64,000 bases of DNA from Saprospiraceae bacterium (GTDB lineage: Bacteria > Bacteroidota > Bacteroidia > Chitinophagales > Saprospiraceae), in contig JANWXM010000017.1 of assembly GCA_025055285.1 (NCBI GenBank), forward strand, positions 1 to 64,000. The letters are read 5' to 3'. Positions 1 to 64,000 of this stretch are shown here, piece by piece (within the stretch, counting starts at the first letter, position 1; each line of letters begins with the position of its first letter). Under the pieces are notes generated by a model. It had not been told where the DNA came from. It saw only the letters and a program-made list of their open reading frames with translations, and made no database searches. The position numbers and the translations under genes were made by a program.

Positions 1-1
1 A

Positions 2-97
2 TCGAAACATCCTTTCCCTGCTTTCCTACTGGGATTTTTATTCATGATTTTCTACTTTTGGGGTGCGGAAGATGCAAACGAAGAAGATGGGCCATAA
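2..97 (+). CDS. 3' end of a membrane protein gene (partial)
   Basis: The first 31 codons of frame 2 are open up to a TAA. They encode a hydrophobic stretch (FPAFLLGFLFMIFYFWG) followed by an acidic tail (EDANEEDGP). A transmembrane helix with a short charged cytoplasmic tail at a C-terminus is common in real inner-membrane proteins. The gene would start upstream of the window, so its family cannot be told. The stretch is short and could be chance. Confidence 0.4.
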   Translation, partial: SKHPFPAFLLGFLFMIFYFWGAEDANEEDGP

Positions 98-179
98 ATT
101 TTAGCGAGTAGGTAGAGCCTCTTTAGGGAGAATTACCTCTTGCCGGGGGAAATATTTTCAGCAGAATTTTTCGACTGCC

Positions 180-445
180 TTAAGCCTTTGGTGTGGTGGG
201 AGCACCAAAATAGGCGAGCCAAGGATCAGCCGCAATTAAGCTTACGCACTCAAAGGGTTCGAACAATTCGGCCTTTACATCTATAAAACTGCTGCCCTCA
301 ATACGACCCTGTTTCAAAATATTCGCGTATCGCTCAGCCAAATCCACAGTTCCCTCGCTCATGGTAAAACAAAAGATGCCTGCATGCGCTCCGCTGCTCC
401 CCATCCATGACCTCATCTTCGAGGTCTAGCTTGGCAACCCAATCA
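180..445 (-). pseudogene. Unrecognised gene fragment with a likely frameshift
   Basis: Positions 416 to 180 on the minus strand encode 78 codons with protein-like composition, including LAERYANILKQGRIEGSSF, FIDVKAELFEPFECVSLIA and DPWLAYFGAPT. Upstream of about 405 the plausible coding continues in another frame (NDWVAKLDLEDEVMDGEQ), which would mean one frameshift. I do not recognise the family. It lies next to a clearly decayed Rpn-type gene, so it is best read as another remnant in a decaying region. The call rests only on residue composition. Confidence 0.25.
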
Positions 446-483
446 TTGTCCAAAAATTCCTGCTCTCTTCCTGACCGATGCCA

Positions 484-1396
484 TCCACCAAAGCGTAGAC
501 TTCGCCTATTTCCTCAAATTCTCTCCGGTGCATGTTACCGGGCGCCTCGGCATCTCGTACAGTGATGTACTCTACGAAACATACCTGCGTCAGGAAGACC
601 ACCTGCTGGGCGTCATCCTCTTGTTCGAGCCCGAAAGCGGTCAAGCGGACGCGCCATTGGCGTTTCAGCTGCTCGACCACGCGCTCCAACCAGAGGAGGA
701 GGACTTTCGAAACAAGCGACCTACGCCGTGGTCATCCCTGTTGTGGTGCATCACGGTTGGCAACTTTGGCGGCAGTGGGTGTTGCCGGAGTTGTCTGCCT
801 CGCTGCTGAAGGCGCGGTAGCAGTACTTCCGTGCTTTCGCTACGAGTCGTTCGACTTTAGCCGGCTGCCGCTTGAGGCGATTGCAGTTCGGCGAGAGGCA
901 GGGTATTTAGGGCGTTTCGCTGATTGCCCTTAAACTTGCTTATCGTTGGTGTTTGTTGGCGCAGCACGTACTGGCGATTTTGAGTATCACAGGGAGTTTT
1001 TGGGCAAGATATCCAGGAGGCGATTGCTGCAGTCTTTTTTCAGATAGTGAAAACTCCTTGAAGATGAGCCGAGCAAAGGTGAGAAAGTTTGTGGGCTAGA
1101 TTCCGGAGGTCAGTCGAGAGGCGATTAAGGCGTTGATGAGAGAGCATGGGCTTCGGGCGGTGGAGTGGCAGTTGGAGTTGGCGCGGAAAGAGGCGCGTGA
1201 GAAGGGTTGTCGGGTAGGCCAGGAAGAAGGTCTTCAGATGCCTCGTGAGTTCGGCCGCAAGGAGACGATGCGGGCGTTGGAGGCCTGGTTGATGCGCGGT
1301 TGTCTGGAATAGAGCGATGTAGACATTGCGGAGCGGCTTGATTTAGAGACGTCGTTTGTGCGTCGAGTTCGTCAGGATCTAGCGGGCTCTGTTTAG
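484..1396 (+). pseudogene. Decayed Rpn-family PD-(D/E)XK nuclease/putative transposase
   Basis: Rpn proteins are recombination-promoting nucleases, often annotated as PD-(D/E)XK transposases. Pieces of one lie in order in several plus-strand frames. SYSDVLYETYLRQEDHL then GVILLFEPESG and APLAFQLLDHAL (about 555-685) match the family's S-D-x-L-Y and L-L-F-E-H-x-S core. After a frameshift near 715, YAVVIPVVVHHGWQLWRQW (about 721-785) matches its V-I-P-V-V-x-Y-H-G segment. A C-terminal part at about 1063-1396 has an in-frame TAG early on and another in the middle. It contains REAIKALMREHGL, an alanine- and glutamate-rich helix, and a tail (VDIAERLDLETSFVRRVRQ) like the family's C-terminal helix-turn-helix. 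At least two stops and two frameshifts make it non-functional. The family is recognised by eye, with no alignment run. Confidence 0.65.
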
Positions 1397-1848
1397 GGCG
1401 AGGAGGGGAAAGCTACTTGAACGCTCTCTCCATGCTATTCATAACTGGGAGGCAATATTGAGGTAAGCCGCTATGTGGGAAAGACGAAAACTGCTGATCG
1501 GCAAATAAAACCTCTTACACGCTTTGCGCAAAAGCAGAGAGACGTTGAAAGATGTCGAGGGCTGATGGAGGAGCGTTCACCTTGCTGCTATACCAAGTTG
1601 GCCACAAGTGCGAGGAAGGTGCACCTATGCTATTTCGCTACACTTTTCTTACGCCTAAAAAGGAGAAGCGGTTGTTCGAGATTTTTTTGCACCGCCATAG
1701 GTAGCACTTACAACATCCGGCTAGTACCATTGGTCAAATGCGAGAGAAGACGCTATCTTTAAAAAAATTCTTGCCTACGTAGTAGTCGTCATACCGCAGA
1801 TTTTTGTGAATGTTTGTGGCATTATTGGTTGCCACATCTTATTTCACC
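1397..1848. other. Gene-free stretch with one doubtful small ORF
   Basis: No gene can be supported here. A 50-codon plus-strand ORF at 1552-1704 (ATG to TAG) contains FTLLLYQVGHK and FRYTFLTPKKEKRLFEIFL and has fairly protein-like composition. It has no visible promoter or homologue I can name. A longer overlapping frame at 1475-1762 looks random. Confidence 0.3.
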
Positions 1849-3429
1849 ATGATACAAGTGCTGCATATTGCTGCCGAATGCTATCCGGCTGCTAAGACGG
1901 GTGGGCTGGGAGATGTTGTTGGCTCTTTGCCCAAATACAGTACTCGAGCTGGTGTACTTTCGGCAGCCATTTTGCCTAAGTACGATTTGCGCTGGATTCA
2001 GCAGCAGGAATGGGTTACTGTCTACGAGGGAACCACATGGATCAATTGGCGGCCGTGGCACTTTCGGATTCAGCAGCAGCTGAGCAATCCGCTAGGCTAT
2101 CCGCTCTTTGTAGCCGATATTCCGGGATTGTTTGACCGCCCTGGTATTTACAACGACCCATCTGGTCGTCCTTACGGCGATGAGCTTACGCGCTACATCT
2201 GCTTTCAACAAGCGGTGTTGGAGTGGTTGTTGTCTTTTCCGTGGTACCATCGCCCGCGAGTACTCCATTGTCATGACCACCACACGGCGCTCATTCCTTG
2301 GATGGTCAAATATTGCCCGGCTTATCAGCAACTAGCTCCACTGCCAACAGTTTTCACTATTCATAATGCTCAATATCAAGGGGCATTCAGCTGGAAAAAT
2401 AGCTATTTGTTGCCACCTTACGAGGCAACCGCCGGCAACTTATTAGATTGGAACGGCCTCATAAACCCCATGGCTACGGCCATTAAAACTGCTTGGGCAG
2501 TGACCACAGTATCGCCGTCATATCTTTTTGAACTACATCAAGATAGCCTCGGCTTGGAAAGTCTCTTCCGCCATGAATGGCGCAAACAACGCGGTATCCT
2601 CAATGGTATTGACACTCATGTGTGGAACCCCGCAACTGATTTGTCTATTCAATATCGCCTAGAAGATGGCCACATCGCTGAATTTAAGACTCAAAACAAG
2701 CACGTCTTGTGCGAGTGGTTTGGCCTGCACAAGGATTATCCGTTGGTCAGTTTCATTGGCCGCCTTGTCCGTGAAAAGGGCGCCGATTTGTTGCCCGACG
2801 TGTTTCGTCGCTTCATCTATGCAGGGGGGCGCATAAGTTTTTTGGTCTTAGGCACGGGCGAACGATGGACAGAGGATCAGTTTCGCTCCCTCATTTACGA
2901 GGCTCCAGGCAGATTTAATGCAGTGTTAGACTATAACGAAGCTCTAGCCCACCAGATTTACGCAGGATCCGATTTTTTGATCATGCCTTCGCGCGTTGAG
3001 CCCTGCGGCCTCAACCAAATGTACGCCATGCGTTATGGCACCATACCTATTGTGCGCGCCGTAGGTGGGCTCAAGGATACAGTGCCCGATATCGGCGAGC
3101 CTGACGGCTCGGGCCGCGGCTTTCGCTTTGAACAATTTAATGTTGAGGATGCTGCATATGCCATCTATCGCGCTGCCTCAATGTGGTACAACGACCCGTA
3201 CACTACTGCAATGGTGCGCGAGCGCATCATGAGTATAGACTTTTCATGGGAAAACACTATTGAACAATACTTTGCCGTGTACCGATCATTAGGTGCGGCA
3301 ATTGAACCTGTAAAACCGCCATCAGCGGAAGAGCGCTCCGAAGAATCCCCTAAGACCGTACTTCCTGAGGACGAACTACTTCTCACTCCCCCACGTCGCA
3401 AAAGCCCTCGTCGAAAGCGCACAAAGTAG
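1849..3429 (+). CDS. glgA: Glycogen (starch) synthase, GT5 family
   Basis: Transfers glucose from ADP- or UDP-glucose to the non-reducing end of an alpha-1,4-glucan in the cytoplasm. The N-terminus carries the GT5 signature KTGGLGDV (residues 16-23). Further on are HCHDHHTA and FTIHNAQYQG, and the C-terminal Rossmann domain has SRVEPCGLNQMYAMRYG at about 381-398, containing the conserved E-P-C-G-L nucleotide-sugar site. The ATG at 1849 gives 526 residues and puts the substrate loop at the usual distance. An upstream in-frame ATG at 1810 would add 13 hydrophobic residues not typical of the family. The last 40 residues are a Pro/Glu then Lys/Arg-rich tail (RRKSPRRKRTK). The next gene begins 3 nt after the stop, so the two are probably co-transcribed. 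Confidence 0.93.
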   Translation: MIQVLHIAAECYPAAKTGGLGDVVGSLPKYSTRAGVLSAAILPKYDLRWIQQQEWVTVYEGTTWINWRPWHFRIQQQLSNPLGYPLFVADIPGLFDRPGIYNDPSGRPYGDELTRYICFQQAVLEWLLSFPWYHRPRVLHCHDHHTALIPWMVKYCPAYQQLAPLPTVFTIHNAQYQGAFSWKNSYLLPPYEATAGNLLDWNGLINPMATAIKTAWAVTTVSPSYLFELHQDSLGLESLFRHEWRKQRGILNGIDTHVWNPATDLSIQYRLEDGHIAEFKTQNKHVLCEWFGLHKDYPLVSFIGRLVREKGADLLPDVFRRFIYAGGRISFLVLGTGERWTEDQFRSLIYEAPGRFNAVLDYNEALAHQIYAGSDFLIMPSRVEPCGLNQMYAMRYGTIPIVRAVGGLKDTVPDIGEPDGSGRGFRFEQFNVEDAAYAIYRAASMWYNDPYTTAMVRERIMSIDFSWENTIEQYFAVYRSLGAAIEPVKPPSAEERSEESPKTVLPEDELLLTPPRRKSPRRKRTK

Positions 3430-3432
3430 ATT

Positions 3433-3999
3433 ATGGCAAAAAGACCACTTTTCTTAGACCGCGATGGCGTCATTAATAAACGACTGAAGGGCGACTATGT
3501 GCGCTATCCTCATCAATTTGTGTTCGAAAACCGCGCCCTTGATGCGCTACGCACCCTGGCTGAGTTGTTTTATCCTATTATCGTAGTGTCTAATCAGGCT
3601 GGCGTTGGCAAAGGTCTAATAGCACTCGAGGATGTCGAAGTCGTTCATCAGTACATGCTGTCCAAGGTGGAGGATGCCGGTGGGCGCATCGACAAAGTGT
3701 ATTTCTGCCCTCATCACCCTGAGGAGGGCTGCCTTTGCCGAAAACCGGCTTTAGGCATGGCCTATCGCGCTCAATGCGATTTTCCAGAGCTAATCTTTGA
3801 AGAGGCTTGGATGGTAGGAGATTCCCTTTCCGACATGCAAATGGGTTCCTCCCTAGGGATGCGTACGGCGCTCATTCTGGGAAAAGAAGAAGAGGCTGCG
3901 CTGCTAGAGGCCTTTCCTGTTGCGAGGCGTTTCCACTCCCTTTGGGATTTTGCCGTTTATTGTCGAGCAGAAGCGTCGTCTTCTTCAGAAAACTGCTGA
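3433..3999 (+). CDS. HAD-family phosphatase, GmhB-like (heptose 1,7-bisphosphate phosphatase)
   Basis: A 188-residue HAD-IIIA phosphatase. HAD motif I is FLDRDGVIN (Asp9, Asp11), motif II is VVSNQAGVGKG, and the distal motif is MVGDSLSDMQMG. A zinc loop CPHHPEEGCLCRKP near residues 93-106 (Cys-x-His then Cys-x-Cys) is typical of D-glycero-D-manno-heptose-1,7-bisphosphate phosphatase. The family also includes histidinol-phosphatases, which share the loop. The substrate is therefore likely a heptose bisphosphate, but this is inferred. The gene starts 3 nt after glgA. Its 3' end overlaps the convergent pseudouridine synthase gene by 43 bp. Confidence 0.85.
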   Translation: MAKRPLFLDRDGVINKRLKGDYVRYPHQFVFENRALDALRTLAELFYPIIVVSNQAGVGKGLIALEDVEVVHQYMLSKVEDAGGRIDKVYFCPHHPEEGCLCRKPALGMAYRAQCDFPELIFEEAWMVGDSLSDMQMGSSLGMRTALILGKEEEAALLEAFPVARRFHSLWDFAVYCRAEASSSSENC

Positions 4000-4658
4000 A
4001 GCATCTGTGCTGCCAAGCGCCAAAGAGTATCTGTTTGTGGCAAAGGCGCCTCTAGGCACAACTTCTGCCCTGACAGCGGATGGTCAAAGCTCAGGCGCCA
4101 AGCATGCAAGTGAATGGAACGGTTAGTGTTTGCTCGCCGTGCTCCATAGCGCACGTCGCCTTTAACAGGGCATCTTATGGCAGCTAATTGAGCCCGTATT
4201 TGGTGGTGGCGCCCCGTAATTGGCTGTACCCACAAAAAGGCATACCGCTCGCTACGTCCGAGAAGGCGATACCTCAGTACTGCACGCACGGCGGAAGGTC
4301 GTTCCTCATCGCAAGCATAAACGCGTTGGCTGCGAGAATTCCGAATCAAAAAATGGGTAAGCTCACCCTCGCTTCTAGGTGGTGTACCGGCCACAACAGC
4401 GAGATATTCCTTGCATACCTTGCGCTGTTGAAATTGTGTTTGCAACAGGGTCATTGCTTGCGCCGTCTTTGCCAGCAACATTAGCCCGCTAACTGGCCGG
4501 TCGAGGCGATTTACGAGATGTAGCGGTTGCTTCCACCGACTTTCCGCCCAGGTCAATAATGAAGAGTCGCCACTCAGATCTGGCTGCGCAGGCATACCTG
4601 CTGGCTTGTAAAGCCCGAGTAAGACGTCGTCTTCATAACACAATTGGGGGTCGAGCAT
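3957..4658 (-). CDS. RluA-family RNA pseudouridine synthase
   Basis: Isomerises uridine to pseudouridine in rRNA or tRNA. The catalytic motif II appears as NRLDRPVSGLMLLAKT, with catalytic Asp53. The usual HRLD histidine is Asn here, as in several small RluA proteins. ITGRHHQIRAQLA and HLHAWRLSF are the conserved C-terminal elements. At 233 residues it lacks an S4 domain, like RluA/TruC-type enzymes. The start codon directly follows the stop of the upstream small gene, so they form an operon. The RNA target cannot be told from sequence. Confidence 0.88.
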   Translation of the reverse strand: MLDPQLCYEDDVLLGLYKPAGMPAQPDLSGDSSLLTWAESRWKQPLHLVNRLDRPVSGLMLLAKTAQAMTLLQTQFQQRKVCKEYLAVVAGTPPRSEGELTHFLIRNSRSQRVYACDEERPSAVRAVLRYRLLGRSERYAFLWVQPITGRHHQIRAQLAAIRCPVKGDVRYGARRANTNRSIHLHAWRLSFDHPLSGQKLCLEAPLPQTDTLWRLAAQMLQQFSEEDDASARQ

Positions 4659-4958
4659 TTAATAGTGCAATTTTCGAATTATCATGTCCGCTAAAGGGTC
4701 GGCATAAATTCCGTAACCGTTTATTAAGATACCCTTCGAGCCATCCTTCAGGGAGGAAATGGCATACAGCACTGCCTGGTCGTCAGCAGCCGAGTCTACG
4801 TCAAAGCGATAGACTGCATCGATGTGGAACATCTCCGGCGAGAGCTCAGCTTCTTCCCCTTCTTGAGAGAGGCATTTGTACTTTGCGCTAAAGTCTTCTG
4901 TATAACCCTCTTGCTTGAGCCCTTCGATAGCTTCTATTAATGAAGAATAAGTTCTCAT
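4659..4958 (-). CDS. Small conserved Bacteroidota protein ('phosphoribosylpyrophosphate synthetase'-annotated family)
   Basis: A 99-residue soluble protein beginning MRTYSSLIEAIEGLKQEGY, with DAVYRFDVDSAADDQAVLYA and KGILINGYGIYAD. I recall a family of about 100-residue Bacteroidota proteins with this pattern that databases often label phosphoribosylpyrophosphate synthetase. It is far too short to be that enzyme, so the label should not be taken as function. The ATG at 4958 is preferred over a TTG two codons upstream. Its stop directly abuts the start of the pseudouridine synthase gene, implying co-transcription and possibly translational coupling. Confidence 0.75.
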   Translation of the reverse strand: MRTYSSLIEAIEGLKQEGYTEDFSAKYKCLSQEGEEAELSPEMFHIDAVYRFDVDSAADDQAVLYAISSLKDGSKGILINGYGIYADPLADMIIRKLHY

Positions 4959-4989
4959 GGTCAAAGAACGGACTATGTCTTCAGAAGAG

Positions 4990-5241
4990 TTAGCGAAAAG
5001 GACCTCTAGATGCTGCTCGTAAAGGTCTAACTTTTACTCCGATTTTGGTAACATCTTGAATGGCGATGCCCAAAACTGACGGGAATAGCCCCTGATAGGT
5101 TCCCTTATTTTTCTGAAAATAAAAATAAGGTATCGGAGCGAGCCAATTGACCAAGACAGGGTTAAAATCTATTTTTGTTATGAGCCTTGTCTGCAACGCA
5201 TTGACGAATGTGGCATTAGACTTTTTGTCTTTCGGCCTCTA
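4990..5241 (-). pseudogene. Possible gene remnant, unknown
   Basis: A minus-strand open frame without an ATG encodes about 80 codons, including SNATFVNALQTRLITKID, LVNWLAPIPYFYFQ and GLFPSVLGIAIQDVTKIGV. Composition is protein-like, but only TTG is available as a start and a TAG closes the frame upstream. It may be a gene remnant. A second minus frame at 5272-5520 (HIYYPYSHSICQMKQGWDAD) may belong to the same decayed region. Otherwise the 560-bp gap between 4958 and 5522 shows nothing I can name. Confidence 0.25.
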
Positions 5242-5521
5242 AATGCCGTAGGACATGTGGGTTGTGGCATTTTAATAACTGAGTTGCGCACGGTTGGAGC
5301 GGAACGCCTCATCAGCGTCCCAGCCTTGTTTCATCTGACAGATTGAATGGCTATAAGGATAGTAGATGTGCTCCCTGGAGACATTGCGATATAACTTTCG
5401 GCGAACGGAATTTTGCCTCATCTGCAGAAGGTCAGTTAATGAGCGATCTAGTTGCCCTATTCTCGCCATTCTGGTACGAATTTTGGCAGTAGGCAACCGC
5501 AAACGATGAAAAGTTGAGCGT

Positions 5522-6571
5522 ATGATAAAGTGTCTACTGCTTGCTCCACTACAGTATCCGTTTCTGCAGTCTATCATAGCCGGCCTCGAGGCCAATGGCG
5601 TGGTGCTGAAAGCAGTAGACTACCAGTCCTTTTTTTCGCCGCGTGTTAATGCGCGATACAACAACTACACCACGCTACCCATGAGGCTTCGCAGACTCTG
5701 GGAGGAGCCCTACATACGCAAAACAAATACTGAATACCAGCGCATTTTTCGCGAATTTCAGCCCGACCTAGTATTTATCTACAATAATCAGTTGGCTCGT
5801 CCACCGCTATTGGAAGAATTCAAGCGCTCAGCGAAGGTAGTCTTTATGCTGGGTGACAACCCGCTGTACACACCATCGAACATATACAATGTGCACATTT
5901 TATTTTACGCCGACTACATTATCAGCCCTGACTCGCTGTGGTGCGAACAACTCGCACAAATGGGGGTGCCTGGACTGGTTTTCGATTGTTTTGGTTTTAA
6001 TGAACGGATTTATCATCCCCTCAGCGTTTCGGAGGCAGACCAGCAGCGCTATGGTTCCGACCTGGTCTACGTCGGCAGTGCTAGCAAAACGAACTGGGGC
6101 TATAAACGGATGCTATTCTTAGATTTATTTAAAAACTTTAATTTTAAAGCGTATATTAGCGGCAGTATGGAGCGCTGGTACGACCTATTTCCTGGGGCTG
6201 CCAGCAAGATTGTGCCACATGACCGCTTCGATGCCTCGTTTAATAATCTAGTTTACAACTGCAGTAAGATAGCTCCGGTCGACTTAGTGCCTTCGCTATT
6301 CCGCGGAATTCACGTGCGTGTGTTCGATATCTTGGGAGCAGGCATTTTGCCTTTGTGTGAATATAGCGCTGACTTGGAGCGAGTCTTCGAGGGAATAGAG
6401 TTGCCGGTTATTCGAAATTACCGCGAAGCTGAAGAGGTTGCGCAATTTTGGCTAAACGATGAGAAGCGGAGAAAGAGTTGCATAGAAGCTATGCGCGCGA
6501 GGGTATTAGAGCGCTATACCCCTGCTATGGTGATCCGACGAATGTTGCAAGCCCTCGGCTATTCAGGGTGA
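5522..6571 (+). CDS. CgeB-like glycosyltransferase, surface glycan cluster
   Basis: A 349-residue protein with two Rossmann-like halves. It contains FQPDLVFIYNNQLARPP and VVFMLGDNPLYTP in the first half. The second has SDLVYVGSASKTNWGYKR, then a family-typical late segment HVRVFDILGAGILPLCEY, which resembles the (H)xRxFExxxxG motif of CgeB/glycosyl-transferase-1-2 proteins. Such proteins glycosylate surface polymers or proteins. It opens an uninterrupted plus-strand run of glycan genes, with the membrane polymerase-like gene 28 nt downstream. Donor and acceptor are unknown. Confidence 0.78.
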   Translation: MIKCLLLAPLQYPFLQSIIAGLEANGVVLKAVDYQSFFSPRVNARYNNYTTLPMRLRRLWEEPYIRKTNTEYQRIFREFQPDLVFIYNNQLARPPLLEEFKRSAKVVFMLGDNPLYTPSNIYNVHILFYADYIISPDSLWCEQLAQMGVPGLVFDCFGFNERIYHPLSVSEADQQRYGSDLVYVGSASKTNWGYKRMLFLDLFKNFNFKAYISGSMERWYDLFPGAASKIVPHDRFDASFNNLVYNCSKIAPVDLVPSLFRGIHVRVFDILGAGILPLCEYSADLERVFEGIELPVIRNYREAEEVAQFWLNDEKRRKSCIEAMRARVLERYTPAMVIRRMLQALGYSG

Positions 6572-6599
6572 ATTTGTTCTTCTGATTCGAAACTAAACC

Positions 6600-8003
6600 A
6601 TGTTTGCTCGCTTTGGTATCTACTTTTTCTGGTTGGTTGTGGCAATTGCTGCCACGTATTATTTGCCTGAATTTGCACGTGCGCCTTTGTATATATTCAT
6701 GCTCGTCGCCTATGCGCGTTCGTCGAATGAGCCCATGTGGCTAGCCTTATTTTTAACTATTGCCGATGGTTTCATAGGCTTTTTTAATCCTTACGAGGCC
6801 GTTGCTCGTCTACTACCCGGGTTGCCGGGAATTGAGTTTGAGCAATTATATATTCTAGCAGCTTTTATCAAGGCTTTAGGGAAGGAACGCCCAGAGCCGT
6901 TGTTTCATCGAGGGCTTTTGCAGGTAATGGGTATTTACATTATTTTATTGGTTCTGCAGGGCTATGCTATAGGCTTGTCTTCGGCTCTGAATGTACAGTT
7001 TCGACTCGTGAAGTTCTTACTGCCTCTGTCCTTGCTGTATTCTATTCCACGCCTGCTGCGCACGGAAGATGATTACCGCAACTTCTTTTTCTACCTTTTT
7101 CCGATGGTATTCTTTGCTCTTTTTGCTCAGGTATTTACGATCGTCACGAGTATAACGCCCTCTCAAGCACTGGGCGTTGTGAAGAAGTTTTGGTTTACTG
7201 TGGATGTGAAGAAAGGTTATACCTATCGCGGCTTTTATAGCGACAACACGGTGCTACTCACTTACTTCGGCGCTTTTTATTGGTTGACGCGACCAGGTTT
7301 TTTCGACCGCCGCTACTTGTTTACAATCATGGCGGCTGCTATGCTGTGCGTCGTTCTTTCGGCGACGCGAGGCTGGATCATTGGTTTCTCTATCTCCTTA
7401 ATCCTGTTTTTGATAATGGTGGAGAAGTTAAGCTTAAAGCAAACCTTTTCCCTCGGGCTAACAGGTGCTCTGTCGGTTATGCTTTTACTGCAGATTCCCG
7501 TGATAGAAAAGCAATTCGAAAATGCCTTGGAACGCTTCTCCACGCTACAGAAGCTTGCTGGCGGAGATGTAACCGCTGGCGGTACGCTTTCCCGGCTTAA
7601 CGAGAGGAGCCCTCGGGTAATGGACAAGTGGAGTGAATCTCCTATTTCGGGATGGGGTTTTTCGGATGAATTTTTCAAATACGGCGACTTTCACGTAGCC
7701 AATCAAAATATTTTACTCCATGCTGGCATTATCGGAGCAATTCTGATGCTGGTATTTATCCTAGCCTACCACGGTAAGTTGTTTTTGCGCAGTTTTCAAT
7801 TGCCTCGGGGATCTCCCTATAAACAATCCCTTCTCGTGTGGTGCACTTTTTTCCCGGGATGGTTCTTTATCCACTCTACCTCCGGGCAGAAGTTTGCCTT
7901 TTATGCCGATCCAACGGCAGGCATGGTGATTGGAGTTTACTTGACTTTGGGCGCCATCGTATATCGGCTTTCCTTTAATCCTCCTTCGGATGTCAGCGCT
8001 TGA
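6600..8003 (+). CDS. O-antigen ligase/polymerase-like membrane protein (Wzy/WaaL superfamily)
   Basis: A 467-residue polytopic protein with about 10-12 hydrophobic segments, starting at residue 5 (GIYFFWLVVAIAATYYL). The superfamily's features are a charged periplasmic loop in the second half (residues about 320-360, with ERSPRVMDKWSESPISGWGF) flanked by FTIMAAAMLCVVLSATRGW and ILLHAGIIGAILMLVFILAY. Members polymerise repeat units or ligate glycan to lipid A core or protein. Flanked by glycosyltransferase genes, it is the likely polymerase or ligase of this cluster. Which of the two cannot be decided by sequence alone. Confidence 0.82.
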   Translation: MFARFGIYFFWLVVAIAATYYLPEFARAPLYIFMLVAYARSSNEPMWLALFLTIADGFIGFFNPYEAVARLLPGLPGIEFEQLYILAAFIKALGKERPEPLFHRGLLQVMGIYIILLVLQGYAIGLSSALNVQFRLVKFLLPLSLLYSIPRLLRTEDDYRNFFFYLFPMVFFALFAQVFTIVTSITPSQALGVVKKFWFTVDVKKGYTYRGFYSDNTVLLTYFGAFYWLTRPGFFDRRYLFTIMAAAMLCVVLSATRGWIIGFSISLILFLIMVEKLSLKQTFSLGLTGALSVMLLLQIPVIEKQFENALERFSTLQKLAGGDVTAGGTLSRLNERSPRVMDKWSESPISGWGFSDEFFKYGDFHVANQNILLHAGIIGAILMLVFILAYHGKLFLRSFQLPRGSPYKQSLLVWCTFFPGWFFIHSTSGQKFAFYADPTAGMVIGVYLTLGAIVYRLSFNPPSDVSA

Positions 8004-8088
8004 TTGGACTTGATTCCCTGCCTGACAGAAATAAACGACCCCCCGCCTGCTTATCTCTAACAAGAATCAACAAGTAAAACAAGGTGTT

Positions 8089-9171
8089 ATGCACCGACAA
8101 GTGAAAACCCTGCAGGCGGAGAAACCTATCCACTATGTCGTTTGGGAAGCTTTACCAGGCGGCATGGAGTCGTATATCACGTACTATACCGAGCACCTAG
8201 AGGGCCGACGCCTAACATACATCTACAGCTTGCGCCCTACGGGTAATCATTTGAATCCTCAGCTAAATGGACGATTTGCCGAAGGCTCTCGAAACAACTG
8301 GAAGTGCTACCCAAGTTTTTTTCTCTATGCTCGCCGCTATCGGAAGCATGTATTTCATTTCATCAATAGCGGCCCAATTGTTCTTCTTCTAGCGCTTATA
8401 GCTGGAGTGCGCAGTCCCATTTACCACATTCACGGTACTAAGTACTGGAAAACTTGGAAAGACCGCCTTTACTTGAAGGCAGCATGGTATCTGGTACGTC
8501 TTTTTCGCGTATGCTATGTGGCTAATTCCCAGCACTGCGCGGCAATTTTTGAGCGCGACGCACTACCTCTGAAACCGCGAGTGGTGTACAATGGCCTTCC
8601 CGTTCAACGGTTCTTTGCCCACCGACGCAAGCGCAGCCAATTGCTGCGCATGGCGTATGTAGGACGACTCGACCCTGACAAAAACGTCCACCTAGTCATC
8701 CGCCTCTTCGAAGAATTGGCTGCGCATCGCTCGGAGGTAGAACTACACATTGCTGGCAGCGGAGCCTTGGAGGAGGAGATTCGACGACAAGCCGGGCAAA
8801 GTCCCTTCGCCCATCGCATTTTTTTCTACGGTTGGATCCAAGACGTAGCTCGTTTCTACGCTCAGGCAGACTTATTCGTCTTCCTGAGTGCACACGAGTC
8901 CTTCGGCAACGTGGTGGCTGAAGGGCTACTTACTGGCTTGCCTGTGCTGACTAGCGCGGTGCCGGTTTTTGAGGAAATTCACGGTGACAGCGCGACTTTT
9001 TGCCTAGGCGACCCTAATGACTATCAGCAAATTAGTCGTCGATTTTGGGCCGCCATCGAGGATTTTCCCACGCTTGCCCAAAAGGCCTACGAAACAGCTG
9101 AGCGCGTTCGACAATTGTTTGACCTTGAAATCCACCTGAAGTGCATAGAGGAGGTATATGCAAGTAACTAG
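8089..9171 (+). CDS. GT4-type glycosyltransferase
   Basis: A 360-residue GT-B enzyme. The N-terminal acceptor domain has EALPGGMESYITYY and the linker region IYHIHGTKYWKTW. The C-terminal domain has YVGRLDPDKNVHL (about 187-199), then HESFGNVVAEGLLTGLPV (about 267-284), which contains the E-x7-E signature that binds the nucleotide sugar in GT4. It acts at the cytoplasmic face of the membrane. The 3' end overlaps the deacetylase gene by 14 bp, so they are co-translated. Sugar specificity is unknown. Confidence 0.88.
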   Translation: MHRQVKTLQAEKPIHYVVWEALPGGMESYITYYTEHLEGRRLTYIYSLRPTGNHLNPQLNGRFAEGSRNNWKCYPSFFLYARRYRKHVFHFINSGPIVLLLALIAGVRSPIYHIHGTKYWKTWKDRLYLKAAWYLVRLFRVCYVANSQHCAAIFERDALPLKPRVVYNGLPVQRFFAHRRKRSQLLRMAYVGRLDPDKNVHLVIRLFEELAAHRSEVELHIAGSGALEEEIRRQAGQSPFAHRIFFYGWIQDVARFYAQADLFVFLSAHESFGNVVAEGLLTGLPVLTSAVPVFEEIHGDSATFCLGDPNDYQQISRRFWAAIEDFPTLAQKAYETAERVRQLFDLEIHLKCIEEVYASN

Positions 9172-10321
9172 CCCACCAGTATTGTATTTCCATTCTGTGG
9201 CGCCACGCCCTTTCGCAGGTTGGCCTTTGCGCTTTTTAACGATGCGGCTCGACCGCTTCGAGCAGCAGATGCATTACTTGCATAAGCGCGGCTATCGGGC
9301 CATCTTTTTAGAGGAGTGGTTAGCGATGCGCCGAGGAGAGCTACCAACTGACGAAAAAGCGGTATGCTTGACATTCGACGATGGCCTGCTGGATAATTGG
9401 GTGTACGCCTTCCCTATCGCAAAAAAATATGGCATGCGAATGACACTTTTCGTGTGTCCTGAGCTCATTGAACCAGGCGATCACGTTCGGCCCAACCTTG
9501 AAGATGTATGGGCAGGGCGTTGCCATCCTTCAGCGCTCAAGGGCCTCGGCCAACTGTCCTGGGGCGAATTACGCAAGATGCAGGAATCGGGTTATGCCGA
9601 CATCCAGTCGCACACCATGAGCCATACCAAATACATAGTTAGCGACCGATTGTGCGGATTTTATTACGGAGGCTTCGCCGGTTTTTATACGACACTCAAT
9701 ACGTACTCTCTTTGCGAAAAACCTTTTTACAGCCAAGATAAAGACTTCGAATATCGGCTGCCGTGGGGAATGCCTCTGTTTGAGGAAAAATCGGCTGTCA
9801 TTGCTCGAAAAAAGATAATCTCGCCCGCCTTTTATGAGGAAATTCTCGGTTTAGCTGAAAAATTTGATCTTACTATCCCTGAACACCGCCCTATCTTTGA
9901 GCGGAAAGCTAGGCAACTTTACCGGAGTTGGCAAACGACCCAAAAACTGGTTATCGGCGAAGAAACAGAGGCCGAATACAACAACCGTCTAGTTTACGAA
10001 ATCACCCAATCCCGCCAGGTTTTAGAAGCGCACCTGCGAAAGCCTGTTCGCTTTCTGTGTTGGCCACATGGCGACAACAGCCCTTCAACTCACCTCTTTG
10101 CCTTAGAATCGGGCTACGCAGCCACCACGGCAGGTAAGCTAGTGACTGAACGAGGTCGCCTCGATCGAATCCACCGCTTAGGAACGGACTGGGGAAACAT
10201 CCACCTATGGTGGATGTATCTCAAACTGGATTACAAATTGGGTAGCCATTATGGCCAACAGCCATACTATGCTATATGGTGGCTCAATGAATGGAAAAAC
10301 CGATTACTTATGAGGAATTAG
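9158..10321 (+). CDS. Polysaccharide deacetylase (NodB/CE4 fold) with a large insertion
   Basis: Removes acetyl groups from N- or O-acetylated glycans. CE4 motif 1 is LTFDDGLLDNW (about residues 70-80) with the catalytic and metal-binding aspartates. Motif 2 is SHTMSH (about 151-156), the H-x3-H metal ligands. About 100 residues of extra sequence (TYSLCEKPFYSQDK and following, to VIGEETEAEYNNR) separate motif 2 from the late motif FLCWPHGDNSP. At 387 residues it is longer than the roughly 200-residue core. There is no signal peptide, so it probably acts in the cytoplasm on a lipid-linked intermediate, or is exported by an unseen route. Confidence 0.87.
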   Translation: MQVTSPPVLYFHSVAPRPFAGWPLRFLTMRLDRFEQQMHYLHKRGYRAIFLEEWLAMRRGELPTDEKAVCLTFDDGLLDNWVYAFPIAKKYGMRMTLFVCPELIEPGDHVRPNLEDVWAGRCHPSALKGLGQLSWGELRKMQESGYADIQSHTMSHTKYIVSDRLCGFYYGGFAGFYTTLNTYSLCEKPFYSQDKDFEYRLPWGMPLFEEKSAVIARKKIISPAFYEEILGLAEKFDLTIPEHRPIFERKARQLYRSWQTTQKLVIGEETEAEYNNRLVYEITQSRQVLEAHLRKPVRFLCWPHGDNSPSTHLFALESGYAATTAGKLVTERGRLDRIHRLGTDWGNIHLWWMYLKLDYKLGSHYGQQPYYAIWWLNEWKNRLLMRN

Positions 10322-10323
10322 CC

Positions 10324-12117
10324 ATGTTCGCCTATCTTCATTACTGGTACCAAGATGAAACTACTCCTGTTCGAGTAGTGATGCTTTCAGCGCCTATCTT
10401 GCGAGAGCCCGTACCTAATACGCTATACTTGTACAAGGGCGTGCAGGAGATAAACATCCTTGAGCTGCCCGATGGCAGCCGCCTGTATATCCTAGGCGAC
10501 CCGGTGTTTGCGGATCGCAAAAGAGCTGCGGGCCGCGTGTTGGATTGGTCGGGCGGTTCGCTTAGCCTACGTGCCCTATACACTGAGGTGCGCGGGCACT
10601 ACTACTGGTTTTTAATCAAAGGCAACTTTGTGCGCTGCGGCACCTCGTTTGGTGGCATCTACCCGCTCTATTGGCAAAAAAGCGGTTCTCATACGTACGT
10701 TTGCTCTTCCTCTTTCTATTTGGCTCGACACCACGACCCAGGAGAACTCGACCGTAGAAACCTGCTAGAACGCCTGCTCTTCAATTATTCGCTCTTTAAC
10801 TCTACGTGGTGGACTAACATTCGCCTACTGGGCAGCCACCGCTGGCTCACCCTAAACAAAGACCTAGTACGCGAGGAACGAGCGCTGAGTTTAGAGCAAT
10901 ACTTCAGTCACGGCTTCCTAAGCGGACCAGATGTCTTAGACGAACTCACGGAAGTGTTCGAAAATGAGAGCCGAATATTTTTACCGCCACAACCTTTTGC
11001 CATCTCCTTCACCGGCGGATTTGATGGTCGTACGCTTGTGGCTGCAGCACGCCGAGCTTATCGCGACGACTTTTTCACCTACAGCTTTGGCATGCCCAAT
11101 GAGTCGGACGTTACCCTTCCTGCCAAGCAAGCCCAACAGATGGGTATTTTCTATTTTCCCATCTATCTAAACGATACATATGTACGTGAGCACGCTCTCC
11201 GTTCAGCGCTGCATTTCATGCAATATTCAGAATACAATGGCAACTTCGGTCGCCCTCATTATTTCTACGCTGCTGAAGTACTTGCAAAACAGACACGCTA
11301 TATCCTAACGGGAAACTTTGGAAGCGAACTCTTTCGCGCCATGCATCAACCAGGAGTCATGATGACTCAGGCACTCATTCAGATTTTTGAAGTGCCCGAT
11401 GACTCGTGGAAAGACTTCTTGCGCCAGGCTGCGGGCCGGCAAGTTGCCATGCATTTTCGAACCGAATTAGACGCCCTCATTAGCGATTTTGAGCGTTTTC
11501 TGCGCGCGCGCGAAGACATGGACATCAACCAGCAATTTTACTGTTTTGTCCTCGAAGAGATATTTCGCAAATATTTTGGCCCAGAATTAGTAGTACAGAG
11601 CTACATGTTATGCAATCGCACGCCGTACCTCTCGTTGCGTTTCTTTGAGGCGCTCAACAAGACGGTTTGGTCGGGTCTGCATGCGCGTCTATTCGATAAG
11701 CAAAAAAATCGCCGGATGAAAGGACAGATGTTTTACTCCGCCTTTTTGCGCCGTACTGACCCAGAGCTGTATCGTATGCTAACTAACAAGGGCTATAGCC
11801 CTGCCGATGTGCTAGAGCGTTGGCGCCGCCCTATACTGGTCGCTCGGGTGGCTTACAAAAAGCTGTTCCGAAAGGAAAAGGGCGATTCGAATGCAGTAGA
11901 AACTTATTTCCGGCGGTATCAACACGATTTATTGAACTTCATCCGCCCTGGCGAGCATCGCGAGCTTCTCCAAGCGGGCATCGCCTACTTGATGGAGGCA
12001 GGGCTTTCGCGCAATGTCCTTCCCCTGAGTGAACTTATTCATCTCTATTCAATCGCAGCTGGCTGGACCGCAGCCGCCCAACCCGTGCAACCATTAGAAC
12101 CCTCGCTCATGGCATGA
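10324..12117 (+). CDS. Asparagine-synthase-like protein lacking the glutaminase nucleophile
   Basis: A 597-residue protein with the ATP-pyrophosphatase fold of class B asparagine synthetases. The P-loop is SFTGGFDGRTLVAAA (about 228-242), a variant of S-G-G-x-D-S in which Ser is replaced by Gly. The N-terminal half is of Ntn-hydrolase size but begins MFAYLHYWYQD, with no Cys2. It therefore cannot hydrolyse glutamine in the usual way and may use free ammonia or another amine. The ATG at 10324 follows an AGGA-containing stretch and begins 2 nt after the previous stop. An upstream ATG at 10291 would overlap the deacetylase by 31 bp. Homologues in glycan clusters amidate uronic acids. That role is inferred here. 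Confidence 0.78.
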   Translation: MFAYLHYWYQDETTPVRVVMLSAPILREPVPNTLYLYKGVQEINILELPDGSRLYILGDPVFADRKRAAGRVLDWSGGSLSLRALYTEVRGHYYWFLIKGNFVRCGTSFGGIYPLYWQKSGSHTYVCSSSFYLARHHDPGELDRRNLLERLLFNYSLFNSTWWTNIRLLGSHRWLTLNKDLVREERALSLEQYFSHGFLSGPDVLDELTEVFENESRIFLPPQPFAISFTGGFDGRTLVAAARRAYRDDFFTYSFGMPNESDVTLPAKQAQQMGIFYFPIYLNDTYVREHALRSALHFMQYSEYNGNFGRPHYFYAAEVLAKQTRYILTGNFGSELFRAMHQPGVMMTQALIQIFEVPDDSWKDFLRQAAGRQVAMHFRTELDALISDFERFLRAREDMDINQQFYCFVLEEIFRKYFGPELVVQSYMLCNRTPYLSLRFFEALNKTVWSGLHARLFDKQKNRRMKGQMFYSAFLRRTDPELYRMLTNKGYSPADVLERWRRPILVARVAYKKLFRKEKGDSNAVETYFRRYQHDLLNFIRPGEHRELLQAGIAYLMEAGLSRNVLPLSELIHLYSIAAGWTAAAQPVQPLEPSLMA

Positions 12118-13256
12118 CTTGCACACTCCTTTGCCAAAAACCAGAAGCTGACTTCTGGTGTGCATACGCTCAACTATGGCGCAACAGCACTCATCCTTCG
12201 CCCTTTCAGGCGCCGGCCATTTTGCGCTTCTACACCGAGCACCTCGTCAACGGCAAGGTAGCCCTATTTTCAGCGTGGAAAGACAAACAGCTTCTCGGCG
12301 CAACGCTCTTTCGCCAAACCAAAGGTCATTGGACGTTTTTGAGCGATCTAAAAACCGATGCTAATTTCTTCGTTTTGCATCGAAACCTATCTTCGGAACA
12401 GCAGCGCTTCTTTTTCGAGCAGTTCTTTCGCAGTGTCGAACGCGAAAACTGGAGCCTCATGCTCAACCACAAAGCCGCCTGGGCCAGCTATATGCCCGTC
12501 TTTGAAGCCGCCCTTCGCAAGAGTGGACTGTATAGCCTAAGCGTAGACTACTCGGTATGTCCTATAGCTGAAGCACCTACATCGCAAGACCTTTTCGAAC
12601 AAGTGCGCGCCTCTCACAATACGCGGCGCAAGCTGAGCAAATTTATCAACCAAGAGAAAGGCTCTTTCGAAGTACTCTTGGACGACACGGACCTAGAGGG
12701 CTGGGCAGAGGATTTCTGCAATGCTCACGTGTTGCGCTGGGCTAACACTCCAACGCCCTCGGCGTATCGAGACCCTCAGCGGCGCAATTTTTTGAAAGGC
12801 TGTCTCCGCGCCTGGCAAGAGGATGGATTGCTCGTGCGTTTTGCCCTACGCACTCCACAGGGTGGGCGTATAGGACTCGTGGCTGGGCTTATAGAGGGTG
12901 AAACGCTGATTTACCATACGCCCACTTTCCATCCAAGGTACGCTCACGTTAGCCCAGGTCGAGTGCTCATTTACTACATCGCCCAATGGATGGCAGAAAA
13001 CGGTTTGCGGCGCCTGGACTTTGGCGACGGCAACGAACCCTACAAATACTATGTAGCTTCTAAAGACCAGGTGTTACGCCGAATATTCGTATCTCGGAAA
13101 AGCAACTTGCCCTTCATTCTAAAAACGCATTTCATCCGAACTGTGCGTACAAGTGCGCGCCTATACCGATTTTATCAAAACCACCTAAAACCTCTATATC
13201 GTCATTTCTTCGGAAGAGCAGCTCTATTTAGCGCTCTATTGCTTATTAGACGGTAG
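12114..13256 (+). CDS. FemAB/GNAT-type acyltransferase (BioF2/CelD-like)
   Basis: A 380-residue protein with the double-GNAT layout of the CelD/FemAB-like group. The first half includes KVALFSAWKDKQLLGATLF. The middle has the basic segment SHNTRRKLSKFINQEKG. The late motif LRRLDFGDGNEPYKYYVASK matches the group's L-D-F-G-x-G-x-x-x-Y-K signature. FemAB-like enzymes add amino acids or acyl groups to cell-surface precursors. It overlaps the preceding amidotransferase by 4 bp (ATGA), a strong sign of translational coupling and shared function. The donor could be an acyl-CoA or an aminoacyl-tRNA. The sequence does not say which. Confidence 0.78.
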   Translation: MTCTLLCQKPEADFWCAYAQLWRNSTHPSPFQAPAILRFYTEHLVNGKVALFSAWKDKQLLGATLFRQTKGHWTFLSDLKTDANFFVLHRNLSSEQQRFFFEQFFRSVERENWSLMLNHKAAWASYMPVFEAALRKSGLYSLSVDYSVCPIAEAPTSQDLFEQVRASHNTRRKLSKFINQEKGSFEVLLDDTDLEGWAEDFCNAHVLRWANTPTPSAYRDPQRRNFLKGCLRAWQEDGLLVRFALRTPQGGRIGLVAGLIEGETLIYHTPTFHPRYAHVSPGRVLIYYIAQWMAENGLRRLDFGDGNEPYKYYVASKDQVLRRIFVSRKSNLPFILKTHFIRTVRTSARLYRFYQNHLKPLYRHFFGRAALFSALLLIRR

Positions 13257-13387
13257 GTGGTGTAGAGTAGCGAGTTGTTCCCTATTGTCTGTTTGGCTTT
13301 CTTCCTGCATTCAAATTTCTATTCTTCTTTCTGAAAATGAGCAATTTAAATGAAAAACCGAGAGTCAGCTTTTAATTTTATAACGTC

Positions 13388-14173
13388 ATGAATACGATTG
13401 ATTCTTTAAAAGACAAGCGAGTGTGGAATTCGGAAAAAGTCGTCCGCACGTATATTTCAGTAGCAGACTTGCAAAAGCCCGAACAGGTCATCCTCAACAT
13501 ATTGCAAGACCGACTGCCTTATTGGCGCATGCTCGATTTGGGTATCGGCGGCGGGCGTACTACAGTACACTTCGAACCTCTTGTGTACGAATATCACGGC
13601 ACTGATTACGCCGAGCGCATGGTCGAGGCTTGCATCCAGCGCTTTCCCAAGGTGGGTCCACGCACGCGCTTTTTCGTATTGGATGCGACTGATATGCGCA
13701 ACGCAGCTGACCATTACTACGACTTCGTTCTATTCAGCTTTAACGGCATCGATTGCATCGCTCCCAATGACCGCGAGCGAGTTTTTCGCGAAGTGCAACG
13801 AGTATGTAAGCCTGGTGGCTATTTTGCCTTTTCAAGCCACAATCTTCTGTATGTACCGCGCATGTACCAGGTAAAATGGTATCGCCGATGGCGCGAGTTT
13901 CTTTACCAATTTTACCGAATCGCTATGCTTATATACTACAATGGACTGCCTGGGCAGTACGCCGATAAGAAATTTGCTGTGTTGCGCGATGGCGTAGAGC
14001 ATTTTTCCTTGAGCATTTACTACATACAGCCTGAATACCAAGTATGGCAGTTGAAGCGCATGGGCTTCCGCAACGTGCGCGTATTTTCTTACAAAACAGG
14101 TCAAGAAATAGATCATTCGCGTCTTAATACCCTGCAGGGCGACGCTTGGGTATACTATTTGTGTGAGGTGTAA
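13388..14173 (+). CDS. Class I SAM-dependent methyltransferase
   Basis: A 261-residue Rossmann methyltransferase. Motif I is MLDLGIGGGRTTVHF (about residues 47-61), the SAM-binding glycine loop. FVLDATDM follows as the acidic/adenine region, then YYDFVLFSFNGIDCI and VCKPGGYFAFSSHN (motif III region). Most similar in style to the Methyltransf_11/25 group that modify sugars or small molecules. It is preceded by a 131-bp gap, the largest in the cluster, so a promoter may lie there. The ATP-grasp gene starts 3 nt after the stop. The methyl acceptor is probably a cluster sugar, by context only. Confidence 0.85.
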   Translation: MNTIDSLKDKRVWNSEKVVRTYISVADLQKPEQVILNILQDRLPYWRMLDLGIGGGRTTVHFEPLVYEYHGTDYAERMVEACIQRFPKVGPRTRFFVLDATDMRNAADHYYDFVLFSFNGIDCIAPNDRERVFREVQRVCKPGGYFAFSSHNLLYVPRMYQVKWYRRWREFLYQFYRIAMLIYYNGLPGQYADKKFAVLRDGVEHFSLSIYYIQPEYQVWQLKRMGFRNVRVFSYKTGQEIDHSRLNTLQGDAWVYYLCEV

Positions 14174-14176
14174 AAA

Positions 14177-15280
14177 ATGCGTTCTAAAGTGCCACATGTT
14201 GCCATCTTGCAAAATGAAGTGCCCGACGACCACGTGTTGTGGGTGCGAGCTTGCGCCGAGCGCGCGCATGAAATCACTTGGGAGGTGGTAGACCTCACCC
14301 GCGCGGACTGGTTTGAGCGCATGTGTCAAAGCCAATTCGATGCCATGCTTGCTACGCCTCCAGGGTGGAATACAGCCTTCCGCATCCTCTTCGACGAGCG
14401 GTTGACTATTCTACACCGTGTGCTTGGTATCCCTGTTTACCCTTCTTTCGAGGAAATTCAGATTTATGAAAACAAAAAATACCTGTCGTATTGGCTGAAA
14501 GCACGCGGTATCCCTCATCCGCCAACTTGGGTGTTCTACTACCGCGACGAGGCGTTGGACTGGCTCCGCCACGCTTCTTTCCCTTTGGTGGCCAAGACAA
14601 GTATCGGCGGAGGCGGCAGCGGAGTTGTATTTTTAAAAGACGAAAAAGCGGCCCGACGATACATAGAGAACGTGTTTTCTGGCCGAGGAACCTCACCCCA
14701 AGTAGGACCCAAATGGCGAAAAAAGGGGTTCTTAATGCGCGCGCTGCGCAAAATACTTCATCCGAAGGAATTGCGCCAAAAGATCGAGCAATACCGCATT
14801 CAACGGGCTGAAGTGCAAAAAGATTTTGTCATCTTACAGGCCTATGTGCCACACCAGTTTGAGTGGCGCGTAGTGCGCATTGGGAATTCCTTCTTCGCCC
14901 ATAAAAAACTTAAGCGAGGTGAAATGGCTAGCGGCAGCCTGCTGAAAGGATATGAAAACCCACCCTTAGAATTATTTGATTTTGTGGAATCTATAACGGA
15001 GCCCTATGGGTTCCTTTCTCAGGCGGTAGACTTATTTGAAGCACCTCATGGCAGCGGCTATTTGGTCAACGAGATGCAATGCATCTTTGGTCAATCTGAC
15101 CCTTACCAGATGCTAGTGGATGGGCAGATGGGACGTTATCGCCGATTAGATGGCAAGTGGGTATTCGAACCTGGTGATTTCAATCGCTTAGAGTGTTTTA
15201 CGCTTCGAGTGGAACACGTACTACAATGGCTGAAGGAAAAACAACTGCAACAGGCTCATGAGGGTTCTGTTTGTCTTTAG
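14177..15280 (+). CDS. ATP-grasp ligase (RimK-like)
   Basis: A 367-residue ATP-grasp protein. The small ATP-lid domain has FPLVAKTSIGGGGSGVVF (about 136-153), with the conserved Lys and flexible glycine loop. The later metal-binding segment is YLVNEMQCIFGQSDPY, in place of the usual D-x-N-x-x-P. QAYVPHQFEWRVVRIGN matches the conserved E-x-R-V/D-V-R element. Such enzymes join a carboxylate to an amine via an acyl-phosphate. In this cluster it may build an amide or peptide on a sugar. It overlaps the next glycosyltransferase by 23 bp. Substrates are unknown. Confidence 0.82.
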   Translation: MRSKVPHVAILQNEVPDDHVLWVRACAERAHEITWEVVDLTRADWFERMCQSQFDAMLATPPGWNTAFRILFDERLTILHRVLGIPVYPSFEEIQIYENKKYLSYWLKARGIPHPPTWVFYYRDEALDWLRHASFPLVAKTSIGGGGSGVVFLKDEKAARRYIENVFSGRGTSPQVGPKWRKKGFLMRALRKILHPKELRQKIEQYRIQRAEVQKDFVILQAYVPHQFEWRVVRIGNSFFAHKKLKRGEMASGSLLKGYENPPLELFDFVESITEPYGFLSQAVDLFEAPHGSGYLVNEMQCIFGQSDPYQMLVDGQMGRYRRLDGKWVFEPGDFNRLECFTLRVEHVLQWLKEKQLQQAHEGSVCL

Positions 15281-16283
15281 CGGCAACTTTAAGGCCTTTC
15301 CAATCTCGCCTTTTACGCACGCCCAAGCAGAGTCTCTGCGAGCACGAGGTATTGAGGTAAACTATTTTCCTATTCGCGGCAAAGGCTGGAAGAATTATTT
15401 GAAAAACGTTCTTCCGCTACGCCGACACTTAAAAATGCAGCAATACGACATCATTCACGCGCACTATTCGCTCTGTGGATGGGTAGCAGTGTTGGCTTCC
15501 CGAGGGCGAGTTCCGGTCGTAGTATCGCTCATGGGCGACGACGCCCAAGGCACGTTCATAGGCCCTGGGCAAACGGACTGGAGGAGTTGGTTTCTTCCGG
15601 TGCTAACGCGTTTGCTTCAGCCTTTCGTACAGGCAATCGTCGTGAAGGCTCCTCAACTGGCTCGCGTAGTATGGCGCAAGCGCATTTTGCATATCATCCC
15701 CAACGGCGTGCGCCTAGAGCAATTCCAATTCATACCCGAAGGCCGCCGCGAGTTGTTAGGCCTGCGCCCAGATCGACAATATGTGCTTTTTCTTGGAAAT
15801 CCTGACGATCCTAACAAAAATATAGCTTTGGTGCGAGAGGCTTTACGCCTATTAAATGCTCCAAACGTGGAGTTGCTCGCCCCTTATCCCGTAAAACACG
15901 AGCAGGTAGTTCAGCTGTTGAATAGTGTCGATGTGTTGACGCTTTGCTCCTTCGGCGAAGGATCTCCCAATGTGATCAAAGAAGCCATGGCCTGCAATTG
16001 CCCTGTTGTAACTACACCGGCAGGAGATGCTCCATGGGTATTGGGCAGCACAGCAGGTTGCTATGTGGCCGGATATGACCCCACCGACTTCGCAGAAAAA
16101 CTGCGCTTAGCTCTTCAATTCGCACGCAAGCGGGGTCGAACTAATGGCCGAGACCGATTGCTCGAATTGGGTCTAGACGCCGAAACTGTGGGCTGGCGCA
16201 TAGAGAATGTGTATCGCCAAGTGCTTGGCCTGCCTCTCGTTTCCCGACCATCGCCCTTGCCGAGTCAGAACATTCAGGCATAG
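15258..16283 (+). CDS. GT4-type glycosyltransferase
   Basis: A 341-residue GT-B enzyme. IIHAHYSLCGWVAVLA in the N-terminal domain and HIIPNGVRLEQF at the domain boundary are standard for GT4. The C-terminal domain has YVLFLGNPDDPNKNIALV and CSFGEGSPNVIKEAMACNCP (about 232-251), with the E-x7-E nucleotide-sugar site. It starts inside the 3' end of the ATP-grasp gene (23-bp overlap), so the two are translationally coupled. It is the last glycan gene of the cluster. Donor sugar unknown. Confidence 0.88.
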   Translation: MRVLFVFSGNFKAFPISPFTHAQAESLRARGIEVNYFPIRGKGWKNYLKNVLPLRRHLKMQQYDIIHAHYSLCGWVAVLASRGRVPVVVSLMGDDAQGTFIGPGQTDWRSWFLPVLTRLLQPFVQAIVVKAPQLARVVWRKRILHIIPNGVRLEQFQFIPEGRRELLGLRPDRQYVLFLGNPDDPNKNIALVREALRLLNAPNVELLAPYPVKHEQVVQLLNSVDVLTLCSFGEGSPNVIKEAMACNCPVVTTPAGDAPWVLGSTAGCYVAGYDPTDFAEKLRLALQFARKRGRTNGRDRLLELGLDAETVGWRIENVYRQVLGLPLVSRPSPLPSQNIQA

Positions 16284-16358
16284 GAAGAACTTCCCGCCTC
16301 GGAAAAGGAGAAGAGCTCTTTGCTTCTAACAGGGCGTCGTTCTACCTATCTTTGCTGT

Positions 16359-17012
16359 ATGGTATGTTCGTCTGTGCATCAACGGCTTTTAGCTCCGATA
16401 AGCCACTATTTGGATTCGCTTCGGCGCGATGCGGTTATGCCTGAGCATATTCCAATCTTGGATGGCATAGCCTCTTATGCTGCAGAGGTCATTCGCGCAG
16501 GGCGTACTGTTCGTTTAACCTTCATATGTACTCACAATTCGCGGCGAAGCCATCTAGCCCAAGTGTGGGCCCAAGTAGTCGCTCACTGGATGGGCCTAGC
16601 ACCTGTAGAATGTTATTCCGGCGGAACAGAGGTGACGGCATGCAACTTGCGCACCGTAGCAGCCTTGAAGCGCGCTGGCCTAGAGATAGTGCCCATTACC
16701 ACAGGAGAGAATCCTATTTATCTCATTCGCTACGCGGAGGGTGTAGCCCCAATTGCGGCCTTCTCCAAAATATATGATGCCCCCCCTAATCCACGCGAGC
16801 ATTTTGGCGCTGTGATGACTTGTGCGCAAGCGGAAAAAAATTGCCCATTTGTCGTCGGCGCAGAGCGGCGTTTTTCCCTACCATACGACGATCCTAAAAT
16901 AGCAGACGATACCCCACAAGAGGGAATCATTTACGACGAGCGCTGCCGCCAGATTGCACGGGAGATGCTGTATTTATGGGAGCGCGCCATCGCCTCCCTC
17001 ACAAATGAATAG
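16359..17012 (+). CDS. Low-molecular-weight protein tyrosine phosphatase/arsenate reductase-like
   Basis: The P-loop FICTHNSRRSHLAQVW (about residues 55-70) fits C-x5-R of the LMW-PTP/ArsC fold. YSGGTEVTACNLRTVAALKR matches the conserved stretch after it, and the late DDP (SLPYDDPKI) supplies the general-acid region. The ATG at 16359 is preferred (217 residues) over a TTG at 16320. It sits directly after the glycan cluster, where LMW phosphatases that regulate tyrosine kinases of polysaccharide export are common. No such kinase is visible here, so arsenate reduction or another role is equally possible. The 3' end overlaps convergent lpdA by 14 bp. Confidence 0.8.
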   Translation: MVCSSVHQRLLAPISHYLDSLRRDAVMPEHIPILDGIASYAAEVIRAGRTVRLTFICTHNSRRSHLAQVWAQVVAHWMGLAPVECYSGGTEVTACNLRTVAALKRAGLEIVPITTGENPIYLIRYAEGVAPIAAFSKIYDAPPNPREHFGAVMTCAQAEKNCPFVVGAERRFSLPYDDPKIADDTPQEGIIYDERCRQIAREMLYLWERAIASLTNE

Positions 17013-18405
17013 GTCTATTGGCCGTAGCCGCTAGAGCAGCCTCTCGAAAGGCCTCTGTGTACGTCGGGTGAGCATGGCTCATTCGAGCAGCGTCTTCTGC
17101 AGAAGCGCGAAATTCCATCAAAGCTACAGCCTCGGCGATCATGTCGGCTGCCCGGGCGCCTACGATATGCACCCCGAGAATTTCATCCGTTTCAGCGTGC
17201 GCAATAACTTTTGCCATGCCATCCAAATCCATGCTAGCACGTGCCCGCCCTAGGGCGCGAAACGGAAACTTACCTACTTTATAAGGCACGCCCTTCTCTT
17301 TAAGCTCTTCTTCGGTGTATCCTACGCCAGCAACTTCGGGCCAGGTATACACTACATTCGGAATGAGGTGGTAATTTATGTGCGGCTTTTGACCAGCGAG
17401 CCACTCGGCCACAAAAACACCCTCCTCCTCTGCCTTGTGGGCCAACATCGGCCCACGGACAACATCGCCAATTGCGTAAATGCCCGGCACAATGGTTTCT
17501 AAATGATCGTTGACAGGGATACGGCCCCTCTCATCGAGGGTAATGCCGACATTCTCGAGCCCTAAACCATCCGTATACGGCCGACGGCCAATCGAAACCA
17601 AGCAATAGTCTACTTCAAAGACGATTTTCTTCGACACATCGTCGCGACTTTGCGCCACCACCTTCACTTGATTTTCCGAGGGATGAACTTCAGTAACCGC
17701 ATGGCGAAGGTAGAACTGGAAGCCAAGAGCCTTTAAGCTTTTGCTCAATTCTCGACTGCAATCGGCGTCCATGTTGGGCAAGATGCGATCCAGGTATTCC
17801 ACAACACTGACCTCTGTACCTAAGCGGGCATATACACTGCCTAATTCTAGACCAATGACACCACCGCCAACAATAAGCATTTTGTTAGGCACGTGTTCTA
17901 TGTTCAGCGCCTCCGTGCTCGTAATGACGCGCTTTTTATCGTAATGGAAATGCGGTGGAACAATGGGCTTTGAACCTGTAGCAATGATAAAATTTCGAGC
18001 TTCTAGCTCTACTTTTCCCTCCTCTTTTTGATCCACCTGGATGGTTTTCGGGTTTAAAAAAGAGGCGTGGCCGTGGTAGACATCAACTTTGTTTTTCTTC
18101 ATTAAAAATTCGACGCCTTTGCTGTTCTCGAGGACTACTTGGTTTTTGCGCCGAATCATTTGAGGCATATTGACCTTAAGGTCTTTAAGGTCAATACCGT
18201 GGGTTTTAAAATGATGTTTGGCGGCGTAATAATGTTCCGAAGAGTCAAGAAGTGCTTTCGAAGGGATGCATCCCACGTTGAGGCAGGTACCACCCAGCGT
18301 AGCATATCGCTCAACGATGGCGGCTCGCATACCCAACTGAGCACAGCGAATGGCGGCTACATAGCCACCTGGACCAGAGCCAATAATAACAACGTCGTAC
18401 TGCAT
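16999..18405 (-). CDS. lpdA: Dihydrolipoyl dehydrogenase
   Basis: The E3 flavoprotein of 2-oxo-acid dehydrogenase complexes. It reoxidises dihydrolipoamide with NAD+ in the cytoplasm. FAD-binding IIGSGPGGYVAAIR opens the protein. The redox disulfide is GGTCLNVGCIPSKALL (Cys41, Cys46). The NAD domain has MLIVGGGVIGLELGSVYARL. The catalytic His is in SHAHPTYTEAFREA near the C-terminus. At 468 residues it is normal length. A TACTTTAG sequence about 20 nt upstream of the ATG (18425-18432) is one base off the -7 consensus. No E1 or E2 gene is nearby. Confidence 0.96.
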   Translation of the reverse strand: MQYDVVIIGSGPGGYVAAIRCAQLGMRAAIVERYATLGGTCLNVGCIPSKALLDSSEHYYAAKHHFKTHGIDLKDLKVNMPQMIRRKNQVVLENSKGVEFLMKKNKVDVYHGHASFLNPKTIQVDQKEEGKVELEARNFIIATGSKPIVPPHFHYDKKRVITSTEALNIEHVPNKMLIVGGGVIGLELGSVYARLGTEVSVVEYLDRILPNMDADCSRELSKSLKALGFQFYLRHAVTEVHPSENQVKVVAQSRDDVSKKIVFEVDYCLVSIGRRPYTDGLGLENVGITLDERGRIPVNDHLETIVPGIYAIGDVVRGPMLAHKAEEEGVFVAEWLAGQKPHINYHLIPNVVYTWPEVAGVGYTEEELKEKGVPYKVGKFPFRALGRARASMDLDGMAKVIAHAETDEILGVHIVGARAADMIAEAVALMEFRASAEDAARMSHAHPTYTEAFREAALAATANRPIHL

Positions 18406-18467
18406 GGAACGAAGCGAGTGCGGTGCTAAAGTAAGTGAGGATGTATTTTCAAAAACAAAGAACCCCT

Positions 18468-19859
18468 CTATTTGGATGTAGGTGGCGGGCTATTGTCGGT
18501 GCGGTCAGCTGTGGTTTGGCTCTTTTTCTTCTTTCTCCTCTTTTTCTTTTTTTGATTGCCTTCTGTTTTTACCTGGCCGGATTGAGCGGGCTCAGTTTGA
18601 GGCGACGGAGAGGGCTCCTGAGTTGTTTGGGCAGGAGGCGTTGAAGTTGTGGTGGGCGATTGCTCTGCACTTTGCTCCAATGCAGCAGCCATTGTTTGGC
18701 CTTTGTGTTTTTTCCGCTTCTTCTTGCGCTTCTTTTTGCGCTTTTCAATGGGAAGTTCGAGAACATTCGTTACGTTCTCATAGTCGTACTCTTGTTCTTC
18801 GTCGTCATCTGGCTCGTCAGAGGGCAGCATGGGTATGGCAGAGAGAATTTCTTCCAAACTAGTGGGAATCTCGCCATTTTTGATCCGGTCTAAAGCTTCC
18901 CAGACTTGGTCTACATGGAGGGCGTACACCTTTCCGCGGTCTTCTGCATAAGTGTAGTACATCAGACGTTTGAAGACGTCTGTCTTTACCAGAACCGCTA
19001 CGCCTGCTTGGGTTTTTAGGCGGTCTGCCTTATCCGGAAAATCCTCTAAGGCTTCGATGTAGGTATCCAGTTCGTAGTTGAGACAACATTTGAGGCGACC
19101 GCACATACCGGAGAGTTTCGTCTGATTGATGGCAAGGTTTTGATAGCGAGCAGCAGCGGTATTAACGCTCTTAAACTCGCTTAACCACGTAGAACAGCAT
19201 AACTCGCGCCCACAATTGCCTATGCCGCCAATACGCGCAGACTCTTGTCGCGCACCAATTTGGCGCATTTCTACGCGGACGTTAAACTCGCGAGCATAGT
19301 GGCGAATCAATTCGCGAAAGTCTACGCGCCCATCCGCAGTATAATAGAAAGTGCATTTACGGCCGTCGCCTTGAAACTCCACGTCGCCGATTTTCATTTT
19401 CAGATCGAGGCTGCGAGCAATAACTCGAGCGCGGAGCATCACGTCGTGTTCCATTTTGCGCAGCTGATCCAGTCGCTCCAAGTCGCGTTCGTGCGCTTTG
19501 CGGATGACGCTTTGCTGACATGCATCAACAGAAACGTGTTTGCGCTTCATTTGAAGGCGAACGAGTTCGCCCGACAGAGAAATAACGCCTACGTCGTAGC
19601 CTCCTGTTGCCGACTCTACCAACACCCAATCGCCCGTGGTCGCCCGCGTATGCGGCGGATTCCTAAAAAAGTCTTTGCGCGCTCCGTTTTTAAAACTAAC
19701 CTCTACAATGTCAAAAGGCTGTGGCTCCTGAATACCCATGGCAGTCAGCCAGTCATATGTATTGTGGCGGTTACAACCGCCCGTAGCGCATCCTCCGTTG
19801 GCGCGACAACCTTTCACACTATCCTTTCCCGTAGAGCAAGAACAACCTAGACAGCCCAT
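18468..19859 (-). CDS. ricT: PSP1-domain protein, RicT/YaaT-like
   Basis: RicT (YaaT) is a PSP1 protein. In Bacillus it forms an Fe-S complex that affects RNA processing. Here the first 28 residues are Cys-rich (MGCLGCSCSTGKDSVKGC then GGCATGGC), a plausible Fe-S binding addition. The PSP1 core follows, with GDVEFQGDGRKCTFYYTADG, IGARQESARIGGIGNCGREL and CGRLKCCLNYELDTY, where the conserved Cys cluster lies. The last 130 residues are a low-complexity Lys-rich (KRKKKRKKHKG), Pro/Thr/Gln tail typical of Bacteroidota members. holB lies 13 nt upstream, so the genes are an operon, as in Bacillus where yaaT follows holB. Confidence 0.87.
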   Translation of the reverse strand: MGCLGCSCSTGKDSVKGCRANGGCATGGCNRHNTYDWLTAMGIQEPQPFDIVEVSFKNGARKDFFRNPPHTRATTGDWVLVESATGGYDVGVISLSGELVRLQMKRKHVSVDACQQSVIRKAHERDLERLDQLRKMEHDVMLRARVIARSLDLKMKIGDVEFQGDGRKCTFYYTADGRVDFRELIRHYAREFNVRVEMRQIGARQESARIGGIGNCGRELCCSTWLSEFKSVNTAAARYQNLAINQTKLSGMCGRLKCCLNYELDTYIEALEDFPDKADRLKTQAGVAVLVKTDVFKRLMYYTYAEDRGKVYALHVDQVWEALDRIKNGEIPTSLEEILSAIPMLPSDEPDDDEEQEYDYENVTNVLELPIEKRKKKRKKKRKKHKGQTMAAALEQSAEQSPTTTSTPPAQTTQEPSPSPQTEPAQSGQVKTEGNQKKKKRRKKKKSQTTADRTDNSPPPTSK

Positions 19860-19872
19860 GATCGCTTCTCAT

Positions 19873-20979
19873 TCACACGTTTTGTGGTTTTTTAATAAGA
19901 TGATGGATATTAATGGAAGCGCTTAACATGAGGATTTTGGGATTGGCGTTTCGTTCTATGTATACAATAAATTCATTTATACGGCTAACCAATTGAGTAA
20001 TGTGCTCAAAGGAGAAAACGGCAGTCATCTTGCGCGCCGTTTCTAACTCCGCCGGTCGCAACCGTACAGGCACTTGCGGACTAACCTTGAGCACAAGCAA
20101 TTCGCGCAAAAATTGGAGAACGTAGGCCAAAAACTCCTTCTGATTCTCACGGCCTAACTGAGCAAATCGTTCAGCCCAGCGAACCAACTCTACGCCATTA
20201 CCGCGCCAACAAGAGCGCAGCCACTCGACGAGCATCCGGCCACTATCGCTCTCAAACGCCTCAACCATATGCAAAGCCCGGTTGTAATCGCCGTCAGCTA
20301 AAAAGGCAATTTGTTGAGCGCGCTCGGCTTCCACACCCTGATAAATCCGCAGGGCCTCTGCAATAGCTTCGTCTGAAAGCGGCTGAGTCTTAAGCAATTG
20401 ACAGCGAGATAAAATAGTCGGTAAGATGGCATCCGTGTTTTCCGATACGAGCACAAAAACCGTTCGCTCGGGTGGTTCTTCTATTAACTTAAGTAACCGG
20501 TTCCCTTCTTTGCCCAGATACTCAGGCAGCCACATGAGGAGAATTTTGTAACGGCCTTCGAAGGCCTTCAAACTCAGCTGCCGCACGATGGCAACACACT
20601 CTTCTTTGGTGATGTTGCCTTGTTTATTCTCGGCTCCAATCCGCTGAAACCATTCATTGGCACTCAACCATGGATTAGAACTCAGCGCTTCGCGCCATTC
20701 CTTCAAGTAGTCGGCGCTGAGGGCATTAGTGCCTACAACTGGAAAAGAAAAATGGATATCAGGGTGTAAGAATCGCGTTGCTTTCTGGCAGGCAGGACAC
20801 GAGCAAGAAGATGAGGTCTGAGGAAAGTATTGACACTGTAGCCAGCGGGTCAGCTCAAGCGCTAACGCCAAGGTACCCCAACCTGTCTTGCCAGCCAAGA
20901 GCAAGGCATGAGGTACGCGCTCCTGCTGGAGCATTTGCTGCAAATACGCCTGAGTACCGTCTTGACCAAATACTACCAT
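19873..20979 (-). CDS. holB: DNA polymerase III delta' subunit
   Basis: Clamp-loader subunit. The AAA+ N-terminus has HALLLAGKTGWGTLALALE (about 24-42), a P-loop lacking its Lys, as in delta' proteins that do not hydrolyse ATP. The zinc module is C(49), then CSCPACQK (Cys59, 61, 64). IEEPPERTVFVLVSE and ILPTILSRCQLL contain the SRC sensor-1/arginine-finger motif. The ATG at 20979 gives 368 residues. The frame runs on upstream to 21063 but this would add Cys-rich, non-conserved residues. Operon with ricT (13-nt gap). Confidence 0.9.
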   Translation of the reverse strand: MVVFGQDGTQAYLQQMLQQERVPHALLLAGKTGWGTLALALELTRWLQCQYFPQTSSSCSCPACQKATRFLHPDIHFSFPVVGTNALSADYLKEWREALSSNPWLSANEWFQRIGAENKQGNITKEECVAIVRQLSLKAFEGRYKILLMWLPEYLGKEGNRLLKLIEEPPERTVFVLVSENTDAILPTILSRCQLLKTQPLSDEAIAEALRIYQGVEAERAQQIAFLADGDYNRALHMVEAFESDSGRMLVEWLRSCWRGNGVELVRWAERFAQLGRENQKEFLAYVLQFLRELLVLKVSPQVPVRLRPAELETARKMTAVFSFEHITQLVSRINEFIVYIERNANPKILMLSASINIHHLIKKPQNV

Positions 20980-21079
20980 AGCCTGGGTCCTGCTCGCAGT
21001 ACAATTTAATGGATGTGCACAGAGGCATTTATCCCTCGCCGACGTGTTTACCTCCACCTTCACTTCTTCCTACGTCTAT

Positions 21080-21553
21080 TTAGGAAAGATACGCAAGGAT
21101 GGAAGGGTCGAGCGGTTCGCAGGCAGGCGGAAAAACGGCAATCAAGCGTCCGTTCTCATCGAGCAAATATTTTTGAAAATTCCAGGAGACTGTGCTGTCC
21201 GAGTGACCGTTTTCAGCAGCAGTAGTCAGCCAGCGATAAACAGGATGTGTATGAGGTGGCTTAATGTGGATTTTCTCTGCTAAAGGAAAAGTGACTCCAT
21301 ACCGACTAGTGCAAAACTCGCGAATCTCTTTAGCATCACCTGGCTCTTGTCCTCCAAAATCATTACATGGAAAACCCACCACCACTAACCTATCGCTAAA
21401 CTGCGTGTATAATTCCTGAAGTTGTTGATATTGAGGCGTGTAGCCACATTCTGAAGCTACGTTCACGACCAATATCTTTTTGCCTGCAAACGCTGCGAAG
21501 TCAATCTCGCCTCCGTCAAGTCCTTTTGCGCGGAATTGATGAATAGTATTCAT
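21080..21553 (-). CDS. Glutathione peroxidase-family (thiol peroxidase)
   Basis: Reduces peroxides using a catalytic Cys. NVASECGYTPQYQQLQELY holds peroxidatic Cys36, VGFPCNDFGGQEPG the conserved Gln and an extra Cys, and STVSWNFQKYLLDENG the conserved Trp-Asn-Phe. Together these form the Cys/Gln/Trp/Asn tetrad. At 157 residues it is the short, monomeric, Cys-type form that generally prefers thioredoxin as reductant. No signal peptide, so cytoplasmic. No peroxide-regulator site was recognised. Confidence 0.93.
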   Translation of the reverse strand: MNTIHQFRAKGLDGGEIDFAAFAGKKILVVNVASECGYTPQYQQLQELYTQFSDRLVVVGFPCNDFGGQEPGDAKEIREFCTSRYGVTFPLAEKIHIKPPHTHPVYRWLTTAAENGHSDSTVSWNFQKYLLDENGRLIAVFPPACEPLDPSILAYLS

Positions 21554-21700
21554 GTTTGCTTCAGCGGCGAAGATATGGCGAAAGTTGAAATATTTAATTG
21601 CGAGAAAGCAGCTTCTTCTCTGTTGCGAAAATCCTGCCTTTATCGCGCGCGTTTAGCGCAGATTCGCCGCCTCGCTCTATTGCGAGTTTTGCCAAAGATT

Positions 21701-22309
21701 TCACTCCATTTCTTGAATAACTTCCGTGACCTCCGGCACCATGCGCTTGAGCATACCCTCGATGCCTGCCTTTAGGGTAATCGTAGACGACGGACAGCCG
21801 CTACACGAGCCTTGCATCGTTACGTACACGCGCCCTTTCTCATAGGCCTTAAACTCGATGCTCCCTCCATCCATCTCTACAGCAGGCTTAACGTAGGTGT
21901 CGATCAATTCTTTGATGCGGCGCGCAATCTCGCCCTCTTCTCCGGCAAACTGCGCGGCGTTTTGCTCAGCGAGGTACTTTTCCCAATATTCGGAAAAGCC
22001 TTCTTTGATCACTTCACCCCCTTTTTCCAAGTAGTCTTTTATGAACTCCTTGAGCCGCAGCATAATGTCAGCCCATTCGTAGTTCATCTCCTTGGTGATA
22101 GTGATGTAATTGTTGTTGAAATAGACGCTCTTTACGTAAGGCAACTCCATTAAGGCAGAGGCTAACGGGCTCCACTGCGCCGCTAATTCTTTGTCCTTAA
22201 AATCGGCAATCCCGCGATAAAGAAGGCGGTTAGTTACATATTTGAGAGCCTCTGGATTGGGCGTCTGCTCAGTGTAGAGCATGACGGGGCTTTTAACTGT
22301 GTTTTCCAT
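21701..22309 (-). CDS. Nfu-type Fe-S cluster scaffold (NifU C-terminal domain)
   Basis: Carries and transfers Fe-S clusters. An N-terminal Nfu_N domain (TEQTPNPEALKYVTNRLL) is followed by a linker and the NifU C-terminal domain. That domain has VEMDGGSIEFKAYEKGRVYV and the cluster-binding motif GSCSGCPSSTITLKAG (Cys169, Cys172). At 202 residues it has the two-domain size seen in Bacteroidota. It is transcribed alone, with 390 bp of other minus-strand genes on either side. No suf genes are in the window. Confidence 0.92.
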   Translation of the reverse strand: MENTVKSPVMLYTEQTPNPEALKYVTNRLLYRGIADFKDKELAAQWSPLASALMELPYVKSVYFNNNYITITKEMNYEWADIMLRLKEFIKDYLEKGGEVIKEGFSEYWEKYLAEQNAAQFAGEEGEIARRIKELIDTYVKPAVEMDGGSIEFKAYEKGRVYVTMQGSCSGCPSSTITLKAGIEGMLKRMVPEVTEVIQEME

Positions 22310-22359
22310 ACAGACTTTTTTTATGTTCGTTGAAACAAGAGAGGCCGTGTTTGGTTTGG

Positions 22360-22662
22360 TTACAGCTGGAAAAAGAAGGAACCGTCGGGCAATTCAAACA
22401 TGCGCACAGTAGGATAGCGAATTAAGATATGGGGGAATATCACGTGATAATCTCGAGCGTGAATATGAAGCGCATCTTGAGGATTTCGATGCAAATTGCG
22501 CAACCGCTCAAGCACATGCTCAGGGATTTGAGTATCGAAGCTTAGCGTTTTAGAGTCCACTTGAAGCGCGCTATTCTCGAGGGTCTTCAGCAATTCGTCG
22601 AAAAGACGAGAGAGGTAAAATTTATCTTGTATTTGACGAGGATGTATTCGTCTCGGTTCCAT
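22360..22662 (-). CDS. Hypothetical protein, 100 aa
   Basis: A 100-residue soluble protein that I do not recognise. It is predicted helical at the start (FYLSRLFDELLKTLENSALQ), with HARDYHVIFPHILIRYP and MFELPDGSFFFQL at the C-terminus. A perfect TATTTTTG box 20 nt upstream and a GGAGGA sequence ahead of the ATG support it as a real expressed gene. It stands between nfu and an NlpC gene with its own promoter, so it is probably a single-gene unit. Confidence 0.65.
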   Translation of the reverse strand: MEPRRIHPRQIQDKFYLSRLFDELLKTLENSALQVDSKTLSFDTQIPEHVLERLRNLHRNPQDALHIHARDYHVIFPHILIRYPTVRMFELPDGSFFFQL

Positions 22663-22681
22663 GCAATGGTTATTTTCCTCC

Positions 22682-22689
22682 CAAAAATA
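22682..22689 (-). promoter_or_regulatory. Promoter -7 box TATTTTTG
   Basis: An exact TAnnTTTG Bacteroidota -7 element, 20 nt from the ATG of the 100-residue protein gene at 22662. It predicts a short leader of about 15 nt. Confidence 0.55.
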
Positions 22690-22760
22690 CGCTTCCGCTC
22701 GCCATTAGCGCAATTTTAAGAAAAAGCACGTATCTCAACCTCTTCCTCAATGCCCGATGT

Positions 22761-23285
22761 TCAGCGAGGACCGATCACGTTTCGCCCTTCAAGGATGAGC
22801 GGTTTCCAATACGAGGAGGCAGAGATGTTTTCGGAAACGACGCCGCGAGTGGTAGTGCTGTGAACCACAATAATACCTTCTGGGCGGTTTTCGACTACCA
22901 TCGCTACATGTTGAATGTTGCGCAGATTTTTACCAAAGACAATAATATCACCGGGTTGAACGCGCGATAGTGGAACAGCTTTTCCCTCGCGAGCCTGCAG
23001 AGCAGATGCTGGAGATACCTCAATGCCGAACTGCCGCAAGACATAGCTGGTAAACCCAGAACAGTCGAAGCCTGTAGTCGGTTCCTTACCAGCATACCGA
23101 TAAGGCGTACCTCGCAATTGAAGTGCATACTGTACGATATCCCGGCGCAGGCGAGCCTCAGAAGGAGGAGGAGAGGGCAAAGAAGGCGATTCAACTGCTT
23201 TGCGAACGGGCGTACACAACGACAACAATAGGATTAAAAGAAAAAGCAAAGGAAGGATAAAAATAAAATACCGTTTTAATCGCAT
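22761..23285 (-). CDS. NlpC/P60 cell-wall peptidase
   Basis: An envelope Cys peptidase that probably cuts peptidoglycan stem peptides. Residues 1-22 are a signal peptide or membrane anchor (FIFILPLLFLLILLLSLC). Cys24 followed by TPVRK may be a lipidated residue. The NlpC/P60 triad is DCSGFTSYV (Cys75), NIQHVAMVVEN (His) and IVVHSTTTRGVV (third-position His). At 174 residues it is a catalytic domain only, with no SH3 or LysM targeting domain. It is a close paralogue of the gene at 23840-24397, with the same order and C-terminal motif (ASSYWKPLIL versus ASSYWRPRIL). Confidence 0.9.
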   Translation of the reverse strand: MRLKRYFIFILPLLFLLILLLSLCTPVRKAVESPSLPSPPPSEARLRRDIVQYALQLRGTPYRYAGKEPTTGFDCSGFTSYVLRQFGIEVSPASALQAREGKAVPLSRVQPGDIIVFGKNLRNIQHVAMVVENRPEGIIVVHSTTTRGVVSENISASSYWKPLILEGRNVIGPR

Positions 23286-23839
23286 AAAAAATTATTTTTT
23301 TAATAAAAATGTTTTTCAAAGCGATATTTCTTGAAAATCTCCCTAACAGTCAGAAGAAAACCCGAAAGTGCAGGAACCGCGGCATTAAATCGTTGATCGA
23401 ACAACAGTAACCGACTCAATTTTCGCACGGCATGTTAACGCTCTCGTATAGCTAAAAACTAGAGAGCACTTCGCTGTTGCTTCTACAAATAACCATTGGC
23501 CTGCAGCGTAAAAGATTGATATTTTCACTCGCAACTACTATATTAGAAGCAGCGACCAGACTGTTTGCCGTTAATGCAATTGTGAGGATTTTCTTCTCCT
23601 GAACATTTCAAGGAACTATAGCTAGCCTTTCTGCGAAAAGAGTGCAAGGCCCTTTAAATTACTCAGCGCACGGCAATAAAACGTCTACGGTTGCCACAAC
23701 AATTTAATTCGTTGTAAAAGAAAAAACGGTTGTCGGAGGGAGTCCAACAACCGCCTAATTTTTCGCTTTGTTAGCCAGTGCGTTTATGTTAGGGCAACCT
23801 TCTTCTCTTAGCAGGCCACGACAAGTGACCAATACAGTT
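23286..23839. other. Gene-free stretch between NlpC paralogues
   Basis: About 550 bp without a credible ORF on either strand, AT-rich near 23286. It contains the terminator at 23721-23753 for the gene at 23840-24397. The rest shows nothing I recognise. Confidence 0.5.
23721..23753 (-). terminator. Rho-independent terminator of the second NlpC gene
   Basis: CGGTTGT (23727-23733) pairs with ACAACCG (23747-23753), with a short inner GGA/TCC pairing. On the minus strand the stem is followed by six T's. It lies about 90 nt past the stop of the NlpC gene at 23840. Confidence 0.6.
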
Positions 23840-24397
23840 TCAATGTTCGCCTAAGACATCTCGAGCAAACAAGATGCGCGGCCTCCAATACGAGGAGGCG
23901 TGTACGTTCTCTAACACTACACCGCGGCGCGTGCTGTGAATACACACGATTCCACCGGGTGTATTTTCCACCACAAGGGCCACATGACGGATGCGGCCTT
24001 TGCGACCAAAGAATAGCAAATCTCCAGGAGCGACCTCACTCAAGGGTACGCGTTTGCCCTGCAGGGCTTGCACGCGCGACCCGGCTGAAAGCGGAACGTC
24101 GAACTTGGAGAGGATGTAACTGGTGAATCCCGAACAGTCAAAACCCTTCTGCGGATTACGACTGCCGTACTTATACGGCGTGCCAATGAAGGTTTGAGCA
24201 TATCGCACAATCTCCTCGCGCTGCTGCATCATTTCAACACTTAGCATGCGCGCCGGACGAAAAGACGTGCTCACCACACTTGTCACCAGCAGAAAAAGAA
24301 GGGAGGATACTAAGAAAGGGAGTCTAGAAGGGTAACTACCACTACTGCTTGAGTCGCTCATATTTAGAAACGGAATTTTGGCCTGCTTTCCTATCAT
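23840..24397 (-). CDS. NlpC/P60 cell-wall peptidase, paralogue
   Basis: Same domain and role as the gene at 22761. A hydrophobic segment (LPFLVSSLLFLLVTSVVST) is the export signal. Catalytic parts are GFDCSGFTSYILSKF (Cys), RIRHVALVVENTPGG (His) and IVCIHSTRRGVVLEN (third His). The ATG at 24397 gives 185 residues. A second ATG at 24361 would put a Ser-rich start (MSDSSSSGSYPS) ahead of the signal and is equally possible. A TACCTTTG promoter lies upstream and a hairpin with T-run downstream, so this is a complete single-gene unit. Confidence 0.9.
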   Translation of the reverse strand: MIGKQAKIPFLNMSDSSSSGSYPSRLPFLVSSLLFLLVTSVVSTSFRPARMLSVEMMQQREEIVRYAQTFIGTPYKYGSRNPQKGFDCSGFTSYILSKFDVPLSAGSRVQALQGKRVPLSEVAPGDLLFFGRKGRIRHVALVVENTPGGIVCIHSTRRGVVLENVHASSYWRPRILFARDVLGEH

Positions 24398-24494
24398 GAA
24401 AATAAATAGGAAGCATTTTGCGGCAGTGAAAGAGAGTAAAGTAAATTAGAGAAAAAGGCGTCAAAACATTATGCACCGGCAACATTCTGTCGGG

Positions 24495-24502
24495 CAAAGG
24501 TA
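24495..24502 (-). promoter_or_regulatory. Promoter -7 box TACCTTTG
   Basis: An exact TAnnTTTG element on the minus strand, about 98 nt ahead of the ATG at 24397 of the NlpC gene. It predicts a leader of about 90-130 nt. Confidence 0.5.
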
Positions 24503-24748
24503 TAAAAACCAATGGATTAATTCACAATAACAAAGAGCGCGATTTTTTTCACAATTCAATAAAAGGCTCAATTTACGTTTACAGGGGCTAAAAATGAGAA
24601 ACAGACATGACCATTTCTAATTTCTGCCTTTTAACCGGATACGTTGAGTTTTCTCACTACGAACCTCTCCGAAGCGCTCTCAAGGACAGCGCGTTAGGAG
24701 AATTCATGGGACAGACTGAGAACAAGGCACGGCTACGAGGCAGAAAAA

Positions 24749-24794
24749 GAGACGAGGGCAGTGGCCCACTTGTACGGACTACTGCCCTCGTCTC
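24749..24794 (-). terminator. Strong rho-independent terminator of prc
   Basis: A perfect 14-bp inverted repeat: GAGACGAGGGCAGT (24749-24762) and ACTGCCCTCGTCTC (24781-24794), with an 18-nt loop. Reading the minus strand, the stem is followed by TCTTTTTC. It begins 13 nt past the stop of prc at 24808. Confidence 0.75.
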
Positions 24795-24807
24795 AAGGAT
24801 ACGGAGT

Positions 24808-26946
24808 CTATTTTCGAGAAGCTAAGCTATTGAGGCGAATCATATCCTGCATTATGCGTAGGGCCTCGTAAAGTTGAATATCCTTCTGGCGTTCGCTAAG
24901 CCAGGCGTCGTTGCGCGCCGAACGAGAGGAGTCGCTTTTTATATGTGGCAAGTCTGCCGCTAAGTTGGCAATGGTCAAATCTTGAATGGGTGTTAACATA
25001 TTTTCAAAGCGTTTTGACTCCTCCTCGTTTTTTTTCTGGAGGCGGAAGAACGCTTCCCATTGTACAGGCATGCGTGTTTGTTCTTTTTGTCGGCGAAAAC
25101 GCTGAGCGTTCTCCTCAATCTTTCGGAAGGTAGAGTCATCTTTAACTCGCTTGGCACTTTCTTTTTTGAGTTGCTCAACAAGCGGTGTCACATTGTACAC
25201 TTTTTGAGAGAAAGACAATGGCTCAATGCTGGTAGGTGGCAGCGAATATTCATTTTCGCGCTCGCCGTACTCGTAATAATTATAGGTGTCAGGCAACACG
25301 ATATCAGGTTTGACACCTTCTAGTTGAGTTGTCTGACCGGTGATGCGGTAAAATTTTTGGATTGTTACCTTCATTTGCCCAAGCGGCTTGACACTTGGGT
25401 CGCTCGTCGAATAGTCTAAGTCCCAGAAACGCTGGACGGTACCCTTCCCATAAGTGTAGGCAGCACCTACAATAACCGCGCGTCCGTAATCTTGCAGGGC
25501 AGCGGCAATGATTTCGGAAGCAGAAGCACTAGCCGCATTGACCATAACAATTAGTGGACCAGCATATTGCACGCGCGGATCGGTGTCTTCGTTAATTTCA
25601 GGAGGTCGATTGCGACTCTTCACTTGTACAATAGGTCCGCTTTCGATGAAAAAACCTGACATGCGCACCACATCGCGCAGGGAACCTCCGCCGTTATTGC
25701 GGAGATCTAAAATAATCCCTTTAACGTCTTCTCGCTTGAGCTTTTCGATTTCCTTGGCAACGTCTTCGGCACACGAAGTGATGCCTTGCGGCGTAAAGTC
25801 GGCGTAAAATTTAGGGAGGAAAATGTAACCAATTTTTTCTGAATTACCTTTTGTGCTAAGTATGAGGGACTTAGCCATAGCCTCTTCAGTGATAACCACG
25901 TCGCGCACGATGGAAATGACCTTGATAGAGCCATCGGGTTTTTGCACGGTAAGGCGCACTGTGGTGCCCTTTGGGCCACGTATTTTGGCTACCACATCGT
26001 CAATTTCCATTCCCATAACGTCTACGGGCTCTTCATCACCCTGCGCTACTTTAAGAATGACATCTTTGGGCTCAAGTTCCTTTTGTTTCCAGGCTGGCCC
26101 TCCTGGCACAATTTCTATCACAGTGGTTTTCTCTCCATCGCTTTGCAGGCGCGCACCAATGCCTTCCAGTTTGCCCGACATATTGACGTCGAAGTCAGCC
26201 TTTTCTTGTGGAGAGAAGTAGCCCGAGTGCGGGTCAAAGACACCTACGAAGGCGTTTAGGTAGCCCTCCAGGCGACGGCTGCGGTCGCGCCGCTGCATGC
26301 GCTTAAACCACCGGTCATATACTTCCAGCGTTTTCTGACGCGCCTCGGCCTCTAGCGTTTGCCGATCCTTCTTCTCTCCGGAAAACTCGGGTTTTTCTTG
26401 CTCTTTAATGGTGTTGTGAATGCGCTCCAATACTTCATATTTTAGCCAAAGTTCCCAGCGTTGGCGCAATTCTTGGTCATTGCGCGCGCGCGGAGCTTTA
26501 TCTCCATTCATTTCAATGTAGGCCTCAGTGGAAAAATCCAGTGGCTTAGAGAGAATTTCGCGGTACCACTGTTGGGTTTTCTGCAGGGCCCGGTCGTAAA
26601 GTTCCATGGTGCGATCGAAAAACGTAAAGACTCCGGCACGCGCTTGATCATCCAGTTCGTTCTCGAAAACAAGCAATTGAGCAATATCTTCCTCTGTAAA
26701 AAAGCGCTTGCCTTGGTCGAGCTGTTTTAAGTAAAAATGAAAAACCTGCCTCGAGAGCCGGTCGTCTACAGGCTTCGGCTCATAATGAAAACGCTCTAAG
26801 CCAGTTAAAATCCCTTTGATTAATAGAGCCTCTTTTTGAGGATTTTGGCTGGAGGCAGCAGACCACACTTCTTGGCGTTTAAACCACAGTGCAGTTCCGA
26901 GCAGACCCAAAAAGGAAAAGATCAGCAACGTGGATGTCCATTTCAT
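24808..26946 (-). CDS. prc: Tail-specific protease Prc (S41A), with PDZ domain
   Basis: A periplasmic processing protease. The N-terminus is a signal anchor (MKWTSTLLIFSFLGLLGTAL). An alpha-helical N-terminal domain of about 230 residues follows, then a PDZ domain (MSGKLEGIGARLQSDGEKTT onward). The S41 core has ILDLRNNGGGSL and ASASASEIIAAALQDYGRA, then YTYGKGTVQRFWD, giving the Ser-Asp-Lys set of E. coli Prc (S430, D441, K455 equivalents). A Prc-type C-terminal domain ends it. The ATG at 26946 (712 aa) begins with a clean signal. An ATG at 27003 adds 19 residues. It has its own promoter at 27036 and a strong terminator. Confidence 0.93.
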   Translation of the reverse strand: MKWTSTLLIFSFLGLLGTALWFKRQEVWSAASSQNPQKEALLIKGILTGLERFHYEPKPVDDRLSRQVFHFYLKQLDQGKRFFTEEDIAQLLVFENELDDQARAGVFTFFDRTMELYDRALQKTQQWYREILSKPLDFSTEAYIEMNGDKAPRARNDQELRQRWELWLKYEVLERIHNTIKEQEKPEFSGEKKDRQTLEAEARQKTLEVYDRWFKRMQRRDRSRRLEGYLNAFVGVFDPHSGYFSPQEKADFDVNMSGKLEGIGARLQSDGEKTTVIEIVPGGPAWKQKELEPKDVILKVAQGDEEPVDVMGMEIDDVVAKIRGPKGTTVRLTVQKPDGSIKVISIVRDVVITEEAMAKSLILSTKGNSEKIGYIFLPKFYADFTPQGITSCAEDVAKEIEKLKREDVKGIILDLRNNGGGSLRDVVRMSGFFIESGPIVQVKSRNRPPEINEDTDPRVQYAGPLIVMVNAASASASEIIAAALQDYGRAVIVGAAYTYGKGTVQRFWDLDYSTSDPSVKPLGQMKVTIQKFYRITGQTTQLEGVKPDIVLPDTYNYYEYGERENEYSLPPTSIEPLSFSQKVYNVTPLVEQLKKESAKRVKDDSTFRKIEENAQRFRRQKEQTRMPVQWEAFFRLQKKNEEESKRFENMLTPIQDLTIANLAADLPHIKSDSSRSARNDAWLSERQKDIQLYEALRIMQDMIRLNSLASRK

Positions 26947-27035
26947 GTCGATGTGCACAAATTGATTGCTGCAGGGCTCAGCAGAAACAGAAGAGCATGC
27001 CATAAGCCTAGATAAAACAGTCTAAAAAGTGATGA

Positions 27036-27043
27036 CAAAGGTA
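27036..27043 (-). promoter_or_regulatory. Promoter -7 box TACCTTTG
   Basis: An exact TAnnTTTG box on the minus strand, 90 nt ahead of the preferred prc ATG (26946) and 33 nt ahead of the alternative at 27003. Confidence 0.5.
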
Positions 27044-27911
27044 CTCCAGTTGTTGTTGTGCGAACTAATTTCTAGAATGAATCGAAAATTCAAACTTTAT
27101 ATAAAAAATAAGTTATCTTTAGATCCAAAAACAAAATATTTATTGGTTTTATAGGCAAAAGTCCATCAAATTGAGACTTATTTTCCTGACTCTTTTACTG
27201 TCTATAGTCCCATAGAAAACGAAAAAGACTCCTAGATAATGTTATTGCTTTGCCCGAGTTCTCTTTCCCTTTTTACAGCACTTTACCACTATTTTAACCT
27301 CAACTCTCCCTCTGCTTCACTGCACGCATTGTAGACCCTAAACATCTTGTGAAGAATGGAAGTTCTTATGACAAAGTTACTCAGAGGCGCGCGTATTTCT
27401 CGTTCCTTTTTTCCGTGTCTGTAGTCATAGACAAAACCTCTGTAGCAAACGCCTCTACCAAACTAGGATAAGCCCACCGATAGCCTGCAAAGTTCGCTAG
27501 AGGTACACTTGCAACATCCACACCTCAGCGCAAACAGGTCAGCTTTTGGCGCATGTTTTCTGTTCTTTTGGTAGGCCGATTGAATTTTGCTCAGATTTGG
27601 CCCTTATTTTTCACGGCGCAAAACCTTGATAGCGTTTTATTTAAGCGATTTTTTCTGAGGGTTAATTAACCCTACCTTTACTTTAATCTTATCCGCACGA
27701 TTAGGCATTCGACGGGCCTGCTACACAGAACAAGGCGACCCTAAAAAAAGCGGCTTTCTGCCCTGCCTGTGCGAGCTTTAGGTGTAATGTTACTTGGTGA
27801 ACCTCTCTGTCCAAACGCCCTTTCATCGAAAATATAACACTTTGCTTGAAATTGCCTTTGGCAGCTCTTTTCCGACAAAGAGGTCGCTGCTGCCATAAAT
27901 GCGCAATGGCT
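27044..27911. other. Long gene-free region with one possible ORF remnant
   Basis: About 870 bp, AT-rich, without a credible complete gene. On the minus strand at 27381-27524 a 47-codon frame without a start codon reads like protein (DVASVPLANFAGYRWAYPS then LVEAFATEVLSMTTDTEKR) and is preceded in frame by a TGA and more open codons. It may be the remains of a gene I cannot name. Confidence 0.3.
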
Positions 27912-27919
27912 TACTTTTG
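27912..27919 (+). promoter_or_regulatory. Promoter -7 box TACTTTTG, leaderless spacing
   Basis: An exact TAnnTTTG box ending 5 nt before the ATG at 27925 of the cytochrome gene. Since transcription starts about 5-7 nt past this box, the mRNA should begin at or beside the start codon. Confidence 0.6.
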
Positions 27920-27924
27920 CCGGC

Positions 27925-28245
27925 ATGAAAGCGGTAGCTTTTTTTTCTTGTTTTCCCTTGATGGGCATCTTGAGCGCCAGCATAGCTCAACCTATGCCAG
28001 CTGAAGTAAAGCACGTGATGGGCCGATACGCCTGCACGAGTTGTCACGCCGTTGAAGTGCGTCTCATTGGCCCTAGTTGGCGAGAACTAGCAAAGCAAAC
28101 TTACACGCCCAAACAAATGACTGCGCTCATGCGCAAACCTCAACCGGAAAACTGGCCGGACTATCCGCCTATGGAGCCTATTCCAAATTTTACAGAGGCC
28201 GATGCGAAAATCATCGCTAATTGGCTAAAACAGCTTAAAAATTAG
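27925..28245 (+). CDS. Small exported c-type cytochrome
   Basis: A 106-residue periplasmic electron carrier. Residues 1-21 are a signal peptide (MKAVAFFSCFPLMGILSASI-AQ). The haem attachment site is ACTSCHAVEVRLIGPSW (Cys37, Cys40, His41). YPPMEPIPNF near residue 78 supplies the axial Met. The pattern matches the cytochrome c551/c552 group. The HerA-like ATPase begins 7 nt downstream, so they share a transcript although functions look unrelated. The promoter is at 27912. Confidence 0.9.
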   Translation: MKAVAFFSCFPLMGILSASIAQPMPAEVKHVMGRYACTSCHAVEVRLIGPSWRELAKQTYTPKQMTALMRKPQPENWPDYPPMEPIPNFTEADAKIIANWLKQLKN

Positions 28246-28252
28246 TTTACCC

Positions 28253-29812
28253 ATGCAACGAAAAGAAACTTTTAGCGCCGAAATAACTAAAGGATATACG
28301 TTTAGCGGCCCTTCCTTCGTACTGGGTGGCGCCATACTCGACGGAGAGGCTATTCCCGGTGTTCAAGTGAGAATACCCTTGCGCACGATGAACCGCCATG
28401 GCCTCATCGCGGGTGCTACAGGAACAGGGAAGACTAAGACGCTGCAGGCTATCGCCGAACAATTGGCGGCCCACGGCGTGCCTAGCCTGCTTATGGACAT
28501 CAAAGGCGACCTCTCCGGCATTGCCATGCCTGGCACGGAAAATCCAAAAATTACCGAGCGCGTTTCGAAAATTGGCATTGAGTGGAAACCCGCGCGCTAC
28601 CCTGTAGAGTTCCTTTCGCTATCTGAAGAAAAGGGTGCTCGCTTACGCGCCACAGTGAGCGAATTTGGCCCAGTGCTGTTTAGTCGAATTTTAGGCCTCA
28701 ACGACACCCAGGGCGGTGTTGTGGCCGTTATTTTTAAATTTTGCGATGACCATGGGCTGCCTCTACTCGACTTAAAGGACTTTAAAAAGGTATTGCAATA
28801 CCTGGGCAACGAAGGCAAAGCAGCCATAGAAGCCGAATACGGCCAATTCAGCTCCGCCACAGCGGCTACCATTTTGCGCAAGGTCGTGGAATTAGAGCAA
28901 CAAGGAGCAGATCGCTTTTTCGGCGAGCTGTCTTTCGATGTCCAGGACCTATGTCGAATTGACGAAAATGGCCGCGGCGTGATGCATATCGTCCGGTTGA
29001 CCGACATCCAAGATCGGCCTAAGCTGTTCAGCACTTTTATGCTCCAGATGTTGGCTGAGATTTATGCTTCCTTTCCCGAAGAGGGCGACCTCGACCAACC
29101 GAAACTATGCATCTTTATCGATGAGGCGCATCTCGTCTTTCAAGAGGCTACACCCGCTCTAATGCAGCAAATGGAAGCCATCATCAAGCTTATCCGCTCT
29201 AAGGGAGTAGGAATCTTTTTCATCACACAAAACCCAGTCGACATTCCAGAGAGTATCCTTGCTCAATTAGGCTTGAAGATACAGCATGCCCTGCGCGCCT
29301 TCACGGCCAAAGACCGCAAAGCGATTAAATTGGCTGCAGAGAATTATCCTATTACCTCGTGGTACAAGACCGAGGATTTGTTGACTCATTTGGGCATTGG
29401 CGAAGCGTTGTTAAGTGCCCTAAATGAAAAGGGTGTTCCGACGCCATTGGTACACGTGCTGGTACGCCCGCCTGAAACCCGCATGGATGTCTTGACGTCC
29501 GAAGAACTAGAGCGGATAGTGGCGCAGTCCAAACTTGTGCGCAAATACAATCAAGAAATTGATCGTCAGAGCGCCTACGAGATTCTGACTGAAAAGATTC
29601 AGGAGGTTCAAGAACGTTCACCGCAGAAGGAAATACCTAGCGCGCGCCCTACGCGTCCGGAGAAAAGCGTTTTCGAGCAAGTATTGGACAGCCCGGTCAC
29701 TCGGCAAATAGGCACAACCATCGCTCGCGAACTAACGCGCGGCCTCCTAGGGGTATTAGGCGTAGGCGGCGCTAGCAGCCGTCGGCGCAAGAGCAATGCA
29801 AGCTGGTTTTAG
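28253..29812 (+). CDS. HerA-like DNA-translocase ATPase (DUF853 family)
   Basis: A 519-residue cytoplasmic P-loop ATPase of the HerA/FtsK superfamily. Walker A is LIAGATGTGKTKTLQAIAEQ (about 51-70) and Walker B is LCIFIDEAHLVFQEATP, followed by a sensor region GVGIFFITQNPVDIPESIL with the conserved T-Q-N-P. The core matches the DUF853 family, widespread in bacteria and usually of unknown role. The last 80 residues form a linker and a Gly/Arg-rich tail (GLLGVLGVGGASSRRRKS). It is not obviously linked to a NurA nuclease. Downstream is an MFS transporter, 22 nt away. Confidence 0.88.
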   Translation: MQRKETFSAEITKGYTFSGPSFVLGGAILDGEAIPGVQVRIPLRTMNRHGLIAGATGTGKTKTLQAIAEQLAAHGVPSLLMDIKGDLSGIAMPGTENPKITERVSKIGIEWKPARYPVEFLSLSEEKGARLRATVSEFGPVLFSRILGLNDTQGGVVAVIFKFCDDHGLPLLDLKDFKKVLQYLGNEGKAAIEAEYGQFSSATAATILRKVVELEQQGADRFFGELSFDVQDLCRIDENGRGVMHIVRLTDIQDRPKLFSTFMLQMLAEIYASFPEEGDLDQPKLCIFIDEAHLVFQEATPALMQQMEAIIKLIRSKGVGIFFITQNPVDIPESILAQLGLKIQHALRAFTAKDRKAIKLAAENYPITSWYKTEDLLTHLGIGEALLSALNEKGVPTPLVHVLVRPPETRMDVLTSEELERIVAQSKLVRKYNQEIDRQSAYEILTEKIQEVQERSPQKEIPSARPTRPEKSVFEQVLDSPVTRQIGTTIARELTRGLLGVLGVGGASSRRRKSNASWF

Positions 29813-29834
29813 TTGAAAAGCAAATGCTCGCCTT

Positions 29835-31139
29835 ATGCCTGATTACTCCCAAGCCGCAGCGTTCGATAAGAACGATCGTCGCCTCATCAATGGCTGGGCA
29901 TTTTTCGATTGGGCCAATAGCGCATACGCTTTGGTCATCACAGTGGCCATTTTTCCGCCTTACTTCCTGGCTTTAGCGCCTGATCGAGTAAATATCGACG
30001 GAGTAAGCATCCGCGACGAATCGCTTTTGGCTTGGTGCATTTCACTGGCTTACTTGATTATTGCCGCCGTGTCGCCCATTCTCTCAGGTATTGCAGACTA
30101 CGGCGGGAAGAAAATGCGCTTCATGCGGGTCTTCACGTTCGTGGGAGCCTTAGCATGTATGAGCCTGTTTTTCTTCAAGAGCTCCGAAAGCCTGTGGCTC
30201 GGAGTTGTTGGCTTTATTCTAGCTACGCTAGGCTTTGCTGGAGGAATCGTGTTTTACAATGCTTATTTGCCCGATATCGCTACCGAAGATCGATACGATG
30301 CTGTTAGCGCTCGCGGATTTATTTTTGGTTTTGCGGGCAGCGTCTTGCTGTTGTTGGCCAATTTGGCCATGGTTCTTCAATACGAGGCATTGGGCTTTCC
30401 CTCTGAAACATCAGCCATTCGCTGGGCTTTTGTGAGTGTAGGCGTATGGTGGTTAGGCTTTGCCCAAATACCTTTTCGGCGACTGCCTCCCGACCGCCCT
30501 AATGCCATGCCCGCCAACGTATTAGGTAAAGGTTATGAGGAAATTCGCAAAGCTTTCCACATTTTGCGCCAAAGCGGCAATACAATGCGCTTCCTAGTCA
30601 GTTTCTTTTGCTACAACGCTGGTGTGCAGGCTATTCTCTTTTTAGCTTCCAGTTTTGCCGACAAAGAAATGCAGATGGAGAAATCACGCCTCATCGTATT
30701 GGTGCTTCTACTCCAATTGATCGCTATCGTAGGCGCATACCTGGCTGCCCGGCTGTCGGGCTGGCAGGGCAACCGTATTTCGCTTCTGACAATGCTGGCC
30801 ATCTGGACGCTCATCTGCCTGTTCGGTTACAACATCCACACAGAGACAGAGGTTTTTTTGCTCGGCGGAGCAATTGGTTTGGTCATGGGTGGCACTCAAG
30901 CCCTCTCGCGGAGCACCTACGCCAAGCTCTTGCCAGAGAACACGCTCGAGACAACGTCATTCTTTAGTTTTTACGATGTCATGGACAAAGTATCTACTGT
31001 TTTCGGAACGTTAGTTTTTGGGCTTGTGGCACAGTTGTTCGGCGGAATGCGCTCTAGCGTACTGGTGCTTAGCGGGCTCTTTCTAATCAGCATCGCGCTA
31101 ATGCTTGCCATACGCATACGCCGCATGCACTCATCTTGA
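29835..31139 (+). CDS. MFS transporter, UMF1 (Atg22-like) family
   Basis: A 434-residue inner-membrane transporter with 12 predicted helices. LINGWAFFDWANSAYALVIT near the N-terminus is the family signature. Other helices include VLVLLLQLIAIVGAYLAARL, and GLVMGGTQALSRSTYAKLLP in the C-terminal half resembles the family's conserved loop. Atg22 homologues export amino acids from fungal vacuoles. The bacterial substrates are unknown. It ends the operon begun by the cytochrome gene. A bidirectional-looking hairpin directly after its stop (31157-31180) could also end this transcript. Confidence 0.9.
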   Translation: MPDYSQAAAFDKNDRRLINGWAFFDWANSAYALVITVAIFPPYFLALAPDRVNIDGVSIRDESLLAWCISLAYLIIAAVSPILSGIADYGGKKMRFMRVFTFVGALACMSLFFFKSSESLWLGVVGFILATLGFAGGIVFYNAYLPDIATEDRYDAVSARGFIFGFAGSVLLLLANLAMVLQYEALGFPSETSAIRWAFVSVGVWWLGFAQIPFRRLPPDRPNAMPANVLGKGYEEIRKAFHILRQSGNTMRFLVSFFCYNAGVQAILFLASSFADKEMQMEKSRLIVLVLLLQLIAIVGAYLAARLSGWQGNRISLLTMLAIWTLICLFGYNIHTETEVFLLGGAIGLVMGGTQALSRSTYAKLLPENTLETTSFFSFYDVMDKVSTVFGTLVFGLVAQLFGGMRSSVLVLSGLFLISIALMLAIRIRRMHSS

Positions 31140-31146
31140 ATAAGTG

Positions 31147-31286
31147 AAAAAAAAGACCGCGGCACTCGTTTGCACCGCGGCGGTTTCCCGTATAATCTCA
31201 TGAAAAGTCTCAAGCCCGTGGGTCAACGATATCCACTTCTCGCCTCTCGCATTCTCAACTTCCCTATCATTGACGATACAAAGGTG
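31147..31286 (-). ncRNA. Candidate small RNA gene, copy 1 of a duplicated element
   Basis: On the minus strand a CACCTTTG box (31279-31286), one base off TAnnTTTG, has TTTA 19 nt upstream. It is followed by about 125 nt ending in a GC-rich hairpin CCGCGG...CCGCGG (31157-31180) and eight T's (31147-31154). The predicted 5' end can form a small TATC/GATA hairpin. A second copy at 31769 shares 57 identical bp at the terminator end, 23 identical bp at the 5' end, and the same box and spacing. No ORF of note lies inside. Promoter plus terminator plus duplication suggests a small RNA. It is a prediction only. Confidence 0.5.
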
Positions 31287-31768
31287 CAGCAGCGTTTAAC
31301 CGCAATAAAGAACAAAAAAATAGATTTGTTTTCCGAAATCAAAAGCGACGAGTAATATTTTTTCAATAAAATACATTGATATTCAACATTTTAACAAAAA
31401 AGAATTACACGAGATAATTATGATTTGTTGAAAAATATTAATCGTCTCCGAGGAGAATTTTTTTAGGCTCACGCTTCTTGTCCGCTTAGTCGACTATACT
31501 GAACCCGAGCTTTCACAGTTTTTCACGAAAACTTGTTGAAAGGAAATGTACGCATTCTTGATGCAGCGAGGTGTTTCGGGCAAATGCAGCAGTTTTTTGC
31601 GTCGAGTACCCGCTGAGGTGGCCTTCTTCTCTAGCAAGAAGCATCGACGCATTTCGGTTGGCCTTACAAAGTCAGTTTCTAAGGCAGCAAAGCCTAATTA
31701 AAGAAGGCTGGCAACTTTTCCTCAAGCCTCCACAGCATGCGAGTGACCAAGCCGGAGAGGAGCAAAAG
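31287..31768. other. Gene-free spacer between the repeat copies
   Basis: About 480 bp, AT-rich in its first 150 bases. Short open frames on the plus strand (for example 31571-31822) have random-looking composition and run into the repeat. No gene is supported. Confidence 0.5.
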
Positions 31769-31902
31769 AAAAAAACCGCGGCACTCGTTTGCACCGCGGC
31801 GGTTTCCCGTATAATCTCATGAAAAGTCTCAAACCTGTTGGTCAATGATCACCGCTTCTCTGTTCTTTCTCTCCGTTCCCTATCATTGACGATACAAAAG
31901 TG
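31769..31902 (-). ncRNA. Candidate small RNA gene, copy 2 of a duplicated element
   Basis: Same layout as the copy at 31147. A CACTTTTG box (31895-31902) has TTTA 19 nt upstream, then about 120 nt of transcript, the CCGCGG hairpin (31776-31799) and seven T's (31769-31775). The middle of the element has diverged more than the two ends, as expected if the 5' stem and terminator are under selection. Both copies would be transcribed toward the 3' end of the MFS gene. Confidence 0.5.
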
Positions 31903-32586
31903 CAACGGTCACTACCACTAGTAAAGAACAAAAAAAGGCGTTTGTTCTTGTATTTTTTAAAGGATATCTTGAGCGATTTCATTTTAAAGCTTTGAAAAAC
32001 AAACCTTTATATCTTTTAATGAAAAAGAAAAAAGCCCTAGTTTGTTGATAAAAAACATAAAAAAAATATTTATTTTTCCCCGAAAAAAATTTTTCAGCGC
32101 TTATTGGAGCTTCCTTCTCTCATCAAGAAAAGGTACGACAGCGTTTTGACTTCGTTGAGCTACAGTGGGTCGTGCACCTTTTCGTAGGTAAAGAGGTAGG
32201 TAAGGTGGATACTTTTTGAAGCTGGAATGCACTTGTGAAAGACGTGCTTTGGAAGGCCTAAGAAAGCCTATATCTTACTCCACTTTTTCGCTCGTCGCAT
32301 TCTCGTTTGCTCGTTTTCAGGTAATTGAAGCGAGTATATTCCTATGGGCAAGTAGGCAGTGTTGCGGCGGGTGTTCGGCGCCAGTGAATTCTTGTCTTAA
32401 AAAGCTCACCTTACAAAGACAGGCAGAATGCCGCTTACCAAAGACTACACTGCCTTGTCTCAACAGGCACATCGAGCATTCCATAGATGTTCAATTTATT
32501 AGGTAGAACAGGGCAAAGCTGCCAATAACAATGAGGCGATGAATGCTCCAGCACAACCTTTGGTGAGATGCAGCTGGCACAGGCCT
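31903..32586. other. Gene-free region before lysS
   Basis: About 680 bp, very AT-rich to about 32100. AAGAACAAA (31924-31932) and TTTGTTCTT (31941-31949) form a small inverted repeat just upstream of repeat copy 2. No gene, RNA or terminator could be supported in the rest. Confidence 0.45.
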
Positions 32587-34143
32587 TTAGAAGGTGTGCC
32601 CGACATCCTTGTGTTTCACTTCAGGCCGCATTTGCGGAAAGAAGATCACTTCCTGGATGGTGGTTTGGCCGGTGAAAATCATGGCTAAGCGGTCGATGCC
32701 GAAGCCAATACCAGCAGTAGGCGGCATGCCATATTCCAGAGCGCGAAGGAAGTCTTCATCCATCGCCATGGCTTCCTTGTCGCCACGCTCCGCCCAGCGA
32801 CGCTGTTCCTCGAAGCGTTGGCGCTGGTCTATAGGGTCATTAAGCTCCGAGTAAGCGTTGGCTACCTCTTTGCTATTGACGTATAACTCGAAGCGCTCTA
32901 CCAAGCCAGGCTTGCTGCGATGTCTCTTGGTCAGAGGCGACATTTCGATAGGGTAGTCTAGGATGAAAGTAGGCTGGATGAGGTGTCTTTCTACCTTTTC
33001 GCTAAAGATTTCATCCAAGAGTTGAGCAGTGCTCATGCTAGGGTCGGTTTCAATATTGTGCTGGTCGCAATAGGCGCGCAGGTCACGCTCAGTGGCGGTT
33101 TCAATGTTTAAGCCGGTGTATCGATAAATAGCCTCAGCCATAGTGAGGCGCGCGTAGGGACCAGCAAAATTGAGCCGATGTTCTCCGTAAGGTATAATAG
33201 GAGAGCCATCATCACTTAAGGCGCGAGCAACGCGCTCGAGCATTTGTTCGGTGACGCCCATGAGCCAATGGTAATCTTTGTAAGCTACATAGAACTCCAT
33301 GAGCGTAAACTCCGGGTTGTGCGTGCGGTCGATGCCTTCGTTGCGAAAAACTTTAGCAAATTCATAAACGCCGTCAAAGCCGCCGACGATGAGGCGCTTA
33401 AGGTATAACTCGTTAGATATGCGTAAATACAGCGGCATATCCAATGCGTGATGGTGCGTGATGAAAGGCCGCGCTAATGCACCACCGTAAACAGGTTGGA
33501 GGATAGGCGTCTCCACTTCGAGGAGGCCCAGTTCGTCCAGATAAGCCCGCATCGTACGAATCATCTTGCTGCGCTTGATAAAGATTTGTCGATACTGGGG
33601 ATTCACCGTTAGGTCTACATAGCGCATGCGGTGGCGCAGCTCCGGGTCAGTGAAAGCATCATAAACATGCCCTTCGGCATCGCGTTTGACGATAGGCAAA
33701 GGGCGCAGGCTTTTGGAAAGCAATTTTAATTCTCGTACGTGCACCGTTACCTCACCAGTTCGGGTTTTAAAGGCAAAGCCGCGCACGCCAATATAATCTC
33801 CTAAATCGAGCAATTTTTTGATGACTACATCAAAGAAGGAACCGTCTTCGCCTTGCACGAACTCGTCGCGGCGTACGTAGAGCTGAATCTGGCCGCTGCT
33901 GTCTTGCAAATTCATAAACAGGGCTTTTCCAGCTTCGCGGACAGCCATGATACGGCCGGCTAGCGAGACATCTTGATAGTTTAAGCGGTCTTTAGTGCCG
34001 TCTTGGAGAGTCTCTTCTCGATAGTTGGCGACGATATCAGCAGCATAGGCTGTGACCTCGAAAGCCTCCGCTGGATAAGGGTCAATGCCCAGGTTGCGTA
34101 GTTTCTGAAGCGCTTCACGTCGAATGAGCTCTTGGTCTGTCAT
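32587..34143 (-). CDS. lysS: Lysyl-tRNA synthetase, class II
   Basis: Charges tRNA-Lys. The N-terminal OB-fold anticodon domain (VSLAGRIMAVREAGKALFMN) is followed by the class II core. Motif 1 region is LGLLEVETPILQPVYGGALA. Motif 2 is VYEFAKVFRNEGIDRTHNPE with the catalytic Arg. Motif 3 is PTAGIGFGIDRLAMIFTG. The ATG at 34143 gives 518 residues. Three codons upstream is a TTG alternative. It follows psd by 24 nt on the same strand, so they are probably one transcript. Confidence 0.96.
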   Translation of the reverse strand: MTDQELIRREALQKLRNLGIDPYPAEAFEVTAYAADIVANYREETLQDGTKDRLNYQDVSLAGRIMAVREAGKALFMNLQDSSGQIQLYVRRDEFVQGEDGSFFDVVIKKLLDLGDYIGVRGFAFKTRTGEVTVHVRELKLLSKSLRPLPIVKRDAEGHVYDAFTDPELRHRMRYVDLTVNPQYRQIFIKRSKMIRTMRAYLDELGLLEVETPILQPVYGGALARPFITHHHALDMPLYLRISNELYLKRLIVGGFDGVYEFAKVFRNEGIDRTHNPEFTLMEFYVAYKDYHWLMGVTEQMLERVARALSDDGSPIIPYGEHRLNFAGPYARLTMAEAIYRYTGLNIETATERDLRAYCDQHNIETDPSMSTAQLLDEIFSEKVERHLIQPTFILDYPIEMSPLTKRHRSKPGLVERFELYVNSKEVANAYSELNDPIDQRQRFEEQRRWAERGDKEAMAMDEDFLRALEYGMPPTAGIGFGIDRLAMIFTGQTTIQEVIFFPQMRPEVKHKDVGHTF

Positions 34144-34167
34144 ATGATGCAATGTCTCGGCAAGTTG

Positions 34168-34836
34168 TTATTCAGGCAGATAGGCAATAATGTCGCGATT
34201 GCCACGCACAGTTTGGTCTATCTTTACATTTAGCTTTGCTTCGAGTGGCAAAAAGAGGTCTACGCGAGAGCCAAACTTTATGAAGCCCATGTCATCTCCT
34301 TGTACGACGGTTTGCCCTTCGCTAACATACCAGCGAATGCGACGAGCAAGGGCGCCCGCGATTTGGCGCATAAGGATTTGATGCTCGCCTGTGTCGTACA
34401 CCACAGTAGTGTGCTCGTTTTCAGTACTGCTTTTCGGATGCCAAGCTACCAGATATTTTCCTGGATGATAGCGAAAATAGCGCACTATACCGCCTACCGG
34501 ATTTCGATTGACGTGTACGTTGAAAGGAGTCATGAAAATGGAGACTTGAAGACGTTTTTCGCCAAAATACTCCTTTTCGACAACTTCTTCAATGGCACAA
34601 ATGCGTCCGTCGGCGGGAGCATACACCAATCGGTTGTCTTTCCTTTCAATAGGGCGCTCTGGATCGCGAAAAAACTGCATCAAAAAACCAAACACCATAA
34701 GGGAGATTGCTAACACCGGTCGAAAGTAGACCGACCCTGAAGTCCGTAAAAGGACATTGGTGAAGAAAAGCAAGAGGCCAACTACAGTTAGGATAGCGAA
34801 GCCTTCTCGGTGGAGGCGAATAAAGATATCCATCAT
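34168..34836 (-). CDS. psd: Phosphatidylserine decarboxylase, short (archaeal-type) form
   Basis: Converts phosphatidylserine to phosphatidylethanolamine at the inner membrane. Two N-terminal hydrophobic segments (LTVVGLLLFFTNVLL, AISLMVFGFLMQFF) anchor it. The self-cleavage site that creates the pyruvoyl group is GFIKFGSRVDLFLP (Gly-Ser) near residue 190. IFMTPFNVHVNRNPVGG is the conserved substrate region. At 222 residues it is the short form found in Bacteroidota. A GACTTTTG sequence (34848-34855), one base off the -7 consensus, lies 12 nt upstream of the ATG. No pssA lies next to it. Confidence 0.93.
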   Translation of the reverse strand: MMDIFIRLHREGFAILTVVGLLLFFTNVLLRTSGSVYFRPVLAISLMVFGFLMQFFRDPERPIERKDNRLVYAPADGRICAIEEVVEKEYFGEKRLQVSIFMTPFNVHVNRNPVGGIVRYFRYHPGKYLVAWHPKSSTENEHTTVVYDTGEHQILMRQIAGALARRIRWYVSEGQTVVQGDDMGFIKFGSRVDLFLPLEAKLNVKIDQTVRGNRDIIAYLPE

Positions 34837-34943
34837 CTTTTCGGGCGCAAAAGTCGGAAATTTAGAATATTAAGCGATTGCCTGAACATTTTTCTAGTTG
34901 GCATTGGTTCTCGATTAAGAAACAAAGTGGACGAGGAGCTCTT

Positions 34944-35390
34944 TTATCGACGAGGGTTAAGCACGTGCTCAAGGCTAAGTACAATTGGCGTCTCTAAAGC
35001 CTCATCTCCGTTTGGCATCCAGTCGAAAGTGCAGTGACAGCCCATACCCGCAACAGCATTGGCCAAACGACGTAGGTGACGTTCGCGCAAATGGCCCCGA
35101 TCATCAAGTGCGCCAACGACAATTCCATTGGCCTCACCTTTCAGAATACCTTAATATCGCCAAGCATAACTGAGAGCTTGCCCTTGTGGAGTAGCAAAAA
35201 TAGCTTTCGCGCGGGTGACAAATACGTACATCAGCAAATGCACACCCTTGCCTACAACCTATGGCAGGCCCGAAGAGGGCGTAAGACTGCACATCCTCAA
35301 CGCTGGATAGTTCATGTGCTGTACTCTAACAGCCTGAATAGCAAGTGCAGAAGAAAGGGTAGTAGCGCAAATTTCGAGAGTAAGGCAACG
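34944..35390 (-). pseudogene. cutC: Decayed copper-homeostasis gene cutC
   Basis: CutC is a TIM-barrel protein linked to copper handling. Its fragments occur in the right order in shifting minus-strand frames. LTLEICATTLSSALAIQA and SLTPSSGLP (to about 35260) match the start, L-E-V-C-x-x-S-x-x-S-A-L-A-A, and G-L-T-P-S. RICHPRESYFCYS (about 35180-35225) matches I-R-P-R-x-G-D-F-x-Y-S, and SVMLGDIK matches V-M-L-x-D-I. ANGIVVGALDDRGHLRERH, GCHCTFDWMPNGDEALE and LSLEHVLN (to 34944) match G-A-D-G-V-V-x-G-A-L, T-F-H-R-A-F-D and the R-V-L-T-S stretch. There are at least two frameshifts and a premature stop. The last third is missing. Confidence 0.7.
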
Positions 35391-35527
35391 TAAGGCTGCA
35401 TCCTCGTAGGTTGCAAAAATAGGAAATAGACCTTTGGAAAAGGAGGTACTTCTAAACGCAAAATCAGCAGCCCACTGAAGACCAATGAGCTGCTGAAGGG
35501 AGATTCTCGGTGAATGCAAAAGGTTCC

Positions 35528-36646
35528 TTACTTAGGCAAGATTTGCAACGCCCTTTCTAACTGATTGTCGCGCCCGCTAGATTTGAATAAGTTTACGTCA
35601 AAGGGCACCACTACATCCGGCGTAAAGCCGACGCCCTCGTAAAGTTTTCCGTCGACAAAGCGATATACTTCGGCTGCCATTTTGACCGTCCAACCATTTG
35701 GCAATTCGAAAGAACCCGCGTAGACAGAGTCTTCACCTTCCCTACCAAAGAGCACAGCAGACTGCGCACCAAAGGTAGTCTCACCCACCACGGTCACTTG
35801 AGGTAATACACTCAGCGCCATCGTAGTACGTTCGGCAGCACTAATCGACAAGGAGTTGCATAAAACCACCACGGGCAATGGATTGTACCCTTTTGGGTTA
35901 GGATATATCTTTTGCTGTACCCATGGACTAAATTCATTGCGATTACTGCCGTACTTGTATCGAGACTCACCTACCAATAATTCTTTATCAGTAAAATTAC
36001 CCACAATCAAGGGAACCTCATCTGCGATTCCACCGCCATTTTGGCGCAAATCCAGAATAACTCCCTTGTACTGAGGCGCCGGTTTGGCCATAAATTCGAG
36101 CATCTCGAGGAAAAACTGCGGATTGCTGGCAAGGCCTTTAAATATACTGAAACTTGGAATTCTAATATACTGATACTTGTTATCAAGCACACCATAGACG
36201 AAACCTTGAAACTTCTTTCGCGTTCCAGGCGATAAACGGTTGAATATCTTGGTCTCAAAATACTCGTCGTCTAACAGGAAATGATAATTCGATATTTTGT
36301 CATTAACAAAACCCGGAGAATATAAGGCTACTACTGTATCTATTGTCACTTGTATTTCGTAATGACCATCTATTAGTCCATCAATCATTTCATCGAATAT
36401 CTCTGCCAATTCTAAATCTGTCGTTTGGTCGGTTACTTTATTAACATATTTATCGTAGACCTCATCCCAATTGGTGGGATCATACCCCCAAAAAGAATAC
36501 TTTCGGCTCATGCCGTCCCAGAAGGCCTGAAAATTTCCCTTAGGTGTGTTAGGATAGCGATCAAATTCGACGAAAGGTTCTTCTTTGACGCATCCTAGGA
36601 TAAACAAGGAGAAAAACAGTGGTGGCAATAAATGCTTAATTTTCAT
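35528..36646 (-). CDS. S41-family peptidase lipoprotein, copy A
   Basis: An exported lipoprotein of 372 residues (signal LPPLFFSLFILGC, lipidated Cys19). The S41 core has VILDLRQNGGGIADEVPLIV, and SLSISAAERTTMAL holds the nucleophile Ser (near 267). The Lys of Prc-type enzymes is Ala in VVGETTFGAQSA, but IDGLIDGHYEIQ carries the N-terminal D-G-H of S41B/tricorn-like members, where a His is the likely base. No PDZ domain is evident. It is the last gene of a three-gene set transcribed from 37854. The paralogue at 38352 is similar throughout. The substrate is unknown. Confidence 0.85.
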   Translation of the reverse strand: MKIKHLLPPLFFSLFILGCVKEEPFVEFDRYPNTPKGNFQAFWDGMSRKYSFWGYDPTNWDEVYDKYVNKVTDQTTDLELAEIFDEMIDGLIDGHYEIQVTIDTVVALYSPGFVNDKISNYHFLLDDEYFETKIFNRLSPGTRKKFQGFVYGVLDNKYQYIRIPSFSIFKGLASNPQFFLEMLEFMAKPAPQYKGVILDLRQNGGGIADEVPLIVGNFTDKELLVGESRYKYGSNRNEFSPWVQQKIYPNPKGYNPLPVVVLCNSLSISAAERTTMALSVLPQVTVVGETTFGAQSAVLFGREGEDSVYAGSFELPNGWTVKMAAEVYRFVDGKLYEGVGFTPDVVVPFDVNLFKSSGRDNQLERALQILPK

Positions 36647-36654
36647 AATGGATG

Positions 36655-37437
36655 CTAGATTTTTCTATTAATAGGAATAGTTAGTCCTATGCTGAGAAGA
36701 TAGCCTACGTTCTTACGCTTTTGAAAGTCCCTCACCTCTCTTGTGGTTGTGTAAATGGAGGAAAGACCGCGCATTGCATCAAAAGATGCAAACAGGCGCA
36801 GGCCGCTCTTTATGCGGTACTTTAACCCTCCTCCAGCCCAAAAACCAAAATCTAACCTATTTTCTGTTATACCCGTGTCGTCGTTCTCAGAAAACTCATA
36901 TGGCGCTTCAAAGTCTAATGAGGTAAATTGGCCTGGATCATAGTTCTCGTCATATGGGTTGTCCAATATTCGCGGAACCTTTCCCGTCCACTTACCGCTG
37001 AGCCAATAGGCGCCGTACATACCGGCCTTAACAAAAGGCGAAAACTTTGTATCGAACAATTCTACTGCAATACCAACCGGTATGTTCAAGTAGGTACGTA
37101 CTAGTGTATAGTCTTGATAGTCTGCAAACTTCTGGATAGTCTCAACCCTTTGGCCGCGTTGGATAACATTCAGACCGAAGGTTGCCAACACACGCGGTGC
37201 CAGGGAGTAGTGCACTTCTAGACCCGGATACTGCCACCTCTCGACGTAATTATAACGCCAGAAAGGTCTGTCTGAAAAATCCATCTCTACAGCGTTGTTG
37301 ATCGAGCCGAAACTCAAACCAACGTGCCAGCCTGTGGGCTGCTTCTGCGGCGCCGGACGCCCTGCCGGCTTGCTCTGAGCTAAGCATAGCTGCTGAACCG
37401 ACAACAAACCAATAACAAAAACAACGATACCTTTCAT
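36655..37437 (-). CDS. Outer-membrane beta-barrel protein, copy A
   Basis: A 260-residue protein with signal peptide MKGIVVFVIGLLSVQQLCLA. It then shows alternating aromatic and polar strands ending in aromatic residues (GWHVGLSFGS, LEVHYSLAPRVLATFGLNVI, NLGVGYLLSIGLTI-like end), typical of the PorT/OMP_b-brl_2 8-stranded barrel. The ATG at 37437 is chosen as it starts the signal; the open frame extends upstream into the preceding gene. The N-terminal 45 residues lie inside the tract identical to copy B, while the rest has diverged. The S41 gene follows 8 nt after. Confidence 0.8.
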   Translation of the reverse strand: MKGIVVFVIGLLSVQQLCLAQSKPAGRPAPQKQPTGWHVGLSFGSINNAVEMDFSDRPFWRYNYVERWQYPGLEVHYSLAPRVLATFGLNVIQRGQRVETIQKFADYQDYTLVRTYLNIPVGIAVELFDTKFSPFVKAGMYGAYWLSGKWTGKVPRILDNPYDENYDPGQFTSLDFEAPYEFSENDDTGITENRLDFGFWAGGGLKYRIKSGLRLFASFDAMRGLSSIYTTTREVRDFQKRKNVGYLLSIGLTIPINRKI

Positions 37438-37802
37438 ATGACCATTTTTTTCTAGTTCTGACCGCGTTTGATGAGGACATAACGCGTCAAAATGCACGGC
37501 GGCTTGCCCGTCTCTGTCTTGGGCTGTGTGGAAGCCGTCGCCGTTAAAATGCTCCAACCCTTCTTCTGAAGTTCCGTCAGCCGCTTGGCTACAACCGAGT
37601 CGTTCGAGTTAATCTTCTTCTCGCTGATGTACCCTCCAAACGAATACAGCCCTCTCAAGGGCACCTCTTCCGTTCTTCCGTCCGGGGTAGTGATGTACAA
37701 GCGCGATTCGCTGCCATCGAGAAGATCCAAGTACTCAACGGTCGTCATAATGATGATGCTCTCCTCCTGGGCGCCCAACTGCAGCACACCAAAGAGCAAA
37801 AA
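37306..37802. repeat. 497-bp identical repeat, copy A
   Basis: Identical base for base, on reading both copies, to 40134-40630 (offset 2828). It spans the first 44 codons of the barrel gene, the 14-nt gap and all but the first 12 codons of the small exported gene. Similarity drops sharply at both ends. This looks like recent gene conversion within an older tandem duplication. Confidence 0.85.
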
Positions 37803-37835
37803 GCTTAGCACTAAACAATACTGAAAGTTACGCAT
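37452..37835 (-). CDS. Small exported protein, copy A (DUF4177-like)
   Basis: A 127-residue protein with signal peptide (CLVLSFLLFGVLQLGAQ). The mature part has VEYLDLLDGSESRLYITTP and then VAKRLTELQKKGWSILTATA and ILTRYVLIKRGQN. The N-E-L-x-x-x-G-W-x-L and terminal Y-x-L-x-K-R pattern recalls DUF4177-like proteins, which have no known function. From LLFGVLQLGAQ on, the DNA is identical to copy B at 40280; only the first 12 codons differ. It is the first gene of the set, with a -7 box and a conserved 14-bp upstream element. Confidence 0.75.
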   Translation of the reverse strand: MRNFQYCLVLSFLLFGVLQLGAQEESIIIMTTVEYLDLLDGSESRLYITTPDGRTEEVPLRGLYSFGGYISEKKINSNDSVVAKRLTELQKKGWSILTATASTQPKTETGKPPCILTRYVLIKRGQN

Positions 37836-37853
37836 AGGTCATTGTATTTAGTA

Positions 37854-37861
37854 CAAAAGTA
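37854..37861 (-). promoter_or_regulatory. Promoter -7 box TACTTTTG of gene set A
   Basis: An exact TAnnTTTG box, 18 nt ahead of the ATG at 37835. The matching copy B box is at 40681, in the same context (CACAAAAGTAT or TACAAAAGTAT on the plus strand). Confidence 0.6.
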
Positions 37862-37913
37862 TGGAAGCCTACTATTGACAGTTAAATAAGATGTGATAAA
37901 TCGGCTTCTCTTA

Positions 37914-37927
37914 ATGACCAACGGGCT
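37914..37927 (-). promoter_or_regulatory. Conserved 14-bp upstream element, copy A (possible LytTR site)
   Basis: AGCCCGTTGGTCAT on the minus strand, identical at 40741-40754. Both lie 53 bp upstream of a TACTTTTG box, though the bases between have diverged. The core CCGTTGGTC is one base from the AlgR consensus CCGTTCGTC. The neighbouring LytTR regulator (42025) is the obvious candidate to bind it. Confidence 0.45.
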
Positions 37928-38351
37928 TAACTTTGAGAAATAGCAAGAGATAAGACTTAAATTTCTTCATCCACTTTTTGGATTTCAATGAGTGCGGTAA
38001 TAGCCCCTTACCAAAAAAGGAGAAAAACTCATACTTCTCACCAACTGGCTGACCAGACTGGTCACGAATCTTTGGATTTCTACGCGAACAGCCAGCCAAC
38101 ACGGAATGCAAGCCTAAAAAAAGAAATTCTTCCTCAACTGAGGCAAAAGAAATCAGCACCCAATTTTTAGATTCCTGCCTGCATAACCAACTGTTTCAGA
38201 ATATAAATAAAGGTTCTTACAGTTCATTGACAACAACACAGCGCCGTTTGAAGGGCATCTCAATGCTCACATCTCCTTCAAAAACAATAGCCCGCCGCTG
38301 TTGACGACGAGCTACCGAATAAAAAAATCTCAGGACTTCGGTGTATTTCCC
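37928..38351. other. Spacer between gene sets A and B
   Basis: About 420 bp without a credible gene. On the minus strand, 43 open codons continue in frame after the S41 copy B stop (38352) down to 38217, with protein-like parts such as RRAIVFEGDVSIEMPFKRR. This may be a remnant or a lost C-terminal extension. No counterpart follows copy A. Confidence 0.35.
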
Positions 38352-39470
38352 TTATTTAGGTAAAATCTCTAGTGCCTTTTCTAGTTGATTATCAAAACCA
38401 GTAGCCTTAAAACGCGCAACATCGAGTGGAACAACTACGTCCGGTGGAAAGCCGACGCCCTCGTATAATTGCCCGTCTGCGAAGCGATACACTTCAAAAG
38501 CAGATACAACGAGCCAGCCATTTGGCAGGGAAAATGACCCTGCGTATTGTAAATTTCGACCTACCTTATTTGGGTAGATGGCAGATTGTGCGCCAAACGT
38601 TCTTTCACCCACGACCGTAACTTGAGGTAAAAGGCTGAGAGCCATAGTGGTTCGTTCTGCAGAGGACACCGAAAAGCCATCGCACAACACTACCATTGGC
38701 AAGCGATTTTTGCTCTCTGGATTCGGCACGACCTTTACAGGCACCCAAGGAGTAAACTCATTGCGATTACTTCCGTATTTGGTCTTCGACTCTCCCACTA
38801 CTAGTTCTTTGTCTGTGAAATTGCCCACTATTAAAGAAATTTCATCCGGATTGCCGCCAGTATTAGCTCGCAAATCCAGGATCACGCCCTTTATCTCAGG
38901 ACCTGGATTCGCCATAAACTCAAATAAATCAACCACAAACTGAGGGTTTTCTCCTGCGACGTTAAAAATATCAAACTCTGGTAAGTGAATATATTGATAT
39001 TTATTGTTGAGCACTCCATAGACGAAACCCTTGTATTTTTTCCTTGTACCTGGCGCCAAACGGTTGAAAAGTTTGCCTTCAAAATACGCCTTATCTAGAA
39101 GAAAATGGTATTTTTCGAGGTTTTCATTAACTTTACCCGGATATATTTCGAATTCTAGCGTATCAATTTGTACTAAAATTTTGTAATGGCAATCGATTAG
39201 GGTTTCTACCATTTCTTTAAATATGTCAGCCAGCTCCGATGGAGAGGTTTCATCTGTTACCTGCTTCTCGTATTTTTCATAGATAGCATCCCAATCGGTA
39301 GGGTCGTACTCCCAAAAGGCATATCTTCGATTCATACCGTCCCAAAAAGCTTGAAAGTTTCCCTTTGGAGTATTTGGATATCGCTCAGGCTCTACAAGAG
39401 GGTCCTCCTTTATGCAACCAAAAAATAGGAACAGTGTCAAAAATGAAATAAAAAGTTTACCCTTTCTCAT
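38352..39470 (-). CDS. S41-family peptidase lipoprotein, copy B
   Basis: Paralogue of the gene at 35528, with the same 372-residue length and gene order. The signal is FISFLTLFLFFGC (lipidated Cys). VILDLRANTGGNPDEISLIV and GFSVSSAERTTMALSLLPQV (nucleophile Ser) form the S41 core. The Prc-type Lys is again Ala (VVGERTFGAQSA). TLIDCHYKI replaces the D-G-H of copy A with D-C-H but keeps the His. The two proteins are alike over their whole length yet clearly diverged, unlike the identical tract upstream, so they may differ in substrate. Confidence 0.85.
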   Translation of the reverse strand: MRKGKLFISFLTLFLFFGCIKEDPLVEPERYPNTPKGNFQAFWDGMNRRYAFWEYDPTDWDAIYEKYEKQVTDETSPSELADIFKEMVETLIDCHYKILVQIDTLEFEIYPGKVNENLEKYHFLLDKAYFEGKLFNRLAPGTRKKYKGFVYGVLNNKYQYIHLPEFDIFNVAGENPQFVVDLFEFMANPGPEIKGVILDLRANTGGNPDEISLIVGNFTDKELVVGESKTKYGSNRNEFTPWVPVKVVPNPESKNRLPMVVLCDGFSVSSAERTTMALSLLPQVTVVGERTFGAQSAIYPNKVGRNLQYAGSFSLPNGWLVVSAFEVYRFADGQLYEGVGFPPDVVVPLDVARFKATGFDNQLEKALEILPK

Positions 39471-39476
39471 GACTAA

Positions 39477-40265
39477 CTATTTTGTAACATTCTTATTTAT
39501 GGAAATTGTTGCACCTATCTGAATGATGTAAGTTAGGTTGTAGCGCGCTTCGAAACCTCGAACTCCCTTTGTGTCCGAATAAATAGGTAATAGGCCTCTT
39601 GAGGCATTAAATCCAATGAAAGCAAGTAATCCTTTTTTGGTTTTGTATTGCAAACCAAAACCACCCCATCCTCCAAAATCTAAACGATTCTCTCTTATGC
39701 CCGTACTTTCTGACTGACCAAATGTATATGGAGCCTCAAAATCAATCGCTGGAAGCTTAGAACGATCGTAGCCTTCCTCGTAAGGATTACTCATTGTAAG
39801 TAACATGCTTCCCTTCCATTTTCCACTCATCCAGAAGGCTCCGTATATTCCTGCACTTATGTAGGGCGACAAACGTGTGTCGAATAGAGCTATGGATAGT
39901 CCAATAGGCACATTCAAATAATTTCTCACAAGCAGAATGTCGTTGACTCCTGCATATTGTCGAATTGTCTTTACTTGTTGCCCTCTTTGCAAAATGTTCA
40001 CGCCAAGAGTGGCCCGTAGGCGAGAAGACAAGGCACGATGTACCTCTAGACCCGGATATTGCCACCCCTCGGCAAAATCGTAACGCCAAAAGGGCTTGTC
40101 TGAGAAGTCCATTTCTACGACGTTGTTTGCCAGGCCGAAACTCAAACCAACGTGCCAGCCTGTGGGCTGCTTCTGCGGCGCCGGACGCCCTGCCGGCTTG
40201 CTCTGAGCTAAGCATAGCTGCTGAACCGACAACAAACCAATAACAAAAACAACGATACCTTTCAT
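39477..40265 (-). CDS. Outer-membrane beta-barrel protein, copy B
   Basis: A 262-residue paralogue of the protein at 36655, with an identical signal peptide and mature N-terminus up to about residue 44 and diverged strands after that (LEVHRALSSRLRATLGVNIL, GIYGAFWMSGKWKG, FGGWGGFGLQYKTKKGLLAF). It ends with an aromatic-poor strand and NVTK. The start at 40265 marks the signal peptide. The frame is open upstream because of the preceding gene. It probably sits in the outer membrane with the S41 lipoprotein made from the same transcript. Confidence 0.8.
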   Translation of the reverse strand: MKGIVVFVIGLLSVQQLCLAQSKPAGRPAPQKQPTGWHVGLSFGLANNVVEMDFSDKPFWRYDFAEGWQYPGLEVHRALSSRLRATLGVNILQRGQQVKTIRQYAGVNDILLVRNYLNVPIGLSIALFDTRLSPYISAGIYGAFWMSGKWKGSMLLTMSNPYEEGYDRSKLPAIDFEAPYTFGQSESTGIRENRLDFGGWGGFGLQYKTKKGLLAFIGFNASRGLLPIYSDTKGVRGFEARYNLTYIIQIGATISINKNVTK

Positions 40266-40630
40266 ATGACCATTTTTTTCTAGTTCTGACCGCGTTTGAT
40301 GAGGACATAACGCGTCAAAATGCACGGCGGCTTGCCCGTCTCTGTCTTGGGCTGTGTGGAAGCCGTCGCCGTTAAAATGCTCCAACCCTTCTTCTGAAGT
40401 TCCGTCAGCCGCTTGGCTACAACCGAGTCGTTCGAGTTAATCTTCTTCTCGCTGATGTACCCTCCAAACGAATACAGCCCTCTCAAGGGCACCTCTTCCG
40501 TTCTTCCGTCCGGGGTAGTGATGTACAAGCGCGATTCGCTGCCATCGAGAAGATCCAAGTACTCAACGGTCGTCATAATGATGATGCTCTCCTCCTGGGC
40601 GCCCAACTGCAGCACACCAAAGAGCAAAAA
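40134..40630. repeat. 497-bp identical repeat, copy B
   Basis: Partner of 37306-37802. First mismatches are at 40132-40133 on one side and 40631 on the other. Confidence 0.85.
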
Positions 40631-40663
40631 CATCAAACTGAGAAGACGCCGGCATTTACTCAT
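40280..40663 (-). CDS. Small exported protein, copy B (DUF4177-like)
   Basis: 127 residues. The signal is MSKCRRLLSLMFLLFGVLQL. From LLFGVLQLGAQ to the C-terminus it is identical in DNA and protein to copy A. The ATG at 40663 is preferred over a frame extending to 40762, since the -7 box at 40681 lies between. Keeping the mature protein identical while the downstream genes diverge could reflect shared dosage or a common partner, or only recent conversion. Function unknown. Confidence 0.75.
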   Translation of the reverse strand: MSKCRRLLSLMFLLFGVLQLGAQEESIIIMTTVEYLDLLDGSESRLYITTPDGRTEEVPLRGLYSFGGYISEKKINSNDSVVAKRLTELQKKGWSILTATASTQPKTETGKPPCILTRYVLIKRGQN

Positions 40664-40680
40664 ATGAGTGCGATTTCTCA

Positions 40681-40688
40681 CAAAAGTA
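40681..40688 (-). promoter_or_regulatory. Promoter -7 box TACTTTTG of gene set B
   Basis: An exact TAnnTTTG box, 17 nt ahead of the ATG at 40663. It decides that start against the longer open frame. Confidence 0.6.
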
Positions 40689-40740
40689 TTGGAGCACTCT
40701 GTTGGCAACACACTAGAATGTGATGAACAGCCCTTTTCCG

Positions 40741-40754
40741 ATGACCAACGGGCT
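40741..40754 (-). promoter_or_regulatory. Conserved 14-bp upstream element, copy B (possible LytTR site)
   Basis: AGCCCGTTGGTCAT on the minus strand, identical to 37914-37927 and again 53 bp from the -7 box. About 21 bp further toward the promoter, GCTGTTCATC resembles a second half-site, as expected for LytTR direct repeats. In copy A the second half-site is weak. Confidence 0.45.
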
Positions 40755-41000
40755 GATTCCAAAAAAGAGGGAAGGGATTAGGCCCTTACCTTTGTGCCTA
40801 ACTTTGGAAAAGTTCTCCTCCTATTAGTAAAAGTCGAAATCTTACTTTTGAAGGGCGCAGATCGGCACAAAAAAATATTTACCTGCGAGTTTTACAGATA
40901 TTTGTTTGGATATACGGTTAAACGAGTCTAGCGAGCAGAAAAATCACGGACGTTTGGCATCTCAGCACTTATACGGCTTTTTCTATTTAAACAAATCTCT

Positions 41001-42050
41001 ATGTTAAAAAAGAAGGCTTTAATCCATATTATATTTTGGTTCATCTTTCTATTCCCTGCCTTTTTAGAATTAGAATGGCCCTTGTCAAAAGGGGAGTCTG
41101 TTCTAGCACTGAACGTTATCCTCATAGCGCCCATGTTCTTTTATTGGATCAGTGGATGGGTAATGCCTCGGCTGGTACGCGCAGGTAAGCGACAGTACCT
41201 ATATTGGCTTATTGCGCTAAGTAGTTGTCTTGTGTGGTCTTGGATTCACATGCAAACAGAGACATGGATTGGGCGCAATTTTTTCGAAGAAATGCCGCCT
41301 CAGCCCAGCTTTGTTGAGTACTTTGTTGGAATGTTGTGGTTCATGGCAACGGCTATTGGCATCTCCTTCATGCAGTACTGGTATGAAAACCAAATAAAAG
41401 AGGAGGAGATAAAGCACTTGCAGCTCAAATCCGAATTGAATTTGTTGCGCTATCGAATTAATCCTCACTTTCTCTTCAATACGCTCAATAGTCTTTACGC
41501 GTTTGCTCTAGAAAAATCGGATAAGACAGCGGAAATCGTTCTCAGGTTATCTGGGTTAATGCGTTACATGCTTCGATGTGAGGATGTATTAGTGCCTCTA
41601 AGTGATGAACTATCTTACATAGATGATTACATAGCTTTGGAGCGCCTGCGCTTAGACCAAGAGGTATCTATAAAACTAAGTATTGAGGGCAGCCCAGAAG
41701 GTCTGTATATTGCTCCCATGTTACTGCTGCCATTTGTTGAAAATAGCTTTAAGCACGGTCTAAGCGGTTCCATTTCCAAACGTTACGTAGAAATAGTGAT
41801 TCATATTGAAGAGGACTCTCTCTTCATGTATGTAGAAAATAGCAAGCATGCTGTGCATACGATGCATCAAGAAGGTTTCAAAGGAAGGGAAGGCATAGGT
41901 TTACCGACGGTCAAGCGGCGCCTAGAAATTATGTATGGCCCGGACAAATACCACTTAGAAATAGAGGATATGTCAGACAAGTATCGAGTGAACTTATACT
42001 TAAAACTTCAAAGGAAGATGGACTATGCGCTGCTTGATAGTAGAGGATGA
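41001..42050 (+). CDS. LytS-type sensor histidine kinase (His_kinase PF06580 family)
   Basis: A 349-residue inner-membrane kinase. Four hydrophobic segments (ALIHIIFWFIFLFPAFLEL onward) form the sensor part, with no extracellular domain of size. A short coiled coil (ENQIKEEEIKHLQLKSELNL) leads into the kinase domain. The phosphoacceptor box is YRINPHFLFNTLNSLYAF (His near 155). LLLPFVENSFKHGL is the N-box of the ATPase and GREGIGLPTVKRRLEIMYG the G-box. The response regulator overlaps its 3' end by 26 bp. It faces away from the duplicated secreted genes across a 340-bp shared upstream region. Confidence 0.93.
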   Translation: MLKKKALIHIIFWFIFLFPAFLELEWPLSKGESVLALNVILIAPMFFYWISGWVMPRLVRAGKRQYLYWLIALSSCLVWSWIHMQTETWIGRNFFEEMPPQPSFVEYFVGMLWFMATAIGISFMQYWYENQIKEEEIKHLQLKSELNLLRYRINPHFLFNTLNSLYAFALEKSDKTAEIVLRLSGLMRYMLRCEDVLVPLSDELSYIDDYIALERLRLDQEVSIKLSIEGSPEGLYIAPMLLLPFVENSFKHGLSGSISKRYVEIVIHIEEDSLFMYVENSKHAVHTMHQEGFKGREGIGLPTVKRRLEIMYGPDKYHLEIEDMSDKYRVNLYLKLQRKMDYALLDSRG

Positions 42051-42723
42051 GCCACCGGCACAGCTCATCTTAGAGAGATACATTTCTCAGACCAAAGGCT
42101 TGAGCTTAGTGGGCATATGCAGCGATGCTATGGAGGCTATGGCTGTGCTGAAACGAGAACCAGTTGACCTTATGTTTCTGGATATTCAGATGCCAGAAGT
42201 GGATGGTCTGCAATTTTTAAAGTACCTGGGCGCTCGAGCGCCAAAGGTCGTTTTGACCACGGCCTATGATAACTACGCTCTTACTGCTTACGACTTAGAC
42301 GTAATTGATTACTTAGTAAAACCTATTTCTTACGAGCGCTTTCTGCGAGCTGTGACAAAGGTTACGCGCGTATCTCCTACTTTTGGCGAACCTCCTCCCC
42401 CTGCGAAGAACAGCCCTTATGTTTTTCTAAAAGCAGACAGAAAACTACATAAGATAAACCTAAATGACATTATCTACATAGAGGGTTTGAGTAATTACTT
42501 AAAAGTATTCTTACAAAAAGACATGCTTGTTATTCGGGAGACAATGAGTAAGATGGAGGAGCTTTTACCCTCGGATATATTTGCTCGAGTGCACAAGTCT
42601 TACCTAGTCAATATGGTACATATAATATACATCGAAAAGAACATAGTTGTCACTCCTCGAGGTACGGTGCCAATTGGCGAATCTTATGCACAGGATTTCT
42701 TTGAACGCATTAGACGCAGATAG
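42025..42723 (+). CDS. LytTR-family response regulator
   Basis: 232 residues. The receiver domain has CLIVEDEPPAQLILERY, phosphoacceptor Asp53 in LMFLDIQMPEVDG and the conserved Lys in DVIDYLVKPISYERF. A short linker (SPTFGEPPPPAKNSP) is followed by the LytTR DNA-binding domain with YVFLKADRKLHKINLNDI, IIYIEGLSNYLKVFL and FARVHKSYLVN. Partner of the overlapping LytS-type kinase. LytTR proteins bind direct repeats upstream of target genes. The AGCCCGTTGGTCAT boxes near the duplicated genes are the best candidates seen here. Confidence 0.94.
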   Translation: MRCLIVEDEPPAQLILERYISQTKGLSLVGICSDAMEAMAVLKREPVDLMFLDIQMPEVDGLQFLKYLGARAPKVVLTTAYDNYALTAYDLDVIDYLVKPISYERFLRAVTKVTRVSPTFGEPPPPAKNSPYVFLKADRKLHKINLNDIIYIEGLSNYLKVFLQKDMLVIRETMSKMEELLPSDIFARVHKSYLVNMVHIIYIEKNIVVTPRGTVPIGESYAQDFFERIRRR

Positions 42724-42726
42724 GCA

Positions 42727-44157
42727 TCATCTTGCTAGAAGGCCAGCGCTCCAAAGGAGAGCAGCCTCTGTTTTTCGATAGGATGCGAGCAATTTTAGGT
42801 ATTTAATTTGGGTGTCTAACCAGATTTGTTCGCGCGCGTTAATGAGGAAAACAGAGCTTTCGCCAAAGCGAAACTTTTCATTCTCACCGTCAAGGAGGTT
42901 GCGATAGTTATTCGTAATGTCCCGATAAAGATTGATCTGACGCGCCAGTGTATTGAGTTCGTTTACGTATTGAAGAGTTTTGTTCTCAATTTCTAAGCGT
43001 TTTTGAGCCAATTCAAGGTTATTCTGAGCAATTTTAATTTGAGTTAGCTGCCAGTCGCCACGAGCTTTGCGGTTGAGGATAGGGTATCTAAAATTGACTT
43101 CCCACTTGATATCATTTGCAAGTATCTGAGGCACCTCGATGCCCGGCGTGGAGAAGAATTGCCAGCCATTTCCGAGCAGTTGATAGGATAGATTGAGTTG
43201 AGGCTTTCGATTTTCTAATTTGAGCCGCCGCTCCACTTCTAAGGCACGGAGCTTGATGCTATAGATTTGCAACAGAGGGTGCTGATTTTGAGTTTGTTGA
43301 AGCAGGCCGCGAACAGAGTCTTCAGATAAGGGTTGATAGGTAGCAGCCATCAGAACCTCAGGAGATGTAGGAATTGCACCAAGGCCAGCAGGGTCGCCGT
43401 CTGTGCCCCAGAGGAAAGTAGTTAGGGCAAGGGTGGCGTTCTGAAGTTCGAGCAGCGCGAAATTGACGTCGAGTTGGCGATTTTGCACTTGAATAAAAGC
43501 CTCGAGCGTATCAATAGCGGGCTTATCACCTTGATAAAAGCTTTCTACAATACCCTCGTAGCGAATGCGGGCCTGCCTTAAGGCCTCTTGATAGATGCTT
43601 AGAGCATTTTGGGCGAAAGTCCAATCCCAATAAATCTTTGCGGCGTCAAAAAGTAAGTCGTTTAGGGAGGCAAGTCGCTCTGCGCGACGTTGTTCGAGCT
43701 CAATTTGGCTAATGCGAAGGTCGGCACGGCGGTCGTCTATGAACAATCCTCGACCTAATGTCCAATGAAAACCAGCAGCTAACTGGCCACGTAGCGGTAA
43801 GGTGCTTTCTGGATTTACAAACTCGCCTACGCTACGATTAAAGTTACCCTTAAATTCTATCCCTAGCAAAGTGGGTGCTTTTACACCCATTTCAGTATAT
43901 TGAAAATACTGTTTACCATTGAAGTGCTTTCCACTCCAGTGACTATAGAGCACAGGATCGAAGCCGCCGCGAGCTTTAAGTAATTCAGCTCGCGCTTGCT
44001 CGAGTAAGAGGTCTGCCTGGCGAGCTCTAGGATGGTACTGAAGTACTATAGAGCGAAAGCTCGGCCAATCCCAGTGGGCAGGAGACTGGCCAACAAGCTG
44101 GTCACACCGAACTACTAGAAAGAAAAGCCAAAGGGCGATGGAGAGGCGGTTGGCCAT
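42727..44157 (-). CDS. TolC-family outer-membrane channel
   Basis: A 476-residue outer-membrane efflux protein with signal MANRLSIALWLFFLVVRC. It has the two long helical repeats of TolC, with LLEQARAELLKARGGFDP, QIELEQRRAERLASL and IKIAQNNLELAQKRLEIEN. The ATG at 44157 is preferred over a TTG two codons upstream. It forms an operon with the HlyD (22 nt upstream) and ABC genes, giving a complete tripartite export machine. It is convergent with the LytTR regulator, with 3 nt between the stops. Confidence 0.9.
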   Translation of the reverse strand: MANRLSIALWLFFLVVRCDQLVGQSPAHWDWPSFRSIVLQYHPRARQADLLLEQARAELLKARGGFDPVLYSHWSGKHFNGKQYFQYTEMGVKAPTLLGIEFKGNFNRSVGEFVNPESTLPLRGQLAAGFHWTLGRGLFIDDRRADLRISQIELEQRRAERLASLNDLLFDAAKIYWDWTFAQNALSIYQEALRQARIRYEGIVESFYQGDKPAIDTLEAFIQVQNRQLDVNFALLELQNATLALTTFLWGTDGDPAGLGAIPTSPEVLMAATYQPLSEDSVRGLLQQTQNQHPLLQIYSIKLRALEVERRLKLENRKPQLNLSYQLLGNGWQFFSTPGIEVPQILANDIKWEVNFRYPILNRKARGDWQLTQIKIAQNNLELAQKRLEIENKTLQYVNELNTLARQINLYRDITNNYRNLLDGENEKFRFGESSVFLINAREQIWLDTQIKYLKLLASYRKTEAALLWSAGLLAR

Positions 44158-44178
44158 AAGCAAATGTAGACCGCTTTC

Positions 44179-45567
44179 TTATTTTACTCGTTTGATCGGT
44201 GCTTTAGGTGCAAGTGCATTTTCTTTAGATTCATCCTGATTTTTACCCCACGCATACAAATCCGGCGGGAAACCATTTAAGATGCGCCATAGTTCGTACC
44301 AAACAGGCACCACATTCAACAGCGCAATACCTTTTGCGCCCCCGCCAACCTGTAACTCCTTGGGCCAAGGTTCTGCATCTGGGTCGGGTTTCACCAGTAC
44401 TCGGAAGCGACCGTTTTCACTTATGTTACGGTCTATAGCTACAACCCGCCCAGCAAAGGTGCCCACCGAAATATTAGGCCAGCCACTGAAGAAGAAGGCG
44501 GGCCAGCCATCGAAAAGAAAGCGCACTTGATTGCCCAGCCGAATGAGAGGCAGGTCTACTGGTCGAATGTACATCTCAACGGCCAATTGATGATTCGCTG
44601 ATAAAATACTAACCACTGGGTCACCCTCCTTGACGATCTCACCCACACCTGGGGTAATCGCCTGTACCACATATCCATCCTGAGGTACAGTGATGTAATA
44701 GAAGTTTGTTCGACGGCTATAGTTTTCGCGATCGATGCGCAATTTGTTCAGCATAGCCTGCGCGTCAAACATTTCAGACAATGTGTTGAAGCGCTCGCTT
44801 TCTGCTTTTGCAATCTGATTGTCGTACTGATTTCGAATCAGGCTTAGTTCTGTATGCAAAATATCCAAATCATTTCGGCTAGTAGCCAACTCGTTTTCAG
44901 CACTAACAAGTTTTGCCTCACTTTCTTGTAATTTGGCTCGTTTTTCTTCAAATTCGGTTAGGGATTTTAGCCCGCGCTCGTAGAGGTTTTTGACACCCTC
45001 AAACTGGCGACGAGCAATTTGAATATTTACTTTAGCCTGGACGACAGCAGCGCTGTCTGCCTCGATCTTAAGTTGCGCCTGTCGAATCTTATTATTGATT
45101 TGCCGGATTTTGTCATCGCGTTCGCGTTTCATAGCCGCTATCTGGTTCAATAGGGCTATTGCCTTTTTCTGATAGGCGTTAATGGCGTTCTCTTTAGCTT
45201 GTACCTGTTGAGAAAGGCGTTCCACGAGTTGAGGATCGAAATACTCCGCCTTAACCTCCGATAGACGCACGATCGTATCTCCTGCCTTGACATATTGCCC
45301 TTCCATGACATACCACTTTTCTATACGGCCTGCAATAGTCGAATGCACTGTTTGAGGGCGATCTTCAGGAAGCAGCGTCGTTACGCGCCCGGTAGCCTGA
45401 ATGTTTTGCTGCCAAGGCAAGAAAAGAATGATACCAAAAATAACCATGATAGCCAGCAAGAGACGACGTGCCATAAAATGCCACTGCACTATTTGATTGC
45501 GCTTGGGCGCCTTAAGGGTTTCTAGGTCGCGCTGACACTTTACCGAATTTTCGGAAATTCCCAGCAT
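44179..45567 (-). CDS. HlyD-family periplasmic adaptor
   Basis: 462 residues. A single membrane helix (LLLAIMVIFGIILFLPW) is followed by the split lipoyl domain (STIAGRIEKWYVMEGQYVKA then TVPQDGYVVQAITPGVGEIV). Between these lies a long coiled coil (about residues 120-275; VERLSQQVQAKENAINAYQ, NIQIARRQFEGVKNLYERGL). The barrel domain (LAVEMYIRPVDLPLIRLGN) comes last. It bridges the ABC protein in the inner membrane and TolC in the outer one. The ABC gene's stop is 12 nt upstream, so all three genes are one operon. Confidence 0.92.
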   Translation of the reverse strand: MLGISENSVKCQRDLETLKAPKRNQIVQWHFMARRLLLAIMVIFGIILFLPWQQNIQATGRVTTLLPEDRPQTVHSTIAGRIEKWYVMEGQYVKAGDTIVRLSEVKAEYFDPQLVERLSQQVQAKENAINAYQKKAIALLNQIAAMKRERDDKIRQINNKIRQAQLKIEADSAAVVQAKVNIQIARRQFEGVKNLYERGLKSLTEFEEKRAKLQESEAKLVSAENELATSRNDLDILHTELSLIRNQYDNQIAKAESERFNTLSEMFDAQAMLNKLRIDRENYSRRTNFYYITVPQDGYVVQAITPGVGEIVKEGDPVVSILSANHQLAVEMYIRPVDLPLIRLGNQVRFLFDGWPAFFFSGWPNISVGTFAGRVVAIDRNISENGRFRVLVKPDPDAEPWPKELQVGGGAKGIALLNVVPVWYELWRILNGFPPDLYAWGKNQDESKENALAPKAPIKRVK

Positions 45568-45579
45568 AGTTCTATAGTT

Positions 45580-47343
45580 TTAGTCGTAATCTTCAGCCAT
45601 TTCAGACTTAGAACGAAAGATCCGCTCAAAATGCTCAGAACGTTCTACTTCATCATAAGTGGTATCCATAATAATCTGTCCCTCCCGTAAGACGATAACG
45701 CGGTCGCATAAAGACGCCAGGAGTGGGTCGGCGGTAGCGCAGATAAAAGTCCAGCGATTTCGGCGGTCAACCAACAACCGACCAATACGCAGGCGGTCTC
45801 TAAAGGTTAGATTGCCCAGCGGCTCTTCCATAACCAATAGATTAGGTTCTGTAATAATAGCCCGGGCGATAAGGAGTTTTGTAATCGTGCTGCGTGGAAT
45901 GTTCTGGCCTCCTGGCAGCAACTCCGTGTTTAAGCCCTGTGGACTTTTTCGAATGAACTCCATCAAACCAACCTTATCAGCCAGTTTTAAGACTTCTTGA
46001 GTAGGCACCTCTGAGCGACCTAACGTGATGTTCTCTAAAATGGAACCTCTGAAGATATCTTCCTGAGAAGAGTAGTCGCCAATGTGCTCTCGCAAACTGC
46101 GCAGGTTGATGTTCTGCTTAGGCAGCCCATTAAATAGGAGCATTCCTGAAAAATCGCGCTTGCTTACGGAGAGAATGTCCATGAGGGTACTTTTTCCGGC
46201 TCCTGGGTAGCCTGTTATAGCGACCCGCTCCCCTGGCTTTATATCCAGGTTGATGCTCTTAAGCACGGGCTCGGGAGAGTCATCGTATTTATAAGAAAGA
46301 TTGCGCAACTCGACGCGGAAAGGCTGATGATTATCGCAAAACTCCTCTACGCGAATACCATCTTCACGTTCTATAGGTAGATCCGCTACTTGCCCAATTT
46401 TTTCAGTCGCTGTGAGCACATCATAACCTGTTTCGTGCAGCAAAATGAGTTTTTCTACTGACTCTACAATAAAGATGACCAAAATCTCCGCAGCTACAAA
46501 TTGGCCAATATTAATCTGGTTGTCCATGACCAGAATACTGCCAAGAATTAAGTAGCCTCCTAACACGAGGACACGAAACACCACACTTGTGCTAAATTGC
46601 AGCAATAAGATTCGCCACAACTTTTCGCGCGCCTCCAAATACTTTACTGTGAGGTCATCAGTGCGGTCAATAGGGAAGCGAATCTCTCCTGCCAACTTAA
46701 AAGTGCTCGATACACGCCCAACTTCCTCTAACCAGTGAGCTAACTTGTATTTGTATTTCGACTGCTCTAGACTTGCTTTCATGCCTAGGGGGACTGTCCA
46801 CCAGAAAAGCAACCCCAACACGCCGAGCAAAAGCAGAGAAGAGAGTACAAAAGTAGAGTGGTAGAAAGAAAGCAGAATTAAGCTAAAAAGGATCTGCAAT
46901 ATGGCCGTCGTGCCCTCTAAGATAATCTTTGGCAACCCTTTTTGGATGGCCATCGTATCAAAAAATCGATTGATAAGCTCAGGCACGTATTCTTTTCGCA
47001 GCATTTCGAGATTGAGTCGAGGAATGCGCACCGCAAATTCAAGGGCAGCGTCCGTGAATATTTGGCGCTGCATATGCTCGAGAATCGAGAGTTGCATTAA
47101 CTTTAAGATGCCTACGAATACTGCGCCTAACGCAACTACTCCTACTAAAAGTGCCCAAGAGACAGAGATAGCACCACCTGCAATCAAGCCAATAATGGCT
47201 TGAATCCCCAAGGGCAAAGACAGGTTAATCAACCCTGAAGTAATGGCGTAAAGCACAATGAAACGCAACTCGCGTCGATATTTAGAAAGCAATCGAACTA
47301 CCCGCTGTAACGGGGTCAAGGTGTTTGTTTTTCCCTCCATCAT
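45580..47343 (-). CDS. ABC exporter (fused TMD-NBD) with degenerate nucleotide-binding domain
   Basis: 587 residues. Six membrane helices in the first 300 residues (FIVLYAITSGLINLSLPLGI, WALLVGVVALGAVFVGIL and others) are followed by the ATPase domain. Walker A is intact (ITGYPGAGKSTLMD, near 374) and a Q-loop Gln is present (GDYSSQEDIF). Other motifs are altered. The signature is LLPGGQNIPRS, Walker B ends LLVMEEP (Asp to Glu), the D-loop is GNLT in place of S-A-L-D, and the H-loop His is missing (FICATADPLLA). No peptidase C39 domain. The substrate is not identified. It is the first gene of the export operon. Confidence 0.9.
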   Translation of the reverse strand: MMEGKTNTLTPLQRVVRLLSKYRRELRFIVLYAITSGLINLSLPLGIQAIIGLIAGGAISVSWALLVGVVALGAVFVGILKLMQLSILEHMQRQIFTDAALEFAVRIPRLNLEMLRKEYVPELINRFFDTMAIQKGLPKIILEGTTAILQILFSLILLSFYHSTFVLSSLLLLGVLGLLFWWTVPLGMKASLEQSKYKYKLAHWLEEVGRVSSTFKLAGEIRFPIDRTDDLTVKYLEAREKLWRILLLQFSTSVVFRVLVLGGYLILGSILVMDNQINIGQFVAAEILVIFIVESVEKLILLHETGYDVLTATEKIGQVADLPIEREDGIRVEEFCDNHQPFRVELRNLSYKYDDSPEPVLKSINLDIKPGERVAITGYPGAGKSTLMDILSVSKRDFSGMLLFNGLPKQNINLRSLREHIGDYSSQEDIFRGSILENITLGRSEVPTQEVLKLADKVGLMEFIRKSPQGLNTELLPGGQNIPRSTITKLLIARAIITEPNLLVMEEPLGNLTFRDRLRIGRLLVDRRNRWTFICATADPLLASLCDRVIVLREGQIIMDTTYDEVERSEHFERIFRSKSEMAEDYD

Positions 47344-47806
47344 TTTGTCTAGACAGAAAGCGTTCTTAAACTCGTCTCATCAGAAAATAAGAAACGGTCT
47401 ACGCGCTTCCTAGTTTAGCCGTTTAGCGTTAAAAAAATGTTCATACAAGCAAAGTACACTTTTTAGTCCTTTCTTGAGGAAACGGCCAGCGATGTATTTG
47501 CAGTGTTGCGCATGTTCCGAAGAAAAGTTCTTCCTGCGTTTAATTTAGCTAAGCAAAAAGCTTCCAAGCCAAAAATCGCCTTGCTATTTTGGCAAAATTA
47601 CTAGCACTCGCTAGCTTTTGCTAGCTGTTGCAACTTGCCCAGACGCTGAATAACATTGGGAAAAGGCCTCTTCTCTTTCGCCTAATGAGTTATGATAGAA
47701 ATGGATGAGTCTAAAACACTGAATACAAGGTATTTTCAGGGAGCTGACTCACTGCTTCACCTGAAAGAAGGCAGCAATTTGCGATCATTGATACCTTGAC
47801 GAGAGG
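47344..47806. other. Gene-free stretch
   Basis: About 460 bp between the ABC gene start and the subtilisin gene stop. A GTACTTTGC sequence near 47449 (minus strand) resembles a -7 box with one base deleted and may drive the ABC operon. Nothing else is recognised. Confidence 0.4.
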
Positions 47807-50800
47807 TTAGTGACGTGCAAAGATGGCAGAAGCCCACACTTGACCTTTGCAGCGAACCACAATAGCATAGTGTCCGGCAGGCAGCAACGATATGTCTAAG
47901 GTGTGATAACTTCCTTGGTGAAGTTCTACCTCCGACTGATTGATCACAGCCAGCCCTCGTGCATCGAAGACAGTGATTTCCACGCGGTCTGGCGGAATTG
48001 TTGCTCCCTCCAACATCAAATTAATTTGTTCACTTGCTGGGTTCGGGAAAAGAGTCAGCCTCGCAACTAATCCAGGCACGTCGAAAAGAGACACTACTTT
48101 TCGCACGATGATCTCTTTTTCCGCTACATTGCTACAGCCGTTGGCCGTGGTTGCCACAAGCCATACGCGATAGCTGCCCTCTTGGGCGTAGGAGACCGTT
48201 TCTTGAGCCGCCGTTCCCGTCTGACCGTTGCCAAATAGCCATAATCGGGAGGCAACGTCTGGCGTCTGGTCTGTAAAAGTAACTGTGTCTGAGCCGGGCA
48301 ATAGGACAGTATCGGGCGAAGCACTAAACGATACGACGGGGGCTGGGTCAGCCCTGACTTCAAGAGGGATCCCTACTCGCCCGCAGATAGAGGGCACTTC
48401 AATTTCCCAGTCAAAGAAGTAATAGTATGCCAGAGTAGTACTGCTTCCAGAGGAAGTTCGGCCAGCAAGAATGCTTACCACACCGGGCACAACATAGGGA
48501 AAGCCCGAAGAACCTACGGAATGCCGAAGTTGATTTGTACCTGCAAGGATTAGAGCTAATCTCTCTGCCTTTGGGACGCTAATGTTTAGGGTAATGCGCT
48601 GCTCTCCAGGCTGAGTGATAACGACTGGCCTACTCACGAGCTGATTGCCATCTTTATCCAGTAAGCGTATCATACGCCCACCGGGCTGATCGGCATAGAC
48701 CTTTACGGTGCGCAGGATAAACGGTTTTTGTGCGTTGAAAATCAGTCCATTTTCTGTGCTATTGAAGCTATTCGAGCCTGCTTCTAAACCCAGACGGCCT
48801 ACCCTATGGAAAGCTACTTCGCTGACGTAATAAGTCGTTTTTTGAGTTATTGGAGGTGTCAAAAAGTATTTACCTCGCCCAACAAGAGCATTTGCAGGAG
48901 GAGCGCTAAACCATAGAGCCTCTTCCTGCGCATCTAGGTTTGTCTTGTACTCTAGCAGGACGCGTGCGCCCGAGCATACTGGCAAGGGCTGAAGTGCTTC
49001 TGCGCGCGGGTTTTCTTCATTGGCGACTTCAAAGAAGCGTTTGAAGCGATTGTTTAGAGGTCGATCGTCGGGTAAGCCGTTAGGTGCGCGTATCTCCACT
49101 ATGTAATTGTACTTACCCGGTGAAACGACGGACAAGGGCGGCAAGGCCACAGTGGTAAAAGTATTGGGCAACAGCGAGCCTGTCCACGTGAAGAGCTTCA
49201 GCGCTTCTCCTTCAATACCATAGTAAATCTCCAAAGATGTAATTGGTTGTTTTCCAGCATTTTCAAAGGTAACAGTGGCCTCTATTGGACCAAGGCACTT
49301 GCCAGTCACTTGGACATCGATAGTCAGAACGTCGAGATCCTGAGGAGGTGGCGGCACGGGGACATGTCCTTGCTGAAGCAAATAGTTGTAGGCATCTTCC
49401 AGGTCAATTATGCCGCGTCCGTAAGTGTTATCTTCTCCGGAGAGGCCTAAATCGTCTGCTGAATTATAAAGAGCCAACTTCAGCTGGATGCCCGACAGGT
49501 AAGGAAAGGCTTGTCGCAAGAGTAGGAGAGCACCCGACGCATGCGGAGCGGCCATTGAGGTACCATCAAATGACTTGTAGCCTGTGCCAGGAACAGCCGA
49601 CCGTACCGAGACCCCAGGAGCAACTACTTCAGGTTTAATGGCTATAGACCCAGAACCACCACAAGGGCTAGGACCTCGACTCGAGAAGAGAGCAATCGGG
49701 AAAGCCGGATCAGCACCATCAACAGCACCTACAGCGAAAGTATTGACCAGATCCATGTTCATTGCAGGGCCCGATCTTACCGTTACAGCACCAGGTCCAT
49801 CATTTCCCGCTGCCCAAACCACGGCAATCCCTGCTGCCTCTAGAGCATTGAGCGCGTTAATGGCCACGACAAAACCGCAATCAAAAGGACTAGCTATCCA
49901 CGAGCAATTTACTACATCGGGTTGGTCTTGGGTAGTCGTCGGATTGCCATCGGGGTCAAGTGCCCATTCCATAGTTGCAATGTTTGAGAACACGGTTTGA
50001 TTGAATGAGCGGTTGCATCCATTCGCACTGCCTATTGGAAAGAACATGGGCCCGCCCATCCAAAAAGCATCGAATGCGACCCCAATAGTATCGTTTGTTC
50101 GTCGGTCAAGACCACACACTGTGCCTGTCACATGGGTACCGTGCTCGGCGCAATCTTCTGGCTGGCCGCTGCCGTTCCACGCTTGCGAGATAGGCACGTG
50201 GTGAAACCAGAAATTGGCTCGAAGAGCAGGGTGGTCAGCGTCATTACCTGTATCAATGATCAACGCTTTTCGGCCATAACCTGTATAGCCTAGGTTCCAG
50301 AGGAAGGGAGCCTTAATAGCCGCCAGTCCAGGTTCTTTTCCGTTGGGAATGCTTGAGGCTATTTGACTGCGCACGGGCTCTGCATTTTGTACAGGAGCAT
50401 TCCAGACGATTTCGGCTACTTCGGGCCAACTGGCTATGCGTTGTAAGGCCGCAGCATTGGCTCGAACGTGAATGGCATTCACTATCCACAGCGGATGAAG
50501 GCTGCTCGCTTCTACACCCGAAAGAGGGCGCAATCGCTCTAGCAGGGCCGGTTGTGTGGCAGCTGCCTTGGCCTGTAGAGAAGAGATCACCTCGCGCGAG
50601 CGCTCTGCCAATGGCGTTTGCTCCGCTTCGAAGCGAATCAATAAGGACCGGACGTCTACTTGTTCGGAGAGCAGGACAATAGCCGAATGCAGTGCCGCAG
50701 CATCGGCACTCATGCGCTGAGCTAACTCTGAGTCTATTTTACTCGATTGGGCGCTGAGTAAAAAACTCTCCATTGCTGCCCAAAAAACCAAAAGGAGCCG

Positions 50801-50839
50801 AGCCACAGGCCAACCACTAGACTTACAAACAACGCACAT
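47807..50839 (-). CDS. Secreted subtilisin-like (S8) protease with PKD and type IX sorting domains
   Basis: A 1010-residue secreted serine protease. A signal peptide (VARLLLVFWAAMESFLLSA) is followed by a propeptide of about 130 residues. The S8 domain has the triad Asp in IIDTGNDADHPAL (near 195), His in CAEHGTHVTGTVCG (near 234) and Ser in FDGTSMAAPHASGALLLL (near 426). C-terminal to it come a CARDB-like segment, an Ig-like segment and a PKD domain (FSASPDTVLLPGSDTVTFTD). The end is a T9SS type A sorting domain (LTLFPNPASEQINLML). The ATG at 50839 is preferred over a GTG three codons upstream. It implies a type IX system elsewhere in the genome. Confidence 0.93.
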   Translation of the reverse strand: MCVVCKSSGWPVARLLLVFWAAMESFLLSAQSSKIDSELAQRMSADAAALHSAIVLLSEQVDVRSLLIRFEAEQTPLAERSREVISSLQAKAAATQPALLERLRPLSGVEASSLHPLWIVNAIHVRANAAALQRIASWPEVAEIVWNAPVQNAEPVRSQIASSIPNGKEPGLAAIKAPFLWNLGYTGYGRKALIIDTGNDADHPALRANFWFHHVPISQAWNGSGQPEDCAEHGTHVTGTVCGLDRRTNDTIGVAFDAFWMGGPMFFPIGSANGCNRSFNQTVFSNIATMEWALDPDGNPTTTQDQPDVVNCSWIASPFDCGFVVAINALNALEAAGIAVVWAAGNDGPGAVTVRSGPAMNMDLVNTFAVGAVDGADPAFPIALFSSRGPSPCGGSGSIAIKPEVVAPGVSVRSAVPGTGYKSFDGTSMAAPHASGALLLLRQAFPYLSGIQLKLALYNSADDLGLSGEDNTYGRGIIDLEDAYNYLLQQGHVPVPPPPQDLDVLTIDVQVTGKCLGPIEATVTFENAGKQPITSLEIYYGIEGEALKLFTWTGSLLPNTFTTVALPPLSVVSPGKYNYIVEIRAPNGLPDDRPLNNRFKRFFEVANEENPRAEALQPLPVCSGARVLLEYKTNLDAQEEALWFSAPPANALVGRGKYFLTPPITQKTTYYVSEVAFHRVGRLGLEAGSNSFNSTENGLIFNAQKPFILRTVKVYADQPGGRMIRLLDKDGNQLVSRPVVITQPGEQRITLNISVPKAERLALILAGTNQLRHSVGSSGFPYVVPGVVSILAGRTSSGSSTTLAYYYFFDWEIEVPSICGRVGIPLEVRADPAPVVSFSASPDTVLLPGSDTVTFTDQTPDVASRLWLFGNGQTGTAAQETVSYAQEGSYRVWLVATTANGCSNVAEKEIIVRKVVSLFDVPGLVARLTLFPNPASEQINLMLEGATIPPDRVEITVFDARGLAVINQSEVELHQGSYHTLDISLLPAGHYAIVVRCKGQVWASAIFARH

Positions 50840-50879
50840 GTTTCGCACGAATTAAAGTGAGGAACCCGAAGACAGGCTA

Positions 50880-50887
50880 CAAAAGTA
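50880..50887 (-). promoter_or_regulatory. Promoter -7 box TACTTTTG
   Basis: An exact TAnnTTTG box 40 nt ahead of the subtilisin ATG at 50839. Confidence 0.5.
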
Positions 50888-51056
50888 GTTCTTATAAAAT
50901 ATTCCACCCTCTTTTGAGTAGTCTTTCTATAAGCACTTGTTTTGCTTTAAGGCTGATTTCACGCCCTGATGGTCACATGCGAAAGGACAGATTTTTTCCG
51001 AGGATACTGGGAGCTTTTTCGAGGTTGGAAATCGCAAAGCGCTGCGCAGTTTTCTT

Positions 51057-51215
51057 TTAACAGTTTTTGAGATCCTCGACGGTAAATATCTCCTGGAGGT
51101 CTCCGTTTTCTAGGATGCCTCCGAACGTAGGCAGCATCCTTAGAGGCTTGCGGGCTTTTTGCCTCGCTTCAGTAGGTTGTCCGCAATCTCTTTATGCAAA
51201 CCAGTTAAGGAAGTT
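51057..51215 (-). pseudogene. Short gene remnant, unknown family
   Basis: Two adjacent minus-strand frames read like protein: TGLHKEIADNLLKRGKKPAS, then after a shift near 51143 MLPTFGGILENGDLQEIF and TVEDLKNC up to a stop at 51057. It lies within the otherwise empty 460 bp between the subtilisin and AMP nucleosidase genes. I do not recognise the source. Confidence 0.3.
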
Positions 51216-51307
51216 ATTCGTACTCAGCGATGAGTACTACACAGTTTTTTCACCTGAGTTTTTTATCTACTTAGAAGCCAAACCCTTACTTTGCCTCAAA
51301 AAAGGAT

Positions 51308-52159
51308 ATGGAAGAAAAGGTATCTTTAGAGCATTATGGCATTCTCCTCCAGGCGGAAGAAGAAGTAGAGGCTCTTCAAAAGGCGACGAAAGAACGCATC
51401 ATTAAGGATTGGTTACCGCGATACACTGGTATGCCTTTGGAGAAATTTGGCAAGTACATTTTACTTGTGAACTTTAGTCACTACATCCGCATGTTTGCCG
51501 ACAAGCATGACGTACCCATTTACGGAGTAGACCGACCCATGCAGGCGGCAACAGCAGAGGATATTACTATCATTAATTTTGGGATTGGCAGCCCAAATGC
51601 AGGTCTAATCATAGACTTACTGGAAGCAGTAAAGCCTAAAGCTGTGCTCTTTTTAGGCAAATGCGGTGGCTTGCGCAACAATAAAAATCGCGTGGGCGAC
51701 CTTATTCTGCCTATTGCTGCCATTCGAGGTGAAGGAACAAGCAACGACTATCTGCCGCCCGAAGTACCTGCCTTACCCGCTTTTGCCCTACAAAAAGCCA
51801 TTTCGACTACTATTCGCGAATACGAGCAGGACTACTGGACGGGCGTAGTGTATACGACCAACAAGCGCGTATGGGAGCATCGCGAAGACTTCAAAAAGCG
51901 CTTGCGCGACCTGCGCTGCCATGCTATCGATATGGAAACGGCCACCATTTTTGTTGCGGCTTTTAAGAACCGCATGCCAGCAGGGGCGCTTTTGCTCGTA
52001 AGCGATATGCCTCTGCAAGAAGACGGTATCAAGACAGAAGCAACTGACCGGGCCGTCACTGCGCGCTTTGCTGAGATGCATCTCAACATCGGCGTAGACT
52101 CATTGAAACAGCTTATTAATAAGGGCCTAACGGTCAAACACTTGCGATTTGAGGACTGA
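51308..52159 (+). CDS. amn: AMP nucleosidase, short Bacteroidota form
   Basis: Splits AMP into adenine and ribose 5-phosphate. It has the nucleoside phosphorylase fold: IINFGIGSPNAGLIIDLLEA holds the phosphate-binding start and AVLFLGKCGGLRNNKNRVGD is the conserved glycine-rich strand. HAIDMETATIFVAAFKN carries the Met-Glu-Thr substrate-binding site and LLLVSDMPLQEDGIKTE the catalytic Asp. At 283 residues it lacks the N-terminal regulatory domain of E. coli Amn. A related nucleoside phosphorylase activity is possible. A TTACTTTG close to a -7 box lies about 20 nt upstream. Confidence 0.88.
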   Translation: MEEKVSLEHYGILLQAEEEVEALQKATKERIIKDWLPRYTGMPLEKFGKYILLVNFSHYIRMFADKHDVPIYGVDRPMQAATAEDITIINFGIGSPNAGLIIDLLEAVKPKAVLFLGKCGGLRNNKNRVGDLILPIAAIRGEGTSNDYLPPEVPALPAFALQKAISTTIREYEQDYWTGVVYTTNKRVWEHREDFKKRLRDLRCHAIDMETATIFVAAFKNRMPAGALLLVSDMPLQEDGIKTEATDRAVTARFAEMHLNIGVDSLKQLINKGLTVKHLRFED

Positions 52160-52191
52160 GCTCATTCCCGTTACTTCCGTTTCAGTCGTAG

Positions 52192-52812
52192 TCAGAACAA
52201 GTGCAACTGATTGCTGCTGGGTATCAAGCAAAAGGAACGGCGGTGGTGCGGCGTTGGGCCATAAAGCCTGAGCGCCCGGCGATGGGTAGAGGTAGGATAT
52301 CCCTTGTTTTCGGCCCAGTCGTAAGCAGGAAACTGCGCGGCTAGGCGCCGCATCTCGGCATCGCGATAAGTTTTGGCCAGTATAGAGGCGGCTGCAATGG
52401 CTGTGTATAGGCAATCGCCTTTGACAATACACTGATGTTGGATGTTTTGATAAGGTCGAAATTGATTGCCGTCTACTATGATGTGGTCAGGCCGAATAGA
52501 GAGTTGATCCAGAGCGCGATGCATTGCCAAGAAGGTTGCCTGTAACACATTTAACTGATCAATTTCCTCTACCTCAGCGCGGCCAATAGCCCAAGCTAGG
52601 GCCTCGTTTTCGATAATGGAGCGCAAGAGTTCGCGCTGTCGTTCGCGAAGTTGTTTAGAATCGGTCAACCACGGGTGAGTAAAGTTCGAGGGCAAGATAA
52701 CGGCTGCAGCGAAGACAGGGCCCGCCAGAGAACCTCGGCCTGCCTCGTCGCAGCCAGCTTCGACAACGCAAGCCTTTAAGAAAGGCCGCAGCACATTATT
52801 AGTAAGAGGCAT
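52192..52812 (-). CDS. rnhB: Ribonuclease HII
   Basis: Removes ribonucleotides from DNA-RNA hybrids. EAGCDEAGRGSLAGPVFAAA has the first Asp-Glu of the active site. LRPDHIIVDGNQF gives the third acidic residue (Asp), and ASILAKTYRDAEM the fourth (Asp), with the S-I-x-A-K motif. At 206 residues it is of normal length. It follows the TPR membrane-protein gene by 15 nt on the same strand and probably shares its transcript. Confidence 0.95.
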   Translation of the reverse strand: MPLTNNVLRPFLKACVVEAGCDEAGRGSLAGPVFAAAVILPSNFTHPWLTDSKQLRERQRELLRSIIENEALAWAIGRAEVEEIDQLNVLQATFLAMHRALDQLSIRPDHIIVDGNQFRPYQNIQHQCIVKGDCLYTAIAAASILAKTYRDAEMRRLAAQFPAYDWAENKGYPTSTHRRALRLYGPTPHHRRSFCLIPSSNQLHLF

Positions 52813-52827
52813 ATTGTGAGGACTCGC

Positions 52828-54885
52828 TTACTTACTCATGAGCTTTCTGTCGAAATCCACAAGCTGAAGACCCATCTGTTGGGCGCGTTGATAATCTTGC
52901 TGCGCCAAGTCCTTTTGCCCTTTCAAGGCATATGCTCGGGCGCGTTCTAAATAAGCTAAGGCAAATTTTGGATCGAGTTTAAGGCACTGATTTAAGTCGG
53001 CGATTGCCTCATCGAGTCGGTTAAGCGAGCGACGCAGCATACCGCGTTCATACCAGATATTGGGGGCATACGGGTCGAGGCGAAGGTATTCCGTATAATC
53101 CTTGAGGGTTTCCTCATAGCGCTGTAGGTGAAAATGAGTAAGGGAGCGATTTAGGTAGCCATTTTTATTGGAGGGATCTATTTCGATGCCCTTATTGAGG
53201 TCTGCTAATGCTTCTTCTAGGCGACCCAATGAAGCAAGCGCTCCTCCTCGATTAATAAGGACTTCAGCTTTAGTTTTTGGTTTTATGTTTGGCTTTGAAA
53301 GCGCAGCACTAAAATCAGCCAAAGCCTTCTCTATCAACTCTTTTTCTCGACCCTTGTATTTACCGCTATGCGCCATGTCGAAGTAAGTCTTGCCACGGCT
53401 GTTGGATAATTCTGGATTATCAGGCTCTATTTGAATAGCAGTGGTATAATCCGCCAGAGCCTCTTCGTATTTGCCCTCCTTATTGCGCAAGTACTGGCCT
53501 CGATTCCAGTAAGGCAAAGCATTGCGCTTTTTCTCGTACTTCATAACGTGCGTCCAAAGCGTGCCACCATTTTTCCAGATCCCGATCTGACGCACCGTCC
53601 AGATGGCGTATATAACAAAAAGGGCACCTAAAGCATAGTTGACGCGCACACGCCAGCGCGGATTAGGAGCAGCGTAAGTATCGTAGAGCCAAGCCGCAAT
53701 AGCAAAAAAACCAAAGTACGGTACGTAAGTGAATCGGTCAGCAAGGAAGCCTTGCCCAGCACCTAGCACCTGAAGCAAGAACATCACATTGAAGAAGAAG
53801 AAGAGCATGCCAAATACCCAAATACGTCGGTCAGCCTTCCACATGCGATAAACGCCGTACCAAACCGCGGCAAAGAGGATAGGCGACAAATAAACCCAAA
53901 TTGGTAATGGCTTAGGGTAAGGATAAAGAGGTGACATGGGATAAGGGAAGAACAACTTGTACAGGTATACGCTGAAAGAATACGTACCGATACACAAGCG
54001 ATCTATAAGGGTAAAATTCGTCACCTCATCCATGACAGCAATAGAACCTACTTGGCGCAGCGTATAGAGATTTGCTAAGCCAAAGGCGAGAGAGATGATC
54101 CAAAACGGCGTTTTTTCCCAGATAAGGCGAAGAGTGAGTGGACGGCGAAACCAATAGTCTAAGGCCAACATGGAGAGGGGGAGCGTTACGGCCTGGACTT
54201 TGGAAAATCCAGACAAAATAGCCAACACCACCATGCCGAGGTAAAGCATCGTGCGTTTTCCGGCTTCTTCGGTTTTTATCCAGCGCACGTAGTACATCAG
54301 AGCGGCAAAGAAGAAAACAGCGAAGAGAACATCTTTGCGCTCAGTAGCCCAAGCAACGGACTCTACACGCATGGGGTGAATACCGAAAAATAGCCCACCT
54401 ACCATGGCGCCACCGAGGCCAATACCCATGTGCAACAGCAATCGAATAACGAAGAAAACCGTTAGCACATGTAACAGGAGATTATTGAAGTGAATGAGGG
54501 TCGGATTAAATTCACCTACAGCCCACTTTTCTAAGTAGAAGGTAAAGATGGGCAAGGGGTTGTAGTTGCCAATGACGTTTCCCTTCTCGATGTGAAAGAT
54601 GTTATAGAGGCTCTCTAGATCAATTCGCTGCAAATTTGGATTTTCTGTAATATTTGGATCATCGTCCCAGTTTACCAAGTCATTTGACAAGGAAGGCAAA
54701 TAACAGGCTGCTGTGATGGCCATAACGACTAGGGCTCCCTTCCACCACCCTGCAGGCTCCCATCGGCCCGGGAGAGGAGTTTTATTAGGGCGAGTCGTCT
54801 TTTCGCGAGCTGTAGCAGAGCCCTTTATCGGTGTAGGTTTGGGCTTCGGTTGTGGTCGGGTTGCTATGTGATGTTTTTTCGACAT
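52828..54885 (-). CDS. TMTC-like multi-pass membrane protein with C-terminal TPR repeats
   Basis: A 685-residue protein. After a Lys/Pro-rich cytoplasmic start, at least nine membrane helices (residues about 50-430) follow the layout of GT-C/protein O-mannosyltransferase-like TMTC proteins. NDLVNWDDDPNITENP in the first luminal loop carries the acidic motif and GIHPMRVESVAWATERKDVL matches the TMTC-conserved segment. From about residue 470 come six or so TPR units (YEEALADYTTAIQIEPDNPE, LEEALADLNKGIEIDPSNK). It may glycosylate exported proteins or be a TPR scaffold. The promoter at 54922 places the start at 54885, not at the longer frame's 54975. Confidence 0.85.
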   Translation of the reverse strand: MSKKHHIATRPQPKPKPTPIKGSATAREKTTRPNKTPLPGRWEPAGWWKGALVVMAITAACYLPSLSNDLVNWDDDPNITENPNLQRIDLESLYNIFHIEKGNVIGNYNPLPIFTFYLEKWAVGEFNPTLIHFNNLLLHVLTVFFVIRLLLHMGIGLGGAMVGGLFFGIHPMRVESVAWATERKDVLFAVFFFAALMYYVRWIKTEEAGKRTMLYLGMVVLAILSGFSKVQAVTLPLSMLALDYWFRRPLTLRLIWEKTPFWIISLAFGLANLYTLRQVGSIAVMDEVTNFTLIDRLCIGTYSFSVYLYKLFFPYPMSPLYPYPKPLPIWVYLSPILFAAVWYGVYRMWKADRRIWVFGMLFFFFNVMFLLQVLGAGQGFLADRFTYVPYFGFFAIAAWLYDTYAAPNPRWRVRVNYALGALFVIYAIWTVRQIGIWKNGGTLWTHVMKYEKKRNALPYWNRGQYLRNKEGKYEEALADYTTAIQIEPDNPELSNSRGKTYFDMAHSGKYKGREKELIEKALADFSAALSKPNIKPKTKAEVLINRGGALASLGRLEEALADLNKGIEIDPSNKNGYLNRSLTHFHLQRYEETLKDYTEYLRLDPYAPNIWYERGMLRRSLNRLDEAIADLNQCLKLDPKFALAYLERARAYALKGQKDLAQQDYQRAQQMGLQLVDFDRKLMSK

Positions 54886-54921
54886 AACGTTCAAACGTTG
54901 AATTCCACGGATTGCACAGGG

Positions 54922-54929
54922 CAAAAATA
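54922..54929 (-). promoter_or_regulatory. Promoter -7 box TATTTTTG
   Basis: An exact TAnnTTTG box 36 nt ahead of the ATG at 54885 of the TMTC-like gene. It decides that start. Confidence 0.5.
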
Positions 54930-55005
54930 GGCCCTTCTCCAGTAGCGCGCAGCGAGTTTGTGGCAGGCATTCCATCTGCCTAGCGCCTACTGCTGAGTAT
55001 CAAGC

Positions 55006-55305
55006 CTAACCACACCAATATTCGGAGGGCATTTGAAGGCTTGGCTCTCCGCTTATCTGCCAACGCCGCATCTCACACAGGAGTGGTTCCCAAAGATTTT
55101 GATTAGCGCCATCAGGCTCTACAAGTTCTATGTATTTTTCACTACTGAGCAAGAAAGCTATAGGCTTGCCCAGCTGTTCTCTCTCATTAGCGTCATCGCA
55201 TAGCAAGGGAGTACACAAATACACTCCGAATGGAAAAGAACGGCCGACGACTACGTGAGGTCGGCTTTGCAACCACGCATTCACATCTGTTCGGAAAGCA
55301 TTCAT
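55006..55305 (-). CDS. Hypothetical protein, 99 aa
   Basis: A 99-residue soluble protein not recognised. It contains NAWLQSRPHVVVGRSFPFG, YLCTPLLCDDANEREQL and EYWCG at the end. An ATG opens the frame and composition is protein-like. It is divergent from the MarR gene and convergent with nothing, so it stands alone upstream of the TMTC-like gene (120 nt to its ATG). Confidence 0.5.
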   Translation of the reverse strand: MNAFRTDVNAWLQSRPHVVVGRSFPFGVYLCTPLLCDDANEREQLGKPIAFLLSSEKYIELVEPDGANQNLWEPLLCEMRRWQISGEPSLQMPSEYWCG

Positions 55306-55564
55306 GGCTAGTCGGTTGTAGATATGGTTAGGGAAAATTTAAATGAACAAAGCAGCATCGCGCAGACTTTTTGCGTGCGCACTCACTTTTAAGGCCACCA
55401 AAGAAGCATCCCGTCTCCTCGAAGTCTCTTCCACTGCTGCTACTTGTACGGATTATTTGTCCATCTTTAGGCTGCGAAATTTACAACATTTTCCAAAACC
55501 AGAGACTCATTTTAGGTTTTTATATGAAGAACTACGGCGTTTAGTGTATCACATTAAATTACTT

Positions 55565-56020
55565 ATGCAACTCGAAGCAGAGCTCAAAACTTCAAAGCCT
55601 TTACCTCCTCATCAGCGGGCTTTTCTGAACATTTTGTTTACTGCCAGTTGGCTAGACTGCTACATTCACCGCTGTTTGCGGCCGTTTGGCATCACGCATC
55701 CGCAATACAATATTTTGCGCATTCTCAACGGGAGTTACCCTAAGGGCCTTTCGGTGTTGGATATCAAGGAGCGCATGATTGATCGCAGTAGCAACGTGAG
55801 CCGCCTTGTAGACAAGCTCCACAAGAGCGGCTACGTCGAGCGAAGCGTAAGCCGCAAAGACCGCCGTATGGCAGCAATTACGATTACGGAGGCCGGCAGA
55901 GCACTCCTTAAAAGCATTCACGAAACGGGCTTTGCTGATTTTAAGAAGATGCCTGGCCATCATTTGACAGAGCTAGAGGCACGCGAGCTAGCAGACTTAC
56001 TAGATAAATTTCGCGAATAA
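55565..56020 (+). CDS. MarR-family transcriptional regulator
   Basis: A 151-residue winged-helix repressor. RPFGITHPQYNILRILNGSY is the H1/H2 region. LDIKERMIDRSSNVSRLVDK is the recognition helix and YVERSVSRKDRRMAAITITE the wing with the conserved D-R-R. The ATG at 55565 gives the usual MarR length. The frame is open up to 55343 but the extra 74 residues (ACALTFKATKEAS...) have no domain. The ligand and targets are unknown. No palindrome typical of MarR sites was found nearby. Confidence 0.88.
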   Translation: MQLEAELKTSKPLPPHQRAFLNILFTASWLDCYIHRCLRPFGITHPQYNILRILNGSYPKGLSVLDIKERMIDRSSNVSRLVDKLHKSGYVERSVSRKDRRMAAITITEAGRALLKSIHETGFADFKKMPGHHLTELEARELADLLDKFRE

Positions 56021-56050
56021 AGTGCAGTTTGTCCACGTATTGAGTTGCCT

Positions 56051-56058
56051 TACCTTTG
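56051..56058 (+). promoter_or_regulatory. Promoter -7 box TACCTTTG
   Basis: An exact TAnnTTTG box 27 nt ahead of the purS ATG at 56086. Confidence 0.5.
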
Positions 56059-56085
56059 CTGTTGCTACTACGCTTCATTGTACTT

Positions 56086-56337
56086 ATGAAGTTTATTGCT
56101 GAAATTGACATCATGCCTCACCGCGAACTGCTCGATCCCCAGGGCAAAGCAGTGCTGAATAATCTCGGCTATTTGCAATTGAGTGGTGTGACGGATGTAC
56201 GCATTGGCCGCCACGTTACGCTGACGTTAGAAGCTTCTTCCGAAGCAGAAGCTCGCCAAACAGTTGAGACTGCTTGTTCGCAATTATTGGCCAATCCAAT
56301 TGTAGAGACCTATACCTATCAACTTCGCAGCGCTTAG
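56086..56337 (+). CDS. purS: PurS, small subunit of FGAM synthase
   Basis: Needed with PurL and PurQ to form phosphoribosylformylglycinamidine in purine synthesis. At 83 residues it has the PurS fold: FIAEIDIMPHRELLDPQGKA gives the first strand and the L-D-P-Q-G-x-A signature. LGYLQLSGVTDVRIGRHVTL then LEASSEAEARQTVE and ANPIVETYTY follow. The ATG at 56086 aligns with the family. An earlier ATG in frame at 56056 sits inside the -7 box. purL and purQ are not in the window. rsmI follows by 18 nt, so the two share a transcript. Confidence 0.9.
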   Translation: MKFIAEIDIMPHRELLDPQGKAVLNNLGYLQLSGVTDVRIGRHVTLTLEASSEAEARQTVETACSQLLANPIVETYTYQLRSA

Positions 56338-56355
56338 GCGTGTTTTGCTCTTCTC

Positions 56356-57030
56356 GTGCTATACATAGTGCCCACACCTATCGGAAATTTGGAGGACATT
56401 ACGCTGCGCGCTTTGCGCGTGCTGCGCGAGGAAGTATCCGTAATCCTGGCCGAAGATACGCGCACAACTCGACATCTGCTGGATCATTACGCTATTCGCA
56501 CTCCTTTACGCGCCTTTCATGCCCACAACGAACATGCTCTTGTTGACAAGGTGGTAACTGAGTTGAGCGCCGGCACGGCGATGGCACTGGTGTCGGATGC
56601 AGGCACGCCAGGGATTAGTGACCCAGGGTTTCTCCTTGTGCGCGCCTGCCGCCAGGCGGGCATACGCGTAGAGTGTTTGCCAGGGCCTACGGCTTTCGTC
56701 CCTGCTCTTGTGGCTAGCGGCCTGCCGTGCGACCGCTTTCATTTTGAAGGCTTTCTACCGCATAAAAAAGGCCGAAAGATGCGTTTAAAATATCTTGCCG
56801 ACTTGCCCCATACGTTTGTCTTGTATGAATCACCGCACCGGCTGCTGCGCTGCTTGACGGAGCTATCCGAGGTCTGCGGCCAAGACCGCAGGGCTTGCGT
56901 TGCCCGCGAGCTGACCAAAGTATTTGAAGAGATCATCACCGCACCTTTAAGCGAACTGCTTGCAGCATTTCACCAACGAGAAGTAAAGGGGGAAATCGTC
57001 GTCGTTGTCGCAGGCAAAACTATAGACTAA
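56356..57030 (+). CDS. rsmI: 16S rRNA (cytidine-1402 2'-O) methyltransferase
   Basis: Adds a 2'-O-methyl to C1402 in the ribosomal decoding site. The tetrapyrrole-methylase fold is visible: YIVPTPIGNLEDITLRALRV (SAM-binding start), ILAEDTRTTRHLLDHY, ALVSDAGTPGISDPGFLLV, and ECLPGPTAFVPALVASGLP. CVARELTKVFEEI is in the C-terminal half. The GTG at 56356 starts the standard YIVPTPIGN (with Leu in position 2). At 224 residues it is the short form without the C-terminal HTH extension. Follows purS. Confidence 0.94.
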   Translation: MLYIVPTPIGNLEDITLRALRVLREEVSVILAEDTRTTRHLLDHYAIRTPLRAFHAHNEHALVDKVVTELSAGTAMALVSDAGTPGISDPGFLLVRACRQAGIRVECLPGPTAFVPALVASGLPCDRFHFEGFLPHKKGRKMRLKYLADLPHTFVLYESPHRLLRCLTELSEVCGQDRRACVARELTKVFEEIITAPLSELLAAFHQREVKGEIVVVVAGKTID

Positions 57031-57157
57031 CTTGAAGCAGCGTATCGGATTTTCTCTCTCGCATCTTCTAGCGCACGATATCAATTTATTTTAACGCTTT
57101 GTAGCAAACAGAAAAACAGCTCTGTGAAAAAGCCAGATGAAAGTATTGTTGAAGTAC

Positions 57158-57165
57158 TACCTTTG
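57158..57165 (+). promoter_or_regulatory. Promoter -7 box TACCTTTG
   Basis: An exact TAnnTTTG box 49 nt ahead of the ftsK ATG at 57215. Confidence 0.5.
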
Positions 57166-57214
57166 CTGTGCCCCTTTTCAAGTAACAATGGCCTAAAAAA
57201 CCCTTTTTATACAC

Positions 57215-59641
57215 ATGGCTAAAGGCAAATTTAACATCAGCAACGAACGCCTATTCAAGACAACAGGCGTATTCCTGCTGTTTGCCGCGGCTTATTTGGC
57301 CATAGCCTTCCTCTCCTATCTCTTTACTTGGGATGTAGACCACGACATAGTTCACCAGTTTTCGTGGGAGATCTTTTTGGGAGACATAGCGGTTCAGAAT
57401 TTGTTGGGTCGTTTGGGCGCTTTCGTAGCAGACAGTCTAATTTATTGGGGCTTTGGCATAGGCTCCTTTTCGCTAGTGTATCTGTGCTATCAATACGGGC
57501 TGGCGCTTATACGAGGCGTACCTCTTACTCAACTGAGCGGCTTGTTCGTCCGCACAGTCATGATTACAGTAGTCATCTCTATCCTAGGTTCTTTTTTCTT
57601 TCAATGGATAGACTTTCCGGTGGGCGGTGTGTTTGGCCAGAGCATCAGTTTGTGGCTTCAAAGATTTTTGGGCGTAGCCGGCACCCTCCTGCTCTTAGTA
57701 TTCATTCTGGTTGTGGTGTTTGTTTGGAGTAATAATCCTGACTTTTCGGATTTTACGTGGAGGCAATTCTTGTACGAAGTGAAGCGCGCCTGGCTCGATT
57801 TACTTAGCGGAGAGTATGGAAAGAAGCGTCGCCCTGCTGCTCCTAGTACTCAAATACAACAACCTCCTGCTCCCGCGGAAAAGCCTGCGGAGGAACCTGC
57901 GCCCTCGCCAAAACCACCTGTTGGTACGCAGCTAACTTTCGATTTGTCGCAAAAAAGCGCTCTCTTTGCTGAACCCACTGTACAGGCGCCAAAGGCTAAA
58001 GAAGAAACGGAATTGGAAATTACCACGCCTGCTGCCAAGCCTCCCACTCCGCCTGAAGAGGCGCAAGCTTACAAACCTCCTGTTCAGATTGTTCAGGAAG
58101 ACACTCCCGACCTCCTCGAGCCCTACGACCCTACCCTCGAACTGCCTTTCTATGAATACCCTCATCTGCAATTGCTCCACGAATACGACAATTCTCAGCT
58201 TGAAATTGACCGCGAAGAACTGGAGCAGAATAAAAACCAAATCGTAAACACGTTGATGAACTTTAAGATTGACATCGAAAAAATAAAAGCGACGATTGGC
58301 CCTACGGTTACGCTGTATGAAATTGTGCCTGCTCGCGGCATCCGGATTTCTAGAATTAAGAGTTTGGAAGATGACATTGCATTAAGCCTCTCTGCGCTAG
58401 GAATTCGAATCATCGCGCCCATTCCTGGAAAGGGTACTATTGGCATTGAGGTTCCTAACAAGAAACGCCAAACAGTAGGCATGCGCGATGTGCTCATGGA
58501 CGAGCGCTTCAAACGCGCTAAGATGGAATTACCCATTGCCTTAGGGAAAAATATCCAGAACGAGGTCTTTGTAGCCGACTTGACTAAAATGCCTCACTTA
58601 CTTATCGCTGGTGCTACTGGCCAGGGAAAGTCAGTGGGTATCAATGTAATTTTAAACTGCCTCCTCTACAAGAAGCATCCATCTCAAGTTAAACTAGTGC
58701 TGATTGACCCTAAAAAAGTAGAGCTGTTTCCATATGCCCGTCTAGAGAATCATTTTCTTGCCTTTTTGCCCGACCAACCTGAGCCTATTGTGACCGACAC
58801 GAGCAAAGTTGTACAGACGCTCAACTCCCTGCTCATCGAAATGGAGCGCCGCTACGAGTTGCTCAAGTTAGCAGAAGTGCGCAACATTGCCGAATACAAT
58901 GACAAATTTGTCGCTCGCCGACTCAATCCCAACAAGGGTCATCGTTTTCTGCCCTATATCGTGTTGGTAATTGATGAATTTGCCGACCTGATTATGACAG
59001 CCGGCAAGGAGGTCGAACTACCCCTTGGGCGGCTGGCTCAGTTATCGCGCGCAGTAGGCATCCATCTTATTATTGCAACCCAGCGCCCCTCAGTAAATAT
59101 CATCACTGGTGTTATCAAAGCGAATTTTCCGGCGCGCATCGCTTACAAGGTCGTATCAAAGGTGGATAGCCGTACGATCTTGGATACTGGCGGTGCAGAG
59201 CAACTAACGGGCAAAGGCGACATGCTCCTATCGGTGGGCGGCGATGTTATTCGCTTGCAGTCTGCGTTTATTGACACCACTGAGGTAGAGCGCGTAATAG
59301 ACTTCATTGCACGGCAGCGCGGTTTTCCAGAACCATTCTTTTTGCCCGAGTTTCGCCTTGAAGAGGAAGGCGAGGGGTCTAGAGCTTTTAGCCTTTCTGA
59401 AATGGACGATATGCTTGAGGAAGCGGCACGGCTAGTGGTTGAAACTCAGCATGGTTCTACGAGCATGATCCAACGCCGCTTGAAGTTAGGGTACAACCGC
59501 GCTGGTCGAATCATGGATCAACTCGAAGCACTCGGCATCGTTGGGCCTGCCGATGGCTCTAAGCCGCGAGAGGTGCTTTACTATGACCTTGGTGAACTAG
59601 AGCGTTATTTAGCCGAACTGCGCACACGCCGAAATGGTTAA
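57215..59641 (+). CDS. ftsK: DNA translocase FtsK/SpoIIIE
   Basis: Pumps DNA at the septum and activates dimer resolution. 808 residues. Four N-terminal helices (residues about 18-180; LLFAAAYLAIAFLSYLF, LLLLVFILVVVFVW) are followed by a Pro/Glu-rich linker (210-300). The motor's alpha/beta domains follow, with Walker A LLIAGATGQGKSVGINVILN (near 466) and Walker B IVLVIDEFADLIM. HLIIATQRPSVNIITG is the conserved late motif. The C-terminal gamma winged helix has STSMIQRRLKLGYNRAGRIM, which reads the KOPS DNA signal in other species. rlmN starts 8 nt after the stop. Confidence 0.96.
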   Translation: MAKGKFNISNERLFKTTGVFLLFAAAYLAIAFLSYLFTWDVDHDIVHQFSWEIFLGDIAVQNLLGRLGAFVADSLIYWGFGIGSFSLVYLCYQYGLALIRGVPLTQLSGLFVRTVMITVVISILGSFFFQWIDFPVGGVFGQSISLWLQRFLGVAGTLLLLVFILVVVFVWSNNPDFSDFTWRQFLYEVKRAWLDLLSGEYGKKRRPAAPSTQIQQPPAPAEKPAEEPAPSPKPPVGTQLTFDLSQKSALFAEPTVQAPKAKEETELEITTPAAKPPTPPEEAQAYKPPVQIVQEDTPDLLEPYDPTLELPFYEYPHLQLLHEYDNSQLEIDREELEQNKNQIVNTLMNFKIDIEKIKATIGPTVTLYEIVPARGIRISRIKSLEDDIALSLSALGIRIIAPIPGKGTIGIEVPNKKRQTVGMRDVLMDERFKRAKMELPIALGKNIQNEVFVADLTKMPHLLIAGATGQGKSVGINVILNCLLYKKHPSQVKLVLIDPKKVELFPYARLENHFLAFLPDQPEPIVTDTSKVVQTLNSLLIEMERRYELLKLAEVRNIAEYNDKFVARRLNPNKGHRFLPYIVLVIDEFADLIMTAGKEVELPLGRLAQLSRAVGIHLIIATQRPSVNIITGVIKANFPARIAYKVVSKVDSRTILDTGGAEQLTGKGDMLLSVGGDVIRLQSAFIDTTEVERVIDFIARQRGFPEPFFLPEFRLEEEGEGSRAFSLSEMDDMLEEAARLVVETQHGSTSMIQRRLKLGYNRAGRIMDQLEALGIVGPADGSKPREVLYYDLGELERYLAELRTRRNG

Positions 59642-59649
59642 AAATACGT

Positions 59650-60702
59650 ATGGTCACACCCGTGCGAGATATCCGAACTATTTCACTTCCTGACCTGGAG
59701 ACCTTGCTGATATCGTGGAACGAACCGCGCTTCCGCGCCCGCCAACTTTACGAGTGGCTCTGGGCAAAAGGCGCCACTGACTGGGAGGCCATGACGAATT
59801 TGCCCAAAGCGCTGCGTCAACGCTTGCGCGAAACATTTACTTTCCACACCCTGCGCGCTGAAGTGGTCCAGCACAGCGCCGACGGGACAATAAAAACGCG
59901 CTGGCTTACTCACGATGGTTATCGCATCGAAAGTGTACTGATTCCTGTGCCCGAAGACGAACGCTATACCGTTTGCGTTAGCACTCAGGTGGGTTGCAGC
60001 CTCACGTGCTCCTTCTGCGCTACTGGTCGCATGGGTCGAAAGCGCAACCTTGCGGCGCATGAAATCTACGACCAAGTTGTGCTTGTCAATCACCAATGCC
60101 GGCAAACCTACGGACACTCGCTGACCAACGTCGTCTACATGGGCATGGGTGAGCCTTTGCTTAATTATGCCAACACCCTTGAAAGCGTGCGCCGCCTCGT
60201 CACGCCGCCTCCTGAGGGCTTGGGCATGAGCACGCATCGCATCACAGTGAGCACGGCAGGTATTGCCAAAATGATTCGTCAATTGGCCGACGACGGCTTC
60301 CGTGCCAATCTTGCCCTTAGCTTGCACGCTGCTGATGACGCCAAGCGGAGCACCATTATGCCCATTAACGAAACCAATAACTTAGAAGCGCTCATGCAAG
60401 CGCTTGAGTACTGTTACGCTCGTATGCGCAACCGCATTTCTTATGAGTATATTGCCTTCGAGCATTTTAACGACTCCTTGGAGGATGCTGCTCAGTTAGT
60501 ACATTTGTGTCGCCGCAGGTTTCCCGTACGCGTCAACATCATCGAATACAATCCCATTGAGGGTGCATCTTTTGAAAAATCCAGTGCGTCGCGGCTCAAT
60601 GCTTTTATTGCTTACTTGGTTAAACACGGAATAACTGTTACGGTGCGGCGCAGCCGTGGCAAAGACATCGATGCTGCTTGCGGGCAATTGGCCAATAAAT
60701 AA
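59650..60702 (+). CDS. rlmN: 23S rRNA (adenine-2503 C2) methyltransferase
   Basis: A radical-SAM enzyme that methylates A2503 of 23S rRNA (and A37 of tRNA). The Fe-S motif is QVGCSLTCSFCATGRMG (C-x3-C-x2-C, near residue 117). VVYMGMGEPLLNYANT is the conserved G-x-G-E-P stretch. RRSRGKDIDAACGQLA at the C-terminus holds the catalytic Cys that resolves the intermediate (A-C-G-Q-L). The 350-residue length is normal. Downstream of ftsK with an 8-nt gap, it probably shares the transcript. Confidence 0.96.
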   Translation: MVTPVRDIRTISLPDLETLLISWNEPRFRARQLYEWLWAKGATDWEAMTNLPKALRQRLRETFTFHTLRAEVVQHSADGTIKTRWLTHDGYRIESVLIPVPEDERYTVCVSTQVGCSLTCSFCATGRMGRKRNLAAHEIYDQVVLVNHQCRQTYGHSLTNVVYMGMGEPLLNYANTLESVRRLVTPPPEGLGMSTHRITVSTAGIAKMIRQLADDGFRANLALSLHAADDAKRSTIMPINETNNLEALMQALEYCYARMRNRISYEYIAFEHFNDSLEDAAQLVHLCRRRFPVRVNIIEYNPIEGASFEKSSASRLNAFIAYLVKHGITVTVRRSRGKDIDAACGQLANK

Positions 60703-60710
60703 TGCCTCAC

Positions 60711-61139
60711 CTACTCACGCGTCAGCGCCATCAGCCGAAGGTATAGTGTCTCTATCGTGCTATCCACAGGGTACTCGCGAGCCCCCCAGGTAATACGATG
60801 GGTGCGTTGGTCGTCTTTCCACTCTATGAAGCGGTAAACATTACCCGGATGGGAAAAGGGCGGCTTTTTCCACAATTCTAGAGTTTGAGCCTCTTGAAAC
60901 AAACGGCGACCTTCGCGGCGCGCATGAGCAGTCCACTCTATGGTAGTGTCTTTGAGGCGGCTGTTTCGAAATAATTGCCCGTTAGGCAAGAGTGTCCAAG
61001 TGATCACCTCACCGCTGAAGCCTCCGCCCGAGCCAAAACGCAGCTGATGCGCCGGAAAACGGTCAGGAGTATACGGCGCAGTGCATTGCACCGTGGCTAA
61101 CAGGAGCCATGAAAACATCAAGAATGAAACATTTTTCAT
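60711..61139 (-). CDS. Hypothetical exported protein, probable lipoprotein
   Basis: A 142-residue protein with a signal peptide (MKNVSFLMFSWLLLATVQC); the Cys at 19 may be lipidated although the lipobox (TVQC) is poor. The mature part has RFGSGGGFSGEVITWTLLPN, NSRLKDTTIEWTAHARREG and YPVDSTIETLYLRLM, compatible with a beta-sandwich. I do not recognise the family. A GACTTTTG sequence (61156-61163), one base off the -7 consensus, lies 16 nt upstream. An ATG at 61139 is chosen over the open frame up to 61211. Confidence 0.6.
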   Translation of the reverse strand: MKNVSFLMFSWLLLATVQCTAPYTPDRFPAHQLRFGSGGGFSGEVITWTLLPNGQLFRNSRLKDTTIEWTAHARREGRRLFQEAQTLELWKKPPFSHPGNVYRFIEWKDDQRTHRITWGAREYPVDSTIETLYLRLMALTRE

Positions 61140-61163
61140 TGCAATCTTTTTGACACAAAAGTC

Positions 61164-61574
61164 GCATACCTGGGCCTTAAGAAAGCAACAATAGCCTCGC
61201 TTTCTTGTCACAGTTTCCAGTTAAATCCTGTATGAGAGCCAAAGGATTACAGTCGTCTAAAGTTGTAGCAGTTGCCTTCGACTTTATTTTATGCCTCCAA
61301 GAAGACACTCTAGCTTCCAATGACATGCGACTAAAAAAGATTGAAGTTCGTTCAAAAAGAGCTGAGTTGGATGAAGACCTTGATTCTTAAAGCTCAAACC
61401 CGCTGACTTGCCACCTGTCGCTGCTGTTGCGGCGTCGGCTAAGTAGTAAATAGTGAAGATAAGGTGCAGCTTTTGTTTCGTGTAGACTAGAATCTTTGAA
61501 CGGAGCTTAATAGGGTTGCTCTAAAGAAGCACTTTTTAGCGCTTAGGCTCTGCAAGGCATATGCCTTTTATTGT
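61164..61574. other. Gene-free stretch
   Basis: About 410 bp between the lipoprotein gene and the 3' end of rnd. A plus-strand TTG-initiated frame at 61205-61390 has unremarkable composition and no promoter. Nothing supported. Confidence 0.4.
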
Positions 61575-62741
61575 TTATTGCATGCGCAACACGCACGCGT
61601 GGGTTTGCCACTCGACCGATAGGTAGCTTGGATGACGCAGCCAGCGCACCAAGGGCTCGCCAAGGAGTTCGGCGCGCCAGCCTTCAAGTAACTTAGGGTC
61701 AAAGCCATCGCCGTTTTTGAGGCGATTGAAATCGCTGCGAGGCAGTAAGAGGGCAGGGCTGATTTCGTGTTTAATACACTGATAGCGCACAAAATGGTAA
61801 AGTAGTTCCAGCGTCCATTCGCGTTCAGGGTCGTCGGGAGCAGGCGTGGGCAGGCTGTTTACGAGAGCTTTTTCTCCGTCTGTTGGCGGTGTTTTCCAGA
61901 GAGCTTCCCATTCAGTTAAATAGCGGCGCCAGACACCTTCGTTCAAGACTCGATTGGCTTTGAAGGCGTGCTGGCCACCTTTGATGGCTTTCACAACAGT
62001 ACTGATGTGACGGCTTTGAAGGATACTCTCCTTCGGTACGTTGAGTTGTTGTGCTTTTTCTCGCCGCCAGCGATGAAGTCGGAGGTAAAAGATTTTTTCC
62101 CTGAAATCCAGTTGGTGAATATAGTCGCTGTTAAGAGCTTCCTTGTAAGGGTCGGTTTGATAAGTTTCGGGTTGTTCCCACTTGCGGTTTTCTTCGCGGG
62201 CCCAAGCCTCCCGGTGTAGCAGGCGAAGTTTGTGGGTGAGTTTGTGATAAAGAGCGGGTAGATACTTTACATCCTCAACAGCATACTCGATTGCTTTAGG
62301 ATCGAGTGGGCGAGCCTCCCAATTGGCAACTGTGTGGCTTTTAGCTAGTGAAACACGCAGCTCGCGCTCGACGATTTTGGCAAAGGCCGCCGGATAATTA
62401 TGGCCCACGAAACCCGCTGCAATCTGAGTATCAAACGTATTGGCCGGTACGACGCTATATAGCGCGTAGAGCAGGCGGTAGTCGTTGTCGCCAGCATGAG
62501 TAATTTTCAAAATAGCCTCATTTTCTAGGAGTTGAGCAAAACGCCGCAGGTCGCGGATGCGCAAGGCATCGATCAAATAAATGTGTTGCTCTGTGACGAC
62601 TTGTACCAAACAAAGAATAGGGACGAAGGTCTTTTCGCCGACAAATTCAGTATCGAAGCCAAACCAGGCGGCAGCGGCCAGCTCGTCGATAGCGCGCTCG
62701 TAGGCGTCTGCTTCGTCCAAAAAATGCACTTGGTAATTCAT
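61575..62741 (-). CDS. rnd: Ribonuclease D
   Basis: A 3'-5' exoribonuclease that trims tRNAs. 388 residues. The DEDD catalytic residues appear in WFGFDTEFVGEKTFVP (Asp, Glu), ILKITHAGDNDYRLLY (Asp) and IEYAVEDVKYLPALYHKL (Asp with preceding Tyr, DEDDy type). An HRDC-like helical region follows at about 220-290 (EKIFYLRLHRWRREKAQQLN, ILQSRHISTVVKAIKGG). A -7 box ends 4 nt before the ATG, so the mRNA is probably leaderless. Confidence 0.93.
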   Translation of the reverse strand: MNYQVHFLDEADAYERAIDELAAAAWFGFDTEFVGEKTFVPILCLVQVVTEQHIYLIDALRIRDLRRFAQLLENEAILKITHAGDNDYRLLYALYSVVPANTFDTQIAAGFVGHNYPAAFAKIVERELRVSLAKSHTVANWEARPLDPKAIEYAVEDVKYLPALYHKLTHKLRLLHREAWAREENRKWEQPETYQTDPYKEALNSDYIHQLDFREKIFYLRLHRWRREKAQQLNVPKESILQSRHISTVVKAIKGGQHAFKANRVLNEGVWRRYLTEWEALWKTPPTDGEKALVNSLPTPAPDDPEREWTLELLYHFVRYQCIKHEISPALLLPRSDFNRLKNGDGFDPKLLEGWRAELLGEPLVRWLRHPSYLSVEWQTHACVLRMQ

Positions 62742-62745
62742 GCGC

Positions 62746-62753
62746 CAAATGTA
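62746..62753 (-). promoter_or_regulatory. Promoter -7 box TACATTTG, leaderless spacing
   Basis: An exact TAnnTTTG box separated from the rnd ATG (62741) by only GCGC. Transcription would start at or within the start codon. Confidence 0.6.
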
Positions 62754-62840
62754 GGTAGCTTCCGTTTATGTATTCGGGTATTTAAATTGCATCTTTGCAC
62801 AAGCCATTTCTGCTACTTAATTCAAACGTTACTTGCAATC

Positions 62841-64000
62841 ATGAAAAAAGTTCTTGCTGGCATTGCTGTCGTTTTGGTCTTATTTATAGGCGCTTTGGTC
62901 GCGTTGCCTTACTTCTTTAAGGACGAAATTGTCACTCAAATTAAATCGGTGGCAAACGAAAATTTGACCGCTAAATTGGACTTTCGGGATGTAAGCCTAT
63001 CGCTTCTTCGACATTTTCCCAAACTATCTGTTGGCCTAGAAGGACTAACGATTACGGGCAGCGGTCCGTTCGAGGGAATCAAATTAATTGACTGTGAAAG
63101 ACTGGACATAACCGTTGACCTCTGGTCGGCTATTTTTGGCGAACAAATTATAATCAAGGGTGTCTATTTAAACAGTCCTAAAATTAACATTTATGTGCTG
63201 CCTGATGGCACGGCAAACTACGACATTGCTAAGCCGTCGGCAGAAGAGCCGGAAACGGCCAGCACGTCGAGCACGCCAATACACTTAGACCGATACGCCA
63301 TTCGCAATGGCGAAGTGCACTACGACGACCGCTCGTTGCCCATGCGGGCTGACCTTTGGGGCCTCAATCATGAAGGTTCGGGCCAATTTAAGGCCGATAT
63401 CTACGACCTCATCACGCGCACTGACATTGAGAAACTCTCTGTGCGCTACGGTGGTGTTCAATACTTGAGCAAAGCTAAAGTTAACTGGAAAGCCACGCTA
63501 AATGTCAACATGCCGGAGATGAAGTTTACCCTCAGAGAAAGTGACCTGCAGTTGAATGCCTTAAAACTAGCCCTAGAGGGTTGGTTCCAAATGCCTAACG
63601 ATACCGATTATCTGATGGACCTGCGCTTCAGCACGCCTCAAAACGAATTTAAGCACTTTCTCTCCCTTCTTCCGGGCGCCTACACGCAGGATTTTGAGGG
63701 TGTGCAAGCCGGAGGCAGGGTACAATTCAGTGGCTTGGTGCGCGGGCGTTACAGTGAAACTACTTATCCGGCGTTTAAAATTGATCTCAAAATAGACAAC
63801 GGCAGTTTCAAATATCCAAGCCTGCCACTTGGCGTCAGTGGCATCTTCGTAGATATGAGCATCAACAGTCCATCTACTCATTTAAATGCGATGACGGTTG
63901 ACATCCCGCGTTTTGCCTTGCGCATAGGCAGTAATCCCATCGCAGGCCGCTTCTTTCTAAAAACGCCCGAAACTAATCCGACGGTAGACACAAAACTCAC
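62841..64000 (+). CDS. AsmA-family protein (3' end beyond the window)
   Basis: The first 386 codons of an inner-membrane-anchored protein with a large periplasmic part. A signal anchor (VLAGIAVVLVLFIGALVALP) is followed by the AsmA N-terminal pattern: TAKLDFRDVSLSLLRHFPKL and SVGLEGLTITGSGPFEG, then LDITVDLWSAIFGEQIIIKG and PKINIYVLPDGTANYDI. Repeated amphipathic strands follow (FSTPQNEFKHFLSLLPG). AsmA-like proteins help lipid transport to and organisation of the outer membrane. Full-length members are 800-1000 residues, so well under half is here. Divergent from rnd. Confidence 0.9.
   Translation, partial: MKKVLAGIAVVLVLFIGALVALPYFFKDEIVTQIKSVANENLTAKLDFRDVSLSLLRHFPKLSVGLEGLTITGSGPFEGIKLIDCERLDITVDLWSAIFGEQIIIKGVYLNSPKINIYVLPDGTANYDIAKPSAEEPETASTSSTPIHLDRYAIRNGEVHYDDRSLPMRADLWGLNHEGSGQFKADIYDLITRTDIEKLSVRYGGVQYLSKAKVNWKATLNVNMPEMKFTLRESDLQLNALKLALEGWFQMPNDTDYLMDLRFSTPQNEFKHFLSLLPGAYTQDFEGVQAGGRVQFSGLVRGRYSETTYPAFKIDLKIDNGSFKYPSLPLGVSGIFVDMSINSPSTHLNAMTVDIPRFALRIGSNPIAGRFFLKTPETNPTVDTKL

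Follow-up and report, generated by a model that had tools for sequence, protein, structure and literature searches.

Evidence for a 497-nt gene-conversion tract in an old tandem duplication of a putative envelope operon from a Saprospiraceae bacterium

The duplicated locus and its putative control elements

The window analysed here comprises 64,000 nt of contig JANWXM010000017.1 (positions 1 to 64,000) from a Saprospiraceae bacterium whose genome is a draft of 93 contigs and 3,616,589 bases. As the preliminary description had recognised, genes for an S41 peptidase, a barrel and a small exported protein are present twice and in the same order. The duplication extends past 35528-40663, up to the operators listed below. 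The features of the locus are as follows.

35528-36646, minus strand: S41-1, S41 peptidase of 372 aa with a Tricorn_C1 domain and, by eye, a lipoprotein-like start
36655-37437, minus strand: barrel-1, outer-membrane beta-barrel of 260 aa (Pfam OMP_b-brl_2, E 1.5e-8)
37306-37802, minus strand: identical tract, copy 1, 497 nt from codon 12 of small-1 to its stop, across a 14-nt gap and through the first 44 codons of barrel-1
37452-37835, minus strand: small-1, small protein of 127 aa with a signal-peptide-like start
37854-37861, minus strand: copy 1 TAnnTTTG box, which follows the operator at a distance of 30 nt
37892-37922, minus strand: copy 1 LytTR-like operator; the small-1 ATG lies 56 nt downstream
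38352-39470, minus strand: S41-2, S41 peptidase of 372 aa with 65% identity to S41-1
39477-40265, minus strand: barrel-2, 262 aa, with 62% identity to barrel-1 across the entire protein, the tract counted in (Pfam OMP_b-brl_2 only below cut-off, E 0.012)
40134-40630, minus strand: identical tract, copy 2, 497 nt
40280-40663, minus strand: small-2, small protein of 127 aa, the same as small-1 inside the tract
40681-40688, minus strand: copy 2 TAnnTTTG box, which follows the operator at a distance of 30 nt
40719-40749, minus strand: copy 2 LytTR-like operator; the small-2 ATG lies 55 nt downstream
41001-42050, plus strand: histidine kinase (His_kinase PF06580), divergent from the trio, a probable sensor
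42025-42723, plus strand: response regulator carrying a DNA-binding domain of LytTR type, which probably regulates both copies

New at this locus are a LytTR-like operator and a TAnnTTTG box, which we take to be the Bacteroidota -7 element, for each copy, adjoining a single divergent pair of histidine kinase and LytTR regulator. The operator is located 29-30 nt ahead of the box in both copies as well as in two relatives, SKYG121 and N1, and was not found in the 12,740-base locus of a third relative, H1. At up to three mismatches the operator pattern has two matches in the 3.6-Mb genome, one per copy, and the reversed control pattern has none. Since the two window sites and two relatives served to derive the pattern, its perfect matches there arise by construction, and the absence of other matches in the genome is the sole independent point. 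Among four repeat offsets tried, 21 nt (a 9-nt unit and a 12-nt gap) was the best in all four sites with a weak match of 4-5 of 9 bases. It would fit the spacing given, in the accessible part of the report, for LytTR regulators with direct-repeat pairs upstream of the promoter, mostly 12 bp and sometimes 11 or 13 bp apart (PMC6193735). The present system differs from those in its separate histidine kinase/response regulator pair, and the operator is putative. The accessible portions of two further reports yielded no usable LytTR repeat spacing (PMC4227749, PMC6222199). Judged from sequence, the kinase/regulator pair probably controls both copies.

The identical tract and its interpretation as gene conversion

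The identity noticed by eye between 37306-37802 and 40134-40630 holds at every base; it comprises exactly 497 nt, can be extended by 0 bases at either end and occurs at just these two sites in the draft genome. The surrounding coding sequence has diverged as described, mostly to 50-75% identity per 50 alignment columns. Outside the tract, a scan of two ungapped stretches covering parts of S41 and barrel gave 18 nt as the longest exact run. Of the sharp boundaries that had been proposed, the one on the small-gene side is indeed abrupt (32% identity over the next 25 nt), but the barrel side shows a graded slope of 68-76% over the next 100 nt and 48-56% thereafter, coinciding in the alignment with a segment that is conserved between species too. 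The tract starts inside the signal-peptide codons of the small gene and ends 44 codons into the barrel, and thus ignores gene boundaries.

Between the two copies synonymous sites of S41 are saturated (pS 0.82) and pS of the whole barrel gene, tract part included, is 0.73. For the small gene, taken in full with the start that lies outside the tract, pS is only 0.05, and inside the tract there is no synonymous difference at all. Between species the same small gene shows pS 0.61-0.86. This means that the paralogues are more alike than the orthologues within a bounded tract, synonymous sites included, and that the tract is younger than the duplication, as indicated by the flank (pS 0.82 in S41). 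The proposal of a recent conversion in an older duplication was therefore borne out, and gene conversion within an old tandem duplication is well supported. As to the donor, intervals from divergence ratios overlap both copies, and in the tree test the small-tract topologies were not rejected (p-AU 0.17 and 0.217).

A second proposal, that the small gene represents a constant shared core with diversifying partners, is not supported, since the tract disregards gene boundaries and dN of the small gene is near that of S41. Between the single-copy relatives SKYG121 and N1, dN amounts to 0.102 for the small gene, 0.126 for S41 and 0.198 for the barrel. The small gene evolves at nearly the pace of S41, and only the barrel is faster; this is largely the situation named beforehand as speaking against the preliminary description.

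In the reading that we prefer, with a probability of roughly 0.78 for the whole scenario, a three-gene envelope operon encoding the small exported protein, the barrel and the S41 peptidase would have been duplicated in tandem long ago. Each copy would possess its own promoter and LytTR-like operator next to the one divergent histidine kinase/LytTR regulator pair shared by both. Recent homologous recombination between the copies would then have transferred 497 nt non-reciprocally, reaching from the signal peptide of the small gene to the start of the first strand of the barrel, and the remaining barrel and the peptidase may be too diverged to pair and hence escape conversion. Such recombination is probably of RecA type and may recur.

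The base composition of the tract provides a lead towards GC-biased conversion on which the evidence is mixed. The small-gene part has a GC3 of 0.718, compared with 0.39-0.50 in the neighbouring genes, and none of 1125 overlapping 117-codon segments elsewhere in the window reaches this value; in the single-copy orthologues it is 0.607 (SKYG121) and 0.547 (N1). Codon adaptation as the sole cause was rejected, as it predicts 62.8 GC-ending codons out of 114 when 81 are seen (p 0.00025; reference: GroEL and 15 ORFs, named by eye, from the ribosomal gene cluster that includes L2). An island of repeated conversion, in which repair bias over many rounds raised the GC3 of the small gene and the single-copy orthologues stayed at 0.55-0.61, is improbable. 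It is weakened because the small gene of SKYG121 is itself mildly GC3-rich (70 of 115 codons vs 58.2) and because GC3 in the tract's barrel part does not exceed chance (24 of 42 vs 20.8 expected).

The same high GC3 would also suit an import of both tracts from a GC-richer relative, with one import followed by spread to the second copy. Against this stands, besides the ordinary barrel part, that the best matches beyond the own genome in 60 relatives are the genes of N1 (83%) and SKYG121 (76%), and that none of 396 genomes of the order beats SKYG121 by profile score, a score which does not equal closeness to the window. A conversion step would be required all the same, and import is unlikely. 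Equally unlikely is an assembly artefact, with the assembler or a repeat collapse having produced the second tract or made it perfectly identical. In favour of such an artefact, the genome is a draft in 93 contigs and typical short reads are shorter than 497 nt; but both tracts have differing flanks on either side and all six ORFs are open, so the assembler must presumably have met four real junctions, and the order kinase/regulator, small gene, barrel and S41 recurs in two other MAGs. It is possible that a few differences between the copies were collapsed in the assembly.

Still less probable is that the perfect direct repeats, 2828 nt from start to start, are functional in themselves and that a 2.8-kb unit is lost or re-amplified when they recombine, which would switch the barrel/S41 pair at the first promoter. 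Deletion would indeed leave a single trio as in SKYG121 and N1. However, a promoter box and an operator are present for each copy, hence there is no silent copy in need of switching, and by eye no recombinase-like ORF was seen in the listed region, of whose ORFs a minority was searched against families. Another alternative is that the copies are kept identical without conversion because the small protein, or its DNA, is under strong selection. This would agree with 76-86% protein identity between species but is refuted by the synonymous sites, which differ between species at pS 0.61-0.86 and not at all between the copies in the tract; the identity moreover carries on across the 14-nt gap and for 44 codons into the barrel. 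Barring a DNA-level function unique to this species, it is very improbable.

Relatives and age of the duplication

Search for the trio, as had been suggested, revealed it in SKYG121 and N1, and every relative found has one copy. These are three: the two complete trios, placed between the kinase/regulator pair and cutC, and a barrel-S41 pair in H1, which at the same locus has kept barrel and S41 and is without kinase, regulator and small gene. The barrel occurs in 4 of 42 genus genomes and in two copies only in the present one. Homogenisation in several species, the mark of long-lasting concerted evolution, is accordingly not seen.

In the S41 tree copy 1 forms a group together with SKYG121 and N1 (96/96) and copy 2 is placed outside; a clade of both copies has p-AU 0.024. 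This tree therefore disfavours the idea that copy 2 simply arose from copy 1 by recent duplication. Such an origin is compatible with the concatenated S41 and barrel tree, where the copies as sisters are not rejected (p-AU 0.287), and with one of three quartets. The quartet of copy 1, copy 2, SKYG121 and N1 slightly favours pairing both copies (0.816 vs 0.829). Given the concatenated-tree result and this leaning, the duplication may predate or postdate the species split.

The trio as a widespread system is not supported. Around nine loci of the small family outside the trio (L006-L010 and L051-L054; about 1.5 kb per side, though the contig of L006 ends after 121 bases on the upstream side) a tblastn search with E <= 1 as cut-off gave only two chance-level S41/barrel fragments (22 aa, E 0.78; 18 aa, E 0.14). 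In seven distant S41 loci read (the eighth, L060, was left out) S41 is preceded by an ORF of 264-292 aa, which has no Pfam barrel match in six and a weak one below cut-off in the seventh. Nor is the kinase/regulator pair a general S41 partner, as it is found in only one of eight distant loci (L056, about 2.5 kb off); L057 has a regulator-like match only and L020, by eye, a LytTR-like ORF.

The encoded proteins and known parallels

Both S41 proteins match their profile above the curated cut-off (PF03572, E 6.2e-24 and 2.2e-20). H95, S269 and E337, presumably the catalytic residues, are invariant in all five S41 proteins, which fits an active S41 peptidase. A PDB sequence search with S41-1 retrieved the putative peptidase 4l8k (E 4.3e-30) and Q5LIA5 in 8vcb (E 7.7e-28), matched over nearly the full length; the likeness is one of sequence match, with no operon or function attached. 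The small-protein family leans to DUF4177, as five of seven members match PF13783 (best E 0.0012). The small protein of the window is not among them: Pfam gave nothing above cut-off for small-1, and its own best match is HTH_39 below cut-off (E 0.011). The best structural model has a mean pLDDT of 74, two of five models fall below 50, and against the PDB there was no match at E <= 0.001 (best: KCTD12 H1 domain, 0.019). A 66-aa DUF4177 protein has antibacterial activity according to the accessible part of its report (PMC11322243), a function not transferred here because the window protein itself lacks a DUF4177 match. Peptidase and barrel may cooperate, with the small protein in an accessory role, on a peptide substrate that belongs to the envelope or is imported. 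The best reading appears to be a protease-barrel module of the envelope that has a two-component system dedicated to its control. No description of the trio was found among the literature matches listed, in their accessible parts.

The locus is a clean example of a well-known process and not a new system. Its value is a natural conversion tract readable to the base, with a saturated duplication around it and single-copy relatives for comparison; apart from that the event is an ordinary one in evolution, and the envelope operon concerned is uncharacterised. The following parallels are drawn from the accessible parts of the respective reports. Long-lasting concerted evolution, described as rare over long times in prokaryotes (PMC6053082), belongs to the same process class, but such duration is not evidenced here as the relatives found are single-copy. 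In the partially converted paralogues mtrA-1/mtrA-2 of methanogens (PMC4632066) an operon gene in two copies is likewise homogenised in one stretch while the rest diverges; theirs recurs over many species and follows a domain, whereas here there is one tract in one species that ignores gene boundaries. Non-reciprocal copying between paralogues is shared with tufA/tufB of Salmonella (PMC5485169). The tuf copies differ at 12 positions only, in contrast with flanks about 35-40% diverged here, and the unrestricted walk fitted for them, about 1000 nt, is similar in order of magnitude to the 497 nt of the present tract.

Two tandem operons and an identical tract

The genes for a 127-aa exported protein (small), an outer-membrane beta-barrel and an S41 peptidase occur twice in one order, as the preliminary description had claimed, and form two tandem minus-strand operons (small - barrel - S41 in each) in a part of contig 8 of the 93-contig, 3.6-Mb genome. 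The locus comprises:

41001-42723, plus strand: divergent histidine kinase/LytTR regulator pair, beside copy 2
40663 to 38352, minus strand: copy 2 operon, adjoining this kinase/regulator pair
37835 to 35528, minus strand: copy 1 operon, coming after copy 2

The two stretches 37306-37802 (copy 1) and 40134-40630 (copy 2), described earlier as the same at each base, are indeed identical at 497/497 positions, and identity ends exactly at those limits. This tract reaches from codon 12 of the small gene to its stop and includes a 14-nt gap and barrel codons 1-44, i.e. signal peptide, linker and start of the first strand according to an approximate structure model (mean pLDDT 64). No third copy was found across the genome, and the longest exact run outside the tract is 18 nt (two ungapped stretches scanned). 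Synonymous difference (pS) between the copies amounts to 0.82 for S41 and 0.73 for the whole barrel gene versus 0.05 for the whole small gene, in which every difference sits 5' of the tract. Gene conversion between the copies, as already proposed, is thus well supported. Since the pS of the small gene between species is 0.61-0.86, this gene is not frozen by selection; the suggestion of a constant small component serving as shared core for diversified partners is not supported. An operon with partly converted paralogues is already known (PMC4632066), so the tract represents another instance of a known process.

Age of the duplication

Among named relatives, three Saprospiraceae MAGs possess the locus, namely SKYG121, N1_Bin 6 (N1) and H1_Bin 76 (H1). 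SKYG121 and N1 contain a single trio each, with the same kinase/regulator pair on one side and cutC on the other. In the S41 tree, which included six outgroups and drew a long-branch warning from the program, copy 1 and its counterparts from SKYG121 and N1 form a group (96/96) that excludes copy 2. Holding both copies together was disfavoured (p-AU 0.024), and a clade of both copies, SKYG121 and N1 without H1 was not rejected (p 0.292). With concatenated S41 and barrel sequences and no outgroup, copies-together gave p 0.287. Distance quartets disagree among themselves: 99% of resamples paired copy 1 with SKYG121 and copy 2 with H1, the corresponding grouping with N1 in place of SKYG121 reached 60%, and against SKYG121 plus N1 the copies-together grouping was slightly best. 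The duplication is old, but because of these conflicts it is only likely that it predates the species split. Outside the tract, copy 1 has a divergence ratio of 1.20 and copy 2 one of 2.02; the intervals for the small-gene part of the tract (1.82; 1.11-3.68) and for the whole coding tract (1.47; 1.04-2.21) overlap both values, so either copy may have been the donor.

Base composition and putative regulation of the small gene

The small-gene part of the tract (37452-37802, minus strand) has a third-position GC (GC3) of 0.718, reached by none of 1125 overlapping 117-codon windows elsewhere in the 64 kb (maximum 0.658); in this genome GroEL (0.640) and the ribosomal-cluster ORFs (0.47-0.59) also stay below it. 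The small-gene part is likewise GC3-richer than its orthologues (0.607 and 0.547), whereas most neighbouring genes are poorer than theirs (e.g., TolC with 0.459 versus 0.625 and 0.649), barrel-1 outside the tract being an exception (0.488 versus 0.403 and 0.463). Codons with G or C in third position number 81 out of 114; for the same amino acids, 24 window genes would predict 57.4, and GroEL together with 15 ribosomal-cluster ORFs 62.8. Such an excess is missing from the barrel part of the tract (24/42 versus 20.8). Judged from this one locus, the high GC3 may stem from GC-biased conversion, from import or from codon selection.

A 31-nt site matching GTTGGTCATYNNNNNARGSCNNNNNRTCACA lies 55-56 nt upstream of both small genes and 59-60 nt upstream of those in SKYG121 and N1, with a spacing of 29-30 nt to a TAnnTTTG box in all four. 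Genome-wide the pattern occurs at these two window places only, even if 3 mismatches are allowed, and the reversed control pattern gave zero matches. Among four offsets tried, 21 nt was the best repeat offset in 4/4 sequences. This fits LytTR direct repeats with the 12-bp separation given in PMC6193735, although the match is weak (only 4-5 of 9 bases). The neighbouring regulator probably controls both copies; as the tract is downstream of both promoters, conversion leaves regulation untouched.

At the corresponding H1 locus (L034, 4447-5155) barrel and S41 are kept, and kinase, LytTR regulator and small gene are absent together with the 31-nt operator, which was searched for but not found; this is what one might expect of a regulator acting on the promoter of the small gene. 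The sole small-family gene found in H1 is located near the end of a contig, beside a lepA-like ORF.

Distribution and putative functions

The barrel occurs in 4 of 42 genus genomes (this one counted). Of 396 genomes sampled from the order, 39 have the small family (E <= 1e-8); both barrel and small family are present in two copies only here. At nine small-family loci outside the trio neither S41 nor barrel was detected beyond chance level within ~1.5 kb, which makes the trio look locally assembled from parts that also occur separately.

Both S41 proteins score above cut-off against the S41 peptidase and Tricorn_C1 models, S41-1 has relatives along its length in the PDB entries 4l8k and 8vcb, and H95, S269 and E337 are unchanged in 5/5 proteins. 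The barrel is modelled with ~8-10 strands at modest confidence. The small family leans to DUF4177 (5/7 members match, best E 0.0012); the window protein itself shows no match to this model, its best hit being HTH_39 below cut-off (E 0.011). The most likely role would be the processing of peptides at the surface or in the periplasm, together with a partner barrel and switched on by an external signal.

In distant S41 relatives an ORF of 264-292 aa precedes S41 in all seven loci read (L016-L022), six of these ORFs having no barrel match in Pfam; S41 peptidases of this type may have here a widespread partner that is so far undescribed.

The cutC gene adjoining copy 1 (34953-35462, minus strand) is decayed. 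Its sequence is 40-45% identical to that of the corresponding ORFs in SKYG121, N1 and H1, the matched stretch is interrupted by two stops, and this remnant is the only CutC match of the genome.
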